Source of the DNA: [Clostridium] clostridioforme AGR2157
Lineage (GTDB): Bacteria > Bacillota > Clostridia > Lachnospirales > Lachnospiraceae
Assembly: GCF_000424325.1 (NCBI RefSeq)
Contig: NZ_AUJR01000022.1
Location: 1 to 64,000, forward strand
Reading direction: 5' to 3'
DNA length: 64,000 bases
The notes under the pieces are model-generated. The model ran no database searches. It was not told the DNA's origin and saw only the letters and a list, made by a program, of their open reading frames with translations. Numbering within the stretch: position 1 is the stretch's first letter; every line of letters starts with the position of its first letter. The position numbers and the translations under genes are program-made. This document shows positions 1-64,000 of this stretch, one piece after another.

Positions 1-151
1 CCATCGCTTTATCGGTGTCAAAGAGCCGGAGTTTTTGCCATGGTTCCCAGAGTTCTGAGTGCAGCCTGCCCCGTTCAGAAGAATCAAAACGGGCTTTGGA
101 ATTGTTGAGAAAGCATTGGTATTCGTGCATCGATTGCCAGTACTTGATCAT
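1..151 (-). CDS. hypothetical protein, 5' part only
   Basis: A minus-strand reading frame starts at ATG 151 and runs off the left edge of the window (50 codons visible). An excellent AAGGAGGT ribosome site lies 8 bases upstream, which is the main reason for calling it. The visible product starts MIKYWQSMHEYQCF and is rich in Trp, Glu and Arg; I recognise no domain. It diverges from the WYL regulator gene and probably belongs to the same mobile-element remnant. Function unknown. Confidence 0.55.
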   Translation of the reverse strand, partial: MIKYWQSMHEYQCFLNNSKARFDSSERGRLHSELWEPWQKLRLFDTDKAM

Positions 152-198
152 AGTGCGGTACCTCCTTGTGATTAATGGGCGTGCTTCTTAATTACAAG

Positions 199-239
199 GG
201 CGCGTTTGCCAGCCCAAAATCGGGGCTGTCAAACGCGCC
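199..239. repeat. long inverted repeat, GC-rich hairpin
   Basis: Arms GGCGCGTTTG / CAAACGCGCC, followed inward by CAGCCC / GGGCTG, surround a very short AT loop, giving a nearly perfect 17-bp stem with a single mismatch. It sits in the 248-base gap between two divergent genes (start codons at 151 and 400). There is no U-run on either side, so it is more likely an operator, an element-end palindrome or a structured leader than a terminator. The rest of this gap is AT-rich and shows no further gene. Confidence 0.6.
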
Positions 240-399
240 GCACAATTCAGCGTAAATGTCAATAGTTTTTTTAAAATTTAATAAAAAATTTCCCCCGAAT
301 TGGGAGGAAGAAAGAAAAGACAACAAACAAAAAAGAGCGGGAAATCGGGCTTTATCGAGTTTCCGAGACCGCTCTTATCATCAAAGGGAGGAACTGACA

Positions 400-1296
400 A
401 TGCAGGAAAGCAGATTATTTAAGATTGTGTATTATTTACTCGATAAAGGACAGGCTACCGCTCCAGAATTAGCAGAAAAATTTGAAGTATCTGTAAGGAC
501 AATTTACAGAGATATTGACGCTTTAAGCGGCGCGGGCATTCCCGTTTATGCAGAAGCAGGGCGAAACGGCGGCATTCATTTAATGAATGATTTTGTTTTA
601 GATAAAGCGGTGCTGTCTGAAGAAGAAAAGCAGGAAATTCTAACAGCCCTGCAAAGTATCAATTCTATGAACAATATCGACAACAATCAGACATTGCAAA
701 AACTTTCTGCAATATTTAATATGAGTTCGGAAAACTGGCTTGAAGTGGATTTTTCCAGATGGGGCAATCATGGAACGGACAATGGGAAATTTGAATTGCT
801 AAAATCAGCGGTAATTCATCGAAAGTGCGTAAAAATAACCTATGCAAATTCCAGCGGAATAATTAACGAAAGAATTGTCCAGCCGTTAAAAATGTCATAT
901 AAGTCTATGTCATGGTACTTAAAAGCATATTGTATGGAAAAACAGGATTATCGTATTTTTAAGCTGACCCGTATGATAGATTTAGAAATGCTCACGGACG
1001 GTTTTTGCAAAAGCTCTTTTCCAGAATTAGATGAATCATTAGGGCAAGCCTACAATACAATCGTACTGCGTTTCCAGAAAAATATGTCATACCGTGTTTA
1101 TGATGAATTTGATAAAACCCAAGTAAGTAAAAAAGAAAATGGGGATTTAATCGTATCCGCCCCAATGCCAGAAGATGAATGGCTAATCGGGTTTTTATTG
1201 TCATTTGGAACACAAGTAGATATTATAGAGCCTGCATATCTGAAAGACATTGTGGCAGAGCAGGCAAAGAAAATTTATGAGAAATATAAATCTTGA
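400..1296 (+). CDS. WYL-domain transcriptional regulator (YafY/DeoR type)
   Basis: A 298-residue DNA-binding regulator. The N-terminus (about residues 5-60) is a winged helix-turn-helix: LAEKFEVSVRTIYRDIDALS is the classic HTH_11 recognition segment. The middle holds a WYL ligand-binding domain with the signature SWYLKAYC near residue 175, and the C-terminus is a WCX-like extension. I start it at ATG 400, which has GGGAGGA at 385-391; an earlier in-frame ATG at 256 lacks a ribosome site. WYL regulators bind nucleic acids or nucleotides and often control DNA-damage or defence genes. Being first and co-directional with the GyrI-like, ClbS-like and radical SAM genes, it is the likely regulator of that cargo. 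Confidence 0.88.
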   Translation: MQESRLFKIVYYLLDKGQATAPELAEKFEVSVRTIYRDIDALSGAGIPVYAEAGRNGGIHLMNDFVLDKAVLSEEEKQEILTALQSINSMNNIDNNQTLQKLSAIFNMSSENWLEVDFSRWGNHGTDNGKFELLKSAVIHRKCVKITYANSSGIINERIVQPLKMSYKSMSWYLKAYCMEKQDYRIFKLTRMIDLEMLTDGFCKSSFPELDESLGQAYNTIVLRFQKNMSYRVYDEFDKTQVSKKENGDLIVSAPMPEDEWLIGFLLSFGTQVDIIEPAYLKDIVAEQAKKIYEKYKS

Positions 1297-1364
1297 CACA
1301 GGGCGTCAGTATATGTGTGATATAATTTGCCTGTAAATTCTATTTGAGAAAGCGGGGAGTGAAA

Positions 1365-1826
1365 GTGAAACATGAATGGAAAAATCAGGAGAAAGAAATA
1401 TATGGTGTAAAAACAAAACCTTGTGTTGTTGATGTTTCTGCTCAAAAATATATCATTGTTTCTGGCAATGGAAATCCTAACGATGAAATCTTTTCAGATA
1501 AGGTTGCGGCTCTGTTTTCGATGGCATATAAAATTAAAATGGCATATAAAGCACTTGCCGAAAAAAGCAACGAAATAACAGATTATACGGTATATCCGTT
1601 AGAGGGAATATGGAGCATGGCTTCCGAAAAAGAATATTTGGTAAAAGAAGAATTGCACAAAGGAGCGTTTGATGATGAGCCTGCGTCATTTGAGATTATG
1701 GTGGAACATGGTTATAAGCGTATGGGGAAAGAACACCGTGAAATATATTTGAATAATGCTAACCGTACAGAAAAAGCCAACTTAAAAACAATCTTGAGAT
1801 ACAAGGTTACAGATATAGAAAAATAA
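1365..1826 (+). CDS. GyrI-like small-molecule-binding protein, shortened
   Basis: A 153-residue protein of the GyrI-like / COG4832 type. Recognisable blocks are the N-terminal KEIYGVKTKPCVVDV, the GNGNPNDEIFSDKVAALFSMAYKIKM segment, TVYPLEGIW, DDEPASFEIM and the terminal HREIYLNNANRTEKANLKTILRY. Start chosen at GTG 1365 with GGGGAG at 1354-1359. Family members I know are usually a little over 200 residues; here only about 20 residues separate TVYPLEGIW from DDEPASF, so roughly 50-60 residues of the core seem to have been lost in frame. Some GyrI-like proteins hydrolyse cyclopropane-containing DNA alkylators such as yatakemycin; whether this short form is active is unclear. It precedes the ClbS-like gene by 35 bases. 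Confidence 0.75.
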   Translation: MKHEWKNQEKEIYGVKTKPCVVDVSAQKYIIVSGNGNPNDEIFSDKVAALFSMAYKIKMAYKALAEKSNEITDYTVYPLEGIWSMASEKEYLVKEELHKGAFDDEPASFEIMVEHGYKRMGKEHREIYLNNANRTEKANLKTILRYKVTDIEK

Positions 1827-1861
1827 CAACATACTGTTATAAAAGAGAAAAGGAAATGAAT

Positions 1862-2404
1862 ATGGGCAGACCAACAGCAAAAACAGATTTACTAACAGCC
1901 GCTACCGCTAATTATGAAAAGTTAAATACTCTTGTTTCTGAGCTGACAGAAAAAGAATTATCAACTTCGTTTGATTTTTCAGGTGATGAAAAAAAGAAAG
2001 AAGCTCATTGGAAAAGAGATAAAAATCTTCGTGATATTTTCATTCATCTCTATGAATGGCATCAGCTTTTGTTAAACTGGGTATATTCCAATCAGAATGG
2101 CGATAATAAACCGTTTATTCCAGAGCCTTATAATTGGAAAACCTATGGAGATATGAATGTGGAGTTTTGGAAAAAACACCAGTCCACATCGTTAGAGGAT
2201 GCAAAAATTATGTTCCAGCAATCCCATAACGAAGTAATGAAGCTGGCGGAAACCTTTTCAAATGAGGAATTATTTTCTAAAGGCGTTTATAAATGGGTAG
2301 GCGGAAGTACGCTTGGTTCTTATTTTGTCAGCGCTACTGCAAGTCATTATGATTGGGCAATGAAAAAATTGAAAGCACATAGGAAAAACTGCGCCAAAAT
2401 GTAG
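1862..2404 (+). CDS. ClbS/DfsB family four-helix bundle protein (DUF1706)
   Basis: A 180-residue protein of usual family length. It starts MGRPTAKTDLL, typical of ClbS relatives, and carries the conserved segments NLRDIFIHLYEWHQLLLNW, FIPEPYNWKTYGDMN and GSYFVSATASHYDWAMKKLK. The ATG at 1862 is preferred over 1856 because AGGA at 1851-1854 is then 7 bases away. ClbS of pks-positive Enterobacteriaceae is the colibactin self-resistance protein, a cyclopropane hydrolase that opens the warhead before it alkylates DNA. This copy lies in a mobile-element remnant without any biosynthetic genes nearby, so a protective role against toxins from neighbours is inferred. The radical SAM gene follows after 12 bases. 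Confidence 0.88.
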   Translation: MGRPTAKTDLLTAATANYEKLNTLVSELTEKELSTSFDFSGDEKKKEAHWKRDKNLRDIFIHLYEWHQLLLNWVYSNQNGDNKPFIPEPYNWKTYGDMNVEFWKKHQSTSLEDAKIMFQQSHNEVMKLAETFSNEELFSKGVYKWVGGSTLGSYFVSATASHYDWAMKKLKAHRKNCAKM

Positions 2405-2416
2405 GAAGGACATATC

Positions 2417-3301
2417 ATGCACTTTGTGAAGGCAAAAGGAATATTATCTGCTAAATATGGAATTAATTTGTACCGGGGCTGCTCTCACGGGTGCATTTAT
2501 TGTGACTCCAGAAGCAAATGCTATCACATGGAACACGCTTTTGAAGATATTGAAGTCAAAGAAAATGCGATTGACTTGTTAGAGTATGCTCTTACTCATA
2601 AACGCAAGAAATGTATGATAGGCACAGGCTCTATGACTGACCCGTATATTCCATTAGAATTGGAAATAGGAAATGTCAGAAAGGCTCTGAACTTAATATA
2701 TGAGCATGGCTTTGGCTTTACGGTTATTACAAAATCAAGCCATATTTTGAGAGATTTAGACCTTTTACAGAAAATAAATGAAAAAACAAAGTGCGTTGTG
2801 CAAATGACTTTGACTACTTATAACGAAGATTTGTGCAAAAAGATTGAGCCAAATGTAAGTACGACGAGGGAACGCTTTGAAGTATTGAAAAAGCTGCGGG
2901 ATGCAGGAATACCAACTGTTGTATGGCTTACGCCAATTTTGCCTTTTATTAACGATACAGAAGATATTATTTCAGGTATTTTGAATATGTGTATTGAAGC
3001 AAGGGTTTATGGTGTTATTTGCTTTGGAATGGGATTGACGCTTAGAGAAGGAAACCGAGAGTATTTCTATGAACAGTTAGACCGATTGTTTCCAGACCTG
3101 AAAGAGAAATACATTCATACATACGGAAATCAGTATATGATAGAGAGTAGCAATAATAAAAACTTAATGAGACTTTTTCATCGAAAATGCGAAGAAAATG
3201 GAATTGTGCATGATAATGAGCAGATATTTAACTATTTGCGTTTCTTTGAAGAAAAGAACGATAGTAGGCAATTAAGTATTTGGGATTGGGAAGTAAGATA
3301 A
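2417..3301 (+). CDS. SPL-family radical SAM protein
   Basis: A 294-residue enzyme. The radical SAM cluster motif is CSHGCIYC (Cys22, Cys26, Cys29), embedded in NLYRGCSHGCIYCDSRSKCY, which is characteristic of the spore-photolyase-like branch rather than of classical SplB. The following GTGSMTDPYIPLE and TKSS segments fit the TIM-barrel SAM-binding region. It ends ...LSIWDWEVR. Family knowledge: SplB repairs the spore photoproduct in DNA; most SPL-like paralogues, including this type, have no proven substrate. Its tight linkage (12 bases) to a ClbS-like gene suggests action on DNA lesions or on a genotoxin, but that is inference. Confidence 0.85.
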   Translation: MHFVKAKGILSAKYGINLYRGCSHGCIYCDSRSKCYHMEHAFEDIEVKENAIDLLEYALTHKRKKCMIGTGSMTDPYIPLELEIGNVRKALNLIYEHGFGFTVITKSSHILRDLDLLQKINEKTKCVVQMTLTTYNEDLCKKIEPNVSTTRERFEVLKKLRDAGIPTVVWLTPILPFINDTEDIISGILNMCIEARVYGVICFGMGLTLREGNREYFYEQLDRLFPDLKEKYIHTYGNQYMIESSNNKNLMRLFHRKCEENGIVHDNEQIFNYLRFFEEKNDSRQLSIWDWEVR

Positions 3302-3303
3302 AT

Positions 3304-3420
3304 ATGAGTGCTGCTTATCAAACAGAATGGATACACTGTCCTGTTTGCAGCAATAAAACCCCTGACAAAATTAGAGAAGATACAATATTGAAAAACTATC
3401 CAGCAATCACGGTTTATTAG
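3304..3420 (+). pseudogene. truncated cysteine-rich KTR-type small protein
   Basis: A 38-codon frame beginning MSAAYQTEWIHCPVCSNKT and continuing DKIREDTILKNYP resembles the N-terminal half of the small cysteine-rich KTR proteins found beside tet genes and relaxases on Firmicutes mobile elements. Family members go on with a second CPKC zinc knuckle; here the frame switches to AITVY and stops. Only one CxxC pair (CPVC) remains, so the zinc site is incomplete. It starts two bases after the radical SAM stop codon. I read it as a remnant produced by a recombination event. Confidence 0.6.
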
Positions 3421-3521
3421 CTCTATTCCTTACCGAATAAAATATCTGTCCACAGGGCATACTAAAACATTTGCCCAAAATCCCCGTTAAAAGAAAATTC
3501 AAGACTGGAGGATTAAGAAAA

Positions 3522-3879
3522 TTGAGCAGAGAAAAATCAGAAAAGAATGTGCGGAACATTCCTGTTACCGTCCGACTGAACGAAGAAGAAAGCCAAAAAA
3601 TTATAGCAGTATGCTGCCGCTTGCGGTCTGTCCGTAGCGGAATTTATGCGGCAGTTATGCAAAGACAACGCCCCACAGCCAGAGCCGTCGGCGGAGTTCT
3701 GGCAGTTGCTAAATACGCTCTATGAGGTACACGCAGCGTTCAAAAAGTGCGTTCCTTACTATCCCACCGCCGCCGAAACCTGTAAAGAAATTGAAGATTT
3801 TATACTGGAATTACAGCATACTTTCACATCTCCGCAGCGTTTTGATGTGACCGAATTGATGGAAAAAGAGGTGGTGTGA
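3522..3879 (+). pseudogene. MobC-like plasmid mobilization protein, frameshifted
   Basis: Two overlapping frames encode the halves of one protein. The first starts at TTG 3522 (GGAGGA at 3507-3512) and reads ...NIPVTVRLNEEESQKI. From about base 3610 the second frame continues AAACGLSVAEFMRQLCKDN and runs through FWQLLNTLYEVHAAFKKCVPYYPT to the stop at 3879. The join matches the ribbon-helix-helix MobC-like proteins that sit just upstream of relaxases. A one-base shift around 3598-3612 separates the halves, so no full protein can be made without frameshifting. The relaxase remnant begins at the next base after its stop. Confidence 0.8.
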
Positions 3880-4092
3880 ATGGCGGCAACGAGCCTATGG
3901 CACATCGAAGGATGCTTAAAAGACCTCATAGATTATGTGGAAAATCCCGAAAAAACAACACCGAATGAAGCATTGCAGGACTTCTCTGATGTATTCTCCT
4001 GTGTGCGAAATCCAGAGAAAACAAATGATGGCGAGTATGTTACCGCAATCAACTGCCTAAAAGAAACCGCATTGCAGCATGAAGTTTCCTAG
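3880..4092 (+). pseudogene. relaxase (MobA/VirD2-like), 5' fragment
   Basis: The 70-codon frame starts MAATSLWHIEGCLKDLIDYV and continues NPEKT...EYVTAINCLKETALQ, the standard N-terminus of the Firmicutes relaxases that follow the MobC-like gene. Family-like sequence stops at LQ (about base 4078) and a chance tail HEVS ends it. Full relaxases have 400-600 residues and place their metal-binding histidines beyond this point, so the fragment cannot nick DNA. The break marks the right boundary of the element remnant against the ugp operon. Confidence 0.85.
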
Positions 4093-4093
4093 A

Positions 4094-4118
4094 AAGAAAA
4101 AAGAGCCTGCGGCTCTTT
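4094..4118 (-). terminator. rho-independent terminator of the ugp operon
   Basis: AAAGAGCC-TGC-GGCTCTTT hairpin; read on the minus strand it is followed by a T-run (TTTTTTC). It lies about 45 bases beyond the stop of the HAD gene. Confidence 0.75.
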
Positions 4119-4162
4119 ACTTATGACCGGTGAATTATTTTTACACCCGTCACTTAGAGGGC

Positions 4163-5014
4163 TTAATATGCCCTGGCCTCCCTGGTAAGGACCAGGGTCT
4201 CTATGGCATATGCCACACCGTCCTGTATATTGGAACGGGTCTGGCATTTGGCGGTGCGTTTAATACTCTCCATGGCATTTCCCATGGCAACTGTATATTT
4301 TATATCCATGGACAACATGGAATAGTCATTCTCGCTGTCTCCTATGGCCATGATTTCTTCCGGTCTCACGCCCCTGGAGGCTGCGTAAAAAGCCAGAGCC
4401 CGGCCCTTTTGGGCATAGCTGTGGGTCAGCTCCAGGTTGGTGGCAAAGGAGGACGCAACCGCCAGTTCCGCTATACCGGACAGGCGCTCCTTAATTCTGC
4501 CCAGAACCTCCTGCGATTCATGGATGACCGATATTTTATAAAATGCCAAACCCAGCTCAAAAAGCCGTTCTTCCTCCACAAAGGAGAACCGGTCTCTCAC
4601 TCCCTCATAGGTAAACTCCGCCATGGGAAGCAGCACATTCCGTTCAAAACATGCCCTAAACTGTGCCTCCCCGGCTGTGGTATAGCTGCCTCTGTCCGTC
4701 ATGAAATCAAAGATAATGTCCTCCTTTTGGCAGCAGTCCAGGATTCCCCTTACCTGTCTCTCGGAAAGCCGTATCTCGTCCATGAGCCTGCCGTCCCAAT
4801 CATACACAGCGGCTCCGTTCATGCACACCACAGGCGCCCTGAGTCCGGCCTCCTGCAGGGGTTCCAATGCGTCTATATAGCTGCGTCCCGTACAAATCAA
4901 AAACTCGGCTCCCATAGCCTTAAGTCCCTTAAGCGCACGCACATTCCTCTCTGAAATATGCCCGTCAGGACGCAGGAGGGTACCGTCCATATCAATTGCA
5001 ACCAGTCTTATCAT
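4163..5014 (-). CDS. Cof-type HAD-superfamily hydrolase
   Basis: A 283-residue soluble phosphatase of the Cof/YidA (HAD IIB) type. Motif I is IDMDGTLL with the nucleophile Asp8 and Asp10; FLICTGRSYIDAL is motif II, and the C-terminal GDSENDYSMLSM is motif IV, with KGRAL as the motif III lysine. Start set at ATG 5014, where the HAD core begins; an upstream in-frame extension to 5164 overlaps the next gene and has no homology feel. It is the last gene of the ugp operon, 28 bases after the glycerophosphodiesterase gene, so a sugar phosphate or glycerol phosphate substrate is plausible; specificity cannot be read from sequence. Confidence 0.88.
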   Translation of the reverse strand: MIRLVAIDMDGTLLRPDGHISERNVRALKGLKAMGAEFLICTGRSYIDALEPLQEAGLRAPVVCMNGAAVYDWDGRLMDEIRLSERQVRGILDCCQKEDIIFDFMTDRGSYTTAGEAQFRACFERNVLLPMAEFTYEGVRDRFSFVEEERLFELGLAFYKISVIHESQEVLGRIKERLSGIAELAVASSFATNLELTHSYAQKGRALAFYAASRGVRPEEIMAIGDSENDYSMLSMDIKYTVAMGNAMESIKRTAKCQTRSNIQDGVAYAIETLVLTREARAY

Positions 5015-5042
5015 ATATGCCTGCTTTCTGTCAAATATTCTG

Positions 5043-5783
5043 TCATAGCTCTGTGTACCTGTCAACGATTCGCCTGCACAGGTCCGGCCGGTTGGTAATG
5101 ATGGCGTCCACTTTCTGCCGCACCAGCATTTCCATATGCGGTTCTTCATTGACCGTCCATACATTCACTGCCAGTCCCTGCCTTCTGGCAGCCGGGATAA
5201 GCTCCGGATCCTGCATGTGGTACAGGGCCGGATGCAGGGCATCCACCCCTACTGTATGACGCCCATAGGCTGCCGCGTCAATCCAGCCGTCCGAGTACAG
5301 AAGCCCTGTCTTAAGGCCGCTGTCCAGTTCCTTAAGCCTTACCAGGCTGGGATGGCAGAAGGATGAATAAATCACCCTGTCCTCCATCCCCATGGAAGCA
5401 GTGAGAGCCAGTACCTTTTCCTCAATCTCAGGGTAGAGTATGATGCCGGTCTTAAGCTCCACATTCACCGTCAGTCCCCCGGGCTTTAACAGTTCATAGA
5501 CTTCCTTAAGCGTAGGAATCCGGGCGTCCTTAAAGGCGGGAAACAGCCTGTTAAAGGACAGTTCCTTAAGCTGGGCCAGGGTATAATCTTTTATATACCC
5601 TGTGCCGTTGCTCACCCTGTCGATGGTCTCATCATGAGCCACCACAAGCTCACCGTCCCTGCTTAACTGGACATCCAGCTCCACCCCGTCGGCTCCCATT
5701 TCCGCTGCCAGCCGGAATGCCTCCAGTGTATTCTCCGGCGCGTAAGCCGATGCGCCTCTGTGGGCCCAAATCTGTGTCTTCAT
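5043..5783 (-). CDS. ugpQ: glycerophosphodiester phosphodiesterase
   Basis: A 246-residue cytoplasmic GDPD-family enzyme hydrolysing glycerophosphodiesters (deacylated phospholipids) to glycerol-3-phosphate plus the alcohol. The conserved N-terminus WAHRGASAYAPENTLEAF has the catalytic His8-Arg9 and the ENT motif; GADGVELDVQLSRDGELVVAHDE supplies the metal-binding Glu-x-Asp and the second His. There is no signal peptide, as in the intracellular UgpQ. Start ATG 5783 with GGAGGG a few bases upstream; the frame extends further but into the ugpB stop region. Its position behind an ABC importer of UgpBAEC type supports uptake of glycerophosphodiesters followed by internal cleavage. The symbol is assigned by context. 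Confidence 0.9.
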   Translation of the reverse strand: MKTQIWAHRGASAYAPENTLEAFRLAAEMGADGVELDVQLSRDGELVVAHDETIDRVSNGTGYIKDYTLAQLKELSFNRLFPAFKDARIPTLKEVYELLKPGGLTVNVELKTGIILYPEIEEKVLALTASMGMEDRVIYSSFCHPSLVRLKELDSGLKTGLLYSDGWIDAAAYGRHTVGVDALHPALYHMQDPELIPAARRQGLAVNVWTVNEEPHMEMLVRQKVDAIITNRPDLCRRIVDRYTEL

Positions 5784-5811
5784 ACTCAGTATACCCTCCA
5801 ATCCATGATTA

Positions 5812-7257
5812 TCATTCATTGAGCAGATTATATTCCTCGATTGCCTTATTAATCTGCTGCGCCATCTTAGACGCAGCCTCCTCCGGGCTGACTCCACTAT
5901 TAAGCATGTTCTCTATCTCCGTTTCAACCACCTGCCTGGCCTCAGGAAATACGCTGAGCAGAGCGCCTGCTGACTGGGGAGTGGAATCATGAAGCTGGTC
6001 AATGGCAGTACCGAACTGGGGATATTTTTCCAGATTCTCCTTAAATACAGGTTCCTCGTGAGCCTTTACAGTCACAGGGAAATATCCTGTCTGAGCGTTC
6101 CAGTAAGCCTGGCTCTCCGGTGAAACAAGGAACTTAACGAACTCCCATGTGGCGGCCTTCTTAGCCTCATCCTCATTGTTCAGAGCCCAGAGAGAGGCGC
6201 CTCCAATGGACACTCCGCCTTTATCGCTGTCACTGACCATGGGGAAATAAGCGGTTCCCACCTCAAACTTGCCATTTACATCTTCCATAATCTGCTTTAA
6301 GGAAGCAGTGGAGCCAAGGGTCATGGCTGACTTGCCGGAGCTGAAATCTGCCAGTCCCGCGTCGCCGCCTCTGCCTACATTGGGCGCATAGCCCTTGTCG
6401 TACAGTTCCTTCCAGGCCGCCAGTGTCTTTGCTCCCGCTCCGTTCTGGTCAAATTCAACTGCTGTGGCAGCTGCCTTTCGTCCATTTCCGTTGTTTACAT
6501 AATTCTGTCCCTGCTTGCAGGTAAACTGCTCAAAAAACCAACCGTAAATGCTCAGGGATATAGGTTCTCCGGCTCCGCCCTTGTTCACCAAATCACCGGC
6601 AATCCGGCCGATCTCCCCAAGGCTCTGAGGCGCCTGTGTGATGCCCGCCTTGTCAAACATATCCTTGTTGTAGTACAGCAAAGGTGTGGATGAGTTAAAG
6701 GGCATGGAATATAAGGTATCACCTACAGTATAATACGCAGCGATGTTAGGTTCAATCTGTGTTTTATCCCATCCGTCCGCGTCGATTAACTCCTGCATGG
6801 GGACCACCCACCCGGAATCAATCATGAACCTGGTTCCAATGTCGTAAATCTGCACCAAATCCGCACCCATATTGCCAATCTGAGCGCTTTTCAGTTTGTT
6901 GATGGCATCGTCATACTCTCCCTGATACTGGGCCTCCACCCGGATTCCCATGGTGTTTTCAGAATTAAACTTATTAACCAGATACTCCAATGCTTCTCCG
7001 TTCACTCCGCCCATGGAATGCCAGAAGGTGATGGACGCGCCCTCTGCGCCTGCATTTTGAAAGGCATCTGTCTGGGAACCATCTGCCTGAGATGTGCCTG
7101 CCTGAGAACCATCTGCCTGGGATGTACCCGGCTGGGATGCGCCCGACCGGGAGCCCGGGTCAGCGGCAGCGCCCGTGCCCGCCGCCGGCGCACCGCACCC
7201 TGCCAGCATGGATACTGCCAGTAAAGCTGCAGCATAACCGATTAATCTCTTTTTCAT
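5812..7257 (-). CDS. ugpB: ABC transporter substrate-binding lipoprotein (UgpB type)
   Basis: A 481-residue extracellular solute-binding protein, family 1. The signal peptide ends in the lipobox LAGC with the lipidated Cys21. A low-complexity linker (about residues 26-68, repeats of GTSQADGSQ) separates the membrane anchor from the binding domain, which starts at ITFWHSMGGVNGEALEYLV, a typical UgpB opening (FWHSM). Later blocks such as MPFNSSTPLLYYNKDMFDKAG and the C-terminal PEEAASKMAQQINKAIEEY fit the sn-glycerol-3-phosphate / glycerophosphodiester binders. Followed by the diesterase gene 28 bases downstream. Sugar specificity cannot be excluded, but FWHSM plus ugpQ favours glycerol phosphate esters. 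Confidence 0.88.
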   Translation of the reverse strand: MKKRLIGYAAALLAVSMLAGCGAPAAGTGAAADPGSRSGASQPGTSQADGSQAGTSQADGSQTDAFQNAGAEGASITFWHSMGGVNGEALEYLVNKFNSENTMGIRVEAQYQGEYDDAINKLKSAQIGNMGADLVQIYDIGTRFMIDSGWVVPMQELIDADGWDKTQIEPNIAAYYTVGDTLYSMPFNSSTPLLYYNKDMFDKAGITQAPQSLGEIGRIAGDLVNKGGAGEPISLSIYGWFFEQFTCKQGQNYVNNGNGRKAAATAVEFDQNGAGAKTLAAWKELYDKGYAPNVGRGGDAGLADFSSGKSAMTLGSTASLKQIMEDVNGKFEVGTAYFPMVSDSDKGGVSIGGASLWALNNEDEAKKAATWEFVKFLVSPESQAYWNAQTGYFPVTVKAHEEPVFKENLEKYPQFGTAIDQLHDSTPQSAGALLSVFPEARQVVETEIENMLNSGVSPEEAASKMAQQINKAIEEYNLLNE

Positions 7258-7324
7258 AATTGTTATTCCTCCGTTTATAATTTATTCTTATTTCATTTGA
7301 TTCCATAAACTTTTCCGGGTGTGC

Positions 7325-8236
7325 CTAACCTTTTACTGCTCCTGAGAACATGCCCCGTATCAGCTGTTTCTGTCCCAATATAAAGATGGAAATGGACGGC
7401 AGGATTATCATAACCACGCCTGCAATCATCAAGGTAATGGACTGGGCGTCCACGCTGTTTAACATGCTGATACCAATTTGCACGGTTCTCATTTCGTTGG
7501 ATCCGGTCACCAGCAAAGGCCACATATACATGTTCCAGGCATTGATAAAGGTATACACCGCCATGGCCCCAATGGCCGACTTTGTAAGCGGAAGCAGGAT
7601 GCAAAAAATGAACCTGAGATTTCCGCAGCCGTCTATCTTTGCGGACTCGTACAGAGAGATGGGAAATGATTTATAAAACTGCCGGAACAGAAAGATTCCC
7701 ATTGCCGACGTAAGATAGGGCACAATCAGCACCTGATAGGAATCCAGCCAGTTCCACTGACTCACCGTCAGATAATTTGATATGATGGTGGCCTCTCCCG
7801 GAATCATCATGGTGGCCATTACCAGCATGAAAAGTACGTTTTTGCCCTTAAACTCCAGGAAGGAGAAGGAAAACGCTGCCAGGGAACAGGAAATAATCTG
7901 TCCCACTGTTATCAGTCCGGCTGTGATAAAGGAGTTGCACACAAACCTCACCAGCGGTATTTTCACCAGGGCCTGCCTGAAATTGTCCAACGTGGGCTGC
8001 CTGGGCACCAGATTCATTTCCGTGGTGAACAGTTCGCCAGGCGGCATGAATGCTACGCTGACCGCATACAGCAGCGGCAGAAGAATGAAAAGGGATACCA
8101 GCACATTGGCAGCAATCAGGGCTCCGGTCCTGACTCTCCTTACAGTCATGGCTTTTCGGTTGGCTTCCTCCTGTATTTTAATGATTTCCTCGCGGCTGAC
8201 CCTGCCGCGGCCCTTTATGGCCAGTGTCTGTTCCAT
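7325..8236 (-). CDS. ugpE: ABC transporter permease (UgpE type)
   Basis: A 303-residue inner-membrane subunit with six predicted membrane segments after a basic cytoplasmic N-terminus (about 40 residues). The EAA loop is ESAKIDGCGNLRFIFCILLPLTKSA (about residues 195-220), which contacts the ATPase. It ends with the family-typical FILGQKQLIRGMFSGAVKG. Its ATG shares a base with the stop codon of the preceding permease gene (TAATG), indicating translational coupling. Pairs with the UgpA-like subunit to form the transmembrane pore. Confidence 0.9.
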   Translation of the reverse strand: MEQTLAIKGRGRVSREEIIKIQEEANRKAMTVRRVRTGALIAANVLVSLFILLPLLYAVSVAFMPPGELFTTEMNLVPRQPTLDNFRQALVKIPLVRFVCNSFITAGLITVGQIISCSLAAFSFSFLEFKGKNVLFMLVMATMMIPGEATIISNYLTVSQWNWLDSYQVLIVPYLTSAMGIFLFRQFYKSFPISLYESAKIDGCGNLRFIFCILLPLTKSAIGAMAVYTFINAWNMYMWPLLVTGSNEMRTVQIGISMLNSVDAQSITLMIAGVVMIILPSISIFILGQKQLIRGMFSGAVKG

Positions 8237-9105
8237 TAATAGCTGACTCCTTTCTTCTCTGCCTTAAACATCAAAAGCGTCATGACCATGATGATGGCAA
8301 ACAGTATGACGGACTGCGCCGCCGCGCTGCCAAACCTGTAGTTAAAAAACGCATCCCTGTAAATGGAGTACACAATCAGATTTGTGGATTCCCCCGGTCC
8401 GCCCTGGGTCAGTATCTTCACCTGACCAAAGGACTGGAATGCCTGTATGATATTCACTACGATGGTATAAAACATGATTGGGCTGAGGCCCGGCAGCGTC
8501 AGCCGGAGAAATTTCTGAATCCCGTTAGCCCCATCCACGGATGCCCTCTCGTAGATGGTCTCATCAATATTGCTGAGTCCGGCGCTGAAATACAGGAAGT
8601 TGATTCCACTGTTAAGCCAGGCTGTCAGCAGAGCCACACATACAAGCGCGTATTTGGGATCATTGATCCAATTGATATTGAGTCCCAGCAGCTTGTTCAT
8701 AATGCCGATGGAAGGATGAAGCATGATTTTAAATATCATGGCCGCGGAACTGGACGCGATGGCCATGGGCAGCGCATACGCCGTGCTGAATATACGGATT
8801 CCCGGAAATGCCTTATTGCACAGTACAGCTGCCAGGAGTCCCAGGGCCATGCTTCCCACCACCACGATTGCCACGAACAGGAAGGTCACTGCCAGACTGT
8901 TATAAAAGGAAGCCGACTTGAACAGCTCCACATAGTTTCCCAGTCCCACAAACAGATTGGCCTGCCCCATTTTATTTGTCTTATAAAGACTCAGGTAAAT
9001 GGTTTTGAAAAACGGGTAAAACAGGAATACGGCAAATACCAGGAGAGCCGGTAAAATATATCCATAAGGCCCTGCCTTTTTTAATAATGAATCTGATTTC
9101 ATCAC
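8236..9105 (-). CDS. ugpA: ABC transporter permease (UgpA type)
   Basis: A 289-residue permease with six membrane segments; it begins SLLKKAGPYGYILPALLVFAVFLFYPFF, the usual first segment of MalF/UgpA subunits. The EAA motif is YERASVDGANGIQKFLRLTLPGLSP (about residues 185-210). Starts six bases after the stop of the ATPase gene, with the ribosome site inside the end of that gene. Functions as one half of the importer pore together with the downstream permease. Confidence 0.9.
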   Translation of the reverse strand: MMKSDSLLKKAGPYGYILPALLVFAVFLFYPFFKTIYLSLYKTNKMGQANLFVGLGNYVELFKSASFYNSLAVTFLFVAIVVVGSMALGLLAAVLCNKAFPGIRIFSTAYALPMAIASSSAAMIFKIMLHPSIGIMNKLLGLNINWINDPKYALVCVALLTAWLNSGINFLYFSAGLSNIDETIYERASVDGANGIQKFLRLTLPGLSPIMFYTIVVNIIQAFQSFGQVKILTQGGPGESTNLIVYSIYRDAFFNYRFGSAAAQSVILFAIIMVMTLLMFKAEKKGVSY

Positions 9106-9111
9106 TGTCTC

Positions 9112-10251
9112 CTAATCAAATAAAATATTTTCTTCTGTCTGTATGTCAAAAAGCTTAATCTGAGGCATATCCACGTAAAGGCGGATGAATTCTCCCGGCT
9201 TCACCCGGCATGACGCCGGCATCCTGGCCGACAGCTGGCCCGTACCCCCTGTATTCCCGTGAAGAAGCACCTCGCTTCCCAGCATTTCCCTGACACTTAT
9301 GTAAGCTCCAATCCACCCGCTGCCATTTCCGTTCAAACCATTGGAACCGTTTTTCTGGCTATATTCTTCCTGATGAAGGTCTTCCGGCCGGATCCCCAGG
9401 GTTACCCGTTTTCCCGTGTACCCTTTGTCTTTCAGTTTCCTGGCCTGATATCCTTCCAGAGGAAGCCGCCACCCCTGTCCCAGAAGCCAGACTGTTCCAT
9501 CCTCTTCCAGCACATCCACATCCAGAAAGTTCATGGTGGGGGAACCTATGAATCCCGCCACGAATTTATTTACAGGATTCCGGTAAAGCTCTGCGGGAGG
9601 CGCTACCTGCTGTATCATTCCCCGGTTCATGACAACAATCCGGGTACCCAGAGTCATGGCCTCCACCTGGTCATGGGTCACATATATGATGGTGGCGTTA
9701 AGCTGTTTATGAAGCTTTGCTATTTCCACCCGCATCTGGGCCCTCAGCTTGGCATCCAGGTTGGACAGGGGTTCGTCCATAAGATAGGCCTTTGGCTTTC
9801 TCACAATAACGCTTCCGATTGCAACTCTCTGCTTCTGTCCTCCTGACAATGCAGCCGGCCTGCGGTCCAGCAGATGGCTGATTTCCAGGATTCGTGCTGC
9901 CTCCCTCACCCTGGCATCGATTTCTCCTGACGGAATCCTGCGTACCCTGAGTCCAAAGGCCATGTTCTCATACACCGTCATATGGGGATATAAGGCATAA
10001 TTCTGAAATACCATGGACAGATTCCGGTTTTTAGGCTCGACCATGTTCATCAGGCAGTCATCCATCCATAATTCCCCTGAGGAAATATCCTCAAGTCCCG
10101 CAATCATTCTCAGCGTTGTGGATTTTCCGCAGCCCGATGGCCCTACAAAAATAATCAGCTCTCGGTCCTTGATATCCAAATTAAAATCCTTGACCGCATT
10201 TTGCCCGCCTTTATAGGTTTTACATACATTTACCAGTGAAATATCCGCCAT
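9112..10251 (-). CDS. ugpC: ABC transporter ATP-binding protein (UgpC/MalK type)
   Basis: A 379-residue ATPase: Walker A GPSGCGKST near residue 37, Q-loop in MVFQNYALYPHMTVYEN, signature LSGGQKQR, Walker B YLMDEPLSNLDA and the switch histidine in YVTHDQVEAM. The C-terminal ~140 residues are the MalK-type OB-fold regulatory region, with a Gly/Asn-rich insertion (SQKNGSNGLNGNGSG) that is not usual. It is the first gene of the operon, unlike E. coli where ugpC is fourth. Candidate PHO-type repeats lie 50-100 bases upstream. Confidence 0.92.
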   Translation of the reverse strand: MADISLVNVCKTYKGGQNAVKDFNLDIKDRELIIFVGPSGCGKSTTLRMIAGLEDISSGELWMDDCLMNMVEPKNRNLSMVFQNYALYPHMTVYENMAFGLRVRRIPSGEIDARVREAARILEISHLLDRRPAALSGGQKQRVAIGSVIVRKPKAYLMDEPLSNLDAKLRAQMRVEIAKLHKQLNATIIYVTHDQVEAMTLGTRIVVMNRGMIQQVAPPAELYRNPVNKFVAGFIGSPTMNFLDVDVLEEDGTVWLLGQGWRLPLEGYQARKLKDKGYTGKRVTLGIRPEDLHQEEYSQKNGSNGLNGNGSGWIGAYISVREMLGSEVLLHGNTGGTGQLSARMPASCRVKPGEFIRLYVDMPQIKLFDIQTEENILFD

Positions 10252-10279
10252 TTCCGTTCCTTTCTCTCTTGCAAATCTA

Positions 10280-10307
10280 TCTATAGATTCTAAATTATTC
10301 AGGTAAA
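10280..10307 (-). promoter_or_regulatory. putative ugp operon promoter
   Basis: On the minus strand TTTACC (10307-10302), 16 bases, TATAGA (10285-10280). The weak -35 coincides with the most proximal of four TTTAC(C/G) repeats, as in activator-dependent Pho promoters. Confidence 0.45.
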
Positions 10308-10351
10308 ATCCAAAAGCAGGTTCGCGTAAAATGGAGGTAAAAACAGGTAAA
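10302..10351 (-). promoter_or_regulatory. phased TTTAC(C/G) repeats, candidate PhoP (PHO-box) sites
   Basis: Minus-strand hexamers TTTACC at 10351-10346 and 10341-10336, TTTACG at 10330-10325 and TTTACC at 10307-10302. Successive starts are 10, 11 and 23 bases apart, so all lie on one helix face. B. subtilis-type PhoP boxes are TT(A/C/T)ACA-like hexamers with an 11-base period. The match is approximate, but the downstream operon imports a phosphate ester, which fits. Confidence 0.5.
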
Positions 10352-10410
10352 GTTTCCTGGTTATTCCCGTATGCGGCAATGGATATGGCTTATATGGAGG
10401 GCTGAACATG

Positions 10411-10456
10411 AAAAAAGGATTCTGCAATGCGGCGGCTGCCTGCCTTGCAAAATCCT
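10411..10456 (-). terminator. rho-independent terminator after the coiled-coil gene
   Basis: On the minus strand AGGATTTTGCAA pairs with TTGCAGAATCCT around a GC-rich loop and is followed directly by TTTTTT. It ends the transcript of the gene at 10529-11014 and insulates the ugp promoter. The remaining part of the 277-base gap holds the ugp control region. Confidence 0.8.
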
Positions 10457-10528
10457 CTGTTGTTTGCTGAAATTGTTATGATTTGAACCGTGAGGTTTGA
10501 ACTACGGCATTCAATCCTGGTATCTGTT

Positions 10529-11014
10529 TTATGCCATATTCAAAATACGCTTCATCTTGGTGACCTCGCCGTCCAGGTGATTCACCTTTAAATGATACAT
10601 GGTGTTAGGATGTAATTCCTTTAAAGCTTCATCCAGTTTACGGTCCAGGTTCAAATGCCCCTCCGCAACCAACTGGATATTCCTGTTTGTCTCATTTTCC
10701 AGGGTAATCTCTATGTTTGTTACCCTTTCTTTGAGCGACTGTACGTCCTCTTTAAGTGTCTGTACGTCCTCTTTAAGTGTCTGCACGTCCTCTTTGAGCG
10801 ACTGCACGTCCTCTTTGAGCGACTGCACGTCCTCTTTGAGTGTCTGCACGTCCTCTTTGAGTGTCTGCACGTCCTCTTTGAGTGTCTGCACGTCCTCTTT
10901 GAGCGACTGTACGTCTCCTTGCAGCAACCGCACATCTTCTCCTACCGAGGCAAGGCCTCCCTCGATCCCTCCTAACTTCTGAAGGATCAAATCCATCTTC
11001 TGATTTTCCGTCAT
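10529..11014 (-). CDS. heptad-repeat coiled-coil protein, unknown function
   Basis: A 161-residue protein. After a short N-terminus (MTENQKMDLILQKLGGIEGG) come about nine consecutive heptads of SLKEDVQ or TLKEDVQ, then a non-repeated C-terminus containing ETNRNIQLVAEGHLNLDRKL. Hydrophobic Leu and Val fall at a/d positions, so a long parallel coiled coil is predicted. ATG 11014 is preferred to 11038 because AAAGGA sits 7 bases upstream. No membrane segment or signal. Similar repeat proteins occur widely in Lachnospiraceae with variable heptad number; no function is known to me. Confidence 0.8.
   Translation of the reverse strand: MTENQKMDLILQKLGGIEGGLASVGEDVRLLQGDVQSLKEDVQTLKEDVQTLKEDVQTLKEDVQSLKEDVQSLKEDVQTLKEDVQTLKEDVQSLKERVTNIEITLENETNRNIQLVAEGHLNLDRKLDEALKELHPNTMYHLKVNHLDGEVTKMKRILNMA
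10729..10917. repeat. 21-bp tandem repeat array, about nine copies
   Basis: Near-identical 21-base units on the plus strand, e.g. CTTTGAGCGACTGCACGTC with variants GTGTCTG for GCGACTG, encode the heptads of the coiled-coil protein in frame. Copy-number change would lengthen or shorten the coil without a frameshift. Confidence 0.9.
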
Positions 11015-11284
11015 TTTCCCATCCTTTCTCTTATGCAATGGCTGCTAACCATTGCAGCATCCAACACCTCTCCAAATATCAGATGCCCGTAAAGGCTGAT
11101 TCCATTATACTATACCGGAAGCTCAATGGCTAGGCCGAATTTTTAAAAATTACAGCAAGCTGTTTCAATCCGCGCCCGGTAATTTAACAGAGTACGGCCG
11201 CATCTTATACAGACGCGTGGTTTGGCCTCATATCAGTTGTGGATACCGTTTTTTCTCCTCCTGCCGTCTGCACGCAGCCGTCCG

Positions 11285-11683
11285 TCACAGTCTCCTGCCG
11301 CATTTAGGACAGTACTCAAAATCCTCTTCTGTCTCATATCCGCAATTGCCGCATTTTTTCCAGGTCTTATAGGTCCCGCTGTCATAATATACCCTGCGGT
11401 GCCCCTCCTGCACCAGAGTCAGGTCGGAACTTTTTATATCCACCTGCTGGCCGTGAAGCAGCGCCTTTCCCACCTCCGGGTCCAGCTCATAGACAGCCTC
11501 ACAGCAGGACATCTTTACATAGAACCTCTTATTCCACTTAAACAGGGGAATGAAGAAAAAGCTGAAATACATATAGGTCATGTATACCTGGTAGCGCCCG
11601 TATCCGCCGCACCGGTCACATATGACAGTTTTCACATAATCCAGTATTTTCTGTCCCTGGCTGATTCCTCCTATAAATATCAT
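11285..11683 (-). CDS. zinc-ribbon domain protein, unknown function
   Basis: A 132-residue protein with one central hydrophobic segment (YMTYMYFSFFFIPLFKW, about residues 35-51) between two cysteine pairs. The N-terminal half has CDRCGGYG, and the C-terminus ends in a zinc ribbon CGNCGYETEEDFEYCPKCGRRL. The protein is therefore likely a small membrane-associated zinc protein of a family common in Clostridia. GGAGA lies 7 bases before ATG 11683. Single gene; no informative neighbours. Confidence 0.8.
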   Translation of the reverse strand: MIFIGGISQGQKILDYVKTVICDRCGGYGRYQVYMTYMYFSFFFIPLFKWNKRFYVKMSCCEAVYELDPEVGKALLHGQQVDIKSSDLTLVQEGHRRVYYDSGTYKTWKKCGNCGYETEEDFEYCPKCGRRL

Positions 11684-11770
11684 TGGTGTTGTCTCCTATC
11701 CTGCATGTATTCCAAAAGTCCGGGCCGGCAAAAGCCGGCCCAATATTTAATCATATGATGGTTATGCCCA

Positions 11771-13555
11771 CTACAGATATGATTTCTTAAGCGCCTTCAA
11801 AAGAATCTTAGGCTGCCTGTTGTAAGGCGTCACCGGGCAAATCTTTTTCTTTACATCCAAAAGGCCGTAAACCGCAATACGCGCGGCGCGCACGGAATAT
11901 TCCTCGGTAAATACCATGTCCTCCGGAATCTCCACAAACTGGCTCACCATTGCAAAGTTGGTGGAACCTGCGGGAATCACCGGCGGCCTGTCGCTCATCT
12001 TGCGCGGCTCAAACTGTGCGTCCACATAAGGCATATAGCAGGGAATCACATTGATGACCGTCTTCATCAGCTCCGCAATCCTGTCCTCCGGAATATGCAG
12101 ATGATGGAGATACTCATTTAACAGCTCCTGTCCGGTACAATCCTTCATAGGCTTCTTTACATAATCGCCTATGGCCTCTGTGTGCAGTCCATACCCCCAG
12201 AAAATGGTCTGGTCGGCAGGCTGGTTCACGAAATGAGGCTGCGCCGCAACCACGCTGCTCATAAGCCAGCTGGAATCCTTAAAGGTCATAAGAGCGCCGC
12301 TGCCAGGTACATTGCCGGTAAAGTTCTCAATGGTCTTTAAGATATCATCGCCTTTGCAGGTAACAGTAAAACTGAGCCAGTTAGTCTCCTCAGGCTTGGT
12401 AAAGAATGGATCGGGATTTCCCAGTCCCGGCTTCTTCCCGGCCACCTTGGCCCAGAGTTCGCCGCTGATTGGCTTCTTCTCAGGAGCGGGCGCTGGTTTG
12501 TAAAGGCTTCCCAGGGTAGCGCTGTCCGTCATGCACGCATTGGTCATGATACAGATATCGCTCTTGTTTAACTGGACTTCCTCCGTCACATAGGAAGTCT
12601 TGGCCGGAGCGTCTGCTTCCTCGCCTGAGTCATCTGCGCTCTCCACTTTCTTCTTCAGATACAGGGTCTTAGCCGTAATTCCGGGGCCGTCCGTGAAATC
12701 TATATCCGTCACTTCACAGTTTTCCCGGAAGTTGACGCCGGCCTTCCTCAGATAAGTCTCCAGAGGGCGAATCACGCTGTCGTACTGGTTTAACGGTGTT
12801 CTGGTAACTCCCTCCAGCGTTTCAATACGGCTGAACTCAAAAATCATGCGGTTCATATACCGTCTGAATTCAAACAGGCTGCTGTACTTCTGGAATGCAA
12901 AGGTGGTCTGCCACATATACCAGAAATTGGTCTCGAATATATGGGGCGTTTCCTTAAACCAGTCCTGAATGGTCAGGTTGTCCAGCTTTTTCTCATCTGT
13001 CATCAGCAGCTTCAGAAGGGCCATGCGGTCAGCCTGGTTAAATCCCATGGATTTCACATCCAGAATGTTGCCGTCCTTATCCACCAGCCTTGCCTTGGCG
13101 CAGGTAGGATGGGCATGGTCAAACTCCAGAATCTCTTCCGTGACGCTGTGTCCGGGCTGGCGCAGGGATGGAATGGATCCAAAGAGCTCCCAGAAGTTCT
13201 CATAGGTCTCCTCATTAAGCATACGTCCGCCGCGGCATACAAACCCCTGCTCCGGTGTACCGATACCGTCATTGCTTCCCCCAAGTATGTGCATGCCCTC
13301 GTAAACCGTTATCTGGTTGGCAGGGAACTTGCAGTCCCGGATCAGATACGCTGCAGCAGCCAGGGTGGCCAGGCCTCCGCCTACCAGATAAGCTTTCCTG
13401 TCACCGTAATCCCGGTTATTCATCACCGCTTCCTCAATGGCGGCAATCCTCTCATCTTCCTTTTCCTTCCGGCTGTCCTGCAGCTTTTTCACTGCCACGC
13501 CCACTGCTGCTCCTGCTGCCGCAGCTGTCAGGATTTTACCCACTTTCTTGTTCAT
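11771..13555 (-). CDS. ohyA: oleate hydratase (myosin-cross-reactive antigen family)
   Basis: A 594-residue FAD enzyme that adds water to cis-9 double bonds of free unsaturated fatty acids, giving 10-hydroxy fatty acids and thereby detoxifying them. The Rossmann motif is AYLVGGGLATLAAAAYLIRD (residues 56-74) with Glu86 for the ribose; then GGSNDGIG and RGGRM...ENFWELFGSIPSL, both diagnostic of the family. The C-terminus is the usual FVEIPEDMVFTEEYSVRAARIAVYGLL. Unusual is the first ~30 residues: an Ala/Gly-rich hydrophobic stretch (ILTAAAAGAAVGVAV) followed by a charged linker, suggesting membrane anchoring. Monocistronic in appearance. Confidence 0.93.
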   Translation of the reverse strand: MNKKVGKILTAAAAGAAVGVAVKKLQDSRKEKEDERIAAIEEAVMNNRDYGDRKAYLVGGGLATLAAAAYLIRDCKFPANQITVYEGMHILGGSNDGIGTPEQGFVCRGGRMLNEETYENFWELFGSIPSLRQPGHSVTEEILEFDHAHPTCAKARLVDKDGNILDVKSMGFNQADRMALLKLLMTDEKKLDNLTIQDWFKETPHIFETNFWYMWQTTFAFQKYSSLFEFRRYMNRMIFEFSRIETLEGVTRTPLNQYDSVIRPLETYLRKAGVNFRENCEVTDIDFTDGPGITAKTLYLKKKVESADDSGEEADAPAKTSYVTEEVQLNKSDICIMTNACMTDSATLGSLYKPAPAPEKKPISGELWAKVAGKKPGLGNPDPFFTKPEETNWLSFTVTCKGDDILKTIENFTGNVPGSGALMTFKDSSWLMSSVVAAQPHFVNQPADQTIFWGYGLHTEAIGDYVKKPMKDCTGQELLNEYLHHLHIPEDRIAELMKTVINVIPCYMPYVDAQFEPRKMSDRPPVIPAGSTNFAMVSQFVEIPEDMVFTEEYSVRAARIAVYGLLDVKKKICPVTPYNRQPKILLKALKKSYL

Positions 13556-13692
13556 CGACTTACCTTCCTTTCTGTTTTATATATAATTTCTCTGATGATT
13601 CAGATAATTGTCCTTCCAGGATTATTCCCCTTTATCCACGTGAAATACACCGCGGTCCCCGTTTTTGTATTCCCGGCATTACATTGCGAACC

Positions 13693-14571
13693 TCAGGCCC
13701 CGTTTCCCGCTGTCCGGGTAAAATAATTGGACAGGCTGGCGAACTGCTCCAGTGTCAATGCTTCCCCCCTGACAGAAGCAGGAACTCCCAGGCTCTCAAT
13801 GGCAGCCGCAATCTGCTCCTTTGTATACGGAACCTCCGGCGAATTATTTAACCCGTTCTGCAGCGTCTTCCTGCGCTGATTAAAAGAAGCCCTTATAAGC
13901 CGGAACATGACACCTGGCTCGTCCACCTGCACCGGCGGCTCCTGATATCTTGTGAGGCGGATGACAGCGGAACCCACATTGGGGCGGGGAATGAAGCAGT
14001 TGGGCGGCACATTTGCCACAATATAAGGCTTTGCATAATACTGCACTGCCAGGGACAAGGCGCCGTAGTCCTTGGAGCCGGGCCCCACCTGCATCCGGTC
14101 CGCCACTTCCTTCTGCACCATGACAGTGATATTGTCAATGGGCACATTGCTCTCAAACAATCCCATGATGATGGGCGTGGTGATGTAATATGGAAGGTTG
14201 GCCACCACCTTGACGGGCCTTCCATCATTATACTCGTCCACCAGCTTATTCATGTCTAATTTCAAAATATCGCTGTTGATAACCGTCACATTGGAATAGC
14301 CCTTTAAAGTTTCGTCCAGAATGGGAAGAAGATTGGTGTCAATCTCCACTGCAACCACTTTTCCGGCATGTTCCGCCAGGTACTGGGTCATGGTGCCGAT
14401 GCCCGGTCCTATTTCCAGCACACAGTCATCCCCCGTAATCCCTGCGGCACTTATGATTTTGTCCAGCACGTGGGTATCTATGAGAAAATTCTGGCCAAAT
14501 TTCTTCTGGAATGCGAACTGATATTTCTGTATGATTTCAATGGTATTTTTCGGATTGCCCAAAGTCGCCAT
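13693..14571 (-). CDS. rsmA: 16S rRNA (adenine1518-N6/adenine1519-N6)-dimethyltransferase
   Basis: A 292-residue KsgA/RsmA enzyme that dimethylates two adjacent adenines in helix 45 of 16S rRNA during 30S maturation. N-terminal QKKFGQNFLID is the family signature; VLEIGPGIGTMTQYLAEHAGKVVAVEID forms SAM motif I and the acidic loop; NLPYYITTPIIM is the catalytic NLPY motif (motif IV). The C-terminal domain ends in LEQFASLSNYF. Has its own promoter downstream of the tatD terminator. Loss causes kasugamycin resistance. Confidence 0.96.
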   Translation of the reverse strand: MATLGNPKNTIEIIQKYQFAFQKKFGQNFLIDTHVLDKIISAAGITGDDCVLEIGPGIGTMTQYLAEHAGKVVAVEIDTNLLPILDETLKGYSNVTVINSDILKLDMNKLVDEYNDGRPVKVVANLPYYITTPIIMGLFESNVPIDNITVMVQKEVADRMQVGPGSKDYGALSLAVQYYAKPYIVANVPPNCFIPRPNVGSAVIRLTRYQEPPVQVDEPGVMFRLIRASFNQRRKTLQNGLNNSPEVPYTKEQIAAAIESLGVPASVRGEALTLEQFASLSNYFTRTAGNGA

Positions 14572-14615
14572 GTATTATAATTTCCTTTCTGCGGACCGGA
14601 TTCGGCCCTCTTTTA

Positions 14616-14644
14616 AGAGTAATGGATTCCCGTCCAAAAGTCAA
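14616..14644 (-). promoter_or_regulatory. putative sigma-A promoter of rsmA
   Basis: Minus strand TTGACT (14644-14639), 17-base spacer, TACTCT (14621-14616), about 45 bases ahead of the rsmA start. Confidence 0.5.
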
Positions 14645-14665
14645 TGCCCGGGCAAAAGTACAGGG

Positions 14666-14706
14666 AAAAAAGAAGCGCTGTATATCGTACATTACAGCGC
14701 TTTTTG
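14666..14706 (-). terminator. rho-independent terminator after tatD
   Basis: AAGCGCTGTA ... TACAGCGCTT stem; on the minus strand followed by CTTTTTTCCC. It separates the traX-tatD unit from rsmA. The plus-strand side also has TTTTT. Confidence 0.8.
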
Positions 14707-14742
14707 TCTATTTATCGACTCTGTTTCCCATAACCGGCCAGC

Positions 14743-15507
14743 CTACAGCCGGCAGAGCTTTTTTCCATTTTCCCAGGTGACCTTCATGACGGTTTCCGGG
14801 TCCACTCCCTTTAGCTGGCTGACAGCCTCCACCACATAGGGAAGATTCAGGGATGAGTTTCTCTTTCCGCGGTTGGGGACCGGCGCCAGATAGGGACAGT
14901 CCGTCTCCAATACAATGGACTCCAGAGGTATATACTCCACCACCTCCTTCAGTTTCCTGGCGTTGTTGAAGGTAAGCACGCCTCCGATTCCAAGAAAGAA
15001 TCCCATGTTCAGATACTCCCTGGCCATCTCCCTGGTGTATGAAAAGCAGTGGACGACGCCTCCGATATCCCCGGCCTTAGCCGCCTTCATCATATCCAGG
15101 GTATCCTTTGCGGCATCCCTGCTGTGAATGATTATGGGCAGCTTTACCTGCCTGGCCAAATCCATCTGTGCCTCAAACCACTTTTTCTGTATATCGTGGG
15201 CCGGTTCCTCCCAGTAGTAATCCAGGCCAATTTCGCCAACGGCCTTTACCTTGCGGTGGCCACACTGTTCCTTAATCCACTGAAGGCCCTCCTGGTCCAG
15301 CTCCCCCGTCTCACTGGGATGGACTCCCACGGCCCCGTATATCCAGTCATAGGCTTCGGCCAGTTTCAGGGTACTGCGGCAGCTCTCCAGGCTGGCGGCT
15401 ACATTCATAACCGCACCGACGCCGGCTTCCTGCAAACGTCCCAGAAGTTCCGGCCGATCCTCGTCAAATGCCTCATCATCATAATGGGCATGTGTATCAA
15501 ATATCAT
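14743..15507 (-). CDS. tatD: TatD-family metal-dependent hydrolase
   Basis: A 254-residue TIM-barrel DNase-like hydrolase. Metal ligands are visible in MIFDTHAHYDDEAF (HAH), GEIGLDYYW (Glu), PIIIHSRDA (His), GGVVHCFS (His) and LETDCPYL (Asp). Start at ATG 15507, with AAGGAG nine bases upstream; an earlier TTG would place the ribosome site inside the gene. The next gene upstream (traX) stops only four bases before this start, so both are one unit. TatD proteins act as 3'-5' exonucleases in DNA repair and are often found next to rsmA, as here. Confidence 0.93.
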   Translation of the reverse strand: MIFDTHAHYDDEAFDEDRPELLGRLQEAGVGAVMNVAASLESCRSTLKLAEAYDWIYGAVGVHPSETGELDQEGLQWIKEQCGHRKVKAVGEIGLDYYWEEPAHDIQKKWFEAQMDLARQVKLPIIIHSRDAAKDTLDMMKAAKAGDIGGVVHCFSYTREMAREYLNMGFFLGIGGVLTFNNARKLKEVVEYIPLESIVLETDCPYLAPVPNRGKRNSSLNLPYVVEAVSQLKGVDPETVMKVTWENGKKLCRL

Positions 15508-15511
15508 GATT

Positions 15512-16285
15512 CTAAACTCCTTTTGCAATCCACATGCTCACACCGTACAGCACCAGAAAATGCACCGGGTAAAACACGCAGAACATATATTTAAGCTGAA
15601 ATGCCCCCCGTCTTCCATTATACAATACAATAGGCACAAAGGACAAGGCTGACACACAATAGCAGCTGATGCTTTCCACTGCGCAGATTCCCACTCCCGC
15701 AACCACCTGGGCCGTATCACTGCGGCGGAACCAGTACATGGCAGCTATGTACAGGACTCCCACCACATTATAATCAAACTGCAGCACCCATGACAGCGCG
15801 CATCCCGCTGCCAGGGCTCCTGCCTGCAAACCCAGGCTTTGGGTGGACTCCATGACAGCCATGACCAGTACCCCCGCAAACAGGGTAAACATCATATTCT
15901 GATAGTGGGGATAAAACATGGTGTGGTACACAGCCAAATCAAAGGGCACTTCGGATAACAGGGCAAACAGGAGCATCCTGACGGCGTACCACCGGCGGTT
16001 CCTGGTCCGCACGAATTCCTCTGTTGTGAGATATGCCAGGATAGGAAATCCCAGTCTCCCCACATAACGGCAGACCTGTCCTGCTATCACCCAGTAATGC
16101 CCGGAAGGCGTCAGCAGTACCCCATGATAAAGAGCACTGTCTGTTCCATGAAGAATCCCTCCCTGAATCACCACAGCGCCGATATTATCGATTAGAATTG
16201 CCACAATTCCCAGAATCTTCAGCTGGTTTCCCGTAAGCCCCTGTCGGCGGCCGCCGTATGGCCCGCGGCTGCGTCCTCTACCCAT
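15512..16285 (-). CDS. TraX-family membrane protein
   Basis: A 257-residue polytopic protein with about seven hydrophobic segments after an Arg/Gly-rich cytoplasmic start (MGRGRSRGPYGGRRQG). The opening LTGNQLKILGIVAILIDNIGAV and the segment RYVGRLGFPILAYLTTEEF fit the TraX/acyltransferase-3-like fold; F-plasmid TraX N-acetylates pilin. Chromosomal TraX-like proteins in Clostridia have no known pilin target, and an acyl-transfer role on a surface component is only inferred. Translationally close to tatD. Confidence 0.85.
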   Translation of the reverse strand: MGRGRSRGPYGGRRQGLTGNQLKILGIVAILIDNIGAVVIQGGILHGTDSALYHGVLLTPSGHYWVIAGQVCRYVGRLGFPILAYLTTEEFVRTRNRRWYAVRMLLFALLSEVPFDLAVYHTMFYPHYQNMMFTLFAGVLVMAVMESTQSLGLQAGALAAGCALSWVLQFDYNVVGVLYIAAMYWFRRSDTAQVVAGVGICAVESISCYCVSALSFVPIVLYNGRRGAFQLKYMFCVFYPVHFLVLYGVSMWIAKGV

Positions 16286-16440
16286 ATCGTACCCTCTTTA
16301 GGGCTTTATAGCCCCCTCATGTTTTAATTTCCTTTCATCATACTCCAAAATTGCGAAAATTGCAAGTTTCTCCCACTTTAGGGCGATTTTTCCAGGATAC
16401 AGGGTATGGTACTCCCATTTTCATCCAGATTTTGGGGGAT

Positions 16441-17859
16441 TTATACAAAATTACAGGATTCTAATATTTTTTTGCTTATGCCTGCCCATATGCGGCTCAT
16501 ATCCGGCAGAGGGGATGCTAATGACGGGCCCGCAGCAGTCATATATTCCCTGCCCACAGTCCCCAGGGACATGCCGTCCGTCTCCAGTGCCCTGCCATCC
16601 GTCTCCAGTACCCCGCCATCCGTCTCCAGTACCCCGCCATCCGTCTCCAGTACCCCGCCATCCGTCCCCAAGCTGCTGCCATCAATCCCCAGGCTTCCGC
16701 CTATAGCCTCAGCCAGACGCCGTTCAAATTGCGGAAGCTCCTGTTCAACAGGTTCATCCGCATTCATAATCGCGGGCAGGGGCACGAATTTCACGGGACA
16801 CGTTCCGATATTTTCCTCCAGCCAGGGCCTGACTCCCGGCAAGTCTGTGCAGACCACCTGTAAACCGCAGGCCAGGGCCTCTATCACCACAAGAGGAAGT
16901 CCCTCGTAAAAGGACGGAAGCACGAAAACATCCGCCTGATTCATCCGTTTTGCCAGCTGGGGCTGGTCCAGCCTTCCAAGGAATTTCACCGGGTAAGGTG
17001 ACTGCTCTGCCAGCTTCTTAATGGTTTCATACTCCAACTGGTTTCCATACCCTCCAGCCAGCCATACCTCAATTTTCACCGGCTCCGGTGGCTGTCCTGT
17101 TTCCAGTCTCTGCTGCATTTCTCCCTGTTCCCACTGTCTTTGCAGCTGTTCCAGACACACAAGGCTCCGCAGCAGGCTCATGACCCCTTTTTTCTCAGAC
17201 AGCTTTCCCGCGTAAATAAGGCGTTTAACCCCATCCTCCTTTTTAACCGGCATATACCGGAAAATAGAATCATCAAAACCGCTTCCAATTACTTCCAGCC
17301 GCTCCCCCGGCACGCCGTATACACGGCTGATTTCTTCCCTCTGTTCCCTGTGCAGGCAGAACACCTTATGAAGCTCCTTTATGTGGGCCAGGATATAGTC
17401 CCGCTCAAGGCTGTTTTTCTTTATCTGGCGCAGGCCTGTGCCATGGCATATGGCCGCTGTTTTATATTGGGGAAACGCCTCCCGTACCAAAGCAGTAAGC
17501 AGATACAGATGATGGCACAGAATCAAATCCGGCCGGAAGCACTCCACCGCCTCCCTGGTTTTCTCCAGAAACGCCTGTCTGAACGCATCCACCATATCCT
17601 CTGTCATCTGGCTGTATATGGTGCTCTCATAGGGCATCTCGTCCGACATGCCCGCTATGGGAAAGGGCAGGCTTTCTGTCCTGTAATATACCGGATAGAC
17701 CCGGGTCCCTTCAGGAAAATGTATCTCGTCCTCCTTATAGACCCCTGCCACCACTGCCTGTTCATGCCCCAGTGTAGCAAAACCTTTTATCAGGCCGGTA
17801 AGATAAACACCGCTCCCCGTACTGTGGGGTTTCTGGGCTGTTATGCTCAGTATCCTCAT
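16441..17859 (-). CDS. glycosyltransferase family 4 protein with repeat insertion
   Basis: A 472-residue GT-B glycosyltransferase. N-terminus MRILSITAQKPHSTGSGVYLTGLIKGFA; the C-terminal donor-binding half has RLIYAGKLSEKKGV, then FVLPSFYEGLPLVVIEALACGLQVVCTDLPG with the E-x7-E type motif of family GT4. Start ATG 17859 with GGAGGGG upstream. Near the C-terminus (about residues 394-430) the chain contains a low-complexity run of GGVLETD-type heptapeptides followed by a helix ending at ISKKILESCNFV. The insertion interrupts what is normally the last helical region. The acceptor is unknown; capsule, lipid or surface-glycan synthesis are possible. Confidence 0.85.
   Translation of the reverse strand: MRILSITAQKPHSTGSGVYLTGLIKGFATLGHEQAVVAGVYKEDEIHFPEGTRVYPVYYRTESLPFPIAGMSDEMPYESTIYSQMTEDMVDAFRQAFLEKTREAVECFRPDLILCHHLYLLTALVREAFPQYKTAAICHGTGLRQIKKNSLERDYILAHIKELHKVFCLHREQREEISRVYGVPGERLEVIGSGFDDSIFRYMPVKKEDGVKRLIYAGKLSEKKGVMSLLRSLVCLEQLQRQWEQGEMQQRLETGQPPEPVKIEVWLAGGYGNQLEYETIKKLAEQSPYPVKFLGRLDQPQLAKRMNQADVFVLPSFYEGLPLVVIEALACGLQVVCTDLPGVRPWLEENIGTCPVKFVPLPAIMNADEPVEQELPQFERRLAEAIGGSLGIDGSSLGTDGGVLETDGGVLETDGGVLETDGRALETDGMSLGTVGREYMTAAGPSLASPLPDMSRIWAGISKKILESCNFV
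16571..16690. repeat. 21-bp minisatellite within the glycosyltransferase gene
   Basis: Units of the type CCGTCTCCAGTACCCCGCCAT repeat about five to six times with a few base changes at the edges. The period is a multiple of three, so copy-number changes keep the frame and alter the number of GGVLETD heptapeptides. Confidence 0.85.
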
Positions 17860-18098
17860 AATCCCCTCCGTTTCTCCTGAAAATTTCTTCTGAAAACAAG
17901 CAGTATACTCTTGATTTAAAAACAGGAGCAGGTCATCACCGCCCGCTCCTGCCTTCCGGACAGCCATAAAAAGCATACGCTTTCCACGGTTCTGTCCGGT
18001 ATCTATCATATTCTTTTTAACGTCTCACAGCTTCCCGAATCAGCGGCAGACATCCGGCTCCTGCCTGGCCAATATCCGCATCTCTATCCGCATTCCTA

Positions 18099-20096
18099 TC
18101 AGCAGATTTCGGCTCCTGCCGGCATACTCTTCTCCGGCGTCATAAGGGCCAGGTTGCCCTCTGCATCCTCGGCGCAGAGAATCATACCCTCAGACACCAT
18201 GCCTGCCAGCTTGGCCGGCTTTAAGTTGGTCACTACCATGACCTTCTTGCCCACCATCTCCTCAGGAGAATAGTAAGCCTTAATACCGCTTAAAATCTGG
18301 CGCACCTGGCTTCCAATCTTTACCTGGGAACAAAGGAGCTTCTTGGACTTTGGAACCGCCTCGCACTTGATGATTTCTCCCACCTGGAACTGAAGCTTCG
18401 CAAAATCATCATAGGTAATCTCCGCCTTGGCCTCCAAATCAATGCCGCTGTCCTCTGCGCTGCCGGACGCTCCTTCCTCACCGCCTGCCTGGTTCTGGTC
18501 CGCAGCGGCCTCTGCCCCATGCATGGCCTCCACCTTTTCCAGCACTTCCTTGATGTCCATGCGCGCAAAGAGAATCTCCGGCTTATCCGTCACCTTCTGT
18601 CCGCTTGGATACAGTCCAAAGGTATCCATCCGGGACAGCTCACGCTTGCCCGTATGAATCTGCGCCAGAATCTTTTCAGACGTCTCGGGCATAAAGGAAT
18701 ACAGTAAGGATGCCCCGATGGCAATGGCCTCTGTCAGGTTATAGAGCACGGTGGCAAGCCTGTCCTTCTGGCTCTCATCCTTGGCCAATGTCCAGGGTGT
18801 GGTCTCATCAATATATTTGTTGCATCTTCTGAAGATGTTAAAGATTTCCGTCATGGCATCTGCCACACGCAGCTGCTCCATCTTGGCATCAGCCTTCTTC
18901 ACTTCCTCCAGTACTACCTTCTTAAGATCCTCGTCCACTTCCCCGCAGGCGCCCTTATCACTGACCACGCCGTCAAAATACTTGTTGCTCATGGAGATAG
19001 TGCGGTTCACCAGGTTGCCCAGTATATTAGCCAGGTCAGAGTTCATGCGCTCCACCATCAGCTCCCAGGAAATGACGCCGTCATTGTCAAACGGCATCTC
19101 GTGAAGCACGAAATAGCGCACCGCGTCCACGCCAAAAAAGTCAACCAGGGTATCTGCGTAGAGCACGTTGCCCTTGGACTTGCTCATCTTACCGTCGCCC
19201 TGCAGCAGCCATGGATGGCCAAATACCTGCTTGGGAAGGGGTAGGCCCAGGGCCATCAGGAAAATGGGCCAGTAAATGGTATGGAAACGGATGATATCCT
19301 TTCCAATCAGATGCAGGTCAGCGGGCCAGTACTTCTTAAACTGGTCTGTACTGCTGCCGCCGCAATCATATCCGATACCGGTGATATAGTTGGTCAGGGC
19401 ATCCAGCCATACATAGGTCACATGCTTGGGATCAAAATCAACCGGTATGCCCCAGCTGAAGGTGGTCCTGGACACGCACAAATCCTGAAGTCCCGGAAGA
19501 AGGAAGTTGTTCATCATCTCATTCTTCCTGGATACGGGCTGGATGAACTCCGGATGCTCATTGATATACTCGATCAGCCTGGGGGCGTACTTGCTCATGC
19601 GGAAGAAATATGACTCCTCCTTGGCAGGTTTTACCTCACGTCCGCAGTCCGGACACTTGCCGTCCACCAGCTGGGATTCGGTGAAAAAGGACTCGCAGGG
19701 AGTGCAGTACAGCCCTTCGTAATAACCCTTATAGATATCGCCCTGGTCGTAAAGCTTCTTGAAAATCTTCTGCACCTGGGCCTCGTGGTCCTGGTCCGTG
19801 GTGCGGATGAATTTATCATAGGAAGTGTTCATCAAATCCCAAATCCGCTTAATCTCAGCGGCTGCCTTGTCCACGAATTCCTTGGGAGTCACACCGGATG
19901 CCTCAGCCTTTTCCTCAATCTTCTGTCCATGCTCGTCCGTACCTGTCTGGAAGAACACGTCATATCCCTGCTCCCTCTTATATCTGGCTATGCTGTCAGC
20001 CAGAATGATTTCATAGGTATTGCCGATATGTGGCTTTCCGGAAGCATAGGCAATGGCCGTGGTAATATAATATGTTTTTTTACAATCCTGACACAT
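18099..20096 (-). CDS. metG: methionyl-tRNA synthetase
   Basis: A 665-residue class I synthetase charging tRNA-Met. The HIGH-type motif is HIGNTYEIILAD near residue 21, the KMSKS loop is GKMSKSKGNVLY near residue 300, and zinc is bound by CTPCESFF...CPDCGREV (about residues 127-150). The final ~110 residues (ITYDDFAKLQFQVGEIIKCE...) form the EMAP/Arc1p-like tRNA-binding domain used for dimerisation, joined by an acidic Ala/Glu-rich linker. A consensus sigma-A promoter lies about 110 bases upstream; the short leader is too small for a T-box. Confidence 0.97.
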   Translation of the reverse strand: MCQDCKKTYYITTAIAYASGKPHIGNTYEIILADSIARYKREQGYDVFFQTGTDEHGQKIEEKAEASGVTPKEFVDKAAAEIKRIWDLMNTSYDKFIRTTDQDHEAQVQKIFKKLYDQGDIYKGYYEGLYCTPCESFFTESQLVDGKCPDCGREVKPAKEESYFFRMSKYAPRLIEYINEHPEFIQPVSRKNEMMNNFLLPGLQDLCVSRTTFSWGIPVDFDPKHVTYVWLDALTNYITGIGYDCGGSSTDQFKKYWPADLHLIGKDIIRFHTIYWPIFLMALGLPLPKQVFGHPWLLQGDGKMSKSKGNVLYADTLVDFFGVDAVRYFVLHEMPFDNDGVISWELMVERMNSDLANILGNLVNRTISMSNKYFDGVVSDKGACGEVDEDLKKVVLEEVKKADAKMEQLRVADAMTEIFNIFRRCNKYIDETTPWTLAKDESQKDRLATVLYNLTEAIAIGASLLYSFMPETSEKILAQIHTGKRELSRMDTFGLYPSGQKVTDKPEILFARMDIKEVLEKVEAMHGAEAAADQNQAGGEEGASGSAEDSGIDLEAKAEITYDDFAKLQFQVGEIIKCEAVPKSKKLLCSQVKIGSQVRQILSGIKAYYSPEEMVGKKVMVVTNLKPAKLAGMVSEGMILCAEDAEGNLALMTPEKSMPAGAEIC

Positions 20097-20204
20097 ATGA
20101 TTAATTCCCTCTTTTTCTGAGCGGAAGCTAAGGGCCGGGGCAGAGCAGTTCTTAAAAATGCTCCGGCGGCCCCAGCGCCCAATCCGCTTATTTTAATAGT
20201 TTTA

Positions 20205-20233
20205 AGTATAAGCGTTTCCCCCATGTTCGTCAA
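20205..20233 (-). promoter_or_regulatory. putative sigma-A promoter of metG
   Basis: Minus strand TTGACG (20233-20228), 17-base spacer, TATACT (20210-20205), one mismatch in each hexamer. Confidence 0.7.
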
Positions 20234-20294
20234 GACGTGCCCCCTGTTTTTTCCCTCCTTGGAAGGCCCTGCCAGTTTTTTCACTGCTCATAAG

Positions 20295-20323
20295 TTGTAA
20301 TTTCCGCTCATATACTATATAAT
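20295..20323 (+). promoter_or_regulatory. putative sigma-A promoter of the DUF885 gene
   Basis: TTGTAA (20295-20300), 17-base spacer, TATAAT (20318-20323), 49 bases before the start codon. Confidence 0.7.
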
Positions 20324-20371
20324 GTCGTAATACAAAACAGAACAGACACCCCAATGGAGGATTTGTTTAGA

Positions 20372-22270
20372 ATGAGACAACGAAAAACCATATTTTTACA
20401 ATATCTTTTATCCCTGCTCCTGGTTATCTGCCTGACAGCCGGATGCGTGGCACCTGCGCATCCTCAGGCTTCCGCTCCTCAGGCAAAGGAATCCGCTGCA
20501 CAGGAAAGTACCCAGTCCTATGAACAATATGAGAAAAAGACCATTGATGCCCAGGCGTCCTTTGACCAGCTGACCAACGACCTGTTCCTGGACGAAGTTG
20601 ACAATTCCCTTATCACGCTTCACTACACCCTGGCCAATCCCGCCGCCTACGGCATCACTGACTACGATAAAACCCTGGGGACCGTATCCCTGGAGGACAG
20701 TAAACAGGCTCTTAATGATGCCAAATCCCTGAAAGTACAATTAAATGATATTGACAGCCGCCTGCTCCGTGAGGACCAGCTGCTCACATACAACATCCTG
20801 TCATCCTATTTAAATACCATGCTGGACAGTGAAGGACTGGAGCTCTACGACCAGCCTCTTTCCTCTTCCCTGGGCATACAGGCGCAGCTTCCCATACTTC
20901 TGTCCGAGTATGTATTCTACAATAAACAGGACGTAGAGGATTATCTTTCCCTACTATCCTCCATTGACACCTACTATGACAGCATCATCGCCTTTGAAAA
21001 GGAAAAAGCCGATGCCGGACTGGGGCTGTGCGACACGGTCATCGACCGTATCCTCAAATCCTGCAACGCCTATCTTCTGGACGCGGACCACAGCTTCATG
21101 GCAGAAACATTTGCGGAGCGTCTGGAGCAGGTGGAGGGACTGACAAAGCAGGAAAAGGAGGATTTCATTGCCAGGAACCATACTGCCATTGACGAACACT
21201 TCGTGCCTGCATACCAGAAGCTGATTGAGGGGCTGACTCCCCTGAAAGGCACCGGAACCAACGATAAGGGGCTGTATTATTTCCCCCAGGGCAAGAAATA
21301 TTACCAGTATTTGGTGAACGCGTATACCGGCACTTCCTATCAGGATATCCCGGCCCTGAAAAAAGCCATGAGCAGCCAGATGATGGATGACCTGACTGCC
21401 ATGGATGAACTGCTGACTGAAAATCCCGCCCTGGCGAAAAAACTGTACTCCTACTCCTTCGCCCTCACCGATCCCAACCAGATTCTGGAGGACCTGAGGA
21501 AACAGTGCGCAAAGGATTTCCCGGCCATCGAGGATTACACATGCAGCATTAAAAATGTACCCGCTGCCCTGGAAGCCACCCTGAGCCCGGCCTTCTACCT
21601 GACCGTGCCCATTGACCGCCCCCAGGACAATTCCATCTACATCAACAACGGAAGCACCAACACTGCCAGGAACCTGTACTCCACCCTGGCCCACGAGGGT
21701 TATCCAGGCCACATGTACCAAACCCTCTATTTCAACAAACATAACACCTGCAACCTGCGTAAGCTCCTGAGCTTCAACAGCTATTCAGAAGGCTGGGCCA
21801 CCTATGTGGAATACTATTCCTACAGCCTGAACAACGGACTGGACCCGGACCTGGGAGAGCTGCTCCGGCACAATGCCGCCTTCACCCTTGCCCTGTACGC
21901 CATCCTGGATGTAAATATCCACTATGAAGGCTGGGACATCACGCAGGTGGAGGATTACTTAAACCACTACTTCCGCATCAGCGATTCCTCTGTCATTACC
22001 ACCATCTATTATGACATTGCGGAGAATCCGGCCAATTACCTGGAGTATTATGTGGGCTATCTGGAAATCCTGGGCATGCAGCGCGAGGCCAAAAAAAGCC
22101 TTGGCAGCCGCTATACCAACATGGAATTCAACCGCTTCCTCCTGGATATAGGCCCGGCTCCCTTCAGCGTCATTAAACCCTATTTCGCGGAGTGGCTGGC
22201 GCAGCAGAATACGACCAGTACACATTCCAAACCAGACGCGTATAATAATGTAACCAGAAAAAAAGCCTGA
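20372..22270 (+). CDS. DUF885-family lipoprotein, putative zinc peptidase
   Basis: A 632-residue exported protein. The signal peptide (MRQRKTIFLQYLLSLLLVIC) ends in lipobox LTAGC with Cys25, followed by a Gln/Ser/Ala-rich tether. The C-terminal half carries the DUF885 hallmark LAHEGYPGHMYQT near residue 440, a gluzincin-like HExxxxH zinc site, and SEGWATYVEYY supplying a downstream Glu. The family is therefore presumed metallo-carboxypeptidase- or aminopeptidase-like; the substrate is unknown. Start at ATG 20372 because GGAGGA precedes it; an ATG 18 bases earlier overlaps this ribosome site. Isolated gene with its own promoter. Confidence 0.85.
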   Translation: MRQRKTIFLQYLLSLLLVICLTAGCVAPAHPQASAPQAKESAAQESTQSYEQYEKKTIDAQASFDQLTNDLFLDEVDNSLITLHYTLANPAAYGITDYDKTLGTVSLEDSKQALNDAKSLKVQLNDIDSRLLREDQLLTYNILSSYLNTMLDSEGLELYDQPLSSSLGIQAQLPILLSEYVFYNKQDVEDYLSLLSSIDTYYDSIIAFEKEKADAGLGLCDTVIDRILKSCNAYLLDADHSFMAETFAERLEQVEGLTKQEKEDFIARNHTAIDEHFVPAYQKLIEGLTPLKGTGTNDKGLYYFPQGKKYYQYLVNAYTGTSYQDIPALKKAMSSQMMDDLTAMDELLTENPALAKKLYSYSFALTDPNQILEDLRKQCAKDFPAIEDYTCSIKNVPAALEATLSPAFYLTVPIDRPQDNSIYINNGSTNTARNLYSTLAHEGYPGHMYQTLYFNKHNTCNLRKLLSFNSYSEGWATYVEYYSYSLNNGLDPDLGELLRHNAAFTLALYAILDVNIHYEGWDITQVEDYLNHYFRISDSSVITTIYYDIAENPANYLEYYVGYLEILGMQREAKKSLGSRYTNMEFNRFLLDIGPAPFSVIKPYFAEWLAQQNTTSTHSKPDAYNNVTRKKA

Positions 22271-22280
22271 AAACAGAAAC

Positions 22281-22322
22281 ATCCCGGCACAGGGCTGCAA
22301 TAACGCTTCCCCATGCCGGGAT
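22281..22322. terminator. hairpin between convergent genes, likely terminator
   Basis: ATCCCGGCA / TGCCGGGAT 9-bp perfect arms with a 24-base loop, between the stops of the DUF885 gene and spoVT. No strong U-run, so assignment as a terminator is tentative. Confidence 0.45.
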
Positions 22323-22348
22323 ACCACTGAAAAATCCATATATAACGG

Positions 22349-22897
22349 TTAACCTTCCATCTGCCGTCCCAGAAACCCGGCAGCCGTGGATGCCAGCTTC
22401 ATCTCAGCGTCCCCGAACTTGGCCCTTGGCTCACGGCTCATGAGAGCCACGGCTCCAATGGCATCGCCTTCGCAGATAATAGGCGCCACCACCTGGGTAC
22501 TGATTCCCTCCAGCTCCTCGTCCACTAACTGGATGAATGCCTTATCTTCCCTGGCAGCGACGACAGTGCTGCGCTCATTGATTGCCTGTTCCAGCTGACG
22601 GCTGATATTCTTCTGGAGCAGGTCCTTCTTGGCCCCTCCTGCTACAGCTATGACCTGGTCCCTGTCCGTGATGCATACGAAAAGGCCGGTGGACTGTGCC
22701 ATGGCCTCTGCATACTGCACGGCAAATGAGGTGAGCTCCATCATAGGCGAGTATTTCTTAAGGATGATTTCTCCTTCTCTGTCTGTGAATATCTCTAACG
22801 GCGTACCTTCCCTGAGCCTCAAGGTCCTTCGAATTTCTTTTGGAATTACCACACGGCCCAGATCATCAATTCTTCTGACTATTCCTGTAGCTTTCAT
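22349..22897 (-). CDS. spoVT: stage V sporulation protein T, AbrB-family regulator
   Basis: A 182-residue transcription factor. Residues 1-50 are a swapped-hairpin AbrB DNA-binding domain (MKATGIVRRIDDLGRVVIPK, then LREGTPLEIF); residues 55-180 form a GAF-like domain. It tunes late forespore (sigma-G) gene expression in Bacillus and is required for normal spore development in clostridia. Start ATG 22897, with GGAGGA 9 bases upstream, is preferred to an earlier in-frame TTG. Downstream of hydE on the same strand, 107 bases apart, so it may use its own promoter. Confidence 0.95.
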   Translation of the reverse strand: MKATGIVRRIDDLGRVVIPKEIRRTLRLREGTPLEIFTDREGEIILKKYSPMMELTSFAVQYAEAMAQSTGLFVCITDRDQVIAVAGGAKKDLLQKNISRQLEQAINERSTVVAAREDKAFIQLVDEELEGISTQVVAPIICEGDAIGAVALMSREPRAKFGDAEMKLASTAAGFLGRQMEG

Positions 22898-23004
22898 AAA
22901 CAAAATTCCTCCATTTTACTTTCTGTCATTTATCTTCTTTGTTGCCCGTAAATGTAGTATCTGTAAAACAGAGGAATTTATACTTAAAGTAACCTTCAAA
23001 GTAA

Positions 23005-24078
23005 TTATGAGGTTTTAAGGTCAGGAACTGATTTTATTTTTTTGTGGTCGCCCCGGTCAGTGACTACCTCGTATCCTATGGACGCCATCCTGCGTTTTAA
23101 TTCTTTAATATTGGCTGCCGCCTCCACGCCTGTGCTGATTTTATTGTCGTAAAGCATGTACTTTTTTCTCACTTCCAGGGGAGACAGATTTGGCATTACC
23201 ACATTGGCCCCTGCCATCACGCCCTGTTCCCTTCCATCCGGCTCTATGGTCCCCAGGGCCGTGGTGGCAGGCAGGAGCACATCCGGCAGCATGAGCCGCA
23301 CAATGGACAGCAGCAGAAGGGTCTGGCGCAGGGTGCCGGCCGGCCTGTCCTTAAAGGGGGTATCGTGATGGGGGATAAACGGACCGATTCCCACCATCTC
23401 CGGCTGAAGGCTGTGCATAAATTCCAGGTCCTCCGCAATATGGGCGGTGGTCTGATACGGCGAGCCTGCCATGATTCCGCAGCCGGTCTGATAGCCAATG
23501 GCTTTCAGGTTATGCAGACATTCCTTCCTGTGCTCAGAAGACATCTGAGGCGGATGGAGACTGGCATAATGACATGGGCTGGCTGTCTCGTGGCGAAGCA
23601 GATAACGGTCTGCCCCCGCATCAAACCAGCGCTTATAGGTATCGTACCCTTTTTCACCCACAGACAGTGTGACCGCACAGTCCGGGTACTGCTTTTTAAT
23701 GCATTCCACCAGATAGGCAATCTTCTCATCCGTAAACCATGGGTCCTCGCCGCCCTGAAGCACAAAGGTCCGAAATCCCAGTCCATAGCCGATGCGGCAG
23801 CACTCCATAATCTGCTCCGGTGACAGCCTGTAGCGGGAAGCCTTCTGGTTGCTTCGCCGGATACCGCAATAGTAGCAGTCGTTTTTACAATAATTAGTAA
23901 ATTCCATAAGTCCCCGGACATATATCCTGTTTCCGTAATTAGCCAAAGCAGCCTCCCTGGCTTTTCCATACAGATATGAGTCCTCCTCCCCTATGTTATC
24001 AAGCAGGAAAATGAATTCCTCCCTGGAAAGCATATGGGACTTGTCCAGTTTATCCACCAGCGTGATCACCCGCTCCAT
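23005..24078 (-). CDS. hydE: [FeFe]-hydrogenase H-cluster maturase HydE (radical SAM)
   Basis: About 357 residues. The radical SAM motif is CKNDCYYC (Cys64, Cys68, Cys71 from the chosen start), preceded by RGLMEFTNYC and followed by GIRRSNQKASRYRLSP, diagnostic for HydE and its PylB relatives. FVLQGGEDPWFTDE and GIMAGSPYQTT are SAM-binding segments. HydE acts in building the diiron subcluster of [FeFe]-hydrogenase together with HydF and HydG. I place the start at ATG 24078; ATG 24081 and a distant 24111 are alternatives, and AGAGGTG fits the proximal pair best. hydF, hydG and the hydrogenase are not in the window. Preceded by a leader with an attenuator. Confidence 0.9.
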   Translation of the reverse strand: MERVITLVDKLDKSHMLSREEFIFLLDNIGEEDSYLYGKAREAALANYGNRIYVRGLMEFTNYCKNDCYYCGIRRSNQKASRYRLSPEQIMECCRIGYGLGFRTFVLQGGEDPWFTDEKIAYLVECIKKQYPDCAVTLSVGEKGYDTYKRWFDAGADRYLLRHETASPCHYASLHPPQMSSEHRKECLHNLKAIGYQTGCGIMAGSPYQTTAHIAEDLEFMHSLQPEMVGIGPFIPHHDTPFKDRPAGTLRQTLLLLSIVRLMLPDVLLPATTALGTIEPDGREQGVMAGANVVMPNLSPLEVRKKYMLYDNKISTGVEAAANIKELKRRMASIGYEVVTDRGDHKKIKSVPDLKTS

Positions 24079-24140
24079 CATGCACCTCTTGTACACACAA
24101 CTTTCACCCATTAGAGACGTGCGCCGCTAGGCGCACATAC

Positions 24141-24278
24141 AAAAAACCTCTCTCTGATATTCAGAGAGAGGAAATAATCAGCGGCAAACCACACAAACCG
24201 GCTCCTGCACAGCCAGGACAATTCCGCTCTCTCTTTATCTCAGGGTTGCTTTGCATCAGAGAAAGGTTCTATTTAGTT
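24141..24278 (-). promoter_or_regulatory. hydE leader RNA with terminator/antiterminator (candidate riboswitch)
   Basis: Downstream of the hydE promoter, the minus-strand RNA can form a perfect terminator, CCTCTCTCTGA-TAT-type stem with TCAGAGAGAGG (24171-24147), followed by TTTTTT. Upstream AGAGAGAG (24234-24227) can instead pair with the 5' arm CTCTCTCT, giving an antiterminator that encloses a GCGG...CCGC stem and a TCCTG-GCTGTG-CAGGA hairpin. An early TCTC / GAGA helix can compete for the same bases. This is the logic of a ligand- or protein-controlled attenuator. I could not match it to T-box, SAM, TPP, cobalamin, c-di-GMP or molybdenum-cofactor consensus from memory. Confidence 0.6.
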
Positions 24279-24284
24279 ACTACC

Positions 24285-24313
24285 ATCATATCCCAGCCAG
24301 AAGGAAAAAGCAA
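24285..24313 (-). promoter_or_regulatory. putative sigma-A promoter of hydE
   Basis: Minus strand TTGCTT (24313-24308), 17-base spacer, TATGAT (24290-24285). It places the transcript start near 24278, about 200 bases ahead of hydE. The rest of the 24.3-24.47 kb gap is upstream sequence of the divergent gene; I see no further gene there. Confidence 0.6.
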
Positions 24314-24470
24314 GGGTTAAAAAATTATCTTGTCCTGTGCTTTGTTTGGGCTTTACGAAAGGTCAATGCCCGTGATATCATAACCACAGATAACTTCGGC
24401 TCGCGCAAAAGCATGTATCTGGCTATTGCAGAAGCCTGCCGGGTAGAAAACAATAAGGAGGACATACTTT

Positions 24471-24722
24471 ATGGAAGACCGTCTGGCTGTCATCAGCTGC
24501 ATCATCAGCAATCCTGATTCCGTGGCAACGGTAAATGAAAAATTCCACCTTCAGTCCAGTCTGATTATTGCCCGCCTGGGTGTTCCCTGCCGGGATTACG
24601 GGGTCTCCGTCATCAGCGTGGTCCTGCACGGAACCCAGAACCAAATCAGTTCCTTTGCCGGGGACCTGGGAAAGGTGGACGGTGTAAAGGTAAAATCAAT
24701 TCAGGTGCCGGTCAACAAGTAA
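24471..24722 (+). CDS. TM1266-type iron-only hydrogenase system putative regulator
   Basis: An 83-residue ACT-like/NikR-C-like protein: RLAVISCIISNPDSVATVNEKFHLQSSLIIARLGVP, then DYGVSVISVVLHGTQNQISSFAGDLGKVDGVKVKSI. These blocks match the small family annotated as iron-only hydrogenase system regulator, genes of which accompany hydE/F/G. There is no DNA-binding domain, so it may sense a metabolite or metal. AAGGAGG lies 8 bases before the ATG. Divergent from hydE, which supports the assignment. Direct regulatory action is not demonstrated for this family as far as I know. Confidence 0.85.
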   Translation: MEDRLAVISCIISNPDSVATVNEKFHLQSSLIIARLGVPCRDYGVSVISVVLHGTQNQISSFAGDLGKVDGVKVKSIQVPVNK

Positions 24723-24739
24723 AAGAAAGGGAACAACCC

Positions 24740-25057
24740 ATGGAACATTTGGAATGGCTGCTGTCTCTGGCAGCAAACACCGCAATCATTATTTTTGAAT
24801 TTATCGGCGTGGGTATCATCATATACTCAGGTCTCACAAGCTTCCTTAAATTTCTCCGCAGGTCCCCCGACACCAAGATTTATCTGGCAAAGGGCCTGGC
24901 CATGGGGCTGGAATTCAAGATGGGAAGTGAAATCCTGCGCACGGTTGTGGTCCGTGAGTGGAAGGAAATAGGAATTGTGGCCGGAATCATTGCGCTGAGG
25001 TCCGCCCTTACCTTCCTGATTCACTGGGAAATCAAAGAAGAGGAACGGGCCGAATAA
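24740..25057 (+). CDS. DUF1622 membrane protein
   Basis: A 105-residue protein with three hydrophobic segments: NTAIIIFEFIGVGIIIYSGL, the KGLAMGLEFKMGSEIL region, and IGIVAGIIALRSALTFLIHW. The LAMGLEFKMGSEILRT block is the DUF1622 signature. Function unknown. It starts 17 bases after the hydrogenase-regulator gene and is probably co-transcribed with it; whether that link is functional is not known. Confidence 0.85.
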   Translation: MEHLEWLLSLAANTAIIIFEFIGVGIIIYSGLTSFLKFLRRSPDTKIYLAKGLAMGLEFKMGSEILRTVVVREWKEIGIVAGIIALRSALTFLIHWEIKEEERAE

Positions 25058-25079
25058 GCGCCAAAAACATCTCCCTTCC

Positions 25080-25940
25080 TCATGACTTGCAAATAAACCG
25101 CTCCCCTGCCATAAGGGCCTCCATGCGGTCCAGGCGCTCATGCATCAGCTCATGCCAGATGCTTTCGTCCACAAACGGATTATGGGTATCTGTAATCTCC
25201 CCAATCAGCGGGACGATTCCCACCTGATTGGTGTGGGAAGGAAGGCAGATGTCCACATGAAGCCGATCCATCATCCTCAGGCTTTCGCAGAATTCCTTCT
25301 GAAGGCTCAGGGGCAGTCCGTTCTGTTCCAGAAACTCCCTGGAGAGGGTGTTAAGCCCTACCCCGCCGTGTATCCCGCAGGTATAGCTCCTGCCGTCCTT
25401 ATCCTTCACGTCAAATATCATGGAGGTACAGCCCGGGGTGTGTCCCGGCGTGGAAATGGTACGTACGGAAACATTTCCCTGCACAATAGGTTTGTCATCC
25501 GAATAAATCTCATCCGGTTCAATATCACCGCAGGTATATCCGTCGCTGCAAATCAGATCCTTACGCTCATGTATCATGAACAAATCCCGCTCTCCCAGAT
25601 AAACTCTGGCTCCGGTCAGTTCCTTCATGGTCCTGGCTGCTCCTATATGATCTGCATGGGCATGGGTCAGAAGAATTTTCTTAATATCCATTGGGTCGTA
25701 TCCCAGGCTTCGGATGCATTCTAACATCAGATAGCACGTCTCATGCATGGCCGTATCTATAAGAATCAGCCCGGCTCCTGTATCAATGAGATAGCAGGCC
25801 ACCCAGTCATTGCCGGACACATAATAGACGCCCGGCGCCATCCGAAAGGGCGGCAGATAACTGACCCAGGGGGTGCGGCAGCACCGTTCCATCAGCTGCC
25901 GGGGAGGAAGGCTCGTGGTCGAAGTACTGTTAAGTGGCAT
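25080..25940 (-). CDS. metallo-beta-lactamase-fold hydrolase
   Basis: A 286-residue protein with the zinc motif LTHAHADHIGAA (His93, His95, Asp97, His98), a third-site STPGHTPGCTSM and the C-terminal CLPSHTNQVG. The ATG immediately follows the tctA stop codon and its GGAGG lies inside tctA, so the hydrolase is the fourth gene of the tctCBA operon. A lactonase or (thio)esterase acting on the imported carboxylate is a reasonable guess. The family is too broad for a specific reaction. Confidence 0.88.
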   Translation of the reverse strand: MPLNSTSTTSLPPRQLMERCCRTPWVSYLPPFRMAPGVYYVSGNDWVACYLIDTGAGLILIDTAMHETCYLMLECIRSLGYDPMDIKKILLTHAHADHIGAARTMKELTGARVYLGERDLFMIHERKDLICSDGYTCGDIEPDEIYSDDKPIVQGNVSVRTISTPGHTPGCTSMIFDVKDKDGRSYTCGIHGGVGLNTLSREFLEQNGLPLSLQKEFCESLRMMDRLHVDICLPSHTNQVGIVPLIGEITDTHNPFVDESIWHELMHERLDRMEALMAGERFICKS

Positions 25941-27446
25941 TTAATTGGCCTCCTTTTGTTTATTATTTTTTGTTTTCCCAAGCAGTGCGCAAAACATTGG
26001 CGAAAATACACACCCTATCCCTATGAGCATCAGCACACAGGATATGGGTCTTGTGAAGAATGCGGCTGCACTGCCTGAATACTGAAATGCCTTCAGCATA
26101 TTGCTCTCCAGGGTAGGTCCCAGGATAAAGGCCAGAATCAAAGGCGCTGTGGGCAGTCCTCCATAGCTCATCATCAGGCCGATGACAACAAACACCAGCA
26201 TCATACCGCATTTGTATAAGCTGCTGGAATCCACGTATGCGCTCACAAAGGAAATAATGATAAGGGCCGGATACATATAGTGGTACGGAACCTTGAGAAT
26301 CAGCGGAAATACCCGCATCCCCAGAGCCTGGAGAATCAGTATCAGCACAGCGCACACCATGACAGTGGCAAACATAAGGTAGACCACATTTCCGCTGTTC
26401 TTAAATACCATGGGCCCCATCTCCAGCCCGTGAATCGTAAGTGCCCCAATCAGCAGGGCTGTGGTGGAATCACCGGGAATGCCCAGGGCAGCCATGGGAA
26501 TCATGGAGCCGCCGATGGCCGCGTTGTTGGATACCTCAGAAGCCCAGATACCGTCAGGACATCCTTTGCCGAACATCTCAGGCGTCCTGGAACCATTCCT
26601 GGCGCTGGAGTAGGCCACAAGATTGGACAGTCCCGACCCCATGCCGGGAAGGAAACCGATTCCCAGGCCAATGCCAAAGGAGCGGACAATGTTCACAAAC
26701 TGAGCCTTTATTTCCTTTAACGTGATTCCCAGGCCCTTGATTGATTTTGTATCCACGTCCGGCAGGGCGCCGAATCCCTTGCCGTATTCCTCAACGATTC
26801 GGGCCACCCCAAAAATACCAATCAGTACAATGGTCATCCCCAGACCGCTCATAAGGTACATGTTGCCGAACACAAACCTGGGCTCTGCATCAATGGGGGA
26901 ATATCCCACAGAGGCAAACAGCAGGCCGATGGACGCGGAAGCAAGTCCCTTAAACATATTACCCTTGGAAATGGCCAAGACCATGGTTATAGCAACGAAG
27001 CAGAGTGAAAAATACTCCCACGGACCCAGGGCAAAGGCAATATCTGCTATTTTCTGGCTTAACAGGGCTCCCAGTATGGCGCTGAAAAAGGTTCCCAGGA
27101 AGGACGCCACCATGCCGATGGCCAGGGCCTTGCCCGCCTTGCCTGCCTGGGCCATGGGATAGCCGTCAAAACAGGTTGCCACCGCGGAAGCGGAGCCGGG
27201 TATTCCCAGAAGTACGGATCCGATAAATGCCCCTGAACAGCCGCCCACCCATAGGGCTATGAGGAATACCACTGCGCTTCCAGCATTCATGGTATATGTA
27301 AGCGGCATGAAAAGCATGACGGCCAAGGTTCCGGAAAGTCCGGGAATGGCCCCGAATATAAGACCGATGACCGTTGCCCCAAACATCAGAACCAGATTGA
27401 AGGGCTGGGTAATCTGCCCGGCGATATAAGGTAAAAATTCTATCAT
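25941..27446 (-). CDS. tctA: tripartite tricarboxylate transporter, large permease TctA
   Basis: A 501-residue membrane protein with about 12 segments. The TctA signature is clear near the N-terminus: GLIFGAIPGLSGTLAVMLFMPLTY, followed by GGSIMPMAALGIPGDSTTALLIGAL in the second half, the inverted repeat of the first GxxPG loop. It is the main translocator of TTT carriers, which use an ion gradient and a periplasmic-type binding protein. Encoded 12 bases after tctB. Confidence 0.95.
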   Translation of the reverse strand: MIEFLPYIAGQITQPFNLVLMFGATVIGLIFGAIPGLSGTLAVMLFMPLTYTMNAGSAVVFLIALWVGGCSGAFIGSVLLGIPGSASAVATCFDGYPMAQAGKAGKALAIGMVASFLGTFFSAILGALLSQKIADIAFALGPWEYFSLCFVAITMVLAISKGNMFKGLASASIGLLFASVGYSPIDAEPRFVFGNMYLMSGLGMTIVLIGIFGVARIVEEYGKGFGALPDVDTKSIKGLGITLKEIKAQFVNIVRSFGIGLGIGFLPGMGSGLSNLVAYSSARNGSRTPEMFGKGCPDGIWASEVSNNAAIGGSMIPMAALGIPGDSTTALLIGALTIHGLEMGPMVFKNSGNVVYLMFATVMVCAVLILILQALGMRVFPLILKVPYHYMYPALIIISFVSAYVDSSSLYKCGMMLVFVVIGLMMSYGGLPTAPLILAFILGPTLESNMLKAFQYSGSAAAFFTRPISCVLMLIGIGCVFSPMFCALLGKTKNNKQKEAN

Positions 27447-27458
27447 ACGTGCCCCCTC

Positions 27459-27923
27459 CTATTCAAACAGCATGCCTGATGGCAGTGTGAGCCCGAAGGC
27501 GTATACATAAATCACATAAATGATCACTGCCACTGCCACGGAAAACAGTATCCTTCCTTTAAGGGTGGATGAACCGCCTCCTGCAAACATGGTTGTGAGC
27601 ACATACAGGGCTGCTGGTGTGGCAATCAGATAACCTGCCGCTGTCATGGCCGCTATGTAAGCCGCTATTATAATAAGGGACGCCCCCATTCTCCCCCATC
27701 CTGCTTTTACCATATATGCCTTCTCTTCTTTTTTGCTCAAGGTACTCTCCGCCAATATACCCAGACCGCATACAGTGAAACCGAAAGCCGCAATGGAGGG
27801 CAGCATCCTGGGCCCTGGATAGGCAGCTGTAATGGGGGTGGAAAAGGTAGTGGTCATCAGGAACACCACGGCTCCCAACAGAATTAACACAGCGCCTGTT
27901 ATCTGGTCTCTTTTTATTCTCAC
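27459..27923 (-). CDS. tctB: tripartite tricarboxylate transporter, small permease TctB
   Basis: A 154-residue protein with four hydrophobic segments, starting RIKRDQITGAVLILLGAVVFLMTTTF and containing GPRMLPSIAAFGFTVCGLGI, the TctB family block (P-x-x-P-x-x). Poorly conserved accessory subunit of the TTT importer. It follows tctC by 78 bases and precedes tctA. Confidence 0.9.
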   Translation of the reverse strand: MRIKRDQITGAVLILLGAVVFLMTTTFSTPITAAYPGPRMLPSIAAFGFTVCGLGILAESTLSKKEEKAYMVKAGWGRMGASLIIIAAYIAAMTAAGYLIATPAALYVLTTMFAGGGSSTLKGRILFSVAVAVIIYVIYVYAFGLTLPSGMLFE

Positions 27924-28001
27924 GGCATCTCGCCCCTTTCCTGATATTGCTTATACCTGCTTTTCTTCATCATGCGCCTTATGCGCATGTCTTCATTCCT
28001 G

Positions 28002-28994
28002 TTATTTCTTAAGCCCCAGTTCCTCCACCACGGCGTCAATCTGTCCCTGCATTTCCTTTAAGGTGCTCCGACCTTCCTCCAGGCTTAAAAATTCCATCTC
28101 CATTCCAGCAGGCGCCAGAGTCTTTACCACCTCCGCGTCATTGGCAGCGGATGCATAGTAATCGTGAATCCTGGATGCCAGTTCCGAATCCATGTCCTTT
28201 GGCCCTACCAGGACCACATTTAGCATCTTGAAGCTGAAATCCACGCCCTGCTCAATAAAGTCAGGCACTTCGGGAAGCACGCTGCTGCGTCCGCCCTCAT
28301 CGGAATTGGAGATGGCTCCCAGAGCTCTGGCCTTACCGGATTCCACATACTGCTTTGCCTGGTTGGCATTTACAAAACAGGCGTCAATGCTGTTTCCCAC
28401 CAGGGCAGTCAGCTTCTCTGTATCGGATCCTGCCTCCACATATTTGACTTCGATTCCCGCCGCCTTTGCAAACAGCCCTGTCTGGATATGTACCGTACCG
28501 CCGGTTTCCACGCCGAACATGACCTCACCCGGTCTTTCCTTTGCAGCCCCAATCAAATCGTCCAGGGTCTGATAAGAAGAATCGCCGGATACCACCAGCA
28601 CATTGTTGGCCTTATCCTTGGGCACCGCCACTCCAATGACCGTAAAGTCCTCTGTGGCCGATTTATCGTACAGTCCCGCTGCTGTTTTAATCAGCATGGT
28701 CAGATGCCACTGTGTCAGGGTGGAACCGTCCTTTTTTCCGGCCGCTGCTTTCTCACACGCGACCACTCCGCCGCCGTCCGTATTATTCACAATGGTGATG
28801 GCGGAACCGGATTCTGCTGATACCTTGTTGGCCAATGCCCTTGCCATCACATCGGTTCCGCCGCCGGCTTTGGCCGGCACCTGAATCTCCACATTCTTGG
28901 CCCATTCACCGTCCTTTGCGGCACTGCCTCCGCATCCTGTCATTGAAACCGCCATGATTCCTGCCAATATCATCCCTAATACGCTTCTCTTCAT
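28002..28994 (-). CDS. tctC: TTT-family substrate-binding lipoprotein TctC
   Basis: A 330-residue Bug/TctC-type receptor. The signal peptide ends in MTGC (Cys21). The mature protein opens VEIQVPAKAGGGTDVMARALANKV, the typical P-x-x-x-GG-x-x-D segment that binds a carboxylate through the first conserved loop. Ligands of the family include citrate, tartrate, aromatic acids and nicotinate; this one is not predictable. First gene of the tctCBA-hydrolase operon with a consensus promoter, divergent from a LysR gene. Confidence 0.93.
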   Translation of the reverse strand: MKRSVLGMILAGIMAVSMTGCGGSAAKDGEWAKNVEIQVPAKAGGGTDVMARALANKVSAESGSAITIVNNTDGGGVVACEKAAAGKKDGSTLTQWHLTMLIKTAAGLYDKSATEDFTVIGVAVPKDKANNVLVVSGDSSYQTLDDLIGAAKERPGEVMFGVETGGTVHIQTGLFAKAAGIEVKYVEAGSDTEKLTALVGNSIDACFVNANQAKQYVESGKARALGAISNSDEGGRSSVLPEVPDFIEQGVDFSFKMLNVVLVGPKDMDSELASRIHDYYASAANDAEVVKTLAPAGMEMEFLSLEEGRSTLKEMQGQIDAVVEELGLKK

Positions 28995-29068
28995 GCTCCT
29001 GTCTCCTTTTTTTATTGTGAGAATTCAACATAATTTTCTCGTTTCCATTGAACTCTTTATTGGTTTTG

Positions 29069-29097
29069 ATTATAATAGCTGTAATGACTTATTTCAA
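29069..29097 (-). promoter_or_regulatory. putative sigma-A promoter of the tctC operon
   Basis: Minus strand TTGAAA (29097-29092), 17-base spacer, TATAAT (29074-29069). It lies back to back with the LysR promoter, only 4 bases apart at the -35 boxes, a layout typical of LysR-regulated divergent pairs. Confidence 0.75.
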
Positions 29098-29101
29098 CTT
29101 A

Positions 29102-29130
29102 TTGATTTTTATATAATCTCTTAATATAAT
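29102..29130 (+). promoter_or_regulatory. putative sigma-A promoter of the LysR gene
   Basis: TTGATT (29102-29107), 17-base spacer, TATAAT (29125-29130), 20 bases before the start codon, leaving a very short leader. Confidence 0.7.
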
Positions 29131-29150
29131 TAAGCTTAAAAGGAGCCCCC

Positions 29151-30065
29151 ATGGATTTACGTCAGATTGAATATATCGTTGCCATCGAACAGGAACAGAG
29201 TATATCCAAGGCAGCTGAAAAGCTGTATCTCACCCAGTCGGCCCTGAACCAGCAGCTGCTGCGTCTGGAAAAGGAGCTGGGTACTCCGCTGTTTGAGCGC
29301 AGAAAACACAGCATGATTCCCACCCTTGCGGGCCGCATTTACCTGGCCACGGCCCACCGCATGGTGGACATGAAACGGGAGACTTATAAAATCATCAGCG
29401 ACATCACAGAAGAAAACGCCGGTGAGATATCCATAGCCTATACTCCGGAACAGGGTTCCCTCATGTTCTCCTGCATATATCCGTATTTTCGCGAAAAATA
29501 CCCCAATATCACATTCAGCATCAGGGAAGCCAGGGTAAAAAAGATGGAACAGATGATACTTCAGAAAGAAGTCACCATGGCCAGCCTCACCTATTTTGGA
29601 AATCAGAAGAACCCATCCCTGGAATATGTGGACATGGGTGAAGAGCTGATGGTGCTGGGCCTTCCTGTCTCCCACCCTCTTGCCCATCTAGCGGGAGATG
29701 AAAGCTTCCGGACCTTTCCGGAGATAGATTTAAAGCTCCTGCGGGAGGACAGCTTCACCCTGATATCCAGAGAGACCAGAATGAGGGACATGATTGACCG
29801 TGCTTTTGAGGAAGCAGGCTTCCGCCCCAGGATACTGTTTGAATCTGTCAGCACCAGGACCGTGGTGAACATGGTGCGGCAGCAGATATGTCCTGCCTTT
29901 TTCCCACAGTCCTACGTGGATCCGGAAGCCCCCATCGCCTACTTTTCCGTCCGTCCGCGGCAGACATGGATGCGCTGCATGGCCTACCTGAAGGGGTGCT
30001 ATCTGACCAAACCGGAAAAGTATTACATTGAGCTGGCAACCCGGTATGTACAGGGATGTCTGTAG
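29151..30065 (+). CDS. LysR-family transcriptional regulator
   Basis: A 304-residue activator. The winged HTH occupies residues 1-60 (MDLRQIEYIVAIEQEQSISKAAEKLYLTQSALNQQLLRLEKELGTPLF, in short QSISKAAEKLYLTQSALNQQ), then a linker helix and a periplasmic-binding-like effector domain beginning EISIAYTPEQGSLMFS. Divergent from tctC with a 156-base shared control region, so it most likely senses the substrate of the TTT transporter and controls that operon. AAAAGGAG precedes the ATG. Confidence 0.92.
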   Translation: MDLRQIEYIVAIEQEQSISKAAEKLYLTQSALNQQLLRLEKELGTPLFERRKHSMIPTLAGRIYLATAHRMVDMKRETYKIISDITEENAGEISIAYTPEQGSLMFSCIYPYFREKYPNITFSIREARVKKMEQMILQKEVTMASLTYFGNQKNPSLEYVDMGEELMVLGLPVSHPLAHLAGDESFRTFPEIDLKLLREDSFTLISRETRMRDMIDRAFEEAGFRPRILFESVSTRTVVNMVRQQICPAFFPQSYVDPEAPIAYFSVRPRQTWMRCMAYLKGCYLTKPEKYYIELATRYVQGCL

Positions 30066-30144
30066 GACGGGCCATGGTCATGCCGGTGCTGCGCGGCGTA
30101 AACGGTATTCGTAAATAACCGCAAACAGTCTGATTTTCCAAAAT

Positions 30145-30202
30145 AAAAGCAGCCAGAACTGTGATATGAGCATATCAATATCACAGTCCTGGCTGCTTTT
30201 TT
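30145..30202. terminator. bidirectional terminator between lysR and mfd
   Basis: AAAGCAGCCAG-ACTGTGATAT pairs with ATATCACAGT-CCTGGCTGCTTT; TTTTTT follows on the plus strand and TTTTATTTT on the minus strand. Serves the convergent lysR and mfd genes. Confidence 0.9.
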
Positions 30203-30210
30203 ATGGTCCT

Positions 30211-33200
30211 CTATATGCGTATCCCGTATATATCTTTCAGAATCTCTTCCGCCTTCCCCATCATCTCAAGGCTGTCCTGGTTCTTATTCCTCCTGTCAAT
30301 ATAGTGGAAGGAAGGCACATCCCCGGGCACCAGTTTTAAATCCCCCTTGTAGGACCTCACCAGGTCCGGAATCTTCTCCACCCGGAGTCTGGCCTTCTGA
30401 TACATGGTAAGCCTTACCTCCTGTCGGTTAATAACCACCTCTGTCACATATGCCCGGTGGGCCAGAGCCCTGATAGCCGCTATCTTAAGCAGGTTCTCCA
30501 CACTGTGCGGTATATCCCCAAAGCGGTCCATAAGCTCATCCTGCATATCCATGTACTCCTCCTCTGTCTCAATGGCGGAGATACGTTTATAGATATCCAG
30601 CTTCTGGTATTCATTCTTGATATAACTTACGGGAATGTATGCATCAATGTCGCATTCCACAACGGTCTCGTAGGAATCCTCCTCCAATGTCTCTCCCTTA
30701 AGGGCCAGCACGGCCTGGTTCAGCATTTTGCAGTACAAATCATACCCCACGGCTTCCATATGGCCGTGCTGTTCTGCCCCCAGCACATTGCCCGCGCCCC
30801 GGATTTCCAGGTCCCGCATGGCAATCTTGATGCCGGATCCCAGTTCCGTAAATTCCCGGATGGCCTGGAGGCGCTTCTCAGCCTCCTCCCTCAAAAGCTT
30901 ATCCCTCTTATACATGAGAAAGGCATAGGAGGTCCTGTTGGAACGGCCCACCCTGCCTCTCAGCTGATACAGCTGGGACAGTCCCATGCGGTCCGCATCG
31001 TGGATAATCATGGTATTGGCATTGGGTATATCCAGGCCGGTCTCAATGATGGTGGTGGATACCAGCACGTCGATTTCCCCGTTGATGAAATCCGCCATAA
31101 TCCGTTCCAGCTCATGCTCCCGCATCTGGCCATGGGCAAATGTGACCACTGCATCCGGCACAAGGGCCTGAACACGGCCAGCCACCTCATCAATATCCGT
31201 CACACGATTGTATACATAATACACCTGACCATTTCTTGCCAGCTCACGGTTGATTGCCTCACGCACCATCTCCTCATTGTATTCCATCACATAGGTCTGA
31301 ATGGGCATCCTGTCCACCGGAGGCTCCTCCAGCACACTCATGTCGCGTATGCCTGCCAGACTCATATGAAGGGTCCTGGGAATCGGCGTGGCTGTCAGGG
31401 TGAGCACATCTACATTTTCCTTCAGATGCTTGATTTTTTCCTTATGGGCAACGCCAAACCGCTGCTCCTCGTCAATAATCAGCAGTCCCAGGTCCTTAAA
31501 CTGTATATCCTTGGACAGAACCCGGTGGGTGCCGATTACGATGTCCACCATTCCCTTGCGGAGGTCCTCCAGAGTCCTTTTCTGCCTGGCCGGCGTACAG
31601 AATCTGCTCAGCATATCCACCCGCACCGGAAAATCCTTCATCCGCTGCACGAACGTATTATAATGCTGCTGGGCCAGAATCGTGGTTGGCACCAGGTACA
31701 CCACCTGCTTGCTGTCCTGGACTGCCTTAAATGCCGCCCTCAGGGCCACTTCTGTCTTGCCGTACCCCACATCACCGCAAATCAGGCGGTCCATGATTCT
31801 CCTGCTCTCCATATCCTTCTTCACCGCGTCAATGGCATCCATCTGGTCATCGGTCTCATCATAGGGGAACAATTCTTCAAACTCTCTCTGCCACACCGTA
31901 TCCGTCCCATACTGGAATCCGGCCTTTTCCTGGCGCGCTGCATAAAGCTTCACCAAATCCTTGGCAATCTCCTGGACAGCTCCCCGAACCTTGGTCTTGG
32001 TTTTATTCCACTCAGCCCCTCCCAGCTTGTTGAGCTTAGGTCTCTTGGCCTCTGCCCCTGCGTATTTCTGGATACTTTCCAGACGTGTGGCCGGCAGATA
32101 CAGATTGCCTCCGTCCCCATACTCAATCTTGATATAGTCCTTAATGACCCTATCCCGCTCAACCTTCTCGATGCCCTTATATATACCCAGACCGTGCTCC
32201 TCGTGGACCACATAATCACCCACCGACAGCTCTGTGAAACTCTGTATGGCCTTGCCCTGGTAATTTGTCTTTTTACGGCGCTTTCTTTTTTTCTCCACGC
32301 CGAACATATCGCCCTCTGTGATGAATACAAACTTCAAAAGAGGATATTCAAATCCCCGGTGGAGATTGCCGTAGGTAACCAGTATCTCTCCCGGCTGGAC
32401 CTTGCGGACAGCGGTATTAACAGAAACCGTATTCCCGGAATCCGGGCTGACAGTACCGTCTCCTCCTGCATTCCCGCTTTCCGCTTCCCACACATCCGGG
32501 CAATAGGCCCTCAGGTCATATTCCCTCAAGTCGCTGGCAAGCCTGCTGGCTCTGGTCCTGGAAGCAGACAGCAGGATAACCCTGTATCCTTCCTTTTTCC
32601 ACCTTGTCAGGTCCTTAATGAGAATCTCGAAGCTGTTCTGGTATGAGTTCACATTTTTAACATCTATGCTGAATTTCTGATTCACCTTCATGCCCGGAAG
32701 CTTCTGGTCAAGCCCCGTAAGCATGACCGCAAACGGTTTCTGCATCCTGGCCAGGACCTCGGCCGCAGGATAGAGAAGCTCGGTCTGGCCAGGAAGCAGA
32801 TAGCCCTTCTCCAGCCTGTGCACCATGCTTTCCCTGAATTCCAGCTCCACGGTCTCGCCCTTTTCCTTTAATCTGGCAGGCTCATCCAGATAAATCACGC
32901 TCTCACCCTGGGGGAAATATTCCAGGAAGGAAACCGTATCCGGGCAGAAATACCGGATATAGGCGTCCAGCCCGCCAATCCTCCACCCCTCATCCAGTCC
33001 GTTTCTCAGTTCCTCGATGATGGTGTGGATTCTGTGGGCCTCCTCCGGCTTATGCTGCTCCCTTAACGCCTTCCCATATGTCTTTTCTTCCTTTTCCAGC
33101 CTTCCGATTCCGGCTGCCAGCTGGTCCCCTGAGAGTACCACCTCCGCTGCCGGATAAATGGTGATGCTCTCTAACTGCTCCACCGATCGCTGGCTTTCCA

Positions 33201-33813
33201 GGTCAAAGGTACGGATGGAGTCCACCTCATCATCCCACAGTTCAATGCGCACCGGCACTTCCTCGGTCAGCGGGAATATATCCACGATTCCGCCCCTGAT
33301 GGAGAACTGGCCCATGCCGTCTACCTGGGCCATCCTCTCATAGCCCATGGCAATCAGACGTTCCTTCCAGGCATCCAAATCAATAATCTGTCCGCTCTCC
33401 ACCGTGATGGACTGCTCCCTCAGATATTTAATGGGCATTAGATGGTCCATAAGACCATCCATGGTAGTGACCACCACGCCCTCTCTGTCCTCCATGAGGT
33501 GGCGCAGCACAGCAATCCTCTGTCTGGTCATCAGGTTTCCGTGAATGTCCGCGCTGTAAAACAGTAGGTCTTTGGCAGGATACAGCCACACCTGACTGGT
33601 AAAGCTGCGGAAATCATCGTAGATTTCCTTGGCCCTGGTGTCGTCATAAGTGACCACCAGCTTCCAGGCAAATGCGCTTGCCTCTCCCAGCTCGTACATC
33701 AGATGTACCTTCTGTGAATCCAGGGTCCCTGTTACCTGCAGCGGTCCCTTTCCGGATTTCAGTGCCTTAACCAGATTATCATACTCCTGTAATTCCAATA
33801 ATGGATTTTCCAT
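30211..33813 (-). CDS. mfd: transcription-repair coupling factor
   Basis: A 1200-residue protein that removes stalled RNA polymerase and recruits UvrA. Order of domains: UvrB-like damage-recognition region (residues ~1-350), RNA-polymerase interaction CarD-like domain starting at FTELSVGDYVVHEEHGLGIYKGIE (~residue 515), then the superfamily 2 translocase with Walker A CGDVGYGKTEVALRAA (~residue 680), Walker B IIDEEQRFGV, TATPIPRTL and the RecG-like TRG motif QLRGRVGRSNRTSYAFLMY. The C-terminal D7 domain ends at the stop. It is followed by a bidirectional terminator and preceded by pth, 19 bases upstream. Confidence 0.97.
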   Translation of the reverse strand: MENPLLELQEYDNLVKALKSGKGPLQVTGTLDSQKVHLMYELGEASAFAWKLVVTYDDTRAKEIYDDFRSFTSQVWLYPAKDLLFYSADIHGNLMTRQRIAVLRHLMEDREGVVVTTMDGLMDHLMPIKYLREQSITVESGQIIDLDAWKERLIAMGYERMAQVDGMGQFSIRGGIVDIFPLTEEVPVRIELWDDEVDSIRTFDLESQRSVEQLESITIYPAAEVVLSGDQLAAGIGRLEKEEKTYGKALREQHKPEEAHRIHTIIEELRNGLDEGWRIGGLDAYIRYFCPDTVSFLEYFPQGESVIYLDEPARLKEKGETVELEFRESMVHRLEKGYLLPGQTELLYPAAEVLARMQKPFAVMLTGLDQKLPGMKVNQKFSIDVKNVNSYQNSFEILIKDLTRWKKEGYRVILLSASRTRASRLASDLREYDLRAYCPDVWEAESGNAGGDGTVSPDSGNTVSVNTAVRKVQPGEILVTYGNLHRGFEYPLLKFVFITEGDMFGVEKKRKRRKKTNYQGKAIQSFTELSVGDYVVHEEHGLGIYKGIEKVERDRVIKDYIKIEYGDGGNLYLPATRLESIQKYAGAEAKRPKLNKLGGAEWNKTKTKVRGAVQEIAKDLVKLYAARQEKAGFQYGTDTVWQREFEELFPYDETDDQMDAIDAVKKDMESRRIMDRLICGDVGYGKTEVALRAAFKAVQDSKQVVYLVPTTILAQQHYNTFVQRMKDFPVRVDMLSRFCTPARQKRTLEDLRKGMVDIVIGTHRVLSKDIQFKDLGLLIIDEEQRFGVAHKEKIKHLKENVDVLTLTATPIPRTLHMSLAGIRDMSVLEEPPVDRMPIQTYVMEYNEEMVREAINRELARNGQVYYVYNRVTDIDEVAGRVQALVPDAVVTFAHGQMREHELERIMADFINGEIDVLVSTTIIETGLDIPNANTMIIHDADRMGLSQLYQLRGRVGRSNRTSYAFLMYKRDKLLREEAEKRLQAIREFTELGSGIKIAMRDLEIRGAGNVLGAEQHGHMEAVGYDLYCKMLNQAVLALKGETLEEDSYETVVECDIDAYIPVSYIKNEYQKLDIYKRISAIETEEEYMDMQDELMDRFGDIPHSVENLLKIAAIRALAHRAYVTEVVINRQEVRLTMYQKARLRVEKIPDLVRSYKGDLKLVPGDVPSFHYIDRRNKNQDSLEMMGKAEEILKDIYGIRI

Positions 33814-33832
33814 TCTATCCCTGCACCCCTTA

Positions 33833-34402
33833 TCAGCCCTTATGGCCGTTAAACTGATTCATTGCCGCGTCAGCGCCCTGAGTAATCATCATCTCCACTG
33901 CCCCGGCCGCTTCCCTGAACGCATCCTCCATGACAGCCCTGTCCTCCCTGGAGAACCGGCTTAGTACATAGTCAGCCAGGTCCATTTTCTTAGGTTTATC
34001 GCCCACTCCCACCTTAATGCGCGGGAACTCCTGGGTCCCCAAGTGGGCAATTATGTTTTTAATCCCATTATGTCCTCCTGCGCTTCCCTTTTTCCGGATT
34101 CGCAGCTGTCCCACATCCAGGCTGATATCATCATATACAATAATAATATGTTCCGGGTCCACTTTATAGAAATCAGCCGCTGCCCTTACGCTCTCGCCGC
34201 TCAGGTTCATGAAGGTCTGGGGCTTTAAAAGCAGCACCTTCTGTCCGCCGATGATTCCTTTTCCATAACATCCCTTAAACTTTTTCTCCTCCACGGTGGC
34301 GCCCAGACGGTCTGCCAGCACATCTATGACCTCAAATCCCACATTATGTCTTGTCTTTTCATACTCCTTGGTGGGATTGCCCAAACCTGCAATGATGTAC
34401 AT
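33833..34402 (-). CDS. pth: peptidyl-tRNA hydrolase
   Basis: A 189-residue enzyme that recycles peptidyl-tRNAs released from ribosomes. MYIIAGLGNPTKEYEKTRHNVGFEVID contains Asn9 and the catalytic His in RHNVGF; FMNLSGESV and IIIVYDDISLDVGQLRIRKKGSAGGHNG are the other signature blocks. AAGGAGG sits 11 bases before ATG 34402 and 8 before GTG 34405, so either may be used. A longer in-frame extension to 34480 or 34552 exists but has weaker initiation signals. Co-directional with mfd. Confidence 0.95.
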   Translation of the reverse strand: MYIIAGLGNPTKEYEKTRHNVGFEVIDVLADRLGATVEEKKFKGCYGKGIIGGQKVLLLKPQTFMNLSGESVRAAADFYKVDPEHIIIVYDDISLDVGQLRIRKKGSAGGHNGIKNIIAHLGTQEFPRIKVGVGDKPKKMDLADYVLSRFSREDRAVMEDAFREAAGAVEMMITQGADAAMNQFNGHKG

Positions 34403-34557
34403 CACCTTGTCATCCTCCTTATCGCCTGCCTTCCTGCCAAATCCCAGCCGCTCTTTTATTCTCTCCCATATTCCGCTCATTTTCCCGTCACTTTGCCTTC
34501 CAGTTTTATGATTTGTCCGCATTTTCCAATATCTTCCTAATATTAACAACACGCCTT

Positions 34558-34600
34558 AAAGCGTTAGATACAAACCACACGGGGTATCTAACGCTTTTTT
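34558..34600. terminator. strong hairpin upstream of pth
   Basis: AAAGCGTTAGATAC / GTATCTAACGCTTT, a 14-bp perfect stem. TTTTTT follows on the plus strand; on the minus strand only CTTTAAGG follows. It probably ends the transglycosylase transcript before pth, but the orientation of the U-run is the less favourable one. Confidence 0.55.
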
Positions 34601-34709
34601 CCGTTCCATCATTCTATCAGATTACGCTTAAAATGTAAAGCAGATAAAGGGTTCTTTCCTCCATCTGCCAGCCGGACGTAAACCGTTTCTGTAAATCATA
34701 TTCCCGCCA

Positions 34710-35423
34710 TCACCGGCTGCTTCCAACCGCCATGGTTTCCAAAGCCCGTTCCTCTGTAAAATATCCGCATTTCACCAGACGGTCCAGTACCTGCTGCTGG
34801 CGCCTGGCTGCCAGTTCCCGGCTCACAGTGGGCGCATAACAGGAGGGTGCATTGGGAATCCCGGCCAGCAATGTGCTTTCATAATCCGTCATATCCTCAG
34901 GTTCCTTGCCGAAGTAGCCCATGCTGGCATCCTTCACACAGTAATATCCGTTCCCATAATAAATGGTATTCACATACAGCTCCAGAATCTCATTCTTGCT
35001 GTAGTCCCTCTCTAAATCAAATGCCACCAGGACCTCTGCCACCTTGCGGACCAGCTCCTTTTCCTGGCTGAAATACATGTTCTTGGCCAGCTGCTGTGTC
35101 ACAGTGCTTCCGCCTTCCACAAAGGCCCCTGCCTTTATATCATTGAATACAGCCCTTCCTATGGCTATCACATCGATTCCCGGATGGTTATAGAACCTGT
35201 GGTCCTCCACGGACAGCACCGCATTCACATAAATCTCAGGAAGCTGGTCAAAGGTGGTATAGTTTTCCTTGGCACGTATGGACGCCACCTTATCTTCAAG
35301 GCTCACGCTGTCCATGGCCTCCCTGTACATTCCGTAGCCCTTCACAGCCACTGTCACGCTGAAACACAGAACCACCATAAGCATTACGGCTGCCACCCGC
35401 TTGATACCTGTACGCACCTTCAT
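34710..35423 (-). CDS. monofunctional peptidoglycan transglycosylase (GT51)
   Basis: A 237-residue membrane-anchored glycosyltransferase. One N-terminal membrane segment (VAAVMLMVVLCFSVTVAV) precedes the GT51 domain: AVLSVEDHRFYNHPGID carries the catalytic Glu of EDxxFxxHxG, GGSTVTQQLAKNMYF is motif II, ILELYVNTIYYGNGYY motif IV. No penicillin-binding transpeptidase domain follows, so it polymerises lipid II into glycan strands without cross-linking (MtgA-like). Length fits monofunctional enzymes. Faces a divergent oxidoreductase gene across a 450-base control region. Confidence 0.92.
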   Translation of the reverse strand: MKVRTGIKRVAAVMLMVVLCFSVTVAVKGYGMYREAMDSVSLEDKVASIRAKENYTTFDQLPEIYVNAVLSVEDHRFYNHPGIDVIAIGRAVFNDIKAGAFVEGGSTVTQQLAKNMYFSQEKELVRKVAEVLVAFDLERDYSKNEILELYVNTIYYGNGYYCVKDASMGYFGKEPEDMTDYESTLLAGIPNAPSCYAPTVSRELAARRQQQVLDRLVKCGYFTEERALETMAVGSSR

Positions 35424-35636
35424 TCTTTCACCCGCTTTCTCTTCTGAATCATGTATTGTGGAATCATCTTATCTCATATATGTATCATATCATAAGAGAA
35501 TGCAATAATGTTTGAATTTGCCTTAATATACCGTGACTATTCTCTGACTATTTATGAAATTTTTTCTAAAGGTCTGATTGGTTTTTCTTAAGGATTCCGG
35601 CCCTTATTCCATAATGGATTTTAGGGTGTTCCGCCC

Positions 35637-35665
35637 TTGCATAATGCCACATACTATGCTAAACT
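35637..35665 (+). promoter_or_regulatory. putative promoter of the purine-riboswitch transcript
   Basis: TTGCAT (35637-35642), 17-base spacer, TAAACT (35660-35665). The transcript would begin near 35672, a few bases before the aptamer. The part of this gap from 35424 to 35636 is AT-rich upstream sequence for the two divergent genes with no recognisable gene. Confidence 0.5.
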
Positions 35666-35678
35666 ATAACCGTTGTGA

Positions 35679-35745
35679 TGCCTGTATAAGTTCATGATTG
35701 GATGAACGTTTCTACCAGTTACCGGGATAGTTGACTATATGCTTC
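35679..35745 (+). ncRNA. purine riboswitch aptamer, guanine-type core
   Basis: The core elements line up with the xpt-type aptamer: TATAA in J1/2, a P2 hairpin GTTCAT-GATTGG-ATGAAC, J2/3 GTTTCTACC, a P3 hairpin CAGTTA-CCGGGA-TAGTTG and J3/1 GACTATA. P1 is formed by GCCTGTA with TATATGC. Loop L2 retains GG and L3 retains CC for the kissing interaction, though both loops are a base shorter than usual. The specificity base in GACTATA is C, the guanine/hypoxanthine form rather than adenine (U). Confidence 0.82.
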
Positions 35746-35768
35746 TATTTTGCATACTGGTTTTTTTT
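35714..35768 (+). terminator. riboswitch expression-platform terminator
   Basis: TATGC-TTCTATTTT-GCATA extended by ACCAG / CTGGT and followed by eight T. Its 5' portion uses aptamer bases (the ACCAG of J2/3-P3 and the TATGC arm of P1), so terminator and folded aptamer exclude each other. That predicts an ON switch: ligand binding allows read-through. Confidence 0.7.
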
Positions 35769-35875
35769 GTGCCCTGCGCTTTGGAGAGTATCAGGGAGTC
35801 CGCACCGGTGAATCCGTATCTTAAGGATTCCCATGAAACCAGGCAAATCAGGCAGTGAAAGAAAGGAGTTTCCCT

Positions 35876-37285
35876 ATGAATCCAACTACAAATTACGACG
35901 TAATCATTATTGGCGCAGGTCCCTCCGGCATCTTCTGCGCGTATGAATTAATCCAGAAGAAACCTGACATGAAAATCCTCATGGTGGAAAAAGGACGCCC
36001 CATCGAAAAGAGAGTTTGTCCAAAACGTACCACCAAGATATGTGTGGGCTGCAAACCCTGCTCCATCACCACCGGCTTCGCAGGCGCAGGCGCATTTTCC
36101 GACGGCAAGCTGTCCCTGTCTCCTGATGTGGGCGGCAACCTTCCGGAAATCCTGGGGTATGATAAAACTGTTGAACTCTTAAAGGAATCTGATAACATCT
36201 ACTTAAAATTCGGCGCTGATACCAATATATACGGCGTGGACAAACAGAAAGAAATAGAGGAAATCCGCCGCAAGGCCATCGGCGCTAACTTAAAGCTGAT
36301 TGAATGCCCCATCCGCCATCTCGGAACAGAGGAAGGGTATAAGATTTATACCCGGCTTCAGGAGCACCTTCTGGCCCAGGGCATTACCATGGAATTCAAC
36401 ACCATGGTAAAGGACGTCATCATTGAAGGCGATACCGTAAAGGGTATCATAACGGACAAGGACGAAGCTTACTATGCCCCTGAGGTGGTTTCCGCCATTG
36501 GGCGGGAGGGTTCTGACTGGTTCTCACACATCTGCGGAAACCATGGAATCCAGACCCAGGTAGGCACTGTGGACATAGGCGTACGTGTGGAAGTCCGGGA
36601 TGAAGTCATGAAGTTCTTAAACGAGAACCTGTATGAAGCCAAGCTGGTATACTATACCCCCACCTTCGACGACAAGGTCCGCACCTTCTGTACCAACCCT
36701 TCCGGAGAGGTGGCCACAGAATACTACGAGAACGGCCTTGCAGTGGTAAACGGCCATGCATACAAGTCCAGGGAGTATAAGACAAATAATACCAACTTTG
36801 CCCTCCTGGTGAGCAAGAACTTTACCAAGCCCTTCAACGAGCCCATTGAATACGGCAAGCATATTGCCCAGCTGTCCAACATGCTATGCGGTGGAAGAAT
36901 CATGGTTCAGACCTTCGGTGATTTCCAGAGAGGACGCCGGACCACAGAGGAACGTCTCTGCCGCAACAACCTGATTCCCACCCTGAAGGATGCAGTACCC
37001 GGAGACCTGTCCCTGGTATTTCCCCACCGCATCATGACGGATATCAAGGAAATGCTTCTGGCCCTGGACAAGGTAACTCCCGGCATTGCCAGCGACGAGA
37101 CCCTTCTCTACGGAGTCGAGGTCAAGTTCTACTCCAATAAAGTGGTGGTCAACGCTGACTTTGAAACCAGCATCAGGGGTCTGCGGGCAATCGGAGATGG
37201 CGCTTCCGTCACCAGAGGACTGCAGCAGGCTTCTGCAAATGGCATAAGCGTGGCCAGAAGTATCTTGAAGAAGATGGAAGCATAA
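35876..37285 (+). CDS. FAD-dependent oxidoreductase (COG2509-like)
   Basis: A 469-residue flavoprotein. DVIIIGAGPSGIFCAYEL is the dinucleotide-binding motif, MVEKG the ribose-binding acid. CPKRTTKICVGCKPCSITTGFAGAGAFSDGKLSL carries several cysteines (CVGC, C) typical of this uncharacterised dehydrogenase family, and the C-terminus LRAIGDGASVTRGLQQASANGI is the second FAD motif. Start ATG 35876 has AAGGAG 7 bases upstream; an earlier in-frame ATG at 35855 lacks one. The purine riboswitch upstream makes a role in purine metabolism or redox conversion of a purine-derived compound likely, but no reaction is established. Confidence 0.88.
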   Translation: MNPTTNYDVIIIGAGPSGIFCAYELIQKKPDMKILMVEKGRPIEKRVCPKRTTKICVGCKPCSITTGFAGAGAFSDGKLSLSPDVGGNLPEILGYDKTVELLKESDNIYLKFGADTNIYGVDKQKEIEEIRRKAIGANLKLIECPIRHLGTEEGYKIYTRLQEHLLAQGITMEFNTMVKDVIIEGDTVKGIITDKDEAYYAPEVVSAIGREGSDWFSHICGNHGIQTQVGTVDIGVRVEVRDEVMKFLNENLYEAKLVYYTPTFDDKVRTFCTNPSGEVATEYYENGLAVVNGHAYKSREYKTNNTNFALLVSKNFTKPFNEPIEYGKHIAQLSNMLCGGRIMVQTFGDFQRGRRTTEERLCRNNLIPTLKDAVPGDLSLVFPHRIMTDIKEMLLALDKVTPGIASDETLLYGVEVKFYSNKVVVNADFETSIRGLRAIGDGASVTRGLQQASANGISVARSILKKMEA

Positions 37286-37402
37286 AACAGACAGCGGCCT
37301 GAAACAGATAGCGGCCCGGCATGCACTGTATGCGCGCCATAAAAATCCTGTAATGTCAAAATCCTGGTTTCGATCACTAACTTATCTAGCACATGCAAAC
37401 AT

Positions 37403-37451
37403 AAAAAACAAGAGCTGTCCCGGTTCACATTCGTTATCCGGAAGACAGCTC
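37403..37451 (-). terminator. rho-independent terminator after spoVG
   Basis: GAGCTGTC-x2-CCGG / CCGG-GACAGCTC stem; minus-strand continuation is TTGTTTTTTA. Confidence 0.85.
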
Positions 37452-37474
37452 CCATACATTATTCTGTGTGTATC

Positions 37475-37762
37475 TTATGCCATTCCATCCTCTGCCGCCT
37501 CATTCTCCAGCAAGGTTGTCTCATACTTATTCAGAATCATGGTCTGAATCATATCCCTTGTGTTGGAGTTAATAGGATGAGCAATATCGCGGTACTCTCC
37601 GTCCGCTGCCTTACGGCTTGGCATGGCTATGAATAACCCCTTCTCCCCCTCAATTACCTTGATGTCATGAATGACGAATTCGTTGTCCAGAGTGATGGAA
37701 ACAATTGCTTTCATCTTGCCTTCCTTTTCAACCCGTCTCACTCTCACGTCTGTAACCTGCAT
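37475..37762 (-). CDS. spoVG: septation regulator / RNA-binding protein SpoVG
   Basis: A 95-residue protein: [51 protein letters not shown], in short [20 protein letters not shown], is diagnostic of SpoVG, as is the following [14 protein letters not shown]. SpoVG binds nucleic acids and affects asymmetric septation, spore cortex and virulence or capsule genes in Firmicutes. The C-terminal ten residues are acidic and variable. Downstream of glgD by 77 bases, with its own terminator. Confidence 0.97.
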
Positions 37763-37839
37763 GTTTTCTACCCCTTCCGTCTTATCCCGCCGGTCCCCCG
37801 CTCTGCGCTCCCCGTGCGTTCCGCGGGGCTGTGTGCGTA

Positions 37840-38961
37840 TTATAATGTATACCTTTCGTTTTTCTCCACAACGATTTTGATGTTCTCCGGTGTGCCGATG
37901 TGTGTGGTGTTGGCACGGATGGTATCCCTGCTCTCTACGATGCAGTTCTCAATCACTGTGTTGTCACCAATATAAACATCATTTAAAATAATAGAATTCT
38001 TTATTACACAATTATTGCCCACGTATGCCTTTTTAAAGAGAATGGAGTTTTCAACTGTACCATTCAGGATACATCCGCTGGTTATCAGGCTGTTTCTGAC
38101 CAGAGCACCAGGGTTGTACTTGGCAGGAGGAAGATCATCGATCTTAGTGTATACATCAGGATACTGCTTAAAGAAGTAATCCCTCACCTCAGGTTTGAGG
38201 AAATCCATATTTGTCTTATAATAGGAGTCCACGGAAGCAATGTTGCTCCAGTAGCCGTCCAGCTTATAAGCATAAATTCTCTTAAGGTTCTTGTAGCGTA
38301 CCAGAATATCATTGACCAGGTCATACCTGTCTTCTGCCGCGCAGCGCTCCAGCAGTTCAATGAGCTGCCTTCTGCGGATGACATAAATACCGCAGGAAAT
38401 GGTGGTTGCGTCAGATGCCATGGGCTTCTCCTCGAAGTCCGTGATACGGCCGTCATCATTCAGCTTCACACAGCCGAACCGTGTCACATCAGTGCCCTCT
38501 TCCATGTCCTTGCAGACAACGGTGATATCTGCCTTTTTCTCAATGTGATACTCCAGAACCTTATTATAATCCAGCTTGTATACGCCGTCGCCTGCCGCTA
38601 TGACCACATATGGCTCATGGCTGTTCTTCAGGAATGTAAGGTTCTGGTATAATGCGTCCGCTGTTCCCCTGTACCAGTCGCCGTTCTCCGGTGTGATGGA
38701 TGGGGTGAATACAAAGAGTCCGCCCTGTTTACGTCCGAAATCCCACCACTTGGAGGAACTTAAGTGCAGGTTTAAGGACCTGGAATTATACTGTGTAAAT
38801 ACTGCCACGTTCTGGATGTGGGAGTTTGTCATGTTGCTGAGTGCAAAGTCAATGCTGCGGTAGCTTCCTGCAACCGGCATGGCAGCCACTGCCCTCTTAT
38901 TAGAAAGTTCCCGCATCCTCTTGCTGTTACCGCCTGCTAATACGATACCGATTGCTCTCAT
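37840..38961 (-). CDS. glgD: glucose-1-phosphate adenylyltransferase subunit GlgD
   Basis: A 373-residue paralogue of GlgC. It has the nucleotidyltransferase fold ([25 protein letters not shown]) but lacks the canonical G-x-G-x-R-L-x-x-L-T loop of active GlgC, fitting the regulatory/non-catalytic role described for GlgD in Firmicutes. [20 protein letters not shown] and the left-handed beta-helix repeats near the C-terminus ([22 protein letters not shown]) are visible. Its ATG overlaps the glgC stop by four bases (ATGA), so both subunits are made in step. Confidence 0.95.
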
Positions 38962-40232
38962 TTTACGCCACCTGCCTTTATAATGTAATTTCCGCCAGCC
39001 AGTAATCCGTCAGGATAATCGCTTACGGTTGTCTCGCCTGCTATGGCAGTGTTCTTGCCTATCTTTACCCCGTCAGGAATCACAGAATTCTCACCAATGG
39101 TCACCAGATCGAACTGGTATACCTTGGGGTCATATGTACTGGGCGCATACTCTCCTGTTCCCAGTTCCACACCAGAGCCAATCCTTACATTCTCAGCAAT
39201 GATTGACTTGTTCACAACGGTTCCCGCTCCGATAACGGTTCCCTGCATTATAATGGAATCCTTCACCACAGCTCCCTTGGCAATGGTAACGCCTGCTCCG
39301 ATGACGGAGTTCATTACCTCGCCGTAAATCTCAGTTCCCTCACCGATAATGCTTCGCTCAATATTTGCCTCATTGGAAATAAACTGGGGCGGAATCACAT
39401 CATTCTTGGTGTAAATCTTCCAGTATTCCTCATACAGGTTGAACTCAGGAATGATATCAATGAGTTCCATGTTGGCCTCCCAGTAAGAGCCCAGCGTACC
39501 TACATCCTTCCAGTAACCATTATATTCATATGCGAATATCCTGTCACCTTTTGCGTGGCAGTATGGAATGATGTGTTTGCCGAAGTCGCACCCCGGCTCT
39601 TCCTTCATCTTAATCAGAGCTTCCTTTAACACAGGCCAGCTGAATATGTAGATACCCATGGATGCTAAGTTGCTTCTGGGAACAGGAGGTTTCTCCTCGA
39701 ATTCCGTGATGCGGTTAGACTCGTCCGTAATCAGGATGCCAAAACGGCTGGCCTCCTCGATGGGTACTGGCATGGCAGCAATGGTGATATCTGCATTATT
39801 GGCTTTGTGATAATCCAGCATTACCTCGTAATCCATCTTGTAAATGTGGTCACCGGATAAAATCAGAACATATTCCGGGTTATATGATTCCATATACTCC
39901 AGATTCTGGTAAATGGCATTGGCAGTTCCTGTGTACCAATCGCTGCCCTTGCTGCGCTCATATGGAGGTAAAATGGTTACACCACCAACGTTCCGGTCTA
40001 AATCCCACGGTACTCCAATTCCAATATGAGAATTTAAACGTAATGGCTGATACTGTGTCAATACTCCGACTGTGTCAACGCCGGAATTGATACAGTTGCT
40101 CAGCGGAAAATCAATGATTCGGTACTTCCCCCCAAAAGATACGGCCGGCTTGGCTACTTTTTGTGTTAGCACGCCAAGGCGGCTTCCCTGTCCGCCTGCT
40201 AATAGCATAGCTATCATTTCTTTTTTAATCAC
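38958..40232 (-). CDS. glgC: glucose-1-phosphate adenylyltransferase GlgC
   Basis: A 424-residue enzyme making ADP-glucose from ATP and glucose-1-phosphate, the committed step of glycogen synthesis. [23 protein letters not shown] is the ATP/Glc-1-P binding loop, [17 protein letters not shown] the metal-binding site, FEEKP and the [13 protein letters not shown] beta-helix the C-terminal domain. It starts with GTG 40232 behind AGAGGTG. Pairs with GlgD. No glgA or glgB nearby. Confidence 0.97.
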
Positions 40233-40269
40233 GTTATCACCTCTTGCTGTTAAATTTTTTGTAATTTTA

Positions 40270-40275
40270 ATTATA
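40270..40275 (-). promoter_or_regulatory. extended -10 of the glgCD promoter
   Basis: Minus strand TGG-TATAAT (TGn extended -10), 38 bases ahead of glgC; no good -35. The rest of the 421-base glgC-asnS gap is AT-rich and, apart from the asnS promoter, empty of recognisable genes. Confidence 0.5.
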
Positions 40276-40543
40276 CCACAAACTTCGTAAATAGTACATA
40301 AATATTTAAATTTATTTCATCGTTTTTGTGCATTTTTCCGACATTTTTTCCGTTTTTAACCATTTGATAATCTGTACCCGATGCATTCCAATTTCTGGAA
40401 CGCCCAGTCCCGCGGACATATGACATAATCCGCTACAGTTAAGTAACGTCCCTTATGCGAACTTTTCCCCATTCATACATCATGATAATGTAATCATATT
40501 GAAAATACAGGCTGCGTACCTGGACCCAGGGGAAAGTTAAGCC

Positions 40544-40572
40544 TTGAAACATGGCGTGAAATATCATATAAT
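40544..40572 (+). promoter_or_regulatory. putative sigma-A promoter of asnS
   Basis: TTGAAA (40544-40549), exactly 17 bases, TATAAT (40567-40572), 82 bases before asnS. Confidence 0.8.
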
Positions 40573-40653
40573 CACGTATATGTAGTTACCGTCCATTTCC
40601 AGGGGAATTGGGGATACTGAATATATAGATAAGAGAAAAGGAGAATATCAGTC

Positions 40654-42045
40654 ATGGATCTGATTACCGTAAGAGAACTTTACAAACATCCGGAGGAACA
40701 TCTTGGCAAGGAGATAAATGTCGGAGGGTGGGTTCGCAGCCTGCGTGATTCCAAAGCATTTGGCTTCATTGTTGTCAGTGACGGAAGTTTTTTTGAAACA
40801 TTGCAGATTGTCTATCACGATACCCTTCCCAACTTTGCGGAAGTGTCTAAATTAAATGTGGGAACAGCCATTCTTGTCAGGGGAACCCTGGTGGCCACGC
40901 CCCAGGCCAAGCAGCCATTTGAGATTCAGGCCGCCGAGGTCACTGTGGAGGGAACCTCCTCACCGGATTATCCTCTTCAGAAGAAGCGCCACTCCCTGGA
41001 ATACCTGCGCACCATCTCCCACCTGCGTGCCAGAACCAATACCTTCCAGGCTGTATTCCGCGTGCGCTCCTTAATTGCATACGCCATTCACCAGTATTTC
41101 CAGGAAAGGGATTTTGTCTATGTTCACACGCCCCTGATTACCGGCAGTGACTGTGAGGGAGCCGGGGAAATGTTCCAGGTAACCACCATGGACTTAAACA
41201 ATATCCCAAAGACAGAGGACGGCAAGGTGGATTTCAGCCAGGACTTCTTCGGCAAGGCCACCAATCTGACCGTAAGCGGACAGCTGAACGCTGAGACCTA
41301 TGCCATGGCTTTCCGCAACGTATATACCTTCGGCCCTACCTTCCGTGCCGAGAATTCCAATACCACCCGCCATGCGGCTGAGTTCTGGATGATTGAACCG
41401 GAGATGGCCTTTGCGGACCTGGATGATAACATGTGCCTTGCAGAGGGCATGCTTAAATATATCATCCGGTTTGTTCTGGAGCATGCGCCGGAGGAGATGA
41501 ACTTCTTCAACCAGTTTGTGGACAGGGGTCTTCTGGACCGTCTCCACAATGTGTTAAATTCCGAGTTTGGCCGGGTTACCTACACCGAGGCCGTGAAAAT
41601 ACTGGAAGAACACAACGATGAATTTGAATACAAGGTATCCTGGGGCTGCGATCTGCAGACAGAGCATGAGCGCTATCTGACAGAGCAGGTATTTAAGAAG
41701 CCTGTATTCGTAACCGATTATCCGAAGGAAATCAAAGCCTTCTATATGAAGATGAATCCTGACAACAAAACCGTGGCAGCCGTAGACTGCCTGGTTCCCG
41801 GTATCGGTGAAATCATCGGCGGCAGCCAGAGGGAGGACGATTACAGCAGGCTGGTAGCCAGAATGGACGAACTGGGCCTTAAGAAGGAGGACTACGGCTT
41901 CTATCTGGATTTAAGGAAATACGGATCCACACGCCACGCAGGCTTCGGCCTTGGTTTTGAGCGCTGCGTCATGTACCTGACCGGAATGTCCAACATCCGC
42001 GACGTAATCCCATTCCCAAGAACAGTAAACAACTGCGAATTATAA
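40654..42045 (+). CDS. asnS: asparaginyl-tRNA synthetase
   Basis: A 463-residue class IIb enzyme. An N-terminal OB-fold for the anticodon ([22 protein letters not shown]) is followed by the catalytic core: motif 2 [21 protein letters not shown], in short [15 protein letters not shown], and motif 3 [27 protein letters not shown]. The His in RHAAEF and DLDDNM region agree with AsnRS rather than AspRS. AAAGGAG precedes the ATG. A duplicated palindromic element follows the stop. Confidence 0.97.
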
Positions 42046-42048
42046 AGA

Positions 42049-42192
42049 ATCTCTGCCCGCCCCGTAGAAGCGGGCAGAGATTCGCTACCCGGACGTAGCA
42101 GCGCGGAGTTCGGGGAACCCGTCTCTGCCCGCCCCGTAGAAGCGGGCAGAGATTCGCTACCCGGACGTAGCAGCGCGGAGTTCGGGGAACCC
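42049..42192. repeat. 72-bp direct repeat x2 with internal palindrome (REP-like)
   Basis: Two identical units (42051-42120 and 42123-42192, two-base linkers) directly after asnS. Each starts with CTCTGCCCGC / GCGGGCAGAG, a 10-bp perfect palindrome with loop CCCGTAGAA, followed by a GC-rich conserved tail ending GGGGAACCC. Each unit could act as a terminator-like hairpin or a REP/BIME element. Not a CRISPR: the copies abut with no spacer. Confidence 0.85.
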
Positions 42193-42213
42193 AACATTTG
42201 ACAGGAGGCAGAC

Positions 42214-43284
42214 ATGAAATTCATCCACACCGGGGATATCCACTGGGGTATGTGTCCCGATGCAAACAAGCCCTGGGGCAAGGAACGCGCCCAGGCCATC
42301 AAAGATACCTTCCGGATAATAATAGAAAAGACAAAAGAGATGGATGTGGACTGCTTATTCATCAGCGGAGACCTGTTTCACAGGCAGCCGCTGATGAAAG
42401 ACCTTAAGGAGGTCAATTATCTCTTCTCCACCATTCCTGCTGTAAAGGTCATCCTGATAGCAGGCAACCATGACCGCATCAGGGAGAACTCTGCCCTGTT
42501 AAGCTTTACCTGGAGTCCCAACGTGACCTTCATTATGGATGAAGCTCTGACCTCTGTCTACTTTGAGGACATCAATACGGAAGTTCATGGATTCAGCTAT
42601 CACACGGCTGAAATCAAGACGCCCCTGCTGGAGGATATACAGGTTCCTTTAAACAGCCGCATTCAAATTCTCATGGCCCACGGCGGCGACGCCGCCCACC
42701 TGCCGATTAATTTCAACAGCCTGGAGCTTTCCCCATTTTCCTACATCGCCCTGGGACATATCCACAAACCTCATGTCCTGGCGGACGGAAAGATTGCTTA
42801 CTGCGGCTCCCCCGAACCCCTGGACCTGACTGAGACCGGTTCCCATGGCTTCTATGCGGGAGAGATTCATCCTGTCACCAGAAAACTGATAAACCTTCAG
42901 TTTATTCCTTCCGCCAGCCTCCAGTACATACCACTGGCCGTGAATGTGTCCAGGGACACCACCAACGGAGAACTGTGTGACCGCATATCAAATGAGATTG
43001 AAAACCGGGGTTCCAAACATATTTACCGGTTCCGCATCAGGGGCATGAGGGACCCTGACATTGAATTTGACCTGGAGCAGCTCACGGCCAGATACAGGAT
43101 TGCCGAAATCATTGATGATTCTGAGCCTCAGTATGATTTTTCAGCACTGTTTGCCGAGCATTCCAGCGATATGATTGGATTCTATATCCAGGCCCTTCAA
43201 AAAGAAGAGATGAGCCCGGTGGAGAAGAAAGCCCTGTATTACGGGGTAAATGCCCTTCTTCATACCACCGATGAAAGGAGCTGA
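42214..43284 (+). CDS. SbcD/YhaO-like metallophosphoesterase (DNA repair nuclease)
   Basis: A 356-residue calcineurin-like phosphoesterase. Metal motifs: FIHTGDIHWGM (D-x-H), LFISGDLFHRQP (GDxxH), LIAGNHDRIREN (GNHD), LMAHGGD and ALGHIHKPHV (GHxH). It resembles the nuclease subunit of SbcCD/Mre11-Rad50 complexes in its YhaO form. The ATPase partner is encoded 5 bases downstream, its ribosome site lying inside this gene's end. Together they probably process DNA ends. Confidence 0.9.
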   Translation: MKFIHTGDIHWGMCPDANKPWGKERAQAIKDTFRIIIEKTKEMDVDCLFISGDLFHRQPLMKDLKEVNYLFSTIPAVKVILIAGNHDRIRENSALLSFTWSPNVTFIMDEALTSVYFEDINTEVHGFSYHTAEIKTPLLEDIQVPLNSRIQILMAHGGDAAHLPINFNSLELSPFSYIALGHIHKPHVLADGKIAYCGSPEPLDLTETGSHGFYAGEIHPVTRKLINLQFIPSASLQYIPLAVNVSRDTTNGELCDRISNEIENRGSKHIYRFRIRGMRDPDIEFDLEQLTARYRIAEIIDDSEPQYDFSALFAEHSSDMIGFYIQALQKEEMSPVEKKALYYGVNALLHTTDERS

Positions 43285-43288
43285 ACCC

Positions 43289-45154
43289 ATGAAGATATTA
43301 AGTCTGCACATCGAGGGATTCGGTAAATTCCACGACCTGGATATCTCCTTTAAGGACGGGCTGAATGTAGTGTACGGCAAAAACGAGGCCGGCAAATCCA
43401 CCCTTCACACCTTTATCAGGGGAATGCTCTTTGGTATTGAGAAACAGAGGGGCCGGGCAGCCAGGAATGACATCTACAGCAAATACGAGCCCTGGAAGGG
43501 AAGCGGCACCTACGAGGGATGGATGCGGCTGGAGAGCGAAGGCCAGATATACCGTATCCAGAGAAGGTTTCAGAAGCAGAACAAGGATCTGACCATTGTC
43601 AATGAAACTCAGGGCAGAGAGGTTGAACCCACCAGAGCCCTCCTGGACCAGCTGCGCTGCGGCCTGTCAGAAACAGCCTACGACAACACCATCAGCATCG
43701 GCCAGTTAAAATGCGCCACGGACGGAGGCATGGTGGCTGAGCTGCGCAATTACATCGCCAACCTCAATACCTCCGGCAGCATTGCCCTGAATATAACCAA
43801 GGCCACTGCATACTTAAAAAGCCAGAGGCGGGAGCTGGAGAATCAGATGGTTCCTGAGGCTGCACGCAGTTATACCGCCCTTTTGGGGGATATACGCAAG
43901 ACGGAGCAGGAAATATCCGCGCCCCAGTATGCCAACCAGTTAATTGAGTACCGCAACAAGAAGAATGAAATCAAGAAACAGCTGGACAGCTGTCAAAAGG
44001 AAAAGGAAGGTCTGCTTGAAAAGTCCGCCAAAGGACGGCAGATTCTTTTAAACAGCCAGTTTACAGATCAGGAATCCGTGCAGAAATACATGGAGGACAC
44101 CAGGAAGCTTTACGGTGAATACCAGAACACCCTGGCTGCATGCAGTAAGAAATCCAGGACTGTCTGCGCCGTATTCATGTTCCTAATCACCCTGGCCTTC
44201 GCAGGAGCCGCCGGGCTGTGCCTGGCGGCGCCGGACCTGGTGCGCTCCCTTGTGCTTCTTCCATTTCCCCTTACGGCCGCAGCAGGGATATCAGGCGCCA
44301 TTGCCCTGGCTGCCTGTATAACCGGCATCCTTAAGCTGGGCAAGAACCGCCGGTTCCGAAAGGAGCTGGACACCAGCACCCGCCTTCTCCAGGAAATATT
44401 CGCCCGTCACCTGGGTGACTCCAGCATTTCCCAGGATGCCATGAACGCATTGGAGGGGAGGATGGCGGAGTTTCTCCGGCTCAGCAAGGCCGTGGAACAG
44501 TCTGAACAGACCCTGGTGCAGTTATCAGAGGAGATTGGAAAGCTCCAGTCCAGCGAGGACCAGTTTTCCGAGGAGATAGAGCAGCAGCAGCGTATCCAGT
44601 GGGAGCTGGAACAGAAGCTGGAACATCTGGCTGACTGCAAGACCAGGGCCGAAGCCCTGAAACATGTGCTGACGGAAAACGAGCGCATTCAGGAGGAACT
44701 GGACGCCATCGACCTGGCCCAGGACACCATGACCACCCTGTCCACCTCTATCCGCGACTCCTTCGGATTATACCTGAACAGGGAGGCTTCTGACCTCATA
44801 TCCGGTATCACCGGTGGAATTTACACCAGCATGAGCATTGACGAGAACCTGGATGTATACATGAACACGCCTTCCAAGCTGGTTCCCATAGAGCAGGTCA
44901 GCAGCGGCACCATGGATCAGATTTATCTGGCCCTGCGCCTGGCTGCCGCCAAGCTGGTCCAGAACGGCAAAAGGGATACCATGCCCCTGATTTTTGACGA
45001 CAGCTTTGTGCTGTATGATGATGAGCGCCTGAAGACAGCGTTAAAATGGCTTGTGAAGGCATATGATAATCAGATTATTGTGTTTACCTGCCATCAGAGG
45101 GAGGCGCAGCTGCTGACGGCGAATCAGGTGAAGTATCATTTAGTCCGGATATAG
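43289..45154 (+). CDS. YhaN/SbcC-like AAA ATPase with membrane hairpin
   Basis: A 621-residue SMC-like ATPase. N-terminus MKILSLHIEGFGKFHDLDIS and Walker A VYGKNEAGKSTLHTFIRG (about residue 33); the C-terminus has the ABC signature EQVSSGTMDQIYLALRLA and Walker B MPLIFDDSFVLYDDERL. Coiled-coil segments flank two strong hydrophobic segments (VCAVFMFLITLAFAGAAGLCLA and LTAAAGISGAIALAACITGIL, about residues 290-350), as in YhaN. It starts at ATG 43289 with AAGGAG 8 bases upstream. The membrane hairpin in place of the zinc hook distinguishes it from classical SbcC. Confidence 0.88.
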   Translation: MKILSLHIEGFGKFHDLDISFKDGLNVVYGKNEAGKSTLHTFIRGMLFGIEKQRGRAARNDIYSKYEPWKGSGTYEGWMRLESEGQIYRIQRRFQKQNKDLTIVNETQGREVEPTRALLDQLRCGLSETAYDNTISIGQLKCATDGGMVAELRNYIANLNTSGSIALNITKATAYLKSQRRELENQMVPEAARSYTALLGDIRKTEQEISAPQYANQLIEYRNKKNEIKKQLDSCQKEKEGLLEKSAKGRQILLNSQFTDQESVQKYMEDTRKLYGEYQNTLAACSKKSRTVCAVFMFLITLAFAGAAGLCLAAPDLVRSLVLLPFPLTAAAGISGAIALAACITGILKLGKNRRFRKELDTSTRLLQEIFARHLGDSSISQDAMNALEGRMAEFLRLSKAVEQSEQTLVQLSEEIGKLQSSEDQFSEEIEQQQRIQWELEQKLEHLADCKTRAEALKHVLTENERIQEELDAIDLAQDTMTTLSTSIRDSFGLYLNREASDLISGITGGIYTSMSIDENLDVYMNTPSKLVPIEQVSSGTMDQIYLALRLAAAKLVQNGKRDTMPLIFDDSFVLYDDERLKTALKWLVKAYDNQIIVFTCHQREAQLLTANQVKYHLVRI

Positions 45155-45159
45155 AGCAG

Positions 45160-45192
45160 AAAAACGGGCAGCCTTTGCCGGCTGCCCGTTTT
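45160..45192. terminator. bidirectional terminator
   Basis: AAAACGGGCAGCC-TTTGCC-GGCTGCCCGTTTT between the convergent yhaN-like and dctQ genes; T-runs on both sides. Confidence 0.9.
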
Positions 45193-45201
45193 CCATCCGC
45201 C

Positions 45202-45708
45202 TTATTCTGTTTTAGCGGTATTATCCTTTAAGTACTTCCTGCAATCGTATATTTTCCATAAGGCAAATATAACCAGCAGTACGCTTCCTATCAGAAAACC
45301 CATGTTAATTACCCATAAAGGATATTTAACTACAGCTGTTTTTTCATTTGTAGAAAGCTGCATCAAAATGATATTAAGACCCCAGTTAGTCGTCAGGACT
45401 TCAAACACCAGCCCAAGGGCATATTGAAGGATTTTTAAACCTCCATAGGCCTTTCTGTTATCAGATATTTTCTCCTGAATAAGATCCAGACCGATTAACT
45501 CATCGCCTATAAAAGCCAGACTGGAACAAACAAATATAGACCATACAAACAGCATTTTCAGCGTTTCATCCGTCCATGGCGCCGGCGCCTTCAGAACATT
45601 GCGGGCAAAGACAGCATACGTCTCAATTAAAATCATTATAATCCCCGCATAACCAAATATGCTCTTTACCCCTGAATCAAGCTTTGAAACAAAACCCTTC
45701 ATGTCCAT
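45202..45708 (-). CDS. dctQ: TRAP transporter small permease (DctQ)
   Basis: A 168-residue protein with four hydrophobic segments; ETYAVFARNVLKAPAPWTDETLKMLFVWSIFVCSSLAF contains the DctQ hallmark (R-x-V-x...P-W-x-E-E/T). It is the last gene of the TRAP operon, separated from dctP by the broken cyclase gene, an unusual order since dctQ normally lies between dctP and dctM. It starts 7 bases after the cyclase stop with AGGAGG inside that gene's end. Confidence 0.9.
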   Translation of the reverse strand: MDMKGFVSKLDSGVKSIFGYAGIIMILIETYAVFARNVLKAPAPWTDETLKMLFVWSIFVCSSLAFIGDELIGLDLIQEKISDNRKAYGGLKILQYALGLVFEVLTTNWGLNIILMQLSTNEKTAVVKYPLWVINMGFLIGSVLLVIFALWKIYDCRKYLKDNTAKTE

Positions 45709-45715
45709 TCCTCCT

Positions 45716-46295
45716 TTAGGGTTGTTCTGTCACTGCGAGCACTCTTATCTGGGATCCATCCGCGTTTTTTGTGTTAAGCGGCAGCGCAATCAACTGACAA
45801 GTCGGCTGTCCTACCTCCCATAAATTAGTGAGGTATTCAATCATTAATATTCCTCCCTCTTTCAGAACGAAATTATGTACCGGCTGCACGATAGGATCCT
45901 CTGGTTTTGCAGTACGGATTTTGCGTATTTCATAATCTTGCGGAAAGTCAAATCCAACCACTTTAGGATTATAGTCCCTAATCCACTTTCCTCCGTCAGC
46001 GCTGACCCAGCAGGAATTATCCCAAAATTCCACGGACTCCCAAGATACCCTTCGTCCACGGTCAGAACGGATTATAATCGTATCATAGTGTTTATCCTTA
46101 AAGGGTTCGTTTGCCCTTTCCAGCATCTGGGCGGTAATCGCCTCATTATCACCCACAAATGATAAATCCAGAATCAGACAATCCGAAATACACCAATCGC
46201 TGATTGGATATGCGTCCAGATTCTTACCGTCTGGGTCATGATGGACAGGTGCGTCAATATGGGTAAACCAATGTGGGGTCAGTTATTTTTCTCAT
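45716..46295 (-). pseudogene. cyclase-family (kynurenine-formamidase-like) hydrolase, 5' deletion
   Basis: The frame from about 46280 to the stop at 45716 encodes HWFTHIDAPVHHDPDGKNLDAYP, the metal motif H-x2-TH-x-D-x-P-x-H of the cyclase family, then a family-typical body ending LIALPLNTKNADGSQIRVLAVTEQP. The start signals are intact but belong to another frame: AAAGGGGGA then ATG 46295 reads MRKITDPT and soon stops. The usual ~50 residues between start and metal motif are missing and an in-frame TAA lies at the junction. I interpret this as a deletion with frameshift. A late GTG (46156) could yield only an incomplete protein without the metal site. Confidence 0.78.
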
Positions 46296-46312
46296 ATTCT
46301 GTAGTTCCCCCT

Positions 46313-47341
46313 TTAATTCTTCTGGATGATATCAAGAAGCTCTGTACCATTTTCATCTGTGAATACCTTCCAGGCGCTCACTGCAATCTCTTTAAATGCT
46401 TCTTTATCAGGATTTTCCACAATCTCACATCCCTTGTCCAGCAGCACCTGTTTTGCCTCTATTGTCTTTTCCTCGTTGGCTTTCCTCTGGGCCTCTTTAC
46501 CTACATTGGCTGCGTCCATGACAACCTGCTTCTGTTGGTCACTTAATTTATCCCATGTTTTTTGGCTGATTCCCATCATGAACGGGGTATAAACATGGTC
46601 TGTCAGTGTTATATACTGCTGGACCTCGTAAAACTTTCTTGATACAATTTCATGAAGCGGATTCTCTTCCGCACTGACAGTGCCCTGCTGCAATGCCGTA
46701 TATAACTCAGATGCGTCTATGGTTGTGGGCAGAGCTCCCAAAGCCTTCCATGTCTCTACCTGTACGGTTGCAGGCAGTGTCCTCATCTTAATACCATTTA
46801 AATCCGCCGGTGTCGTGACCGGCCTCACATTATTGCTGAGTTCACGGAAACCGTTCTCCCAGAAAGCCAATCCCACGATTCCCTTTTCGGCAAACTTCTC
46901 AAATATTTTTTCCGAAGCAGCTCCATCTACAGCTGCTCTGGCCTCTTCCAGATTATCAAACAGGAACGGAAGCTGGAATACTTCTACCTCCGGAACCAAG
47001 CCTGAAAAATAGGCGGTACCAGATACCCCAATATCAATTGTTCCCTGCTGAAGTCCCTGCACCATGGATGTGGCATCGCCCAAAGCCGTATCATAATAAT
47101 CCGTCGCTTTCAGGGGACCGCCGCCAATCTCATTGATATAGTCTACCATAGCCTTTAACCCGGTGCCGGTGGGCGTGTTCTCCGCCACAGAACCAGCAAA
47201 TACACTGAGTTCAATTGATGCTTCTGCTGTTTTTGCCTCTGTTCCTCCATTATCAGCGGAAGCTGGTTGATTTGCTTTGCCGCAGCCACCCATACTTAAT
47301 ACAGCTGATGCCAATAACATATACAGTGCAGTCTTTCTCAT
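46313..47341 (-). CDS. dctP: TRAP transporter substrate-binding lipoprotein (DctP)
   Basis: A 342-residue receptor. Signal peptide with lipobox SMGGC (Cys20). TGLKAMVDYINEIGGGPLKATDYYDTALGDATSMVQGLQQGTIDIGVSG follows the DctP pattern, and LNGIKMRTLPATVQVETWKALGALPTTIDASELYTALQQGTVSAEENPL includes the conserved Arg that pairs with the ligand carboxylate. An acidic organic compound is the likely ligand. Located between dctM and the cyclase remnant. Confidence 0.94.
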   Translation of the reverse strand: MRKTALYMLLASAVLSMGGCGKANQPASADNGGTEAKTAEASIELSVFAGSVAENTPTGTGLKAMVDYINEIGGGPLKATDYYDTALGDATSMVQGLQQGTIDIGVSGTAYFSGLVPEVEVFQLPFLFDNLEEARAAVDGAASEKIFEKFAEKGIVGLAFWENGFRELSNNVRPVTTPADLNGIKMRTLPATVQVETWKALGALPTTIDASELYTALQQGTVSAEENPLHEIVSRKFYEVQQYITLTDHVYTPFMMGISQKTWDKLSDQQKQVVMDAANVGKEAQRKANEEKTIEAKQVLLDKGCEIVENPDKEAFKEIAVSAWKVFTDENGTELLDIIQKN

Positions 47342-47361
47342 AATAAAATCCTCCTTATGTT

Positions 47362-48639
47362 TTATTTCATTAACGCCGGCAGTAATGTTGAGATGCCAGG
47401 TATTAATACAATCGCTATGGTCCCTGCTATAATTGAAGCAATAAGTACCGGTAAATGCGGTATGATTTTATGAATGGGCTGTCCGCCTACTGAAGATGCC
47501 ACAAACAGGTTTATTCCCACCGGAGGCGTCGCCAGGCCAATACATAAGGTAACCACCATAACCACCCCGAAGTGAATCAAAGAAATTCCATACTGGGTTG
47601 CTGTAGGAATCAATATGGGAGCAAAAATCAGAAGTGCCGGTACTGCATCTATGAAACACCCCGCAACAATCAGAATGAATACAACAGCAAACATAAACAC
47701 TGTTGGGCTTGATATTACAGAAGTAAATCCTTCTGCCACCATCTGGGGTATTCCTGCCCTTGTCAGGACCCATCCAAATGCCTGGGTGGCTGCTACTATC
47801 AGCATGATACCCGCTGCTGTCTTGACTGATTTGAATACCACCCTGCCCAGGGATTTAAAATTAAGTTCCCTGTAAACGAACAATCCTATGATAAGGCAAT
47901 AGAAACAAGTAACGGCAGAAGCCTCTGTTGGCGTAAACAGGCCGGAATAAATGCCGCCTAAAATAATGGCAGGCGCAAGTATCGCCCATATAGCGTCTAA
48001 AAATGATTTTGCCGCCCGTTTCAGGTTAAAATGACCTACCCCCTTGTATCCTTTTTTAATACATTGCCATACTACTACCGCTATGACAATTACCCCAAGA
48101 AAAAGTCCCGGTACGAGTCCTGCCAGCAGCATATCCCCCACAGATTCCCCGGATGCAACTCCATATAGAACCATAAGTATACTTGGCGGAATAAGAGGTC
48201 CAAATATTCCTCCCACAGCTTGGACTGCACTGGCGTAGCCGCCGTCATACCCTTCCTCCTGCATGGATGGAATCATGATTCCCCCAACTGCCGCGGTAGT
48301 CGCTGCTCCGGCGCCTGTCATGGCTGCAAAAATCATACTCGCCACTACCGTAACAATAGCAAGACCTCCCGGCAAATGACCTACCACTGTTCTGGCAAAG
48401 TTCACAATCCGTTTTGAAATACCGCCGGATTCCATGAGTCCGCCTGCGATTACAAAAAACGGTATGGCCATTAGTGTAAATGAGTCCACCCCTTTCAGCA
48501 TCTGCTGTCCTATGATTATCATAGGTACATCCATAAAAAGTGCCATATAAAGCACTGCAGACAGACACAACGAATATGCAATCGGAACTCCCAGAAAAAG
48601 TAATACAAAAAATACTCCCATTAAAACTGCAATATTCAA
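47362..48639 (-). CDS. dctM: TRAP transporter large permease (DctM)
   Basis: A 425-residue permease with about 12 hydrophobic segments, opening NIAVLMGVFFVLLFLGVPIAYSLCLS and containing MAIPFFVIAGGLMESGGISKRI and GGIFGPLIPPSILMVLYG, DctM signatures. I start it at TTG 48639 because AGGAGG lies 8 bases upstream. The frame stays open to 48756, but the sigma-54 promoter at 48686-48703 lies inside that extension, so translation cannot begin there; ATG 48660 is the only other option. First gene of the operon. Confidence 0.92.
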   Translation of the reverse strand: MNIAVLMGVFFVLLFLGVPIAYSLCLSAVLYMALFMDVPMIIIGQQMLKGVDSFTLMAIPFFVIAGGLMESGGISKRIVNFARTVVGHLPGGLAIVTVVASMIFAAMTGAGAATTAAVGGIMIPSMQEEGYDGGYASAVQAVGGIFGPLIPPSILMVLYGVASGESVGDMLLAGLVPGLFLGVIVIAVVVWQCIKKGYKGVGHFNLKRAAKSFLDAIWAILAPAIILGGIYSGLFTPTEASAVTCFYCLIIGLFVYRELNFKSLGRVVFKSVKTAAGIMLIVAATQAFGWVLTRAGIPQMVAEGFTSVISSPTVFMFAVVFILIVAGCFIDAVPALLIFAPILIPTATQYGISLIHFGVVMVVTLCIGLATPPVGINLFVASSVGGQPIHKIIPHLPVLIASIIAGTIAIVLIPGISTLLPALMK

Positions 48640-48685
48640 GAATCTCTCCTCCTGTCTCATATTTATATCATTCTTATATTTTTCA

Positions 48686-48703
48686 AAGCAATAATCGTGC
48701 CAA
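48686..48703 (-). promoter_or_regulatory. sigma-54 (RpoN) promoter of the dctM operon
   Basis: Minus strand TTGGCACGATTATTGCTT, a full match to the -24/-12 consensus YTGGCACGRNNNTTGCWN. It lies about 45 bases upstream of the chosen dctM start, and the neighbouring gene encodes a sigma-54 activator. Confidence 0.92.
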
Positions 48704-48774
48704 ATTATATATTCTTTCCAAATTTTTCCTCGGTTTTTTTTCAAACGTATAAACAATACACAATAACGCTAATT

Positions 48775-48804
48775 TACAACAATTTTTTGTATTATTATGT
48801 TGTA
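48775..48804. promoter_or_regulatory. candidate upstream activator site
   Basis: A perfect inverted repeat TACAACA-16-TGTTGTA, about 75-100 bases upstream of the -24/-12 promoter, the usual distance for an enhancer-binding protein site. No other obvious dyad lies in this gap. Confidence 0.45.
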
Positions 48805-48868
48805 CACCCGTTTCAAAATGTTTCTATTGGATTTCATCCATGTCTCAACGCCAATTACCAGATAACAT

Positions 48869-48907
48869 GAAAAAAGATGCTCATATCAATCAAAATGAGC
48901 ATCTTTT
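48869..48907 (-). terminator. rho-independent terminator after the sigma-54 activator gene
   Basis: AAAAGATGCTCAT / ATGAGCATCTTTT stem with a 10-base loop, followed by TTTTTTCATG on the minus strand. It separates the activator gene from the dctM control region. Confidence 0.85.
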
Positions 48908-48977
48908 CCGCTTTTTGTTAATTTTTTCCCAATTGTGGTAATAATTCGTTGCTTATGATGATTTTTGCAACGCAACA

Positions 48978-50918
48978 TTACTGCAACCCATATTTTTTCA
49001 TTTTTCTCCATAAAGTAGAACGGTCAATTCCCATGGCTCCTGCTGTCTCGCTCCTATTATATCCGTGTTCACTTAACAGGCGCTGAATGTATTGTTTCTC
49101 CTGCTCCCTTTTGCCTTCTGCATACATCATATAGGAGTGACCGGTTGTCACCGGCCGCTCTGAATACTCAGTTATTTCTATATCATCCTGCCCCAGTGCT
49201 GCCGCCATTTCTTCTTCTGTTATCATAAATCCGCTATGAACCACGCTCAACCGCTCAGCTATATTCCTAAGTTCCCTGATATTGCCTGTGAAGGCATATC
49301 GTTTAATGAGCTCCTCCGCTCCTTGGGACAGAATCGGCATTTCATAACCGAACTGATTACTGTAATATTGAAGATAGTAATGGAAGAGAAGCGGGATATC
49401 CTCACTCCGTTTCCGCAGCGGAGGGATGTATAATCTAAGAACATTCAAACGATAAAGAAGATCCTGCCGGAATTTCCCCTCGCTCACCTGTCTCTGCAGA
49501 TTTTTATTGGTAGCCGCAATAATCCGTACATCCACGGATATAACTGAATTACCGCCCACACGGCGCACTTCCCGTTCCTGCAGCACACGAAGCAGTTTAC
49601 TCTGAAATGTCAAAGGAATTTCTGCTATTTCATCCAAAAACAGTGTGCCTTTATGGGCCATCTCAAACAATCCCATCTTTCCGCCCTTTTTTGAACCTGT
49701 AAAAGCCCCCTCTACATAACCGAATAATTCACTTTCCAACAGGCTTTCCGGCAATGCCGCGCAATTAACTGCCACAAAAGCATTTCCCGCTCTCCTGCTG
49801 GCATTATGTATGCTCTGTGCAAAAAGCTCCTTTCCGGTTCCGGTTTCCCCTACCAGCAGGACATTGGAGGATACTCCCGCATATTTTCCGGCATTTTCAA
49901 TGGTCTTATCTATAATATCACTTTTATGAATAATGTCCTGAAATGTATACCGCGCAGCCAATCCTTTATCGCTCATCTGACGGCGTATCTGATTCTCCAT
50001 CTGTTGTATTCTTGAGGCATTCATAAAACTGACCACCAGCCCCGGCATGGAATTTCCTATTTTTACGGGAAGGAAATCAGTGGAAAGAGAAGTGCCTTCC
50101 CTTAGGTATACTCTGTCCACTATGCTTTCACCAGACTCAAAACAGCGTTCCGCTTCCTCCTGCATAAACGGAGCAATTTGCCTCAGATAAGCCCCCCCCC
50201 CCCCTATTCCCAGTAATGTCTGCACAGTTGGGAACAGCTTTCTTGCTTCTCTGTTTGCTATCTCAATCTGTCCCTTATCATTAACATAAAAAATTCCTGC
50301 ATTCGAAATTTGGGTAATGATTCTAAAAAGCTCAGACTTTTCTTTTTCCTTCTTCACCCCTTCCGCAATATGAACCGCTTCTTCCAACACATTGAAAATG
50401 GTTTCACGGCTGACCTTTATAGTCACTACCGGAATAGGGCCGTTCTTGAGATACAGATATGCGGAATAGCCGCCAATAATACAGTCACACCCCTGGCTCA
50501 CTGCCTCGGCAACACAGTATTCCAAATCATGTCCCCGCTCAACCGGATGATATGAAGTTTCCACTCCGGTAATTTCTTCCATGTGTTCATATTGATACAT
50601 ATGAAAAAACCGCCCCACAATTCCCACCTTCCTGCAGCGATACATCTTCTTGGCCTCGTAGAGAGCCTGAACTATATCGTAACCTGTAATTGGGATATTA
50701 ATAACGGGTTTAGTGGGATACTGGCGTTTCAGCTCTTCAAGAGTAAAGTTACGCCCCACAAGAACATCATATTCCCTCTCCATTTTGTACTGACGAACCA
50801 TATCAACCGTCATCACTTTAAACTCCACAGTGACCTTGTTCTTTTCAGGATATTCCTTGTATACCTCCTGTACTACCGGTTCTAATTCCGGATATGGCAC
50901 TACGAATAGTATATTCAA
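48978..50918 (-). CDS. sigma-54-dependent activator with PrpR-type sensor
   Basis: A 646-residue enhancer-binding protein. Residues 1-190 form a PrpR_N sensor domain ([17 protein letters not shown]...[13 protein letters not shown]). A PAS-like domain spans 195-305. The AAA+ domain has Walker A GETGTGKE (357-364), GAFTGS (404-409, in place of GAFTGA), Walker B TLFLDE (425-430). The C-terminus is a Fis-type HTH ([25 protein letters not shown]). Residues 239-242 are four glycines encoded within a run of 13 G, so one-base slippage would truncate the protein before the AAA+ domain. It probably activates the adjacent sigma-54 promoter of the TRAP operon in response to its substrate. Confidence 0.95.
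50192..50204. repeat. homopolymer of 13 C (13 G in the coding strand)
   Basis: Thirteen consecutive C on the plus strand inside the activator gene. The coding strand reads ATA-G13-CT; with 13 G the frame is open. With 12 G a stop follows within three codons, with 14 G after about 18 codons. Confidence 0.93.
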
Positions 50919-51024
50919 CCTGGTGCGCCCTCCTCTGTTTATTATAATTACATCTGCCGCGCCATAAATTACACAGGTCCTGCAATCTACAGGACCTGTT
51001 TACATAGCTGTTATATTTAAAATT

Positions 51025-52137
51025 TTATGACCGTCCCTCATCCTGCCCCGCATCCTGATACATCCTAATGGCCTCCGTAATATTAGACGCCGAACCAGCC
51101 TGTATGATTCTGGAAAGCTGGGCCAGTTTTTCCGGCTGCAGGAATTCCCTCCCCAGGTATGGACCGTATATGTCTGCTATACGTATATTCTGTTCCCTGA
51201 TACTGCTCTCAAGACTGCGAAGATTCGCGGACACTTCGTCCAGCTCCTGCCTGAGCCTGTCCAGCTTATCCTTATGACTGGCTATGATTTCATCTGTAAT
51301 GATGGTTTTTGTCACATTCTCAAAGGTACTCAGAGCGTCCTTTTTCCTGGAAGCAATCTCCGACAGCTCCTGCTCAACACAGGCAATCTCATCGTCATAT
51401 TTTTCAAGGTCATATAAATCCTCACTGCCGTCCTTCTGAATGGTTCTGGTAATGACCTTTATTTTCTTCTGGTTCGACCTCAGGTGGTTGCGTATATCCC
51501 TTCCCCTCTTAAGTGTATCCTGATGACGGAGTCTGGTCTTATTGCCGATCATCACATAAAGCCCGCCAAACAGGATGACATCCACAAAATACACAGCCGC
51601 CAGATACCAGATAACCCTCTGGGGAATCAGAAAATAGACACCGCACGGAATTCCCAAAAAGCAGATTACCAGGGTAAGCAGGAAAATCATAATTTCCCTA
51701 ACCCCTCTGGGATAGTACAGAGCATAATAAAATGTGGTCCCGCACCAGGCGGGTACCCGGTTCTTCTGGAACAATGTCCTCATCTGGACCTTCAGGTCAC
51801 GGTTGTGTTCCCGCAGCTCGCTGGTCTCCTCGGCAATCCGTTCCTTTACCCCCTGGCTCTTGGCCTTCTCCCGTTTTGCCCTGGCCTTCTTGAGACGTTC
51901 CTGCCCTTTTCCAATCTCCTGGTCATAGCTGGAATTAATCTCATCCAAACGCTTCTTAATAGTCTGGTTCACGGAGTCAGACACAGCCTTCCTGGCAGTC
52001 TCAAGCTCCCGCTCTTTCATCTCTTCCTCGTCCGCCAGCTGGCCGGCCGTATTCTGGTCACAGTTAAGACGGTACACCGCATCCCTGGCATCTGCCAGGA
52101 ACTTTACATAATCCGTAATTGCCTGTCCCACCTGCAT
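51025..52137 (-). CDS. coiled-coil protein with two central membrane segments
   Basis: A 370-residue protein of no recognised family. Residues 45-120 form a charged coiled coil (RLDEINSSYDQEIGKGQERLKKARAKREKAK), residues ~145-205 hold two hydrophobic segments (EIMIFLLTLVICFLGIPCGVYFLI, VIWYLAAVYFVDVILFGGLYVMI), and residues 215-335 form a second coiled coil. The result resembles membrane-tethered scaffold or SMC-like spacer proteins. AGGAG precedes the ATG. Stands alone between a regulator gene and a divergent small gene; function unknown. Confidence 0.8.
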   Translation of the reverse strand: MQVGQAITDYVKFLADARDAVYRLNCDQNTAGQLADEEEMKERELETARKAVSDSVNQTIKKRLDEINSSYDQEIGKGQERLKKARAKREKAKSQGVKERIAEETSELREHNRDLKVQMRTLFQKNRVPAWCGTTFYYALYYPRGVREIMIFLLTLVICFLGIPCGVYFLIPQRVIWYLAAVYFVDVILFGGLYVMIGNKTRLRHQDTLKRGRDIRNHLRSNQKKIKVITRTIQKDGSEDLYDLEKYDDEIACVEQELSEIASRKKDALSTFENVTKTIITDEIIASHKDKLDRLRQELDEVSANLRSLESSIREQNIRIADIYGPYLGREFLQPEKLAQLSRIIQAGSASNITEAIRMYQDAGQDEGRS

Positions 52138-52327
52138 TTCCTCCTTATGGGAACGTTTATCATTACGTATAGCTTACTACAAATAATCCCCACGGGCAAG
52201 GGATGTTACAAAAAATTCAAATATGGCCGAAGAATGTACTGTTATTTACATTCCCTTTTTGAACGGGTATTTAACCAGTACACCCAGACCTCGCCTTCCA
52301 GGTATTGTAAACAATACAAAAAATGAC

Positions 52328-52356
52328 TTTTAAAACACCGGATTAGATGTTATACT
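52328..52356 (+). promoter_or_regulatory. putative sigma-A promoter
   Basis: TTTTAA (52328-52333), 17-base spacer, TATACT (52351-52356), 52 bases before the small gene at 52409. Confidence 0.5.
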
Positions 52357-52408
52357 AAAACATCAGAAACCTATATGTCCGCCAATAGTTTGCGAAAGGA
52401 GAAGCTTT

Positions 52409-52675
52409 ATGTTCAGAATGTGGGGAAAATTAATGAAAGACAACCATCTGCTAAAAGATACTGTGGTCTGCATATCTGACCATTCCTTATCCAGAACTCA
52501 GATGGTCTTTGATTCCCTGGATTCTATTTGTTATGAATTTGATCTGGAAAAACCCATCTGGCTGGACTCTACTGTAAAGGAATTTAAGTATCATGACAAA
52601 GCCAGATTCACGCAGGATAATTTCATTGAATCCGTAGATTTTGATTTCCTGGAGATTCAGGTAATTGAAGAATAA
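52409..52675 (+). CDS. small conserved-looking protein, unknown function
   Basis: An 88-residue acidic protein, MFRMWGKLMKDNHLLKDTVVCISDHSLSRTQMV..., without membrane segment or recognised domain. AAAGGAG lies 7 bases before the ATG and a promoter can be seen upstream. Only 15 bases separate it from the MerR gene, so they form an operon. The layout suggests a companion of the regulator, but I do not recognise the family. Confidence 0.75.
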   Translation: MFRMWGKLMKDNHLLKDTVVCISDHSLSRTQMVFDSLDSICYEFDLEKPIWLDSTVKEFKYHDKARFTQDNFIESVDFDFLEIQVIEE

Positions 52676-52690
52676 AGTGGAGAATAAAAC

Positions 52691-53518
52691 GTGAAAAACC
52701 TTTTCACAATCGGAGAAATGGCCGAACTGTTCGGCATCAACATACGCACCCTGCGATATTACGACGAAATTGGCATCCTGCACCCTGAGACAGCGGACCC
52801 GGAGACCGGATACCGCTATTACTCCACCCGTCAGTTTGAACGCCTGAATACCATCAAGTATCTCCGGGCCCTGGGTGTATCCCTTAAGAAAATCGCATTG
52901 TTCTTTGAAAACAGGGACGTGGATATCATGCTGGGCCTGTTAAAAGAGCAGAAGGACGAAACCCAGGCAAAAATCAGCGAACTGATGCAGATTGAACAGA
53001 AGCTGGAATACCGTCTCAAAGCCCTGGAGGATGCCATTCATACACAATGCGGTGAAATCAGGACCCTCCATTTTGACAAAAGACAGATTGCGTACCTGAG
53101 GAAGGATATCAAGCTGGGAGAGGACCTGGAATTCTCACTTCGCGAGCTGGAAAGAGCCAATACCCTGGAACCTGTGATGTTTCTGGGCAAGGTAGGCGTT
53201 TCCCTGTCCTCTGCCAATCTGAAGGCCCGCAAATTTGAATCATTTTCAGGTATCTTCGTACTTCTTGAGAAGGAGGACCACTATCAGGGGGAGGAACAAT
53301 ATCTGCAGGCCGGGGATTATGTAAGCGTGAGATTCTCCGGCACCCATCAGGAAGCGTCACAGTACTATGTACTGCTTTTGGAGTATATGAATCAGATGGG
53401 ATATTCCTGCTGCGGGGATTCCGTGGAAATCACTCTGATTGATGCGGGTTTTACCAATGATACGTCCCGGTATGTAACGGAAATACAGATTCCATTCTCA
53501 AAAAATACGATAAAATAA
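52691..53518 (+). CDS. MerR-family regulator with GyrI-like effector domain
   Basis: A 275-residue regulator. The HTH and wing are in residues 1-70 (LFTIGEMAELFGINIRTLRYYDEIGIL, in short TLRYYDEIGILHPE), followed by a dimerisation coiled coil (residues 75-120) and a ~150-residue C-terminal domain like the BmrR/GyrI-type small-molecule-binding fold. This architecture is typical of multidrug sensors. Starts at GTG 52691 behind GGAG. The MATE exporter follows 78 bases downstream on the same strand and is the probable target. Confidence 0.9.
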   Translation: MKNLFTIGEMAELFGINIRTLRYYDEIGILHPETADPETGYRYYSTRQFERLNTIKYLRALGVSLKKIALFFENRDVDIMLGLLKEQKDETQAKISELMQIEQKLEYRLKALEDAIHTQCGEIRTLHFDKRQIAYLRKDIKLGEDLEFSLRELERANTLEPVMFLGKVGVSLSSANLKARKFESFSGIFVLLEKEDHYQGEEQYLQAGDYVSVRFSGTHQEASQYYVLLLEYMNQMGYSCCGDSVEITLIDAGFTNDTSRYVTEIQIPFSKNTIK

Positions 53519-53596
53519 ATATTTCATATTGACCCTCCAGTTACTGGAGGGTTTATTTTTATTCTTATCAAATGTTATATTGAGGAGAGATTCATC

Positions 53597-54928
53597 ATGA
53601 AAAACGACAATCTGCTGACCGAGGGCAATGTATTTCACGTGCTGCTGGCATTCTCCGTCCCATTTCTGATTGCCAATGTCATACAGGCCCTTTATGGTGC
53701 CGTGGACCTGATGGTCATCGGGTGGTACTGTACGCCGGAGAGCGTGGCCGCGGTGTCCACCGGAACCCAGGTAACCCAAATCATCACCAGCATGGTATCC
53801 GGCCTGACTCTGGGCGGCACGATTCTGGTGGGAAAATATACCGGCATGAAGGATGATGAAAGGACCTGCCGCACCATCGGGACCACCCTGTCCGTATTTG
53901 CAATTGCGGCATTGGTGCTGACCATTGGGATGCTGATTTTCAGGGACGCCATACTCGCTGCCTTAAAGACACCGGCCGCCTCCATGGATGAGGCCAGGCA
54001 GTATGTGACCATATGCTTCTGCGGCATATTTTTCATCTGCGGCTACAATGCCATAAGTGCCATACTGAGGGGATACGGCGACTCCCGCAGGCCCATGTAT
54101 TTTGTGGCCCTGTCATGTGTTCTCAACATTGCGGGCGATATCATCTTTGTAAAGTATATGGGATTAGGTGTAGCCGGCACAGCCCTGGCAACCGTCCTCT
54201 CCCAATCCATCAGCATGATATGCTCCGTTGTATACCTTAACAGGAGGAAGTTCATATTTACCTTTAGCCTTAAGAACATGCGCATTGACAGGGACAGGCT
54301 GAAGGAGCTGGCAGTGGTAGGAATTCCCATCTCCTCTCAGGAATGCATGGTGCGGCTGTCCTTCCTTTATCTGACCTCGGTCACCAACCGTCTGGGGGTA
54401 AATGCAGCAGCCGCAGTTGGCATTGCCAGCAAATATGACGTGTTCGCCATGCTCCCTGCCACTTCCATTGCCAGCGCCCTGGCAGCTATCACGGCCCAGA
54501 ACTACGGCGCAGGGAAGCCGGAACGGGCAAGGCAGTCCCTGGCAGCCGGCATTGGATTTGCGGTACTGGCATCCTCTGTCTTCTTCCTGTGGGCCCAACT
54601 GTCTCCCCAGACCATGATTGGTCTCTTTAACACCAATCCTGATATCATAGAGGCGGGAATTCCCTTCTTCCATTCCTGCAGCTTTGATTATCTGGCTGTT
54701 TCCTTCGTATTCTGTCTCAACGGCTTCATGAATGGCCGTTCCAAGACAGTATTTACCATGGTCAGCTGCTGTTTCGGCGCCCTGGCCCTCAGAATGCCTC
54801 TCATATGGCTGGCTTACACCTATTGTCCGGATAACCTGTTTGTCATCGGATTGATAGCGCCTGCTGTGTCAGGCTTCATGGCCGTATATACCTTGCTTTT
54901 TGTGATACGGCAGTTAAGACAGGACTAA
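53597..54928 (+). CDS. MATE-family multidrug exporter
   Basis: A 443-residue membrane protein with 12 hydrophobic segments. It starts LLTEGNVFHVLLAFSVPFLIANVIQALYGAVDLMVIGWY, the standard first helix pair of DinF/NorM-like MATE proteins, and shows the internal two-fold repeat beginning near VVGIPISSQECMVRLSFLYL. Uses Na+ or H+ gradient to export cationic drugs or metabolites. Probably controlled by the MerR regulator directly upstream. Confidence 0.93.
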   Translation: MKNDNLLTEGNVFHVLLAFSVPFLIANVIQALYGAVDLMVIGWYCTPESVAAVSTGTQVTQIITSMVSGLTLGGTILVGKYTGMKDDERTCRTIGTTLSVFAIAALVLTIGMLIFRDAILAALKTPAASMDEARQYVTICFCGIFFICGYNAISAILRGYGDSRRPMYFVALSCVLNIAGDIIFVKYMGLGVAGTALATVLSQSISMICSVVYLNRRKFIFTFSLKNMRIDRDRLKELAVVGIPISSQECMVRLSFLYLTSVTNRLGVNAAAAVGIASKYDVFAMLPATSIASALAAITAQNYGAGKPERARQSLAAGIGFAVLASSVFFLWAQLSPQTMIGLFNTNPDIIEAGIPFFHSCSFDYLAVSFVFCLNGFMNGRSKTVFTMVSCCFGALALRMPLIWLAYTYCPDNLFVIGLIAPAVSGFMAVYTLLFVIRQLRQD

Positions 54929-54931
54929 AGT

Positions 54932-54993
54932 GAGCGCAGGAAGGAGCTTAAGCTTCGCAGGGTCTGACACGGGCTGGCCCAAACCTAGCGCTC
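54932..54993. other. possible structured element after the MATE gene
   Basis: GAGCGC ... GCGCTC arms enclose GAAG-CTTAAG-CTTC-like and GGGCTGGCCC inner palindromes in 62 bases just after the MATE stop. It could be a dispersed hairpin repeat or part of the 3' UTR. No second copy is in the window. Confidence 0.3.
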
Positions 54994-55013
54994 CCAAACA
55001 TCCGGGGATCGAA

Positions 55014-55055
55014 AAGCCGCCCTGCTGACTCACCCCATCAGCAGGACGGCCTTTT
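55014..55055. terminator. terminator between convergent MATE and pgi genes
   Basis: GCCGCCCTGCTGA / TCAGCAGGACGGC stem with one mismatch, TTTT on the plus strand and CTTTTC on the minus strand. Confidence 0.85.
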
Positions 55056-55138
55056 CTCTGCGCCGTATTTTTATATAGCTTTCATCCGACTAAGATTATA
55101 TGGTATGACTGACCAGCCCTCGCGGGCCCGTCCCATCA

Positions 55139-56488
55139 TTACAGCCTCTTAAGCAGTTCCTCTCTCTGAGCCTCATATCCAGGCTTACCCAGCAATGCGA
55201 ACATGTTCTTCTTATAGCTCTCCACGCCTGGCTGGTTAAATGGATTCACGCCCAGGATATATCCGCTGACGCCGCAGGCGAACTCGAAGAAGTAGAACAG
55301 CTCTCCCAGATAGAACTCGTTCTGCTCAGGAATCTTAACCATCAGGTTGGGTACATTGCCATCGGTGTGAGCCAGGATAGTTCCGTTCATAGCGCTCTTA
55401 TTTACAAAATCCACACTCTTCCCTGCCAGGTAATTCATGCCGTCGGTATCCACGTCTTCTTTATTCAGAAGAATCTCAGCAGGAGATTCCTCAACATTGA
55501 GAACTGTCTCAAACATGATACGTGCTCCGTCCTGAATGAACTGTCCCATGGAGTGGAGATCTGTGGTCAGATCCACTGCCGCCGGGAAAATGCCCCTCTG
55601 GTCCTTGCCCTCGCTCTCGCCATAGAGCTGCTTCCACCACTCGGACACATAGTGAAGGCTTGGCTCATAATTGGCTACGATTTCAACTGCCTTGCCCTTG
55701 CGGTGCAGGATGTTGCGCACAGCCGCATACTGAAGGGCTGCGTTGGATTCATAAGGTGCATCTAAGGCTTTCTGCCTGCCTGAAGCAGCACCTTCCATCA
55801 ACTTATCAATATCCGCTCCACTTACTGCAATTGGAAGAAGGCCTACAGCCGTCAATACGGAGAAACGTCCGCCCACGTCATCCGGCACGACGAATTCCTC
55901 GTATCCCTCTTCGTCTGCCAGGTTCTTAAGGGCGCCTTTAGCCTTGTCAGTGGTTGCGTAGATGCGCTTGTTGGCTTCTTCCTTGCCATATTTTTCAATG
56001 AGCATTTCCTTAAATACACGGAATGCGATTGCAGGTTCTGTGGTAGTGCCTGACTTGGAAATGATGTTGACGGAGAAATCCTTGCCGTCCAGTACCTGCT
56101 TTAAGTCATGGATATATTTGCTGCTGATGCTGTTTCCTACAAAATAAATCTCAGGTGTCTTGCGAACGCTCTTGGGTAACACATTATAAAAGCTGTGTGA
56201 CAGAAATTCAATGGCTGCCCTTGCTCCCAGATAGGAGCCGCCGATACCTACCACCAGCAGGACGTCAGAATCATTCTGAATCTTTTCTGCCGCCTTCTTA
56301 ATCCTTGCAAATTCGGCCTTATCATAATCTACCGGCAAATCGATCCATCCCAGAAAATCATTACCGGCACCAGTCCTCTCCAGCAAGGTCTCCTTTGCAC
56401 TCATGACTGTGGTCTTAAAGTTGGCCATCTCTTCCGCAGAAACGAATCCTGCTGCCTTGGAATAATCAAACATAACTTCCTTTCCCAT
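55139..56488 (-). CDS. pgi: glucose-6-phosphate isomerase
   Basis: A 449-residue glycolytic enzyme interconverting glucose-6-P and fructose-6-[22 protein letters not shown] (the sugar-binding G-x-GGS-x-LG), [20 protein letters not shown] (SIS domain SKSGTT) and [14 protein letters not shown] (catalytic Gln/Lys region) are clear; length fits the short Gram-positive form. Start ATG 56488 has AAGGAG 10 bases upstream; ATG 56473 is possible. Monocistronic. Confidence 0.96.
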
Positions 56489-56642
56489 AACTCGCGCTCT
56501 CCTTTTCTTATGTCCATGGACCATATGCCCATGATTCTATCAGTGCTGCGGTAAAGCCGCTTATCTCTTAAATTATAACATAATTTCCCTTATAATACCA
56601 TTTCTTTCTGACCATGGAAATAAATTCCTGATGTCAGCATAT

Positions 56643-57392
56643 TTAGGAAATGAATTCTTTCAGCAATTCCCCCAACATTCTTTTTTGTTCCGGATTTAAA
56701 TCCTGAAGCCAATTATCCTTTGACTTCTCTTCCTGTTTTTCCCTGCTGGCAGCAGTCTGCTCCAGCCCCCTTCTGTTATTACTATTTGAACGGCGGTCTC
56801 TTCCTATGGAACGCAGATTAGCCGGCTCCCTGCGGTCCTCCTCGGCTGTAACGGCAGGCACATGCTCCGCTGTGCCTTCCCGGTTCATTCGCGGCCACAT
56901 AACATTTTCCAGATAGTCCTGGAGGCAGGTAAGAAGCTGCTGTCTCCTGGATTCCAGGTTAACTCCGTAATCCACCAGCATGGTAAACATGCCGGCCAGG
57001 ATGCCTGTGGTACCGTACAATACAATATAGTAGTTATCACTTCTAAACCAATAAGAGAGAAATGCTGCTCCGCCGCCTGCCAGGAAGCAGAGAAGTGTCA
57101 GCTGCCCTGACAGGTTGTCCAGTCCCTTGACGGACATACCAAAGGTCCGCAGGCTGTACATCTGGCGTTCCAGATAAACGCGTGTGTTATTCATTCCCTG
57201 ATTCATACGATATGTATCCTCTGCATTCTGTTTCAATCCGCGCAGATATTTGTTCTTGGTCAATGCCATATTGGTGCTCTCTTTAATTAATCGTTTGTAG
57301 AAGCTTCCCGCCATCAGCCTGGTAAATACTCCAGCCAGGCAGATTGCTGCCAGCACGTACAGTGCCTTTCCTGTTTGTAAAAAGCTCATCAT
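56643..57392 (-). CDS. membrane protein, unknown function
   Basis: A 249-residue protein with an N-terminal hydrophobic segment (ALYVLAAICLAGVFTRLMAG) and a membrane hairpin at about residues 93-140 (LTLLCFLAGGGAAFLSYWF and YYIVLYGTTGILAGMFTMLV). The C-terminal ~80 residues are a hydrophilic, Arg/Asn/Glu-rich tail ending LNPEQKRMLGELLKEFIS, likely cytoplasmic. AAGGGGAG lies 8 bases before ATG 57392. I do not recognise the family. Its last gene-free neighbour region upstream carries an inverted repeat. Confidence 0.75.
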   Translation of the reverse strand: MMSFLQTGKALYVLAAICLAGVFTRLMAGSFYKRLIKESTNMALTKNKYLRGLKQNAEDTYRMNQGMNNTRVYLERQMYSLRTFGMSVKGLDNLSGQLTLLCFLAGGGAAFLSYWFRSDNYYIVLYGTTGILAGMFTMLVDYGVNLESRRQQLLTCLQDYLENVMWPRMNREGTAEHVPAVTAEEDRREPANLRSIGRDRRSNSNNRRGLEQTAASREKQEEKSKDNWLQDLNPEQKRMLGELLKEFIS

Positions 57393-57826
57393 AGTAAAAG
57401 CTCCCCTTTCTTACCGGATTCCATCCCGTTTCTATATTATTTTTTGGCCCGTGCTGCTGGTTGCAGCCGCTGCCTGGTTTGGGAAACGCCCCTGCAGTCA
57501 GGCGTTTCCCGGTAAAGTCTATTATAGCAACGGATTTTGATTTGGGAAGTTGAGAGTCCCTAGAATCGTTCGCCAAATTCTCCTAAAAAACGATTCTGAT
57601 AGGTGAGATTTTTCTTTATACAGTTAAGGTATACGCCAGGATTCTCCCTCTGTATCCGGATGCTTTCCCTGGCCGGATTCCCGGCTACATGCTTCTTCTG
57701 ACCGGATTCCCTGTCCAGCCTTTTTTCATACCCCAGTAAACAGCCATTCCTGCCGGAAGGAATAGCCGGAACTCCCTGCTGCCGTTCTCATATGTAACAT
57801 AACGGCTGAGCCTCACGGTTATCTGC
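57393..57826. other. 434-base gap with inverted repeat and possible tiny frame
   Basis: Contains a perfect inverted repeat AGAATCGTT / AACGATTCT (57562-57597) that could be an operator or hairpin upstream of the membrane-protein gene. Next to mtnN a minus-strand frame of about 45 codons (around 57690-57850, including YVTYENGSREFRLFLPAG) overlaps the mtnN stop but has no convincing start or ribosome site, so I do not call it a gene. Nothing else recognised. Confidence 0.4.
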
Positions 57827-58519
57827 TCAAAAGGAACGTACAATCTCAGTAAGCAGATTCACGCTGTGAACAATGGCCTTAGCCTCAAAAGCAGGGTAAT
57901 CTACTGAGGCACTGTCATCTGCCTTATCAGAAATAGCCCTCACGATAAGGAAAGGGATGGAGTTAAGATAGCAGGCCTGGGCAATGGCTGCCCCCTCCAT
58001 TTCTGTACAATATCCTCCAAAGGTATCAGTCAGCCACTTTTTCTTTCCCTTATCAGAAACGAACTGGTCTCCGGTCACCACACGTCCTACAAAGGTGTGG
58101 ATGTCCGGATTCACCTTGGAGCAACACTCCTCAGCAAGATGTATAAGACCTTCATCTGCCTTAAAAGCCAGTGTCTCCACCCTGGGTATCTGTCCCGGTT
58201 CATAGCCGAATCCGGTTGCATCCATATCATGCTGAAGTGCATCGCTGGAAAGCACAATGTCCCCGATATCAATTTCTGCCTTCAGTGAACCGGCAATTCC
58301 CGTGTTCACCACACCTGTTACACCATATATATCTGCCAGAATCTGGGTACACACAGCTGCATTGACCTTGCCGATGCCGGAGCGGACCACGACTACCTCC
58401 TTCCCCTCCAGCTTTCCTTTATAAAAGTCCATGGCAGCCCTTGTCTCCACCTGCACATCTGTCAACTGCGCCTTAATCATAGCCACTTCCTCATCCATGG
58501 CTCCAATAATTCCTAGCAT
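57827..58519 (-). CDS. mtnN: 5'-methylthioadenosine/S-adenosylhomocysteine nucleosidase
   Basis: A 230-residue nucleosidase that cleaves adenine from methylthioadenosine, S-adenosylhomocysteine and 5'-deoxyadenosine, relieving product inhibition of methyltransferases and radical SAM enzymes such as HydE. MLGIIGAMDEEVAMIK with the catalytic Glu12, VVVRSGIGKVNAA, GVVNTGIAGSL, and EMEGAAIAQACYL plus the acid Asp in RAISDKADDSA are all present. AAGGAGG precedes the ATG. Confidence 0.96.
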   Translation of the reverse strand: MLGIIGAMDEEVAMIKAQLTDVQVETRAAMDFYKGKLEGKEVVVVRSGIGKVNAAVCTQILADIYGVTGVVNTGIAGSLKAEIDIGDIVLSSDALQHDMDATGFGYEPGQIPRVETLAFKADEGLIHLAEECCSKVNPDIHTFVGRVVTGDQFVSDKGKKKWLTDTFGGYCTEMEGAAIAQACYLNSIPFLIVRAISDKADDSASVDYPAFEAKAIVHSVNLLTEIVRSF

Positions 58520-58663
58520 ATTTACCTCCTTCTGTCTTGTACTATTCTTCTATTATATAGGATGCCTGAAGATTTTCAAGTTCAAAGCCTGTTCTCACTT
58601 GACATTATCTTTTGCATAAGGCATAATCGGATATACATGAATTTATTACAGGAGGCAATACAT

Positions 58664-58906
58664 ATGAGATTTAAAACACAGGGGGTCTGTTCCAGGGAGA
58701 TATCCTTTGAAGTAAAAGATAATAAACTGACCAACGTCCAGTTCGTAGGCGGCTGCTCCGGCAATACACAGGGCCTGTCCCGCCTCATAGAAGGCATGGA
58801 CGTGGATGAGGCTATCCGAAGACTGGACGGAATCCAGTGCGGTCCCAGGCCTACATCTTGTCCGGATCAGTTGGCTAGGGCGTTGAAACAGTTTAAAGGG
58901 CTGTAA
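58664..58906 (+). CDS. TSCPD-domain protein (TIGR03905 type)
   Basis: An 80-residue protein, MRFKTQGVCSREISFEV...NVQFVGGCSGNTQGLSRLIEGM...GIQCGPRPTSCPDQLARAL. The TSCPD motif at the C-terminus and two more cysteines suggest metal or nucleic acid binding; the same domain ends some class II ribonucleotide reductases. GGAGG lies 8 bases upstream of ATG 58664, so the longer in-frame extension to 58562 is rejected. Stand-alone function unknown. Confidence 0.9.
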   Translation: MRFKTQGVCSREISFEVKDNKLTNVQFVGGCSGNTQGLSRLIEGMDVDEAIRRLDGIQCGPRPTSCPDQLARALKQFKGL

Positions 58907-58977
58907 AAATGCTAAAGGAAAGGGGAATATATAGTTCGCCTTTCCTTTTGGTATATTATTTATCACAATTTGTATAT

Positions 58978-59496
58978 TTACTCAATCAAAATTCCAGCTG
59001 TAACTGGGCTAAAACTTTCAAAATTATCATTATAAACGGCTGTGAAGACACCTCTTAACCGATAATAATAATCCTTTTCCTGATTTTTAAAGGTTATGTT
59101 AACTGTAGGGGTATCCAATCCTTCAGGATAATCTTTTGCATAATATTCAGCATCATAATATGTTACCTGTCTCCAACGTTCGGATGTTTCATCCCATCTA
59201 TCCAGATATATTGTAATGTATGCCTCATCTACTGATATGGCTAAATATCCAATGGCTACTACACCAATATCCCCATTACCTTCATCAGAAATTGCTAAAT
59301 CAGCTCTCATGAAAAAATCTCCCCTTGCTTTAGCAAATTCAGAAACCTTATTTTGTCGTATAGATACTGGTAATAATTCAGAAACCTCGTTCACCGAGGT
59401 ATAGTCATTTGGGTTATATGGTTTAGCATAAACATTCATTGTCATCATAGACAAAATAAGAATACTGCTTAAAAATGTAACTAAATACTTTTTCAT
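58978..59496 (-). CDS. secreted protein, unknown function
   Basis: A 172-residue protein with a clear Sec signal peptide (MKKYLVTFLSSILILSMMTMNVYA, cleavage after VYA). The mature part is rich in Tyr/Asp and looks all-beta (YITIYLDRWDETSERWRQVTYYDAEYY ... NITFKNQEKDYYYRLRGVFTAVY). No anchor motif. AAAGGAG sits 8 bases before ATG 59496. Lies next to a broken IS110 element and is AT-richer than average, so it may be an acquired gene. No family recognised. Confidence 0.75.
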   Translation of the reverse strand: MKKYLVTFLSSILILSMMTMNVYAKPYNPNDYTSVNEVSELLPVSIRQNKVSEFAKARGDFFMRADLAISDEGNGDIGVVAIGYLAISVDEAYITIYLDRWDETSERWRQVTYYDAEYYAKDYPEGLDTPTVNITFKNQEKDYYYRLRGVFTAVYNDNFESFSPVTAGILIE

Positions 59497-59610
59497 TAGT
59501 ATATCTCCTTTACTTTGATACATAACCTTCCGGGTAGCAAAAAAAGCGCAAACTACCCCTGTCAAGCTTATAAGAGTTTCTTGAACTTATCTGGAAGGTT
59601 CAGGCGGCAA

Positions 59611-60604
59611 CTACCGTGCTTTTAACTTTTTCAGGTACGCATTGATCTTGCGTTCCTTGTTGAATTGGTTGTAATAATCAGCTCCAAGATCCTTGAAAAC
59701 AACTCCGTCTTTGAGGATATGGTAAATGGCTATGAGCATGGAATGGGCAACTGCGACATAGGCACGTTTAGATCCCCTATGGGCACTGATCCTCATGAAC
59801 TGTGCATGGAAATAGGATTTTTTATTCTTGACAGCCGAATGTGCACAGGTAATCAGGGTTGTCCGCAAAAGAGAGTTTCCCTTTCTGGTTTTACCGGATT
59901 TTCGTTTTTTGGCACTCTCGTTATCGCCGGGGCATAACCCTGCCCATGAAGAGATATGCCTGTCTGTAGGAAAACGGCCCATGTCTGTTCCGATAACCGA
60001 AATGACAGCCTGTGCGCTGGTGTTCCCTATGCCAGAGACGTCCTGAATTGCCTGAGACGCCTGTTTTTCTTCCGGTTTCATAAAGTTGTCGATCTCCTCA
60101 TCCAGATTTTTGATGTGGATGTTAAGCTCGTCAAGATGTGCCAGCAGTCCTTTCATCATACGGCGCTGCAGGGGACTCATGACACCATTGAGGTCGTCTA
60201 TGATCTGTTCTTTGGTGGCTTTGAGATTATGGGCAATGATTTTTTGCTGATACATATCATCGTATTTTGCTTCGTCAATGGACGCCCCAGTAAGAAGGTA
60301 TTCTAAAATACTGCGTGCGCTTTTGCCATTGATATCCGACACTGTGCCGGATGCGGGCATTGACCACCATAGCATTCAGGTCTGAGGATTCAAGGATGTT
60401 ATACAGAGGCTTCCAATAAGATGCAGTGCTCTCCATAGCGGCCATTTCGCAGCCGCCGCTTTTGAGCCAGTCAACCATTTCAAGAAGCTCTCTGGTTGTT
60501 GCACCAAACTCGCGTATTTCCTGCTTGTTGCCCTTTCGAAAGCAGGAAACGATGAGCTTTTTGTGCACATCAATACCACAACAATTGTCGTAAATTTTAT
60601 CCAT
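59611..60604 (-). pseudogene. IS110-family transposase with internal deletion
   Basis: The N-terminal part (from ATG 60604, GGAGGTG upstream) reads MDKIYDNCCGIDVHKKLIVSCF, the RuvC-like DEDD start of IS110 transposases, up to LNAMVVNAR near base 60355. The remaining frame resumes at SGTVSDINGKSARSILEYLLTG and runs to the stop through the transposase_20 block IQDVSGIGNTSAQAVISVIGTDMGRFP. About 80 residues, including the usual GRKTDVKD aspartates, are missing at the junction, with a frameshift. The element is therefore inactive. I could not define its ends; IS110 lacks conspicuous inverted repeats. Confidence 0.88.
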
Positions 60605-60867
60605 AAAGGCACCTCCATTGTAAAATTTACGGCACGGTACTCTGTCTGTTATCATTTTACTGTACGTCCTTCTGCCGTAAGAGGCTGGACAGGTGGTGGT
60701 GCAAATGAGAGTACCTAAAATCAGTTTAGAATACGGGCTATAGGCCCAAAAAGAAAACGATCTTTGCCGCCGCTAATTACAGTATAAGCAATGAAAAAGA
60801 TATATTCAATAACCTATCGCCTGTACAGTTTCATTTATGGTGGTGCCAAGTGTGCAGGAATAGGGGT

Positions 60868-61674
60868 TTAGAATGTTAATCGCTCCACAATTTGTTGAAA
60901 CACAGATTCATCCATGACACCTGAAATAGAGTAATATGAGCCATCTAATACTACTGATGTATCATATCTCAATTTTTCATCTGACAGCGTTTCTCTATGG
61001 ATATCTAAATTCTCTCCAATCCATTTATTGTAAATATTAAATTTATATTGGGAATCATCCTTATAGTTATATGAAACTTTTTTATTGTACTTCGACTGTA
61101 TTAAAAAAACATTTTCTTGGTTATAATTAAATTTCATATATGCTATTCCATTTTCTATATATAATCCTAAAAAATCCATGTCAGGTGGTATATATCCCAA
61201 TTTAAGAGGTTTGATATTCAGCTCCTTATCAATAGCCTCATAAGCCTCATCCTCTCCATTGACCTCGGCCTTAAATGAATCATTTACAAAAATACCTTGT
61301 CCATCCCCCAACTGCTTCTCCCGATAAAAATACGACTTCGTCCCCATAGCCACCATACATCCACTCCCTGCCACAAGACAGGCAATTAAACCAATCGCAG
61401 CCAACCGCTTCCAGCCAAACCTCGGTCTGATAACCTTGGGGTGCTCTGGTTGGTTGGATTCCGGTACATTCTTTGACTCAGCCCTTTCTTCCTGTATCGT
61501 TGCCCAGATTTTTTCAAACTCATCTGATGATGGGGACGGAATGGGAAGGGGGACGGTCATATTCTTGACTGCTTCAAATTCTTTTAACAGTTCTTCATCT
61601 GATATATCATCCGTTCCCCAAATCGGGCAGTCCATAGAATTGTCCTGTTCTGAATCTCTTTTATAATCTCCCAC
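60868..61674 (-). CDS. DUF4367-type membrane protein, possible anti-sigma factor
   Basis: A 268-residue protein. A hydrophilic cytoplasmic part (residues 1-88) is followed by one membrane segment (RLAAIGLIACLVAGSGCMVAMG, about 89-110) and an outside domain beginning after KSYFYREKQLG; ...LGYIPPDMDFLGLYIENGIAYMKF fits DUF4367, found in predicted anti-sigma or sensor proteins of clostridia. Starts at GTG 61674 behind AGAGGTG. A sigma-70-like gene lies 1.2 kb upstream on the same strand with murG between them on the opposite strand. Confidence 0.75.
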   Translation of the reverse strand: MGDYKRDSEQDNSMDCPIWGTDDISDEELLKEFEAVKNMTVPLPIPSPSSDEFEKIWATIQEERAESKNVPESNQPEHPKVIRPRFGWKRLAAIGLIACLVAGSGCMVAMGTKSYFYREKQLGDGQGIFVNDSFKAEVNGEDEAYEAIDKELNIKPLKLGYIPPDMDFLGLYIENGIAYMKFNYNQENVFLIQSKYNKKVSYNYKDDSQYKFNIYNKWIGENLDIHRETLSDEKLRYDTSVVLDGSYYSISGVMDESVFQQIVERLTF

Positions 61675-61723
61675 GTGACACCTCTGTTTACCAAATCTCC
61701 TAAAGTTCCCTTTGCCTTTAGGG

Positions 61724-61754
61724 TTGACTTTTTGCGTTTAATGCTTACTATAAT
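61724..61754 (+). promoter_or_regulatory. putative promoter of murG
   Basis: TTGACT (61724-61729) and TATAAT (61749-61754) with a 19-base spacer, wider than ideal; TACTAT at spacer 16 is an alternative -10. Confidence 0.45.
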
Positions 61755-61811
61755 AGTAGACGTTTATGAATGCCGGATTCACCAGCATTTCATATTCTTT
61801 AGGAGGTTTTT

Positions 61812-62882
61812 ATGAAAAAAATCATTTTAACCGGCGGCGGTACTGCCGGACACGTTACCCCCAATCTAGCCCTGCTCCCTTCACTGAAGGAGGCTGGCTA
61901 CGAAATTCGCTATATCGGTTCATACCAGGGTATGGAACGCAAGCTGATTGAAAATGCGGGCATTCCTTATGATGGCATATCCTCTGGCAAGCTGCGCAGA
62001 TACTTTGATATCAAGAATTTTTCCGACCCATTCCGCGTTGTCAAGGGTTACGCGGAGGCCAGACGGCTCTTAAAACGCCATAAACCGGATGTGATTTTTT
62101 CTAAGGGCGGTTTTGTTGCAGTTCCCGTGGTTCTTGCTGCCAAGCACTATAAAATACCTGTCATCATACACGAATCCGATATGACGCCAGGCCTGGCCAA
62201 CAAAATCTGCATTCCCTCTGCCCATAAAGTCTGCTGTAACTTCCCGGAGACACTTAAGTACCTTCCATCTGACAAGGCCGTACTTACAGGCTCCCCTATC
62301 CGTGAGGAACTGCTCCGGGGCGACCGGCTGTCCGGGCTCACTTACGCCCATCTGTCTGCCAGCAAGCCTGTACTTCTTGTCATAGGCGGAAGTCTGGGCT
62401 CCGTAGCCGTAAATACAGCGGTCCGCAATATCCTCCCCAGGCTTCTGCCCAGCTATCAGGTAATACATATCTGTGGCAAAGGCAATCTGGATGAAAGTCT
62501 GATTGGAACAGCCGGATATGTACAGTATGAATACGTTGATGCTCCCCTAAAGCATCTTTTTGCGGCAGCCGACCTTGTCATATCAAGGGCAGGAGCCAAT
62601 TCCATCTGCGAGCTTCTGACACTGCGCAAACCCAATCTGCTCATCCCTCTGTCAGCCGCGGCCAGCCGCGGAGACCAGATTCTCAATGCCAATTCCTTTG
62701 CAAAACAAGGATTCAGCAAGGTTCTGGAGGAGGAAGCATTGTCTGATAACTCCCTGTTTGATGCGATTAACGATGTATACCTAAACCGCAATACCTATAT
62801 ACAGGCCATGGAGCGAAGCAGTCTGAACAATGCTGTTAAAACAGTTGTATCTCTCATTGAATCATGTGTGAAACAAAGTTAG
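61812..62882 (+). CDS. murG: lipid II synthase MurG (UDP-GlcNAc transferase)
   Basis: A 356-residue GT-B enzyme adding GlcNAc to lipid I on the inner membrane face. N-terminus [24 protein letters not shown] has the first glycine loop; [35 protein letters not shown] and [23 protein letters not shown] are the other MurG motifs. AGGAGG lies 5 bases upstream. It is outside any dcw cluster and its end overlaps the sigma-factor gene by four bases, tail to tail. Confidence 0.95.
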
Positions 62883-63430
62883 GGCCAATTATCACTTTTT
62901 AGCAGTTCCTCAAGATACTTCCTGATACGGCTGACTCTGGAATAGCATGCCTTTTCTGTAATATTCAGCATAGCGCATACTTCCCTAGTCGGCCGTCCCT
63001 CTATCAATCTGAGCGTCGCAACCTGACGCCAGTTTTCAGGCATCCTCTCGATTTCCCCAAGAAGCGCCTGACATCTCTCTTTGCTGACTACATAATCCGG
63101 CAGATTGGCAGCCTTATCGTGTGCCGGATAATCCTCACTGTTATATACCTCTTCGTCCAATTCCCCATAGCTCCTGTACTTCATCTTTCGGTGAAAATCC
63201 ATACACCGGCTCTTCAGAATACGTATCAGCAGCGCCCTCTTACTTTCCTCGGACATATCCAGGGAATATTTATAGCGGGCATATGAGACAAATGTATCCT
63301 GTACCACATCCTCAATATAATCCAAAGGAATATCCTCGACATAAGCTATCCTTCTCAGGTATACCTCATATTCCAGATACATTTCCTCAAACAGTTTCTT
63401 ATCTTCTGAATCCATCTTCTCAATCTTCAT
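62879..63430 (-). CDS. sigma-70-family (ECF-like) RNA polymerase sigma factor
   Basis: A 183-residue sigma factor with region 2 ([39 protein letters not shown], the DVVQDTF core) and region 4 ([49 protein letters not shown], with an HTH). No region 1.1 or 3, so ECF-like. Transcribed behind the HIT gene (5 bases apart). The DUF4367 protein downstream on the same strand is its plausible partner. Confidence 0.9.
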
Positions 63431-63435
63431 TGCAA

Positions 63436-63852
63436 TTACAGACAGCCTTTGATTTTATCTGCAACCTCTGTCAATTCCTCCGGCGAAGCCTTTCCCGGAA
63501 TCCAACTGACCATAGCCGGACCTCCCTCATATCTTGGAATCACATGCATGTGGAAATGGAACACAGTCTGCCCGGCTGCCTCTCCATTATTCTGAACCAG
63601 ATTGAATCCCGCACATCCAAGAGATTTCTTCATCGCAGAGCCAATCTTGGCACCCAAAGGAAGTACCTTGGCGGCTGTATCCCCGTCCAGTACGCATACA
63701 TCTGCAAAATGCTGTTTTGGAAGGATAAGGGCATGTCCTCTGGACGCCGGTCCCAAATCCAGAATCACGCGAAAATCCTCATCCTCATACAGAGTGGTTG
63801 ACGGAATCACCCCGCCCGCTATTTTACAAAAAATACAATTGTCATCTGTCAT
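63436..63852 (-). CDS. HIT-family nucleotide hydrolase
   Basis: A 138-residue histidine-triad protein. Opening DDNCIFCKIAGGVIPSTTLYEDEDF and the catalytic HFHMHVIPR (His99, His101, His103) are diagnostic of HINT-type AMP-lysine/phosphoramidate hydrolases. CxxC at residues 6-9 belongs to the usual zinc pair. Starts 43 bases after the rhomboid gene and is followed closely by the sigma factor gene. Confidence 0.95.
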   Translation of the reverse strand: MTDDNCIFCKIAGGVIPSTTLYEDEDFRVILDLGPASRGHALILPKQHFADVCVLDGDTAAKVLPLGAKIGSAMKKSLGCAGFNLVQNNGEAAGQTVFHFHMHVIPRYEGGPAMVSWIPGKASPEELTEVADKIKGCL

Positions 63853-63894
63853 TCTGAAAATCCTCCTTCCGCTGCGGTTAACACAGCCTGCATT

Positions 63895-64000
63895 CTATCC
63901 AGCCATACCGGAAATTCCGGCAGCATGTTTTCTCCGATAAAGCAGGATACCTAAAATGAAGCCGGAAATCAGGCCTCCTATGTGAGCCACATTGTCCACC
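63895..64000 (-). CDS. rhomboid-family protease, C-terminal fragment
   Basis: Only the last 34 codons are inside the window: VDNVAHIGGLISGFILGILLY then a short basic tail. The VDNVAHIGGLISGF block is the last helix of bacterial rhomboid proteases and contains the catalytic His (AHIGG). The Ser-containing part lies beyond the right edge. The stop is at 63895-63897. Confidence 0.85.
   Translation of the reverse strand, partial: VDNVAHIGGLISGFILGILLYRRKHAAGISGMAG

Follow-up and report, generated by a model that had tools for sequence, protein, structure and literature searches.

A 13-base G tract in a sigma-54 activator gene of [Clostridium] clostridioforme as a candidate switch of a TRAP transporter operon

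Can a homopolymer tract inside the gene of a sigma-54 activator turn substrate uptake on and off in a gut Clostridium? The question is raised by a run of 13 identical bases in the stretch of 64,000 nucleotides from [Clostridium] clostridioforme AGR2157 that was analysed here (referred to as the window; the genome it comes from is G000). The run lies in a regulatory gene with a set of TRAP transporter genes behind it. We analysed its length and frame, the domains of the protein it interrupts, its counterparts in related genomes and the promoter of the presumed target genes.

The G tract and the activator gene that carries it

At positions 50192-50204 the plus strand of the window reads 13 C, which corresponds to 13 G on the coding (minus) strand of the open reading frame at 48978-50918. 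This frame has a TTG start and encodes a sigma-54 activator of 646 aa. Domain searches identified PrpR_N at residues 37-190, the AAA+ domain Sigma54_activat at residues 329-496 (PF00158, E 1e-68), AAA_lid_14 at residues 502-578 and a Fis-type HTH_8 at residues 604-643 (PF02954, E 3.9e-12). The protein therefore has the make-up of a bEBP, with an AAA+ sigma-54 interaction domain and a Fis-type HTH, in a genome that holds rpoN and a -24/-12 site at the presumed target. Scores against NCBIfam models were below cut-off for both the PrpR equivalog (TIGR02329, 367 bits vs a cut-off of 499) and the PrdR equivalog (NF041552, 372 bits vs 795), and the activator was assigned to neither.

The tract covers about codons 239-243, where it encodes the Gly run of the activator, and it is in frame as assembled. 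Lengths that keep the frame at this locus go in steps of three (10, 13 and 16). Re-reading the sequence bore out the first-pass annotation on the existence of the G13 tract, on its location in a sigma-54 activator and on the effect of single-base changes, for which a stop within three codons had been claimed after loss of one G and a stop after about 18 codons following gain of one. With one G less the frame reads CTT ATC TGA, so that the stop is the third codon after the tract, and with one G more there are 17 further codons and then a stop. Both changes give a product of ~240-260 aa, without the AAA+ and DNA-binding domains. We also looked by eye for an AAA+-only protein made by a restart beyond the tract; the ATG at residue 248 had no well-spaced ribosome site.

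The annotation had placed the tract between the sensor and AAA+ domains. It does lie between the two, but it is found inside a PAS-like domain (residues about 196-293) and not in a plain linker. In profile comparisons, CitA and DcuS matched the family profile with their cytoplasmic PAS domains, over about profile positions 195-293, and the G13 tract therefore appears to interrupt a PAS-like domain; the window segment alone reached no Pfam PAS model.

A run of this length is not expected by chance. The next longest G/C run in the 64-kb window has 6 bases (n = 3), and the number of runs of at least 13 expected per 64 kb was 0.012 with an order-1 Markov model, 0.0003 with order 2 and 4e-5 with order 4. 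The count of the 8-mer GGGGGGGG was ordinary (6 seen vs a mean of 6.4 expected from dinucleotide shuffles of the window) because a single long run yields only 6 such words. Genome-wide, we counted four runs of exactly 8 G, two of 9, one of 10 and four of 11, followed by six of 12, two of 13 and two of 14 (17 runs of at least 9 G in total); the lengths formed two humps rather than a single tail.

Homologues, orthologues and selection on the two halves of the gene

Homologues with mixed glycine codons at this place had been named as the finding that would make the tract incidental, and the comparison favoured the annotation's reading. All 11 aligned homologues lack the insertion, with five empty columns opposite the GGGGA of the window protein, and in two orthologues the tract has a different length that puts it out of frame. 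The 11 sequences (34-44% identity) are in part paralogues from the same genus and in part distant relatives, and represent a selection of the full-length matches; L089 was excluded owing to a stop within the match range. An ordinary glycine linker or motif was rejected, since none of the 11 has a glycine stretch there. Judging from the homologue alignment and the profile match, the insertion corresponds to a variable loop of the PAS-like domain.

Orthologues were sought with 701 bases of the activator gene in 17 genomes of the genus, one genome per species. Four of them contained one: the window genome G000, G004 (94% DNA identity), G012 (94%, one side only) and G015 (84%). The tract was readable in three species, with assembly consensus lengths, each from one genome per species, of 13 G in G000, 12 G in G004 and 11 G in G015. 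The G000 tract is in frame; those of G004 and G015, in which bases on the 5' side of the tract are altered, are out of frame and both belong to the plus-one class. In these two genomes both halves of the activator are open but their frames differ, and the frame changes exactly at the tract. The contig of G012, a MAG, breaks off at the orthologous tract with a run of 53 C (L079:1-53), with ~210 bp before the tract missing. This terminal run is probably a sequencing artefact, and G012 was for that reason rejected as a fourth tract length.

We then compared selection on either side of the tract. Beyond the tract (403 codons), dN/dS was 0.079 for G000-G004, 0.060 for G000-G015 and 0.044 for G004-G015; before the tract, the values for the same pairs were 0.162, 0.098 and 0.108. 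For the G004-G015 pair, in which both copies are out of frame, dS was about 1 beyond the tract. By these ratios, the downstream halves of the activator are under purifying selection, out-of-frame copies included. Had the gene been OFF for long, decay of its downstream half would be expected. As neither out-of-frame copy has decayed there, three possibilities arise: OFF is a recent and reversible condition, the tracts were miscounted, or expression tolerates the frame change.

The presumed target operon and other long G tracts

Behind the activator, on the same minus strand, come a terminator-like hairpin, dctM, dctP, a cyclase-like gene and dctQ, in this order. The hairpin with its T run (48870-48907, read from the sequence) separates the activator from the TRAP operon, and the same hairpin can be seen in the sequences of the two relatives. 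dctM, the TRAP large permease gene (47362-48639), has a TTG start that was picked by eye behind AGGAGG. The genes for the solute-binding protein, dctP (46313-47341), and the small permease, dctQ (45202-45708), were identified by domain or family match. The cyclase-like gene between them (PF04199, 45716-46156) is below the cut-off in the window copy and over it in the G004 copy. Compared with G004, the 5' part of the window gene is short of about 110 bp, which leaves an ORF of 146 aa, and the TRAP operon may therefore be decaying in the window genome.

A -24/-12 sigma-54 promoter, TGGCACGATTATTGCT, is predicted by consensus match at 48687-48702 on the minus strand; no other site in the window matches TGGCACNNNNNTTGCW without mismatches. 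Matches to TGGCACNNNNNTTGCW with at most 2 mismatches were no more frequent than expected (35 seen vs 37.8), and therefore only the exact TGGCACGATTATTGCT match is meaningful. The promoter is identical in G004 (L115:8183), and a looser version, TGGCGTGTTTTTTGCT, occupies the same place in G015. The genome also encodes sigma-54 itself (rpoN, PF04552, E 1.5e-52). The proposed link between the activator and a sigma-54 TRAP operon is supported by a consensus promoter just upstream of the TRAP genes and by the presence of rpoN, while dependence of the operon on this activator is suggested by position and promoter.

Long G tracts are widespread in the genus. Every one of the 17 genus genomes has runs of at least 10 G, with counts of 2 to 21 per genome except in G012, where there are 189. 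Such runs also occur in 19 of the 44 genomes from elsewhere in the family and order; most of these have 1-3, and four have 7, 7, 11 and 89. Sequencing artefacts probably account for the counts of 189 and 89. To measure tract persistence, we took the downstream flank (150 bases) of every one of the 17 G000 tracts and searched for it in G004 and G015, an approach that misses sites sharing only the upstream flank. In G004, 8 of 17 flanks matched; the window's site has G12 and the other seven have no G run longer than 6 in the fetched stretch, the tract position itself being lost or unaligned at two of these seven (61 and 67). In G015, six flanks matched and the window's site alone had a long run, with three of the five other alignments being short or poorly spanning the tract position. 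When all 54 tract sites were compared with each other by BLAST, the window tract was the only one found in all three genomes.

The same BLAST comparison revealed a G11 tract shared with both flanks between G000_64 and G015_118, at the C-terminus of an AAA_31 gene. In this gene (L064:815-1519 in G000, L118 in G015) the tract is directly behind a Tyr-rich tail. We take the gene to be CpsD-like; the names CpsD and BY-kinase, for capsule-type genes, go beyond the Pfam match. G000_77 (G14) and a G004 site (G15) gave a one-sided match over 236 bases of upstream flank (69%).

Several genes are split at long tracts. An acyltransferase of G000 is interrupted by a G14 tract, with Pfam positions 4-205 before it and 212-323 after it in another frame, and three genes of G004 are divided in the same way, one each for an acyltransferase (at G26), a GH3 hydrolase (G12) and a C-5 DNA methylase (G10). 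Long tracts also occur in frame, as in a polysaccharide pyruvyl transferase of G000 (G12), and for some pieces downstream of tracts no Pfam match was obtained. Many tracts of the genus are intergenic. As most are not common to species and many lie between genes, long G tracts appear to come and go without evident selection.

Other features of individual tracts were recorded. The G14 tract of the G000 acyltransferase (L112:3069-3082; L074) is on contig C51, which holds two further long G tracts, one of them preceding a bacterial sugar transferase gene. On contig C44 of G000, two G12 tracts (L109:6014-6025 and 6198-6209) are 172 bases apart, and in a BLAST of the site flanks an 844-base stretch around one was 95% identical to that around the other; this region matches G004 only once, and no long tract is present there. 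On contig C48 (L072), 18 A followed by 9 G stand at the beginning of a reading frame that encodes a GH32 domain, and both runs are absent in G004 and G015. On contig C1 of G004, all nine long tracts at 0.85-2.74 Mb carry G on the minus strand and all nine at 3.91-5.38 Mb carry it on the plus strand. The dnaA gene is at 3.68 Mb; assuming a terminus at the halfway point, 15 of these 18 tracts would have G on the leading strand, and the other three are near that terminus.

The proposed switch, its rivals and its precedents

We consider it likely that slippage in the tract turns the activator, and thereby TRAP uptake, on and off, with 13 G as the ON state and 12 or 14 G as OFF states. This would be a reversible switch of a type familiar mainly from pathogens. 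Replication slippage would alter the length of the G tract at a high rate. Cells with 13 G would make the full activator, which together with sigma-54 would turn on dctM-dctP-cyclase-dctQ from the consensus -24/-12 promoter, as position and promoter suggest, and cells with 12 or 14 G would be left without TRAP activation. Because the former would activate the operon and the latter would not, the population would always be a mixture of uptake-ON and uptake-OFF cells. That the tract is a contingency tract, as first annotated, is supported by the lack of an insertion in all 11 homologues and by the two out-of-frame orthologue tracts. The locus combines a length beyond chance (the 8-mer count being ordinary, though), truncation of the product by a single-unit change, variation in length and frame between species (as assembly values) and selection beyond the tract. 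Homopolymer assembly error is the main doubt about the switch.

The alternative that survives best, unlikely as we judge it, is a neutral tract. Mutational bias would have produced a slippage-prone run, and the out-of-frame orthologues would be fresh loss-of-function alleles on their way to pseudogenes, with no selected switch. The turnover of tracts between species and the intergenic position of many of them are consistent with this explanation, as are the damaged cyclase gene of the window's TRAP operon and the G004 tracts, whose leading-strand G (15 of 18) hints at a mutational cause. However, the activator tract, unlike the others, is long in all three readable species, and purifying selection beyond it is strong even between the two out-of-frame copies. 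Moreover, a slippage-prone tract in a gene that is in use would switch, whether selected for or not.

Assembly error is, in our judgement, somewhat less probable again. The tract would then be truly in frame and stable in all species, and the out-of-frame lengths would be homopolymer miscounts. Two of the three lengths would disrupt a gene that selection nevertheless keeps, the G012 assembly fails at this very tract (with its 53 C and ~210 bp missing), and one G004 tract reads 26 G, all of which point in this direction. Against it, 11-13 G, even if miscounted, is far above known slippage lengths, such as the G8-G11 tracts of C. jejuni, which mutate in both directions according to a review (PMC8355987). 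Errors in two independent assemblies would be required, and the same assemblies contain in-frame long tracts in other genes. It is very improbable that RNA polymerase slippage or ribosomal frameshifting at the G run gives a constant full-length share, tract length setting the dose and not an on/off state, for although this would account for downstream conservation in the two out-of-frame genomes, it would lead one to expect neither different tract lengths nor further genes broken at G tracts, and the best-known cases of polymerase slippage are on A/T runs.

A switch by tract length in a regulatory gene, the reading we prefer, is not without precedent, and to call it a new kind of switch, as the first-pass annotation did, was an overstatement in view of FlgR (PMC3930126) and BvgS (PMC1891110). 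The sigma-54 activator FlgR of C. jejuni undergoes phase variation by homopolymer tracts in its coding sequence; as in the switch proposed here, bases are gained or lost, and the whole sigma-54 regulon is turned off (PMC3930126). FlgR is a two-component regulator of flagella with two A/T tracts of <7 bases, whose changes have been judged not truly reversible (PMC8355987), whereas the window activator has one G13 tract, a PrpR_N sensor and a transporter operon and belongs to a Gram-positive commensal. In B. pertussis, the C tract of bvgS (C6 ON, C7 OFF) is likewise a homopolymer inside a regulatory gene, but BvgS, unlike the window activator, is the histidine kinase of virulence genes and its tract of 6 is short (PMC1891110). 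The poly-G loci of Campylobacter surface genes share intragenic G tracts with lengths near 9-12, and capsule and transferase genes as targets (PMC8355987). They differ from the present case, which concerns a genus of Clostridia and a tract in an uptake regulator instead of a surface-structure gene. Reversible ON/OFF heterogeneity has been described in gut Clostridia for the flagellar switch of C. difficile, which relies on site-specific inversion by a recombinase and not on tract slippage (PMC8890394).

Given the FlgR and BvgS precedents, novelty is confined to the combination of a G tract, a PrpR_N-type activator, a transporter operon and Clostridia. In the open-licence PMC literature, to the extent that its texts were accessible, we found no description of a poly-G switch in a sigma-54 activator of Clostridia, and the accessible part of PMC2831843 yielded nothing on long G tracts in Clostridia.

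A wider reading, which we put forward only tentatively, is that the genus has a Campylobacter-like poly-G phasome in which one old tract, retained across species while others turn over, imposes a heritable coin toss on TRAP uptake through the sigma-54 activator, so that metabolism and not surface antigens would be the subject of bet-hedging. If the switch is real, isogenic gut Clostridia would differ cell by cell in substrate uptake, and strain-level function would not be readable from gene content alone. What looks like a frameshifted pseudogene in an assembly of one of these species would then often be a gene in a reversible OFF state, and slippage contingency would reach beyond surface genes and flagella to a transporter regulator in Gram-positive commensals.
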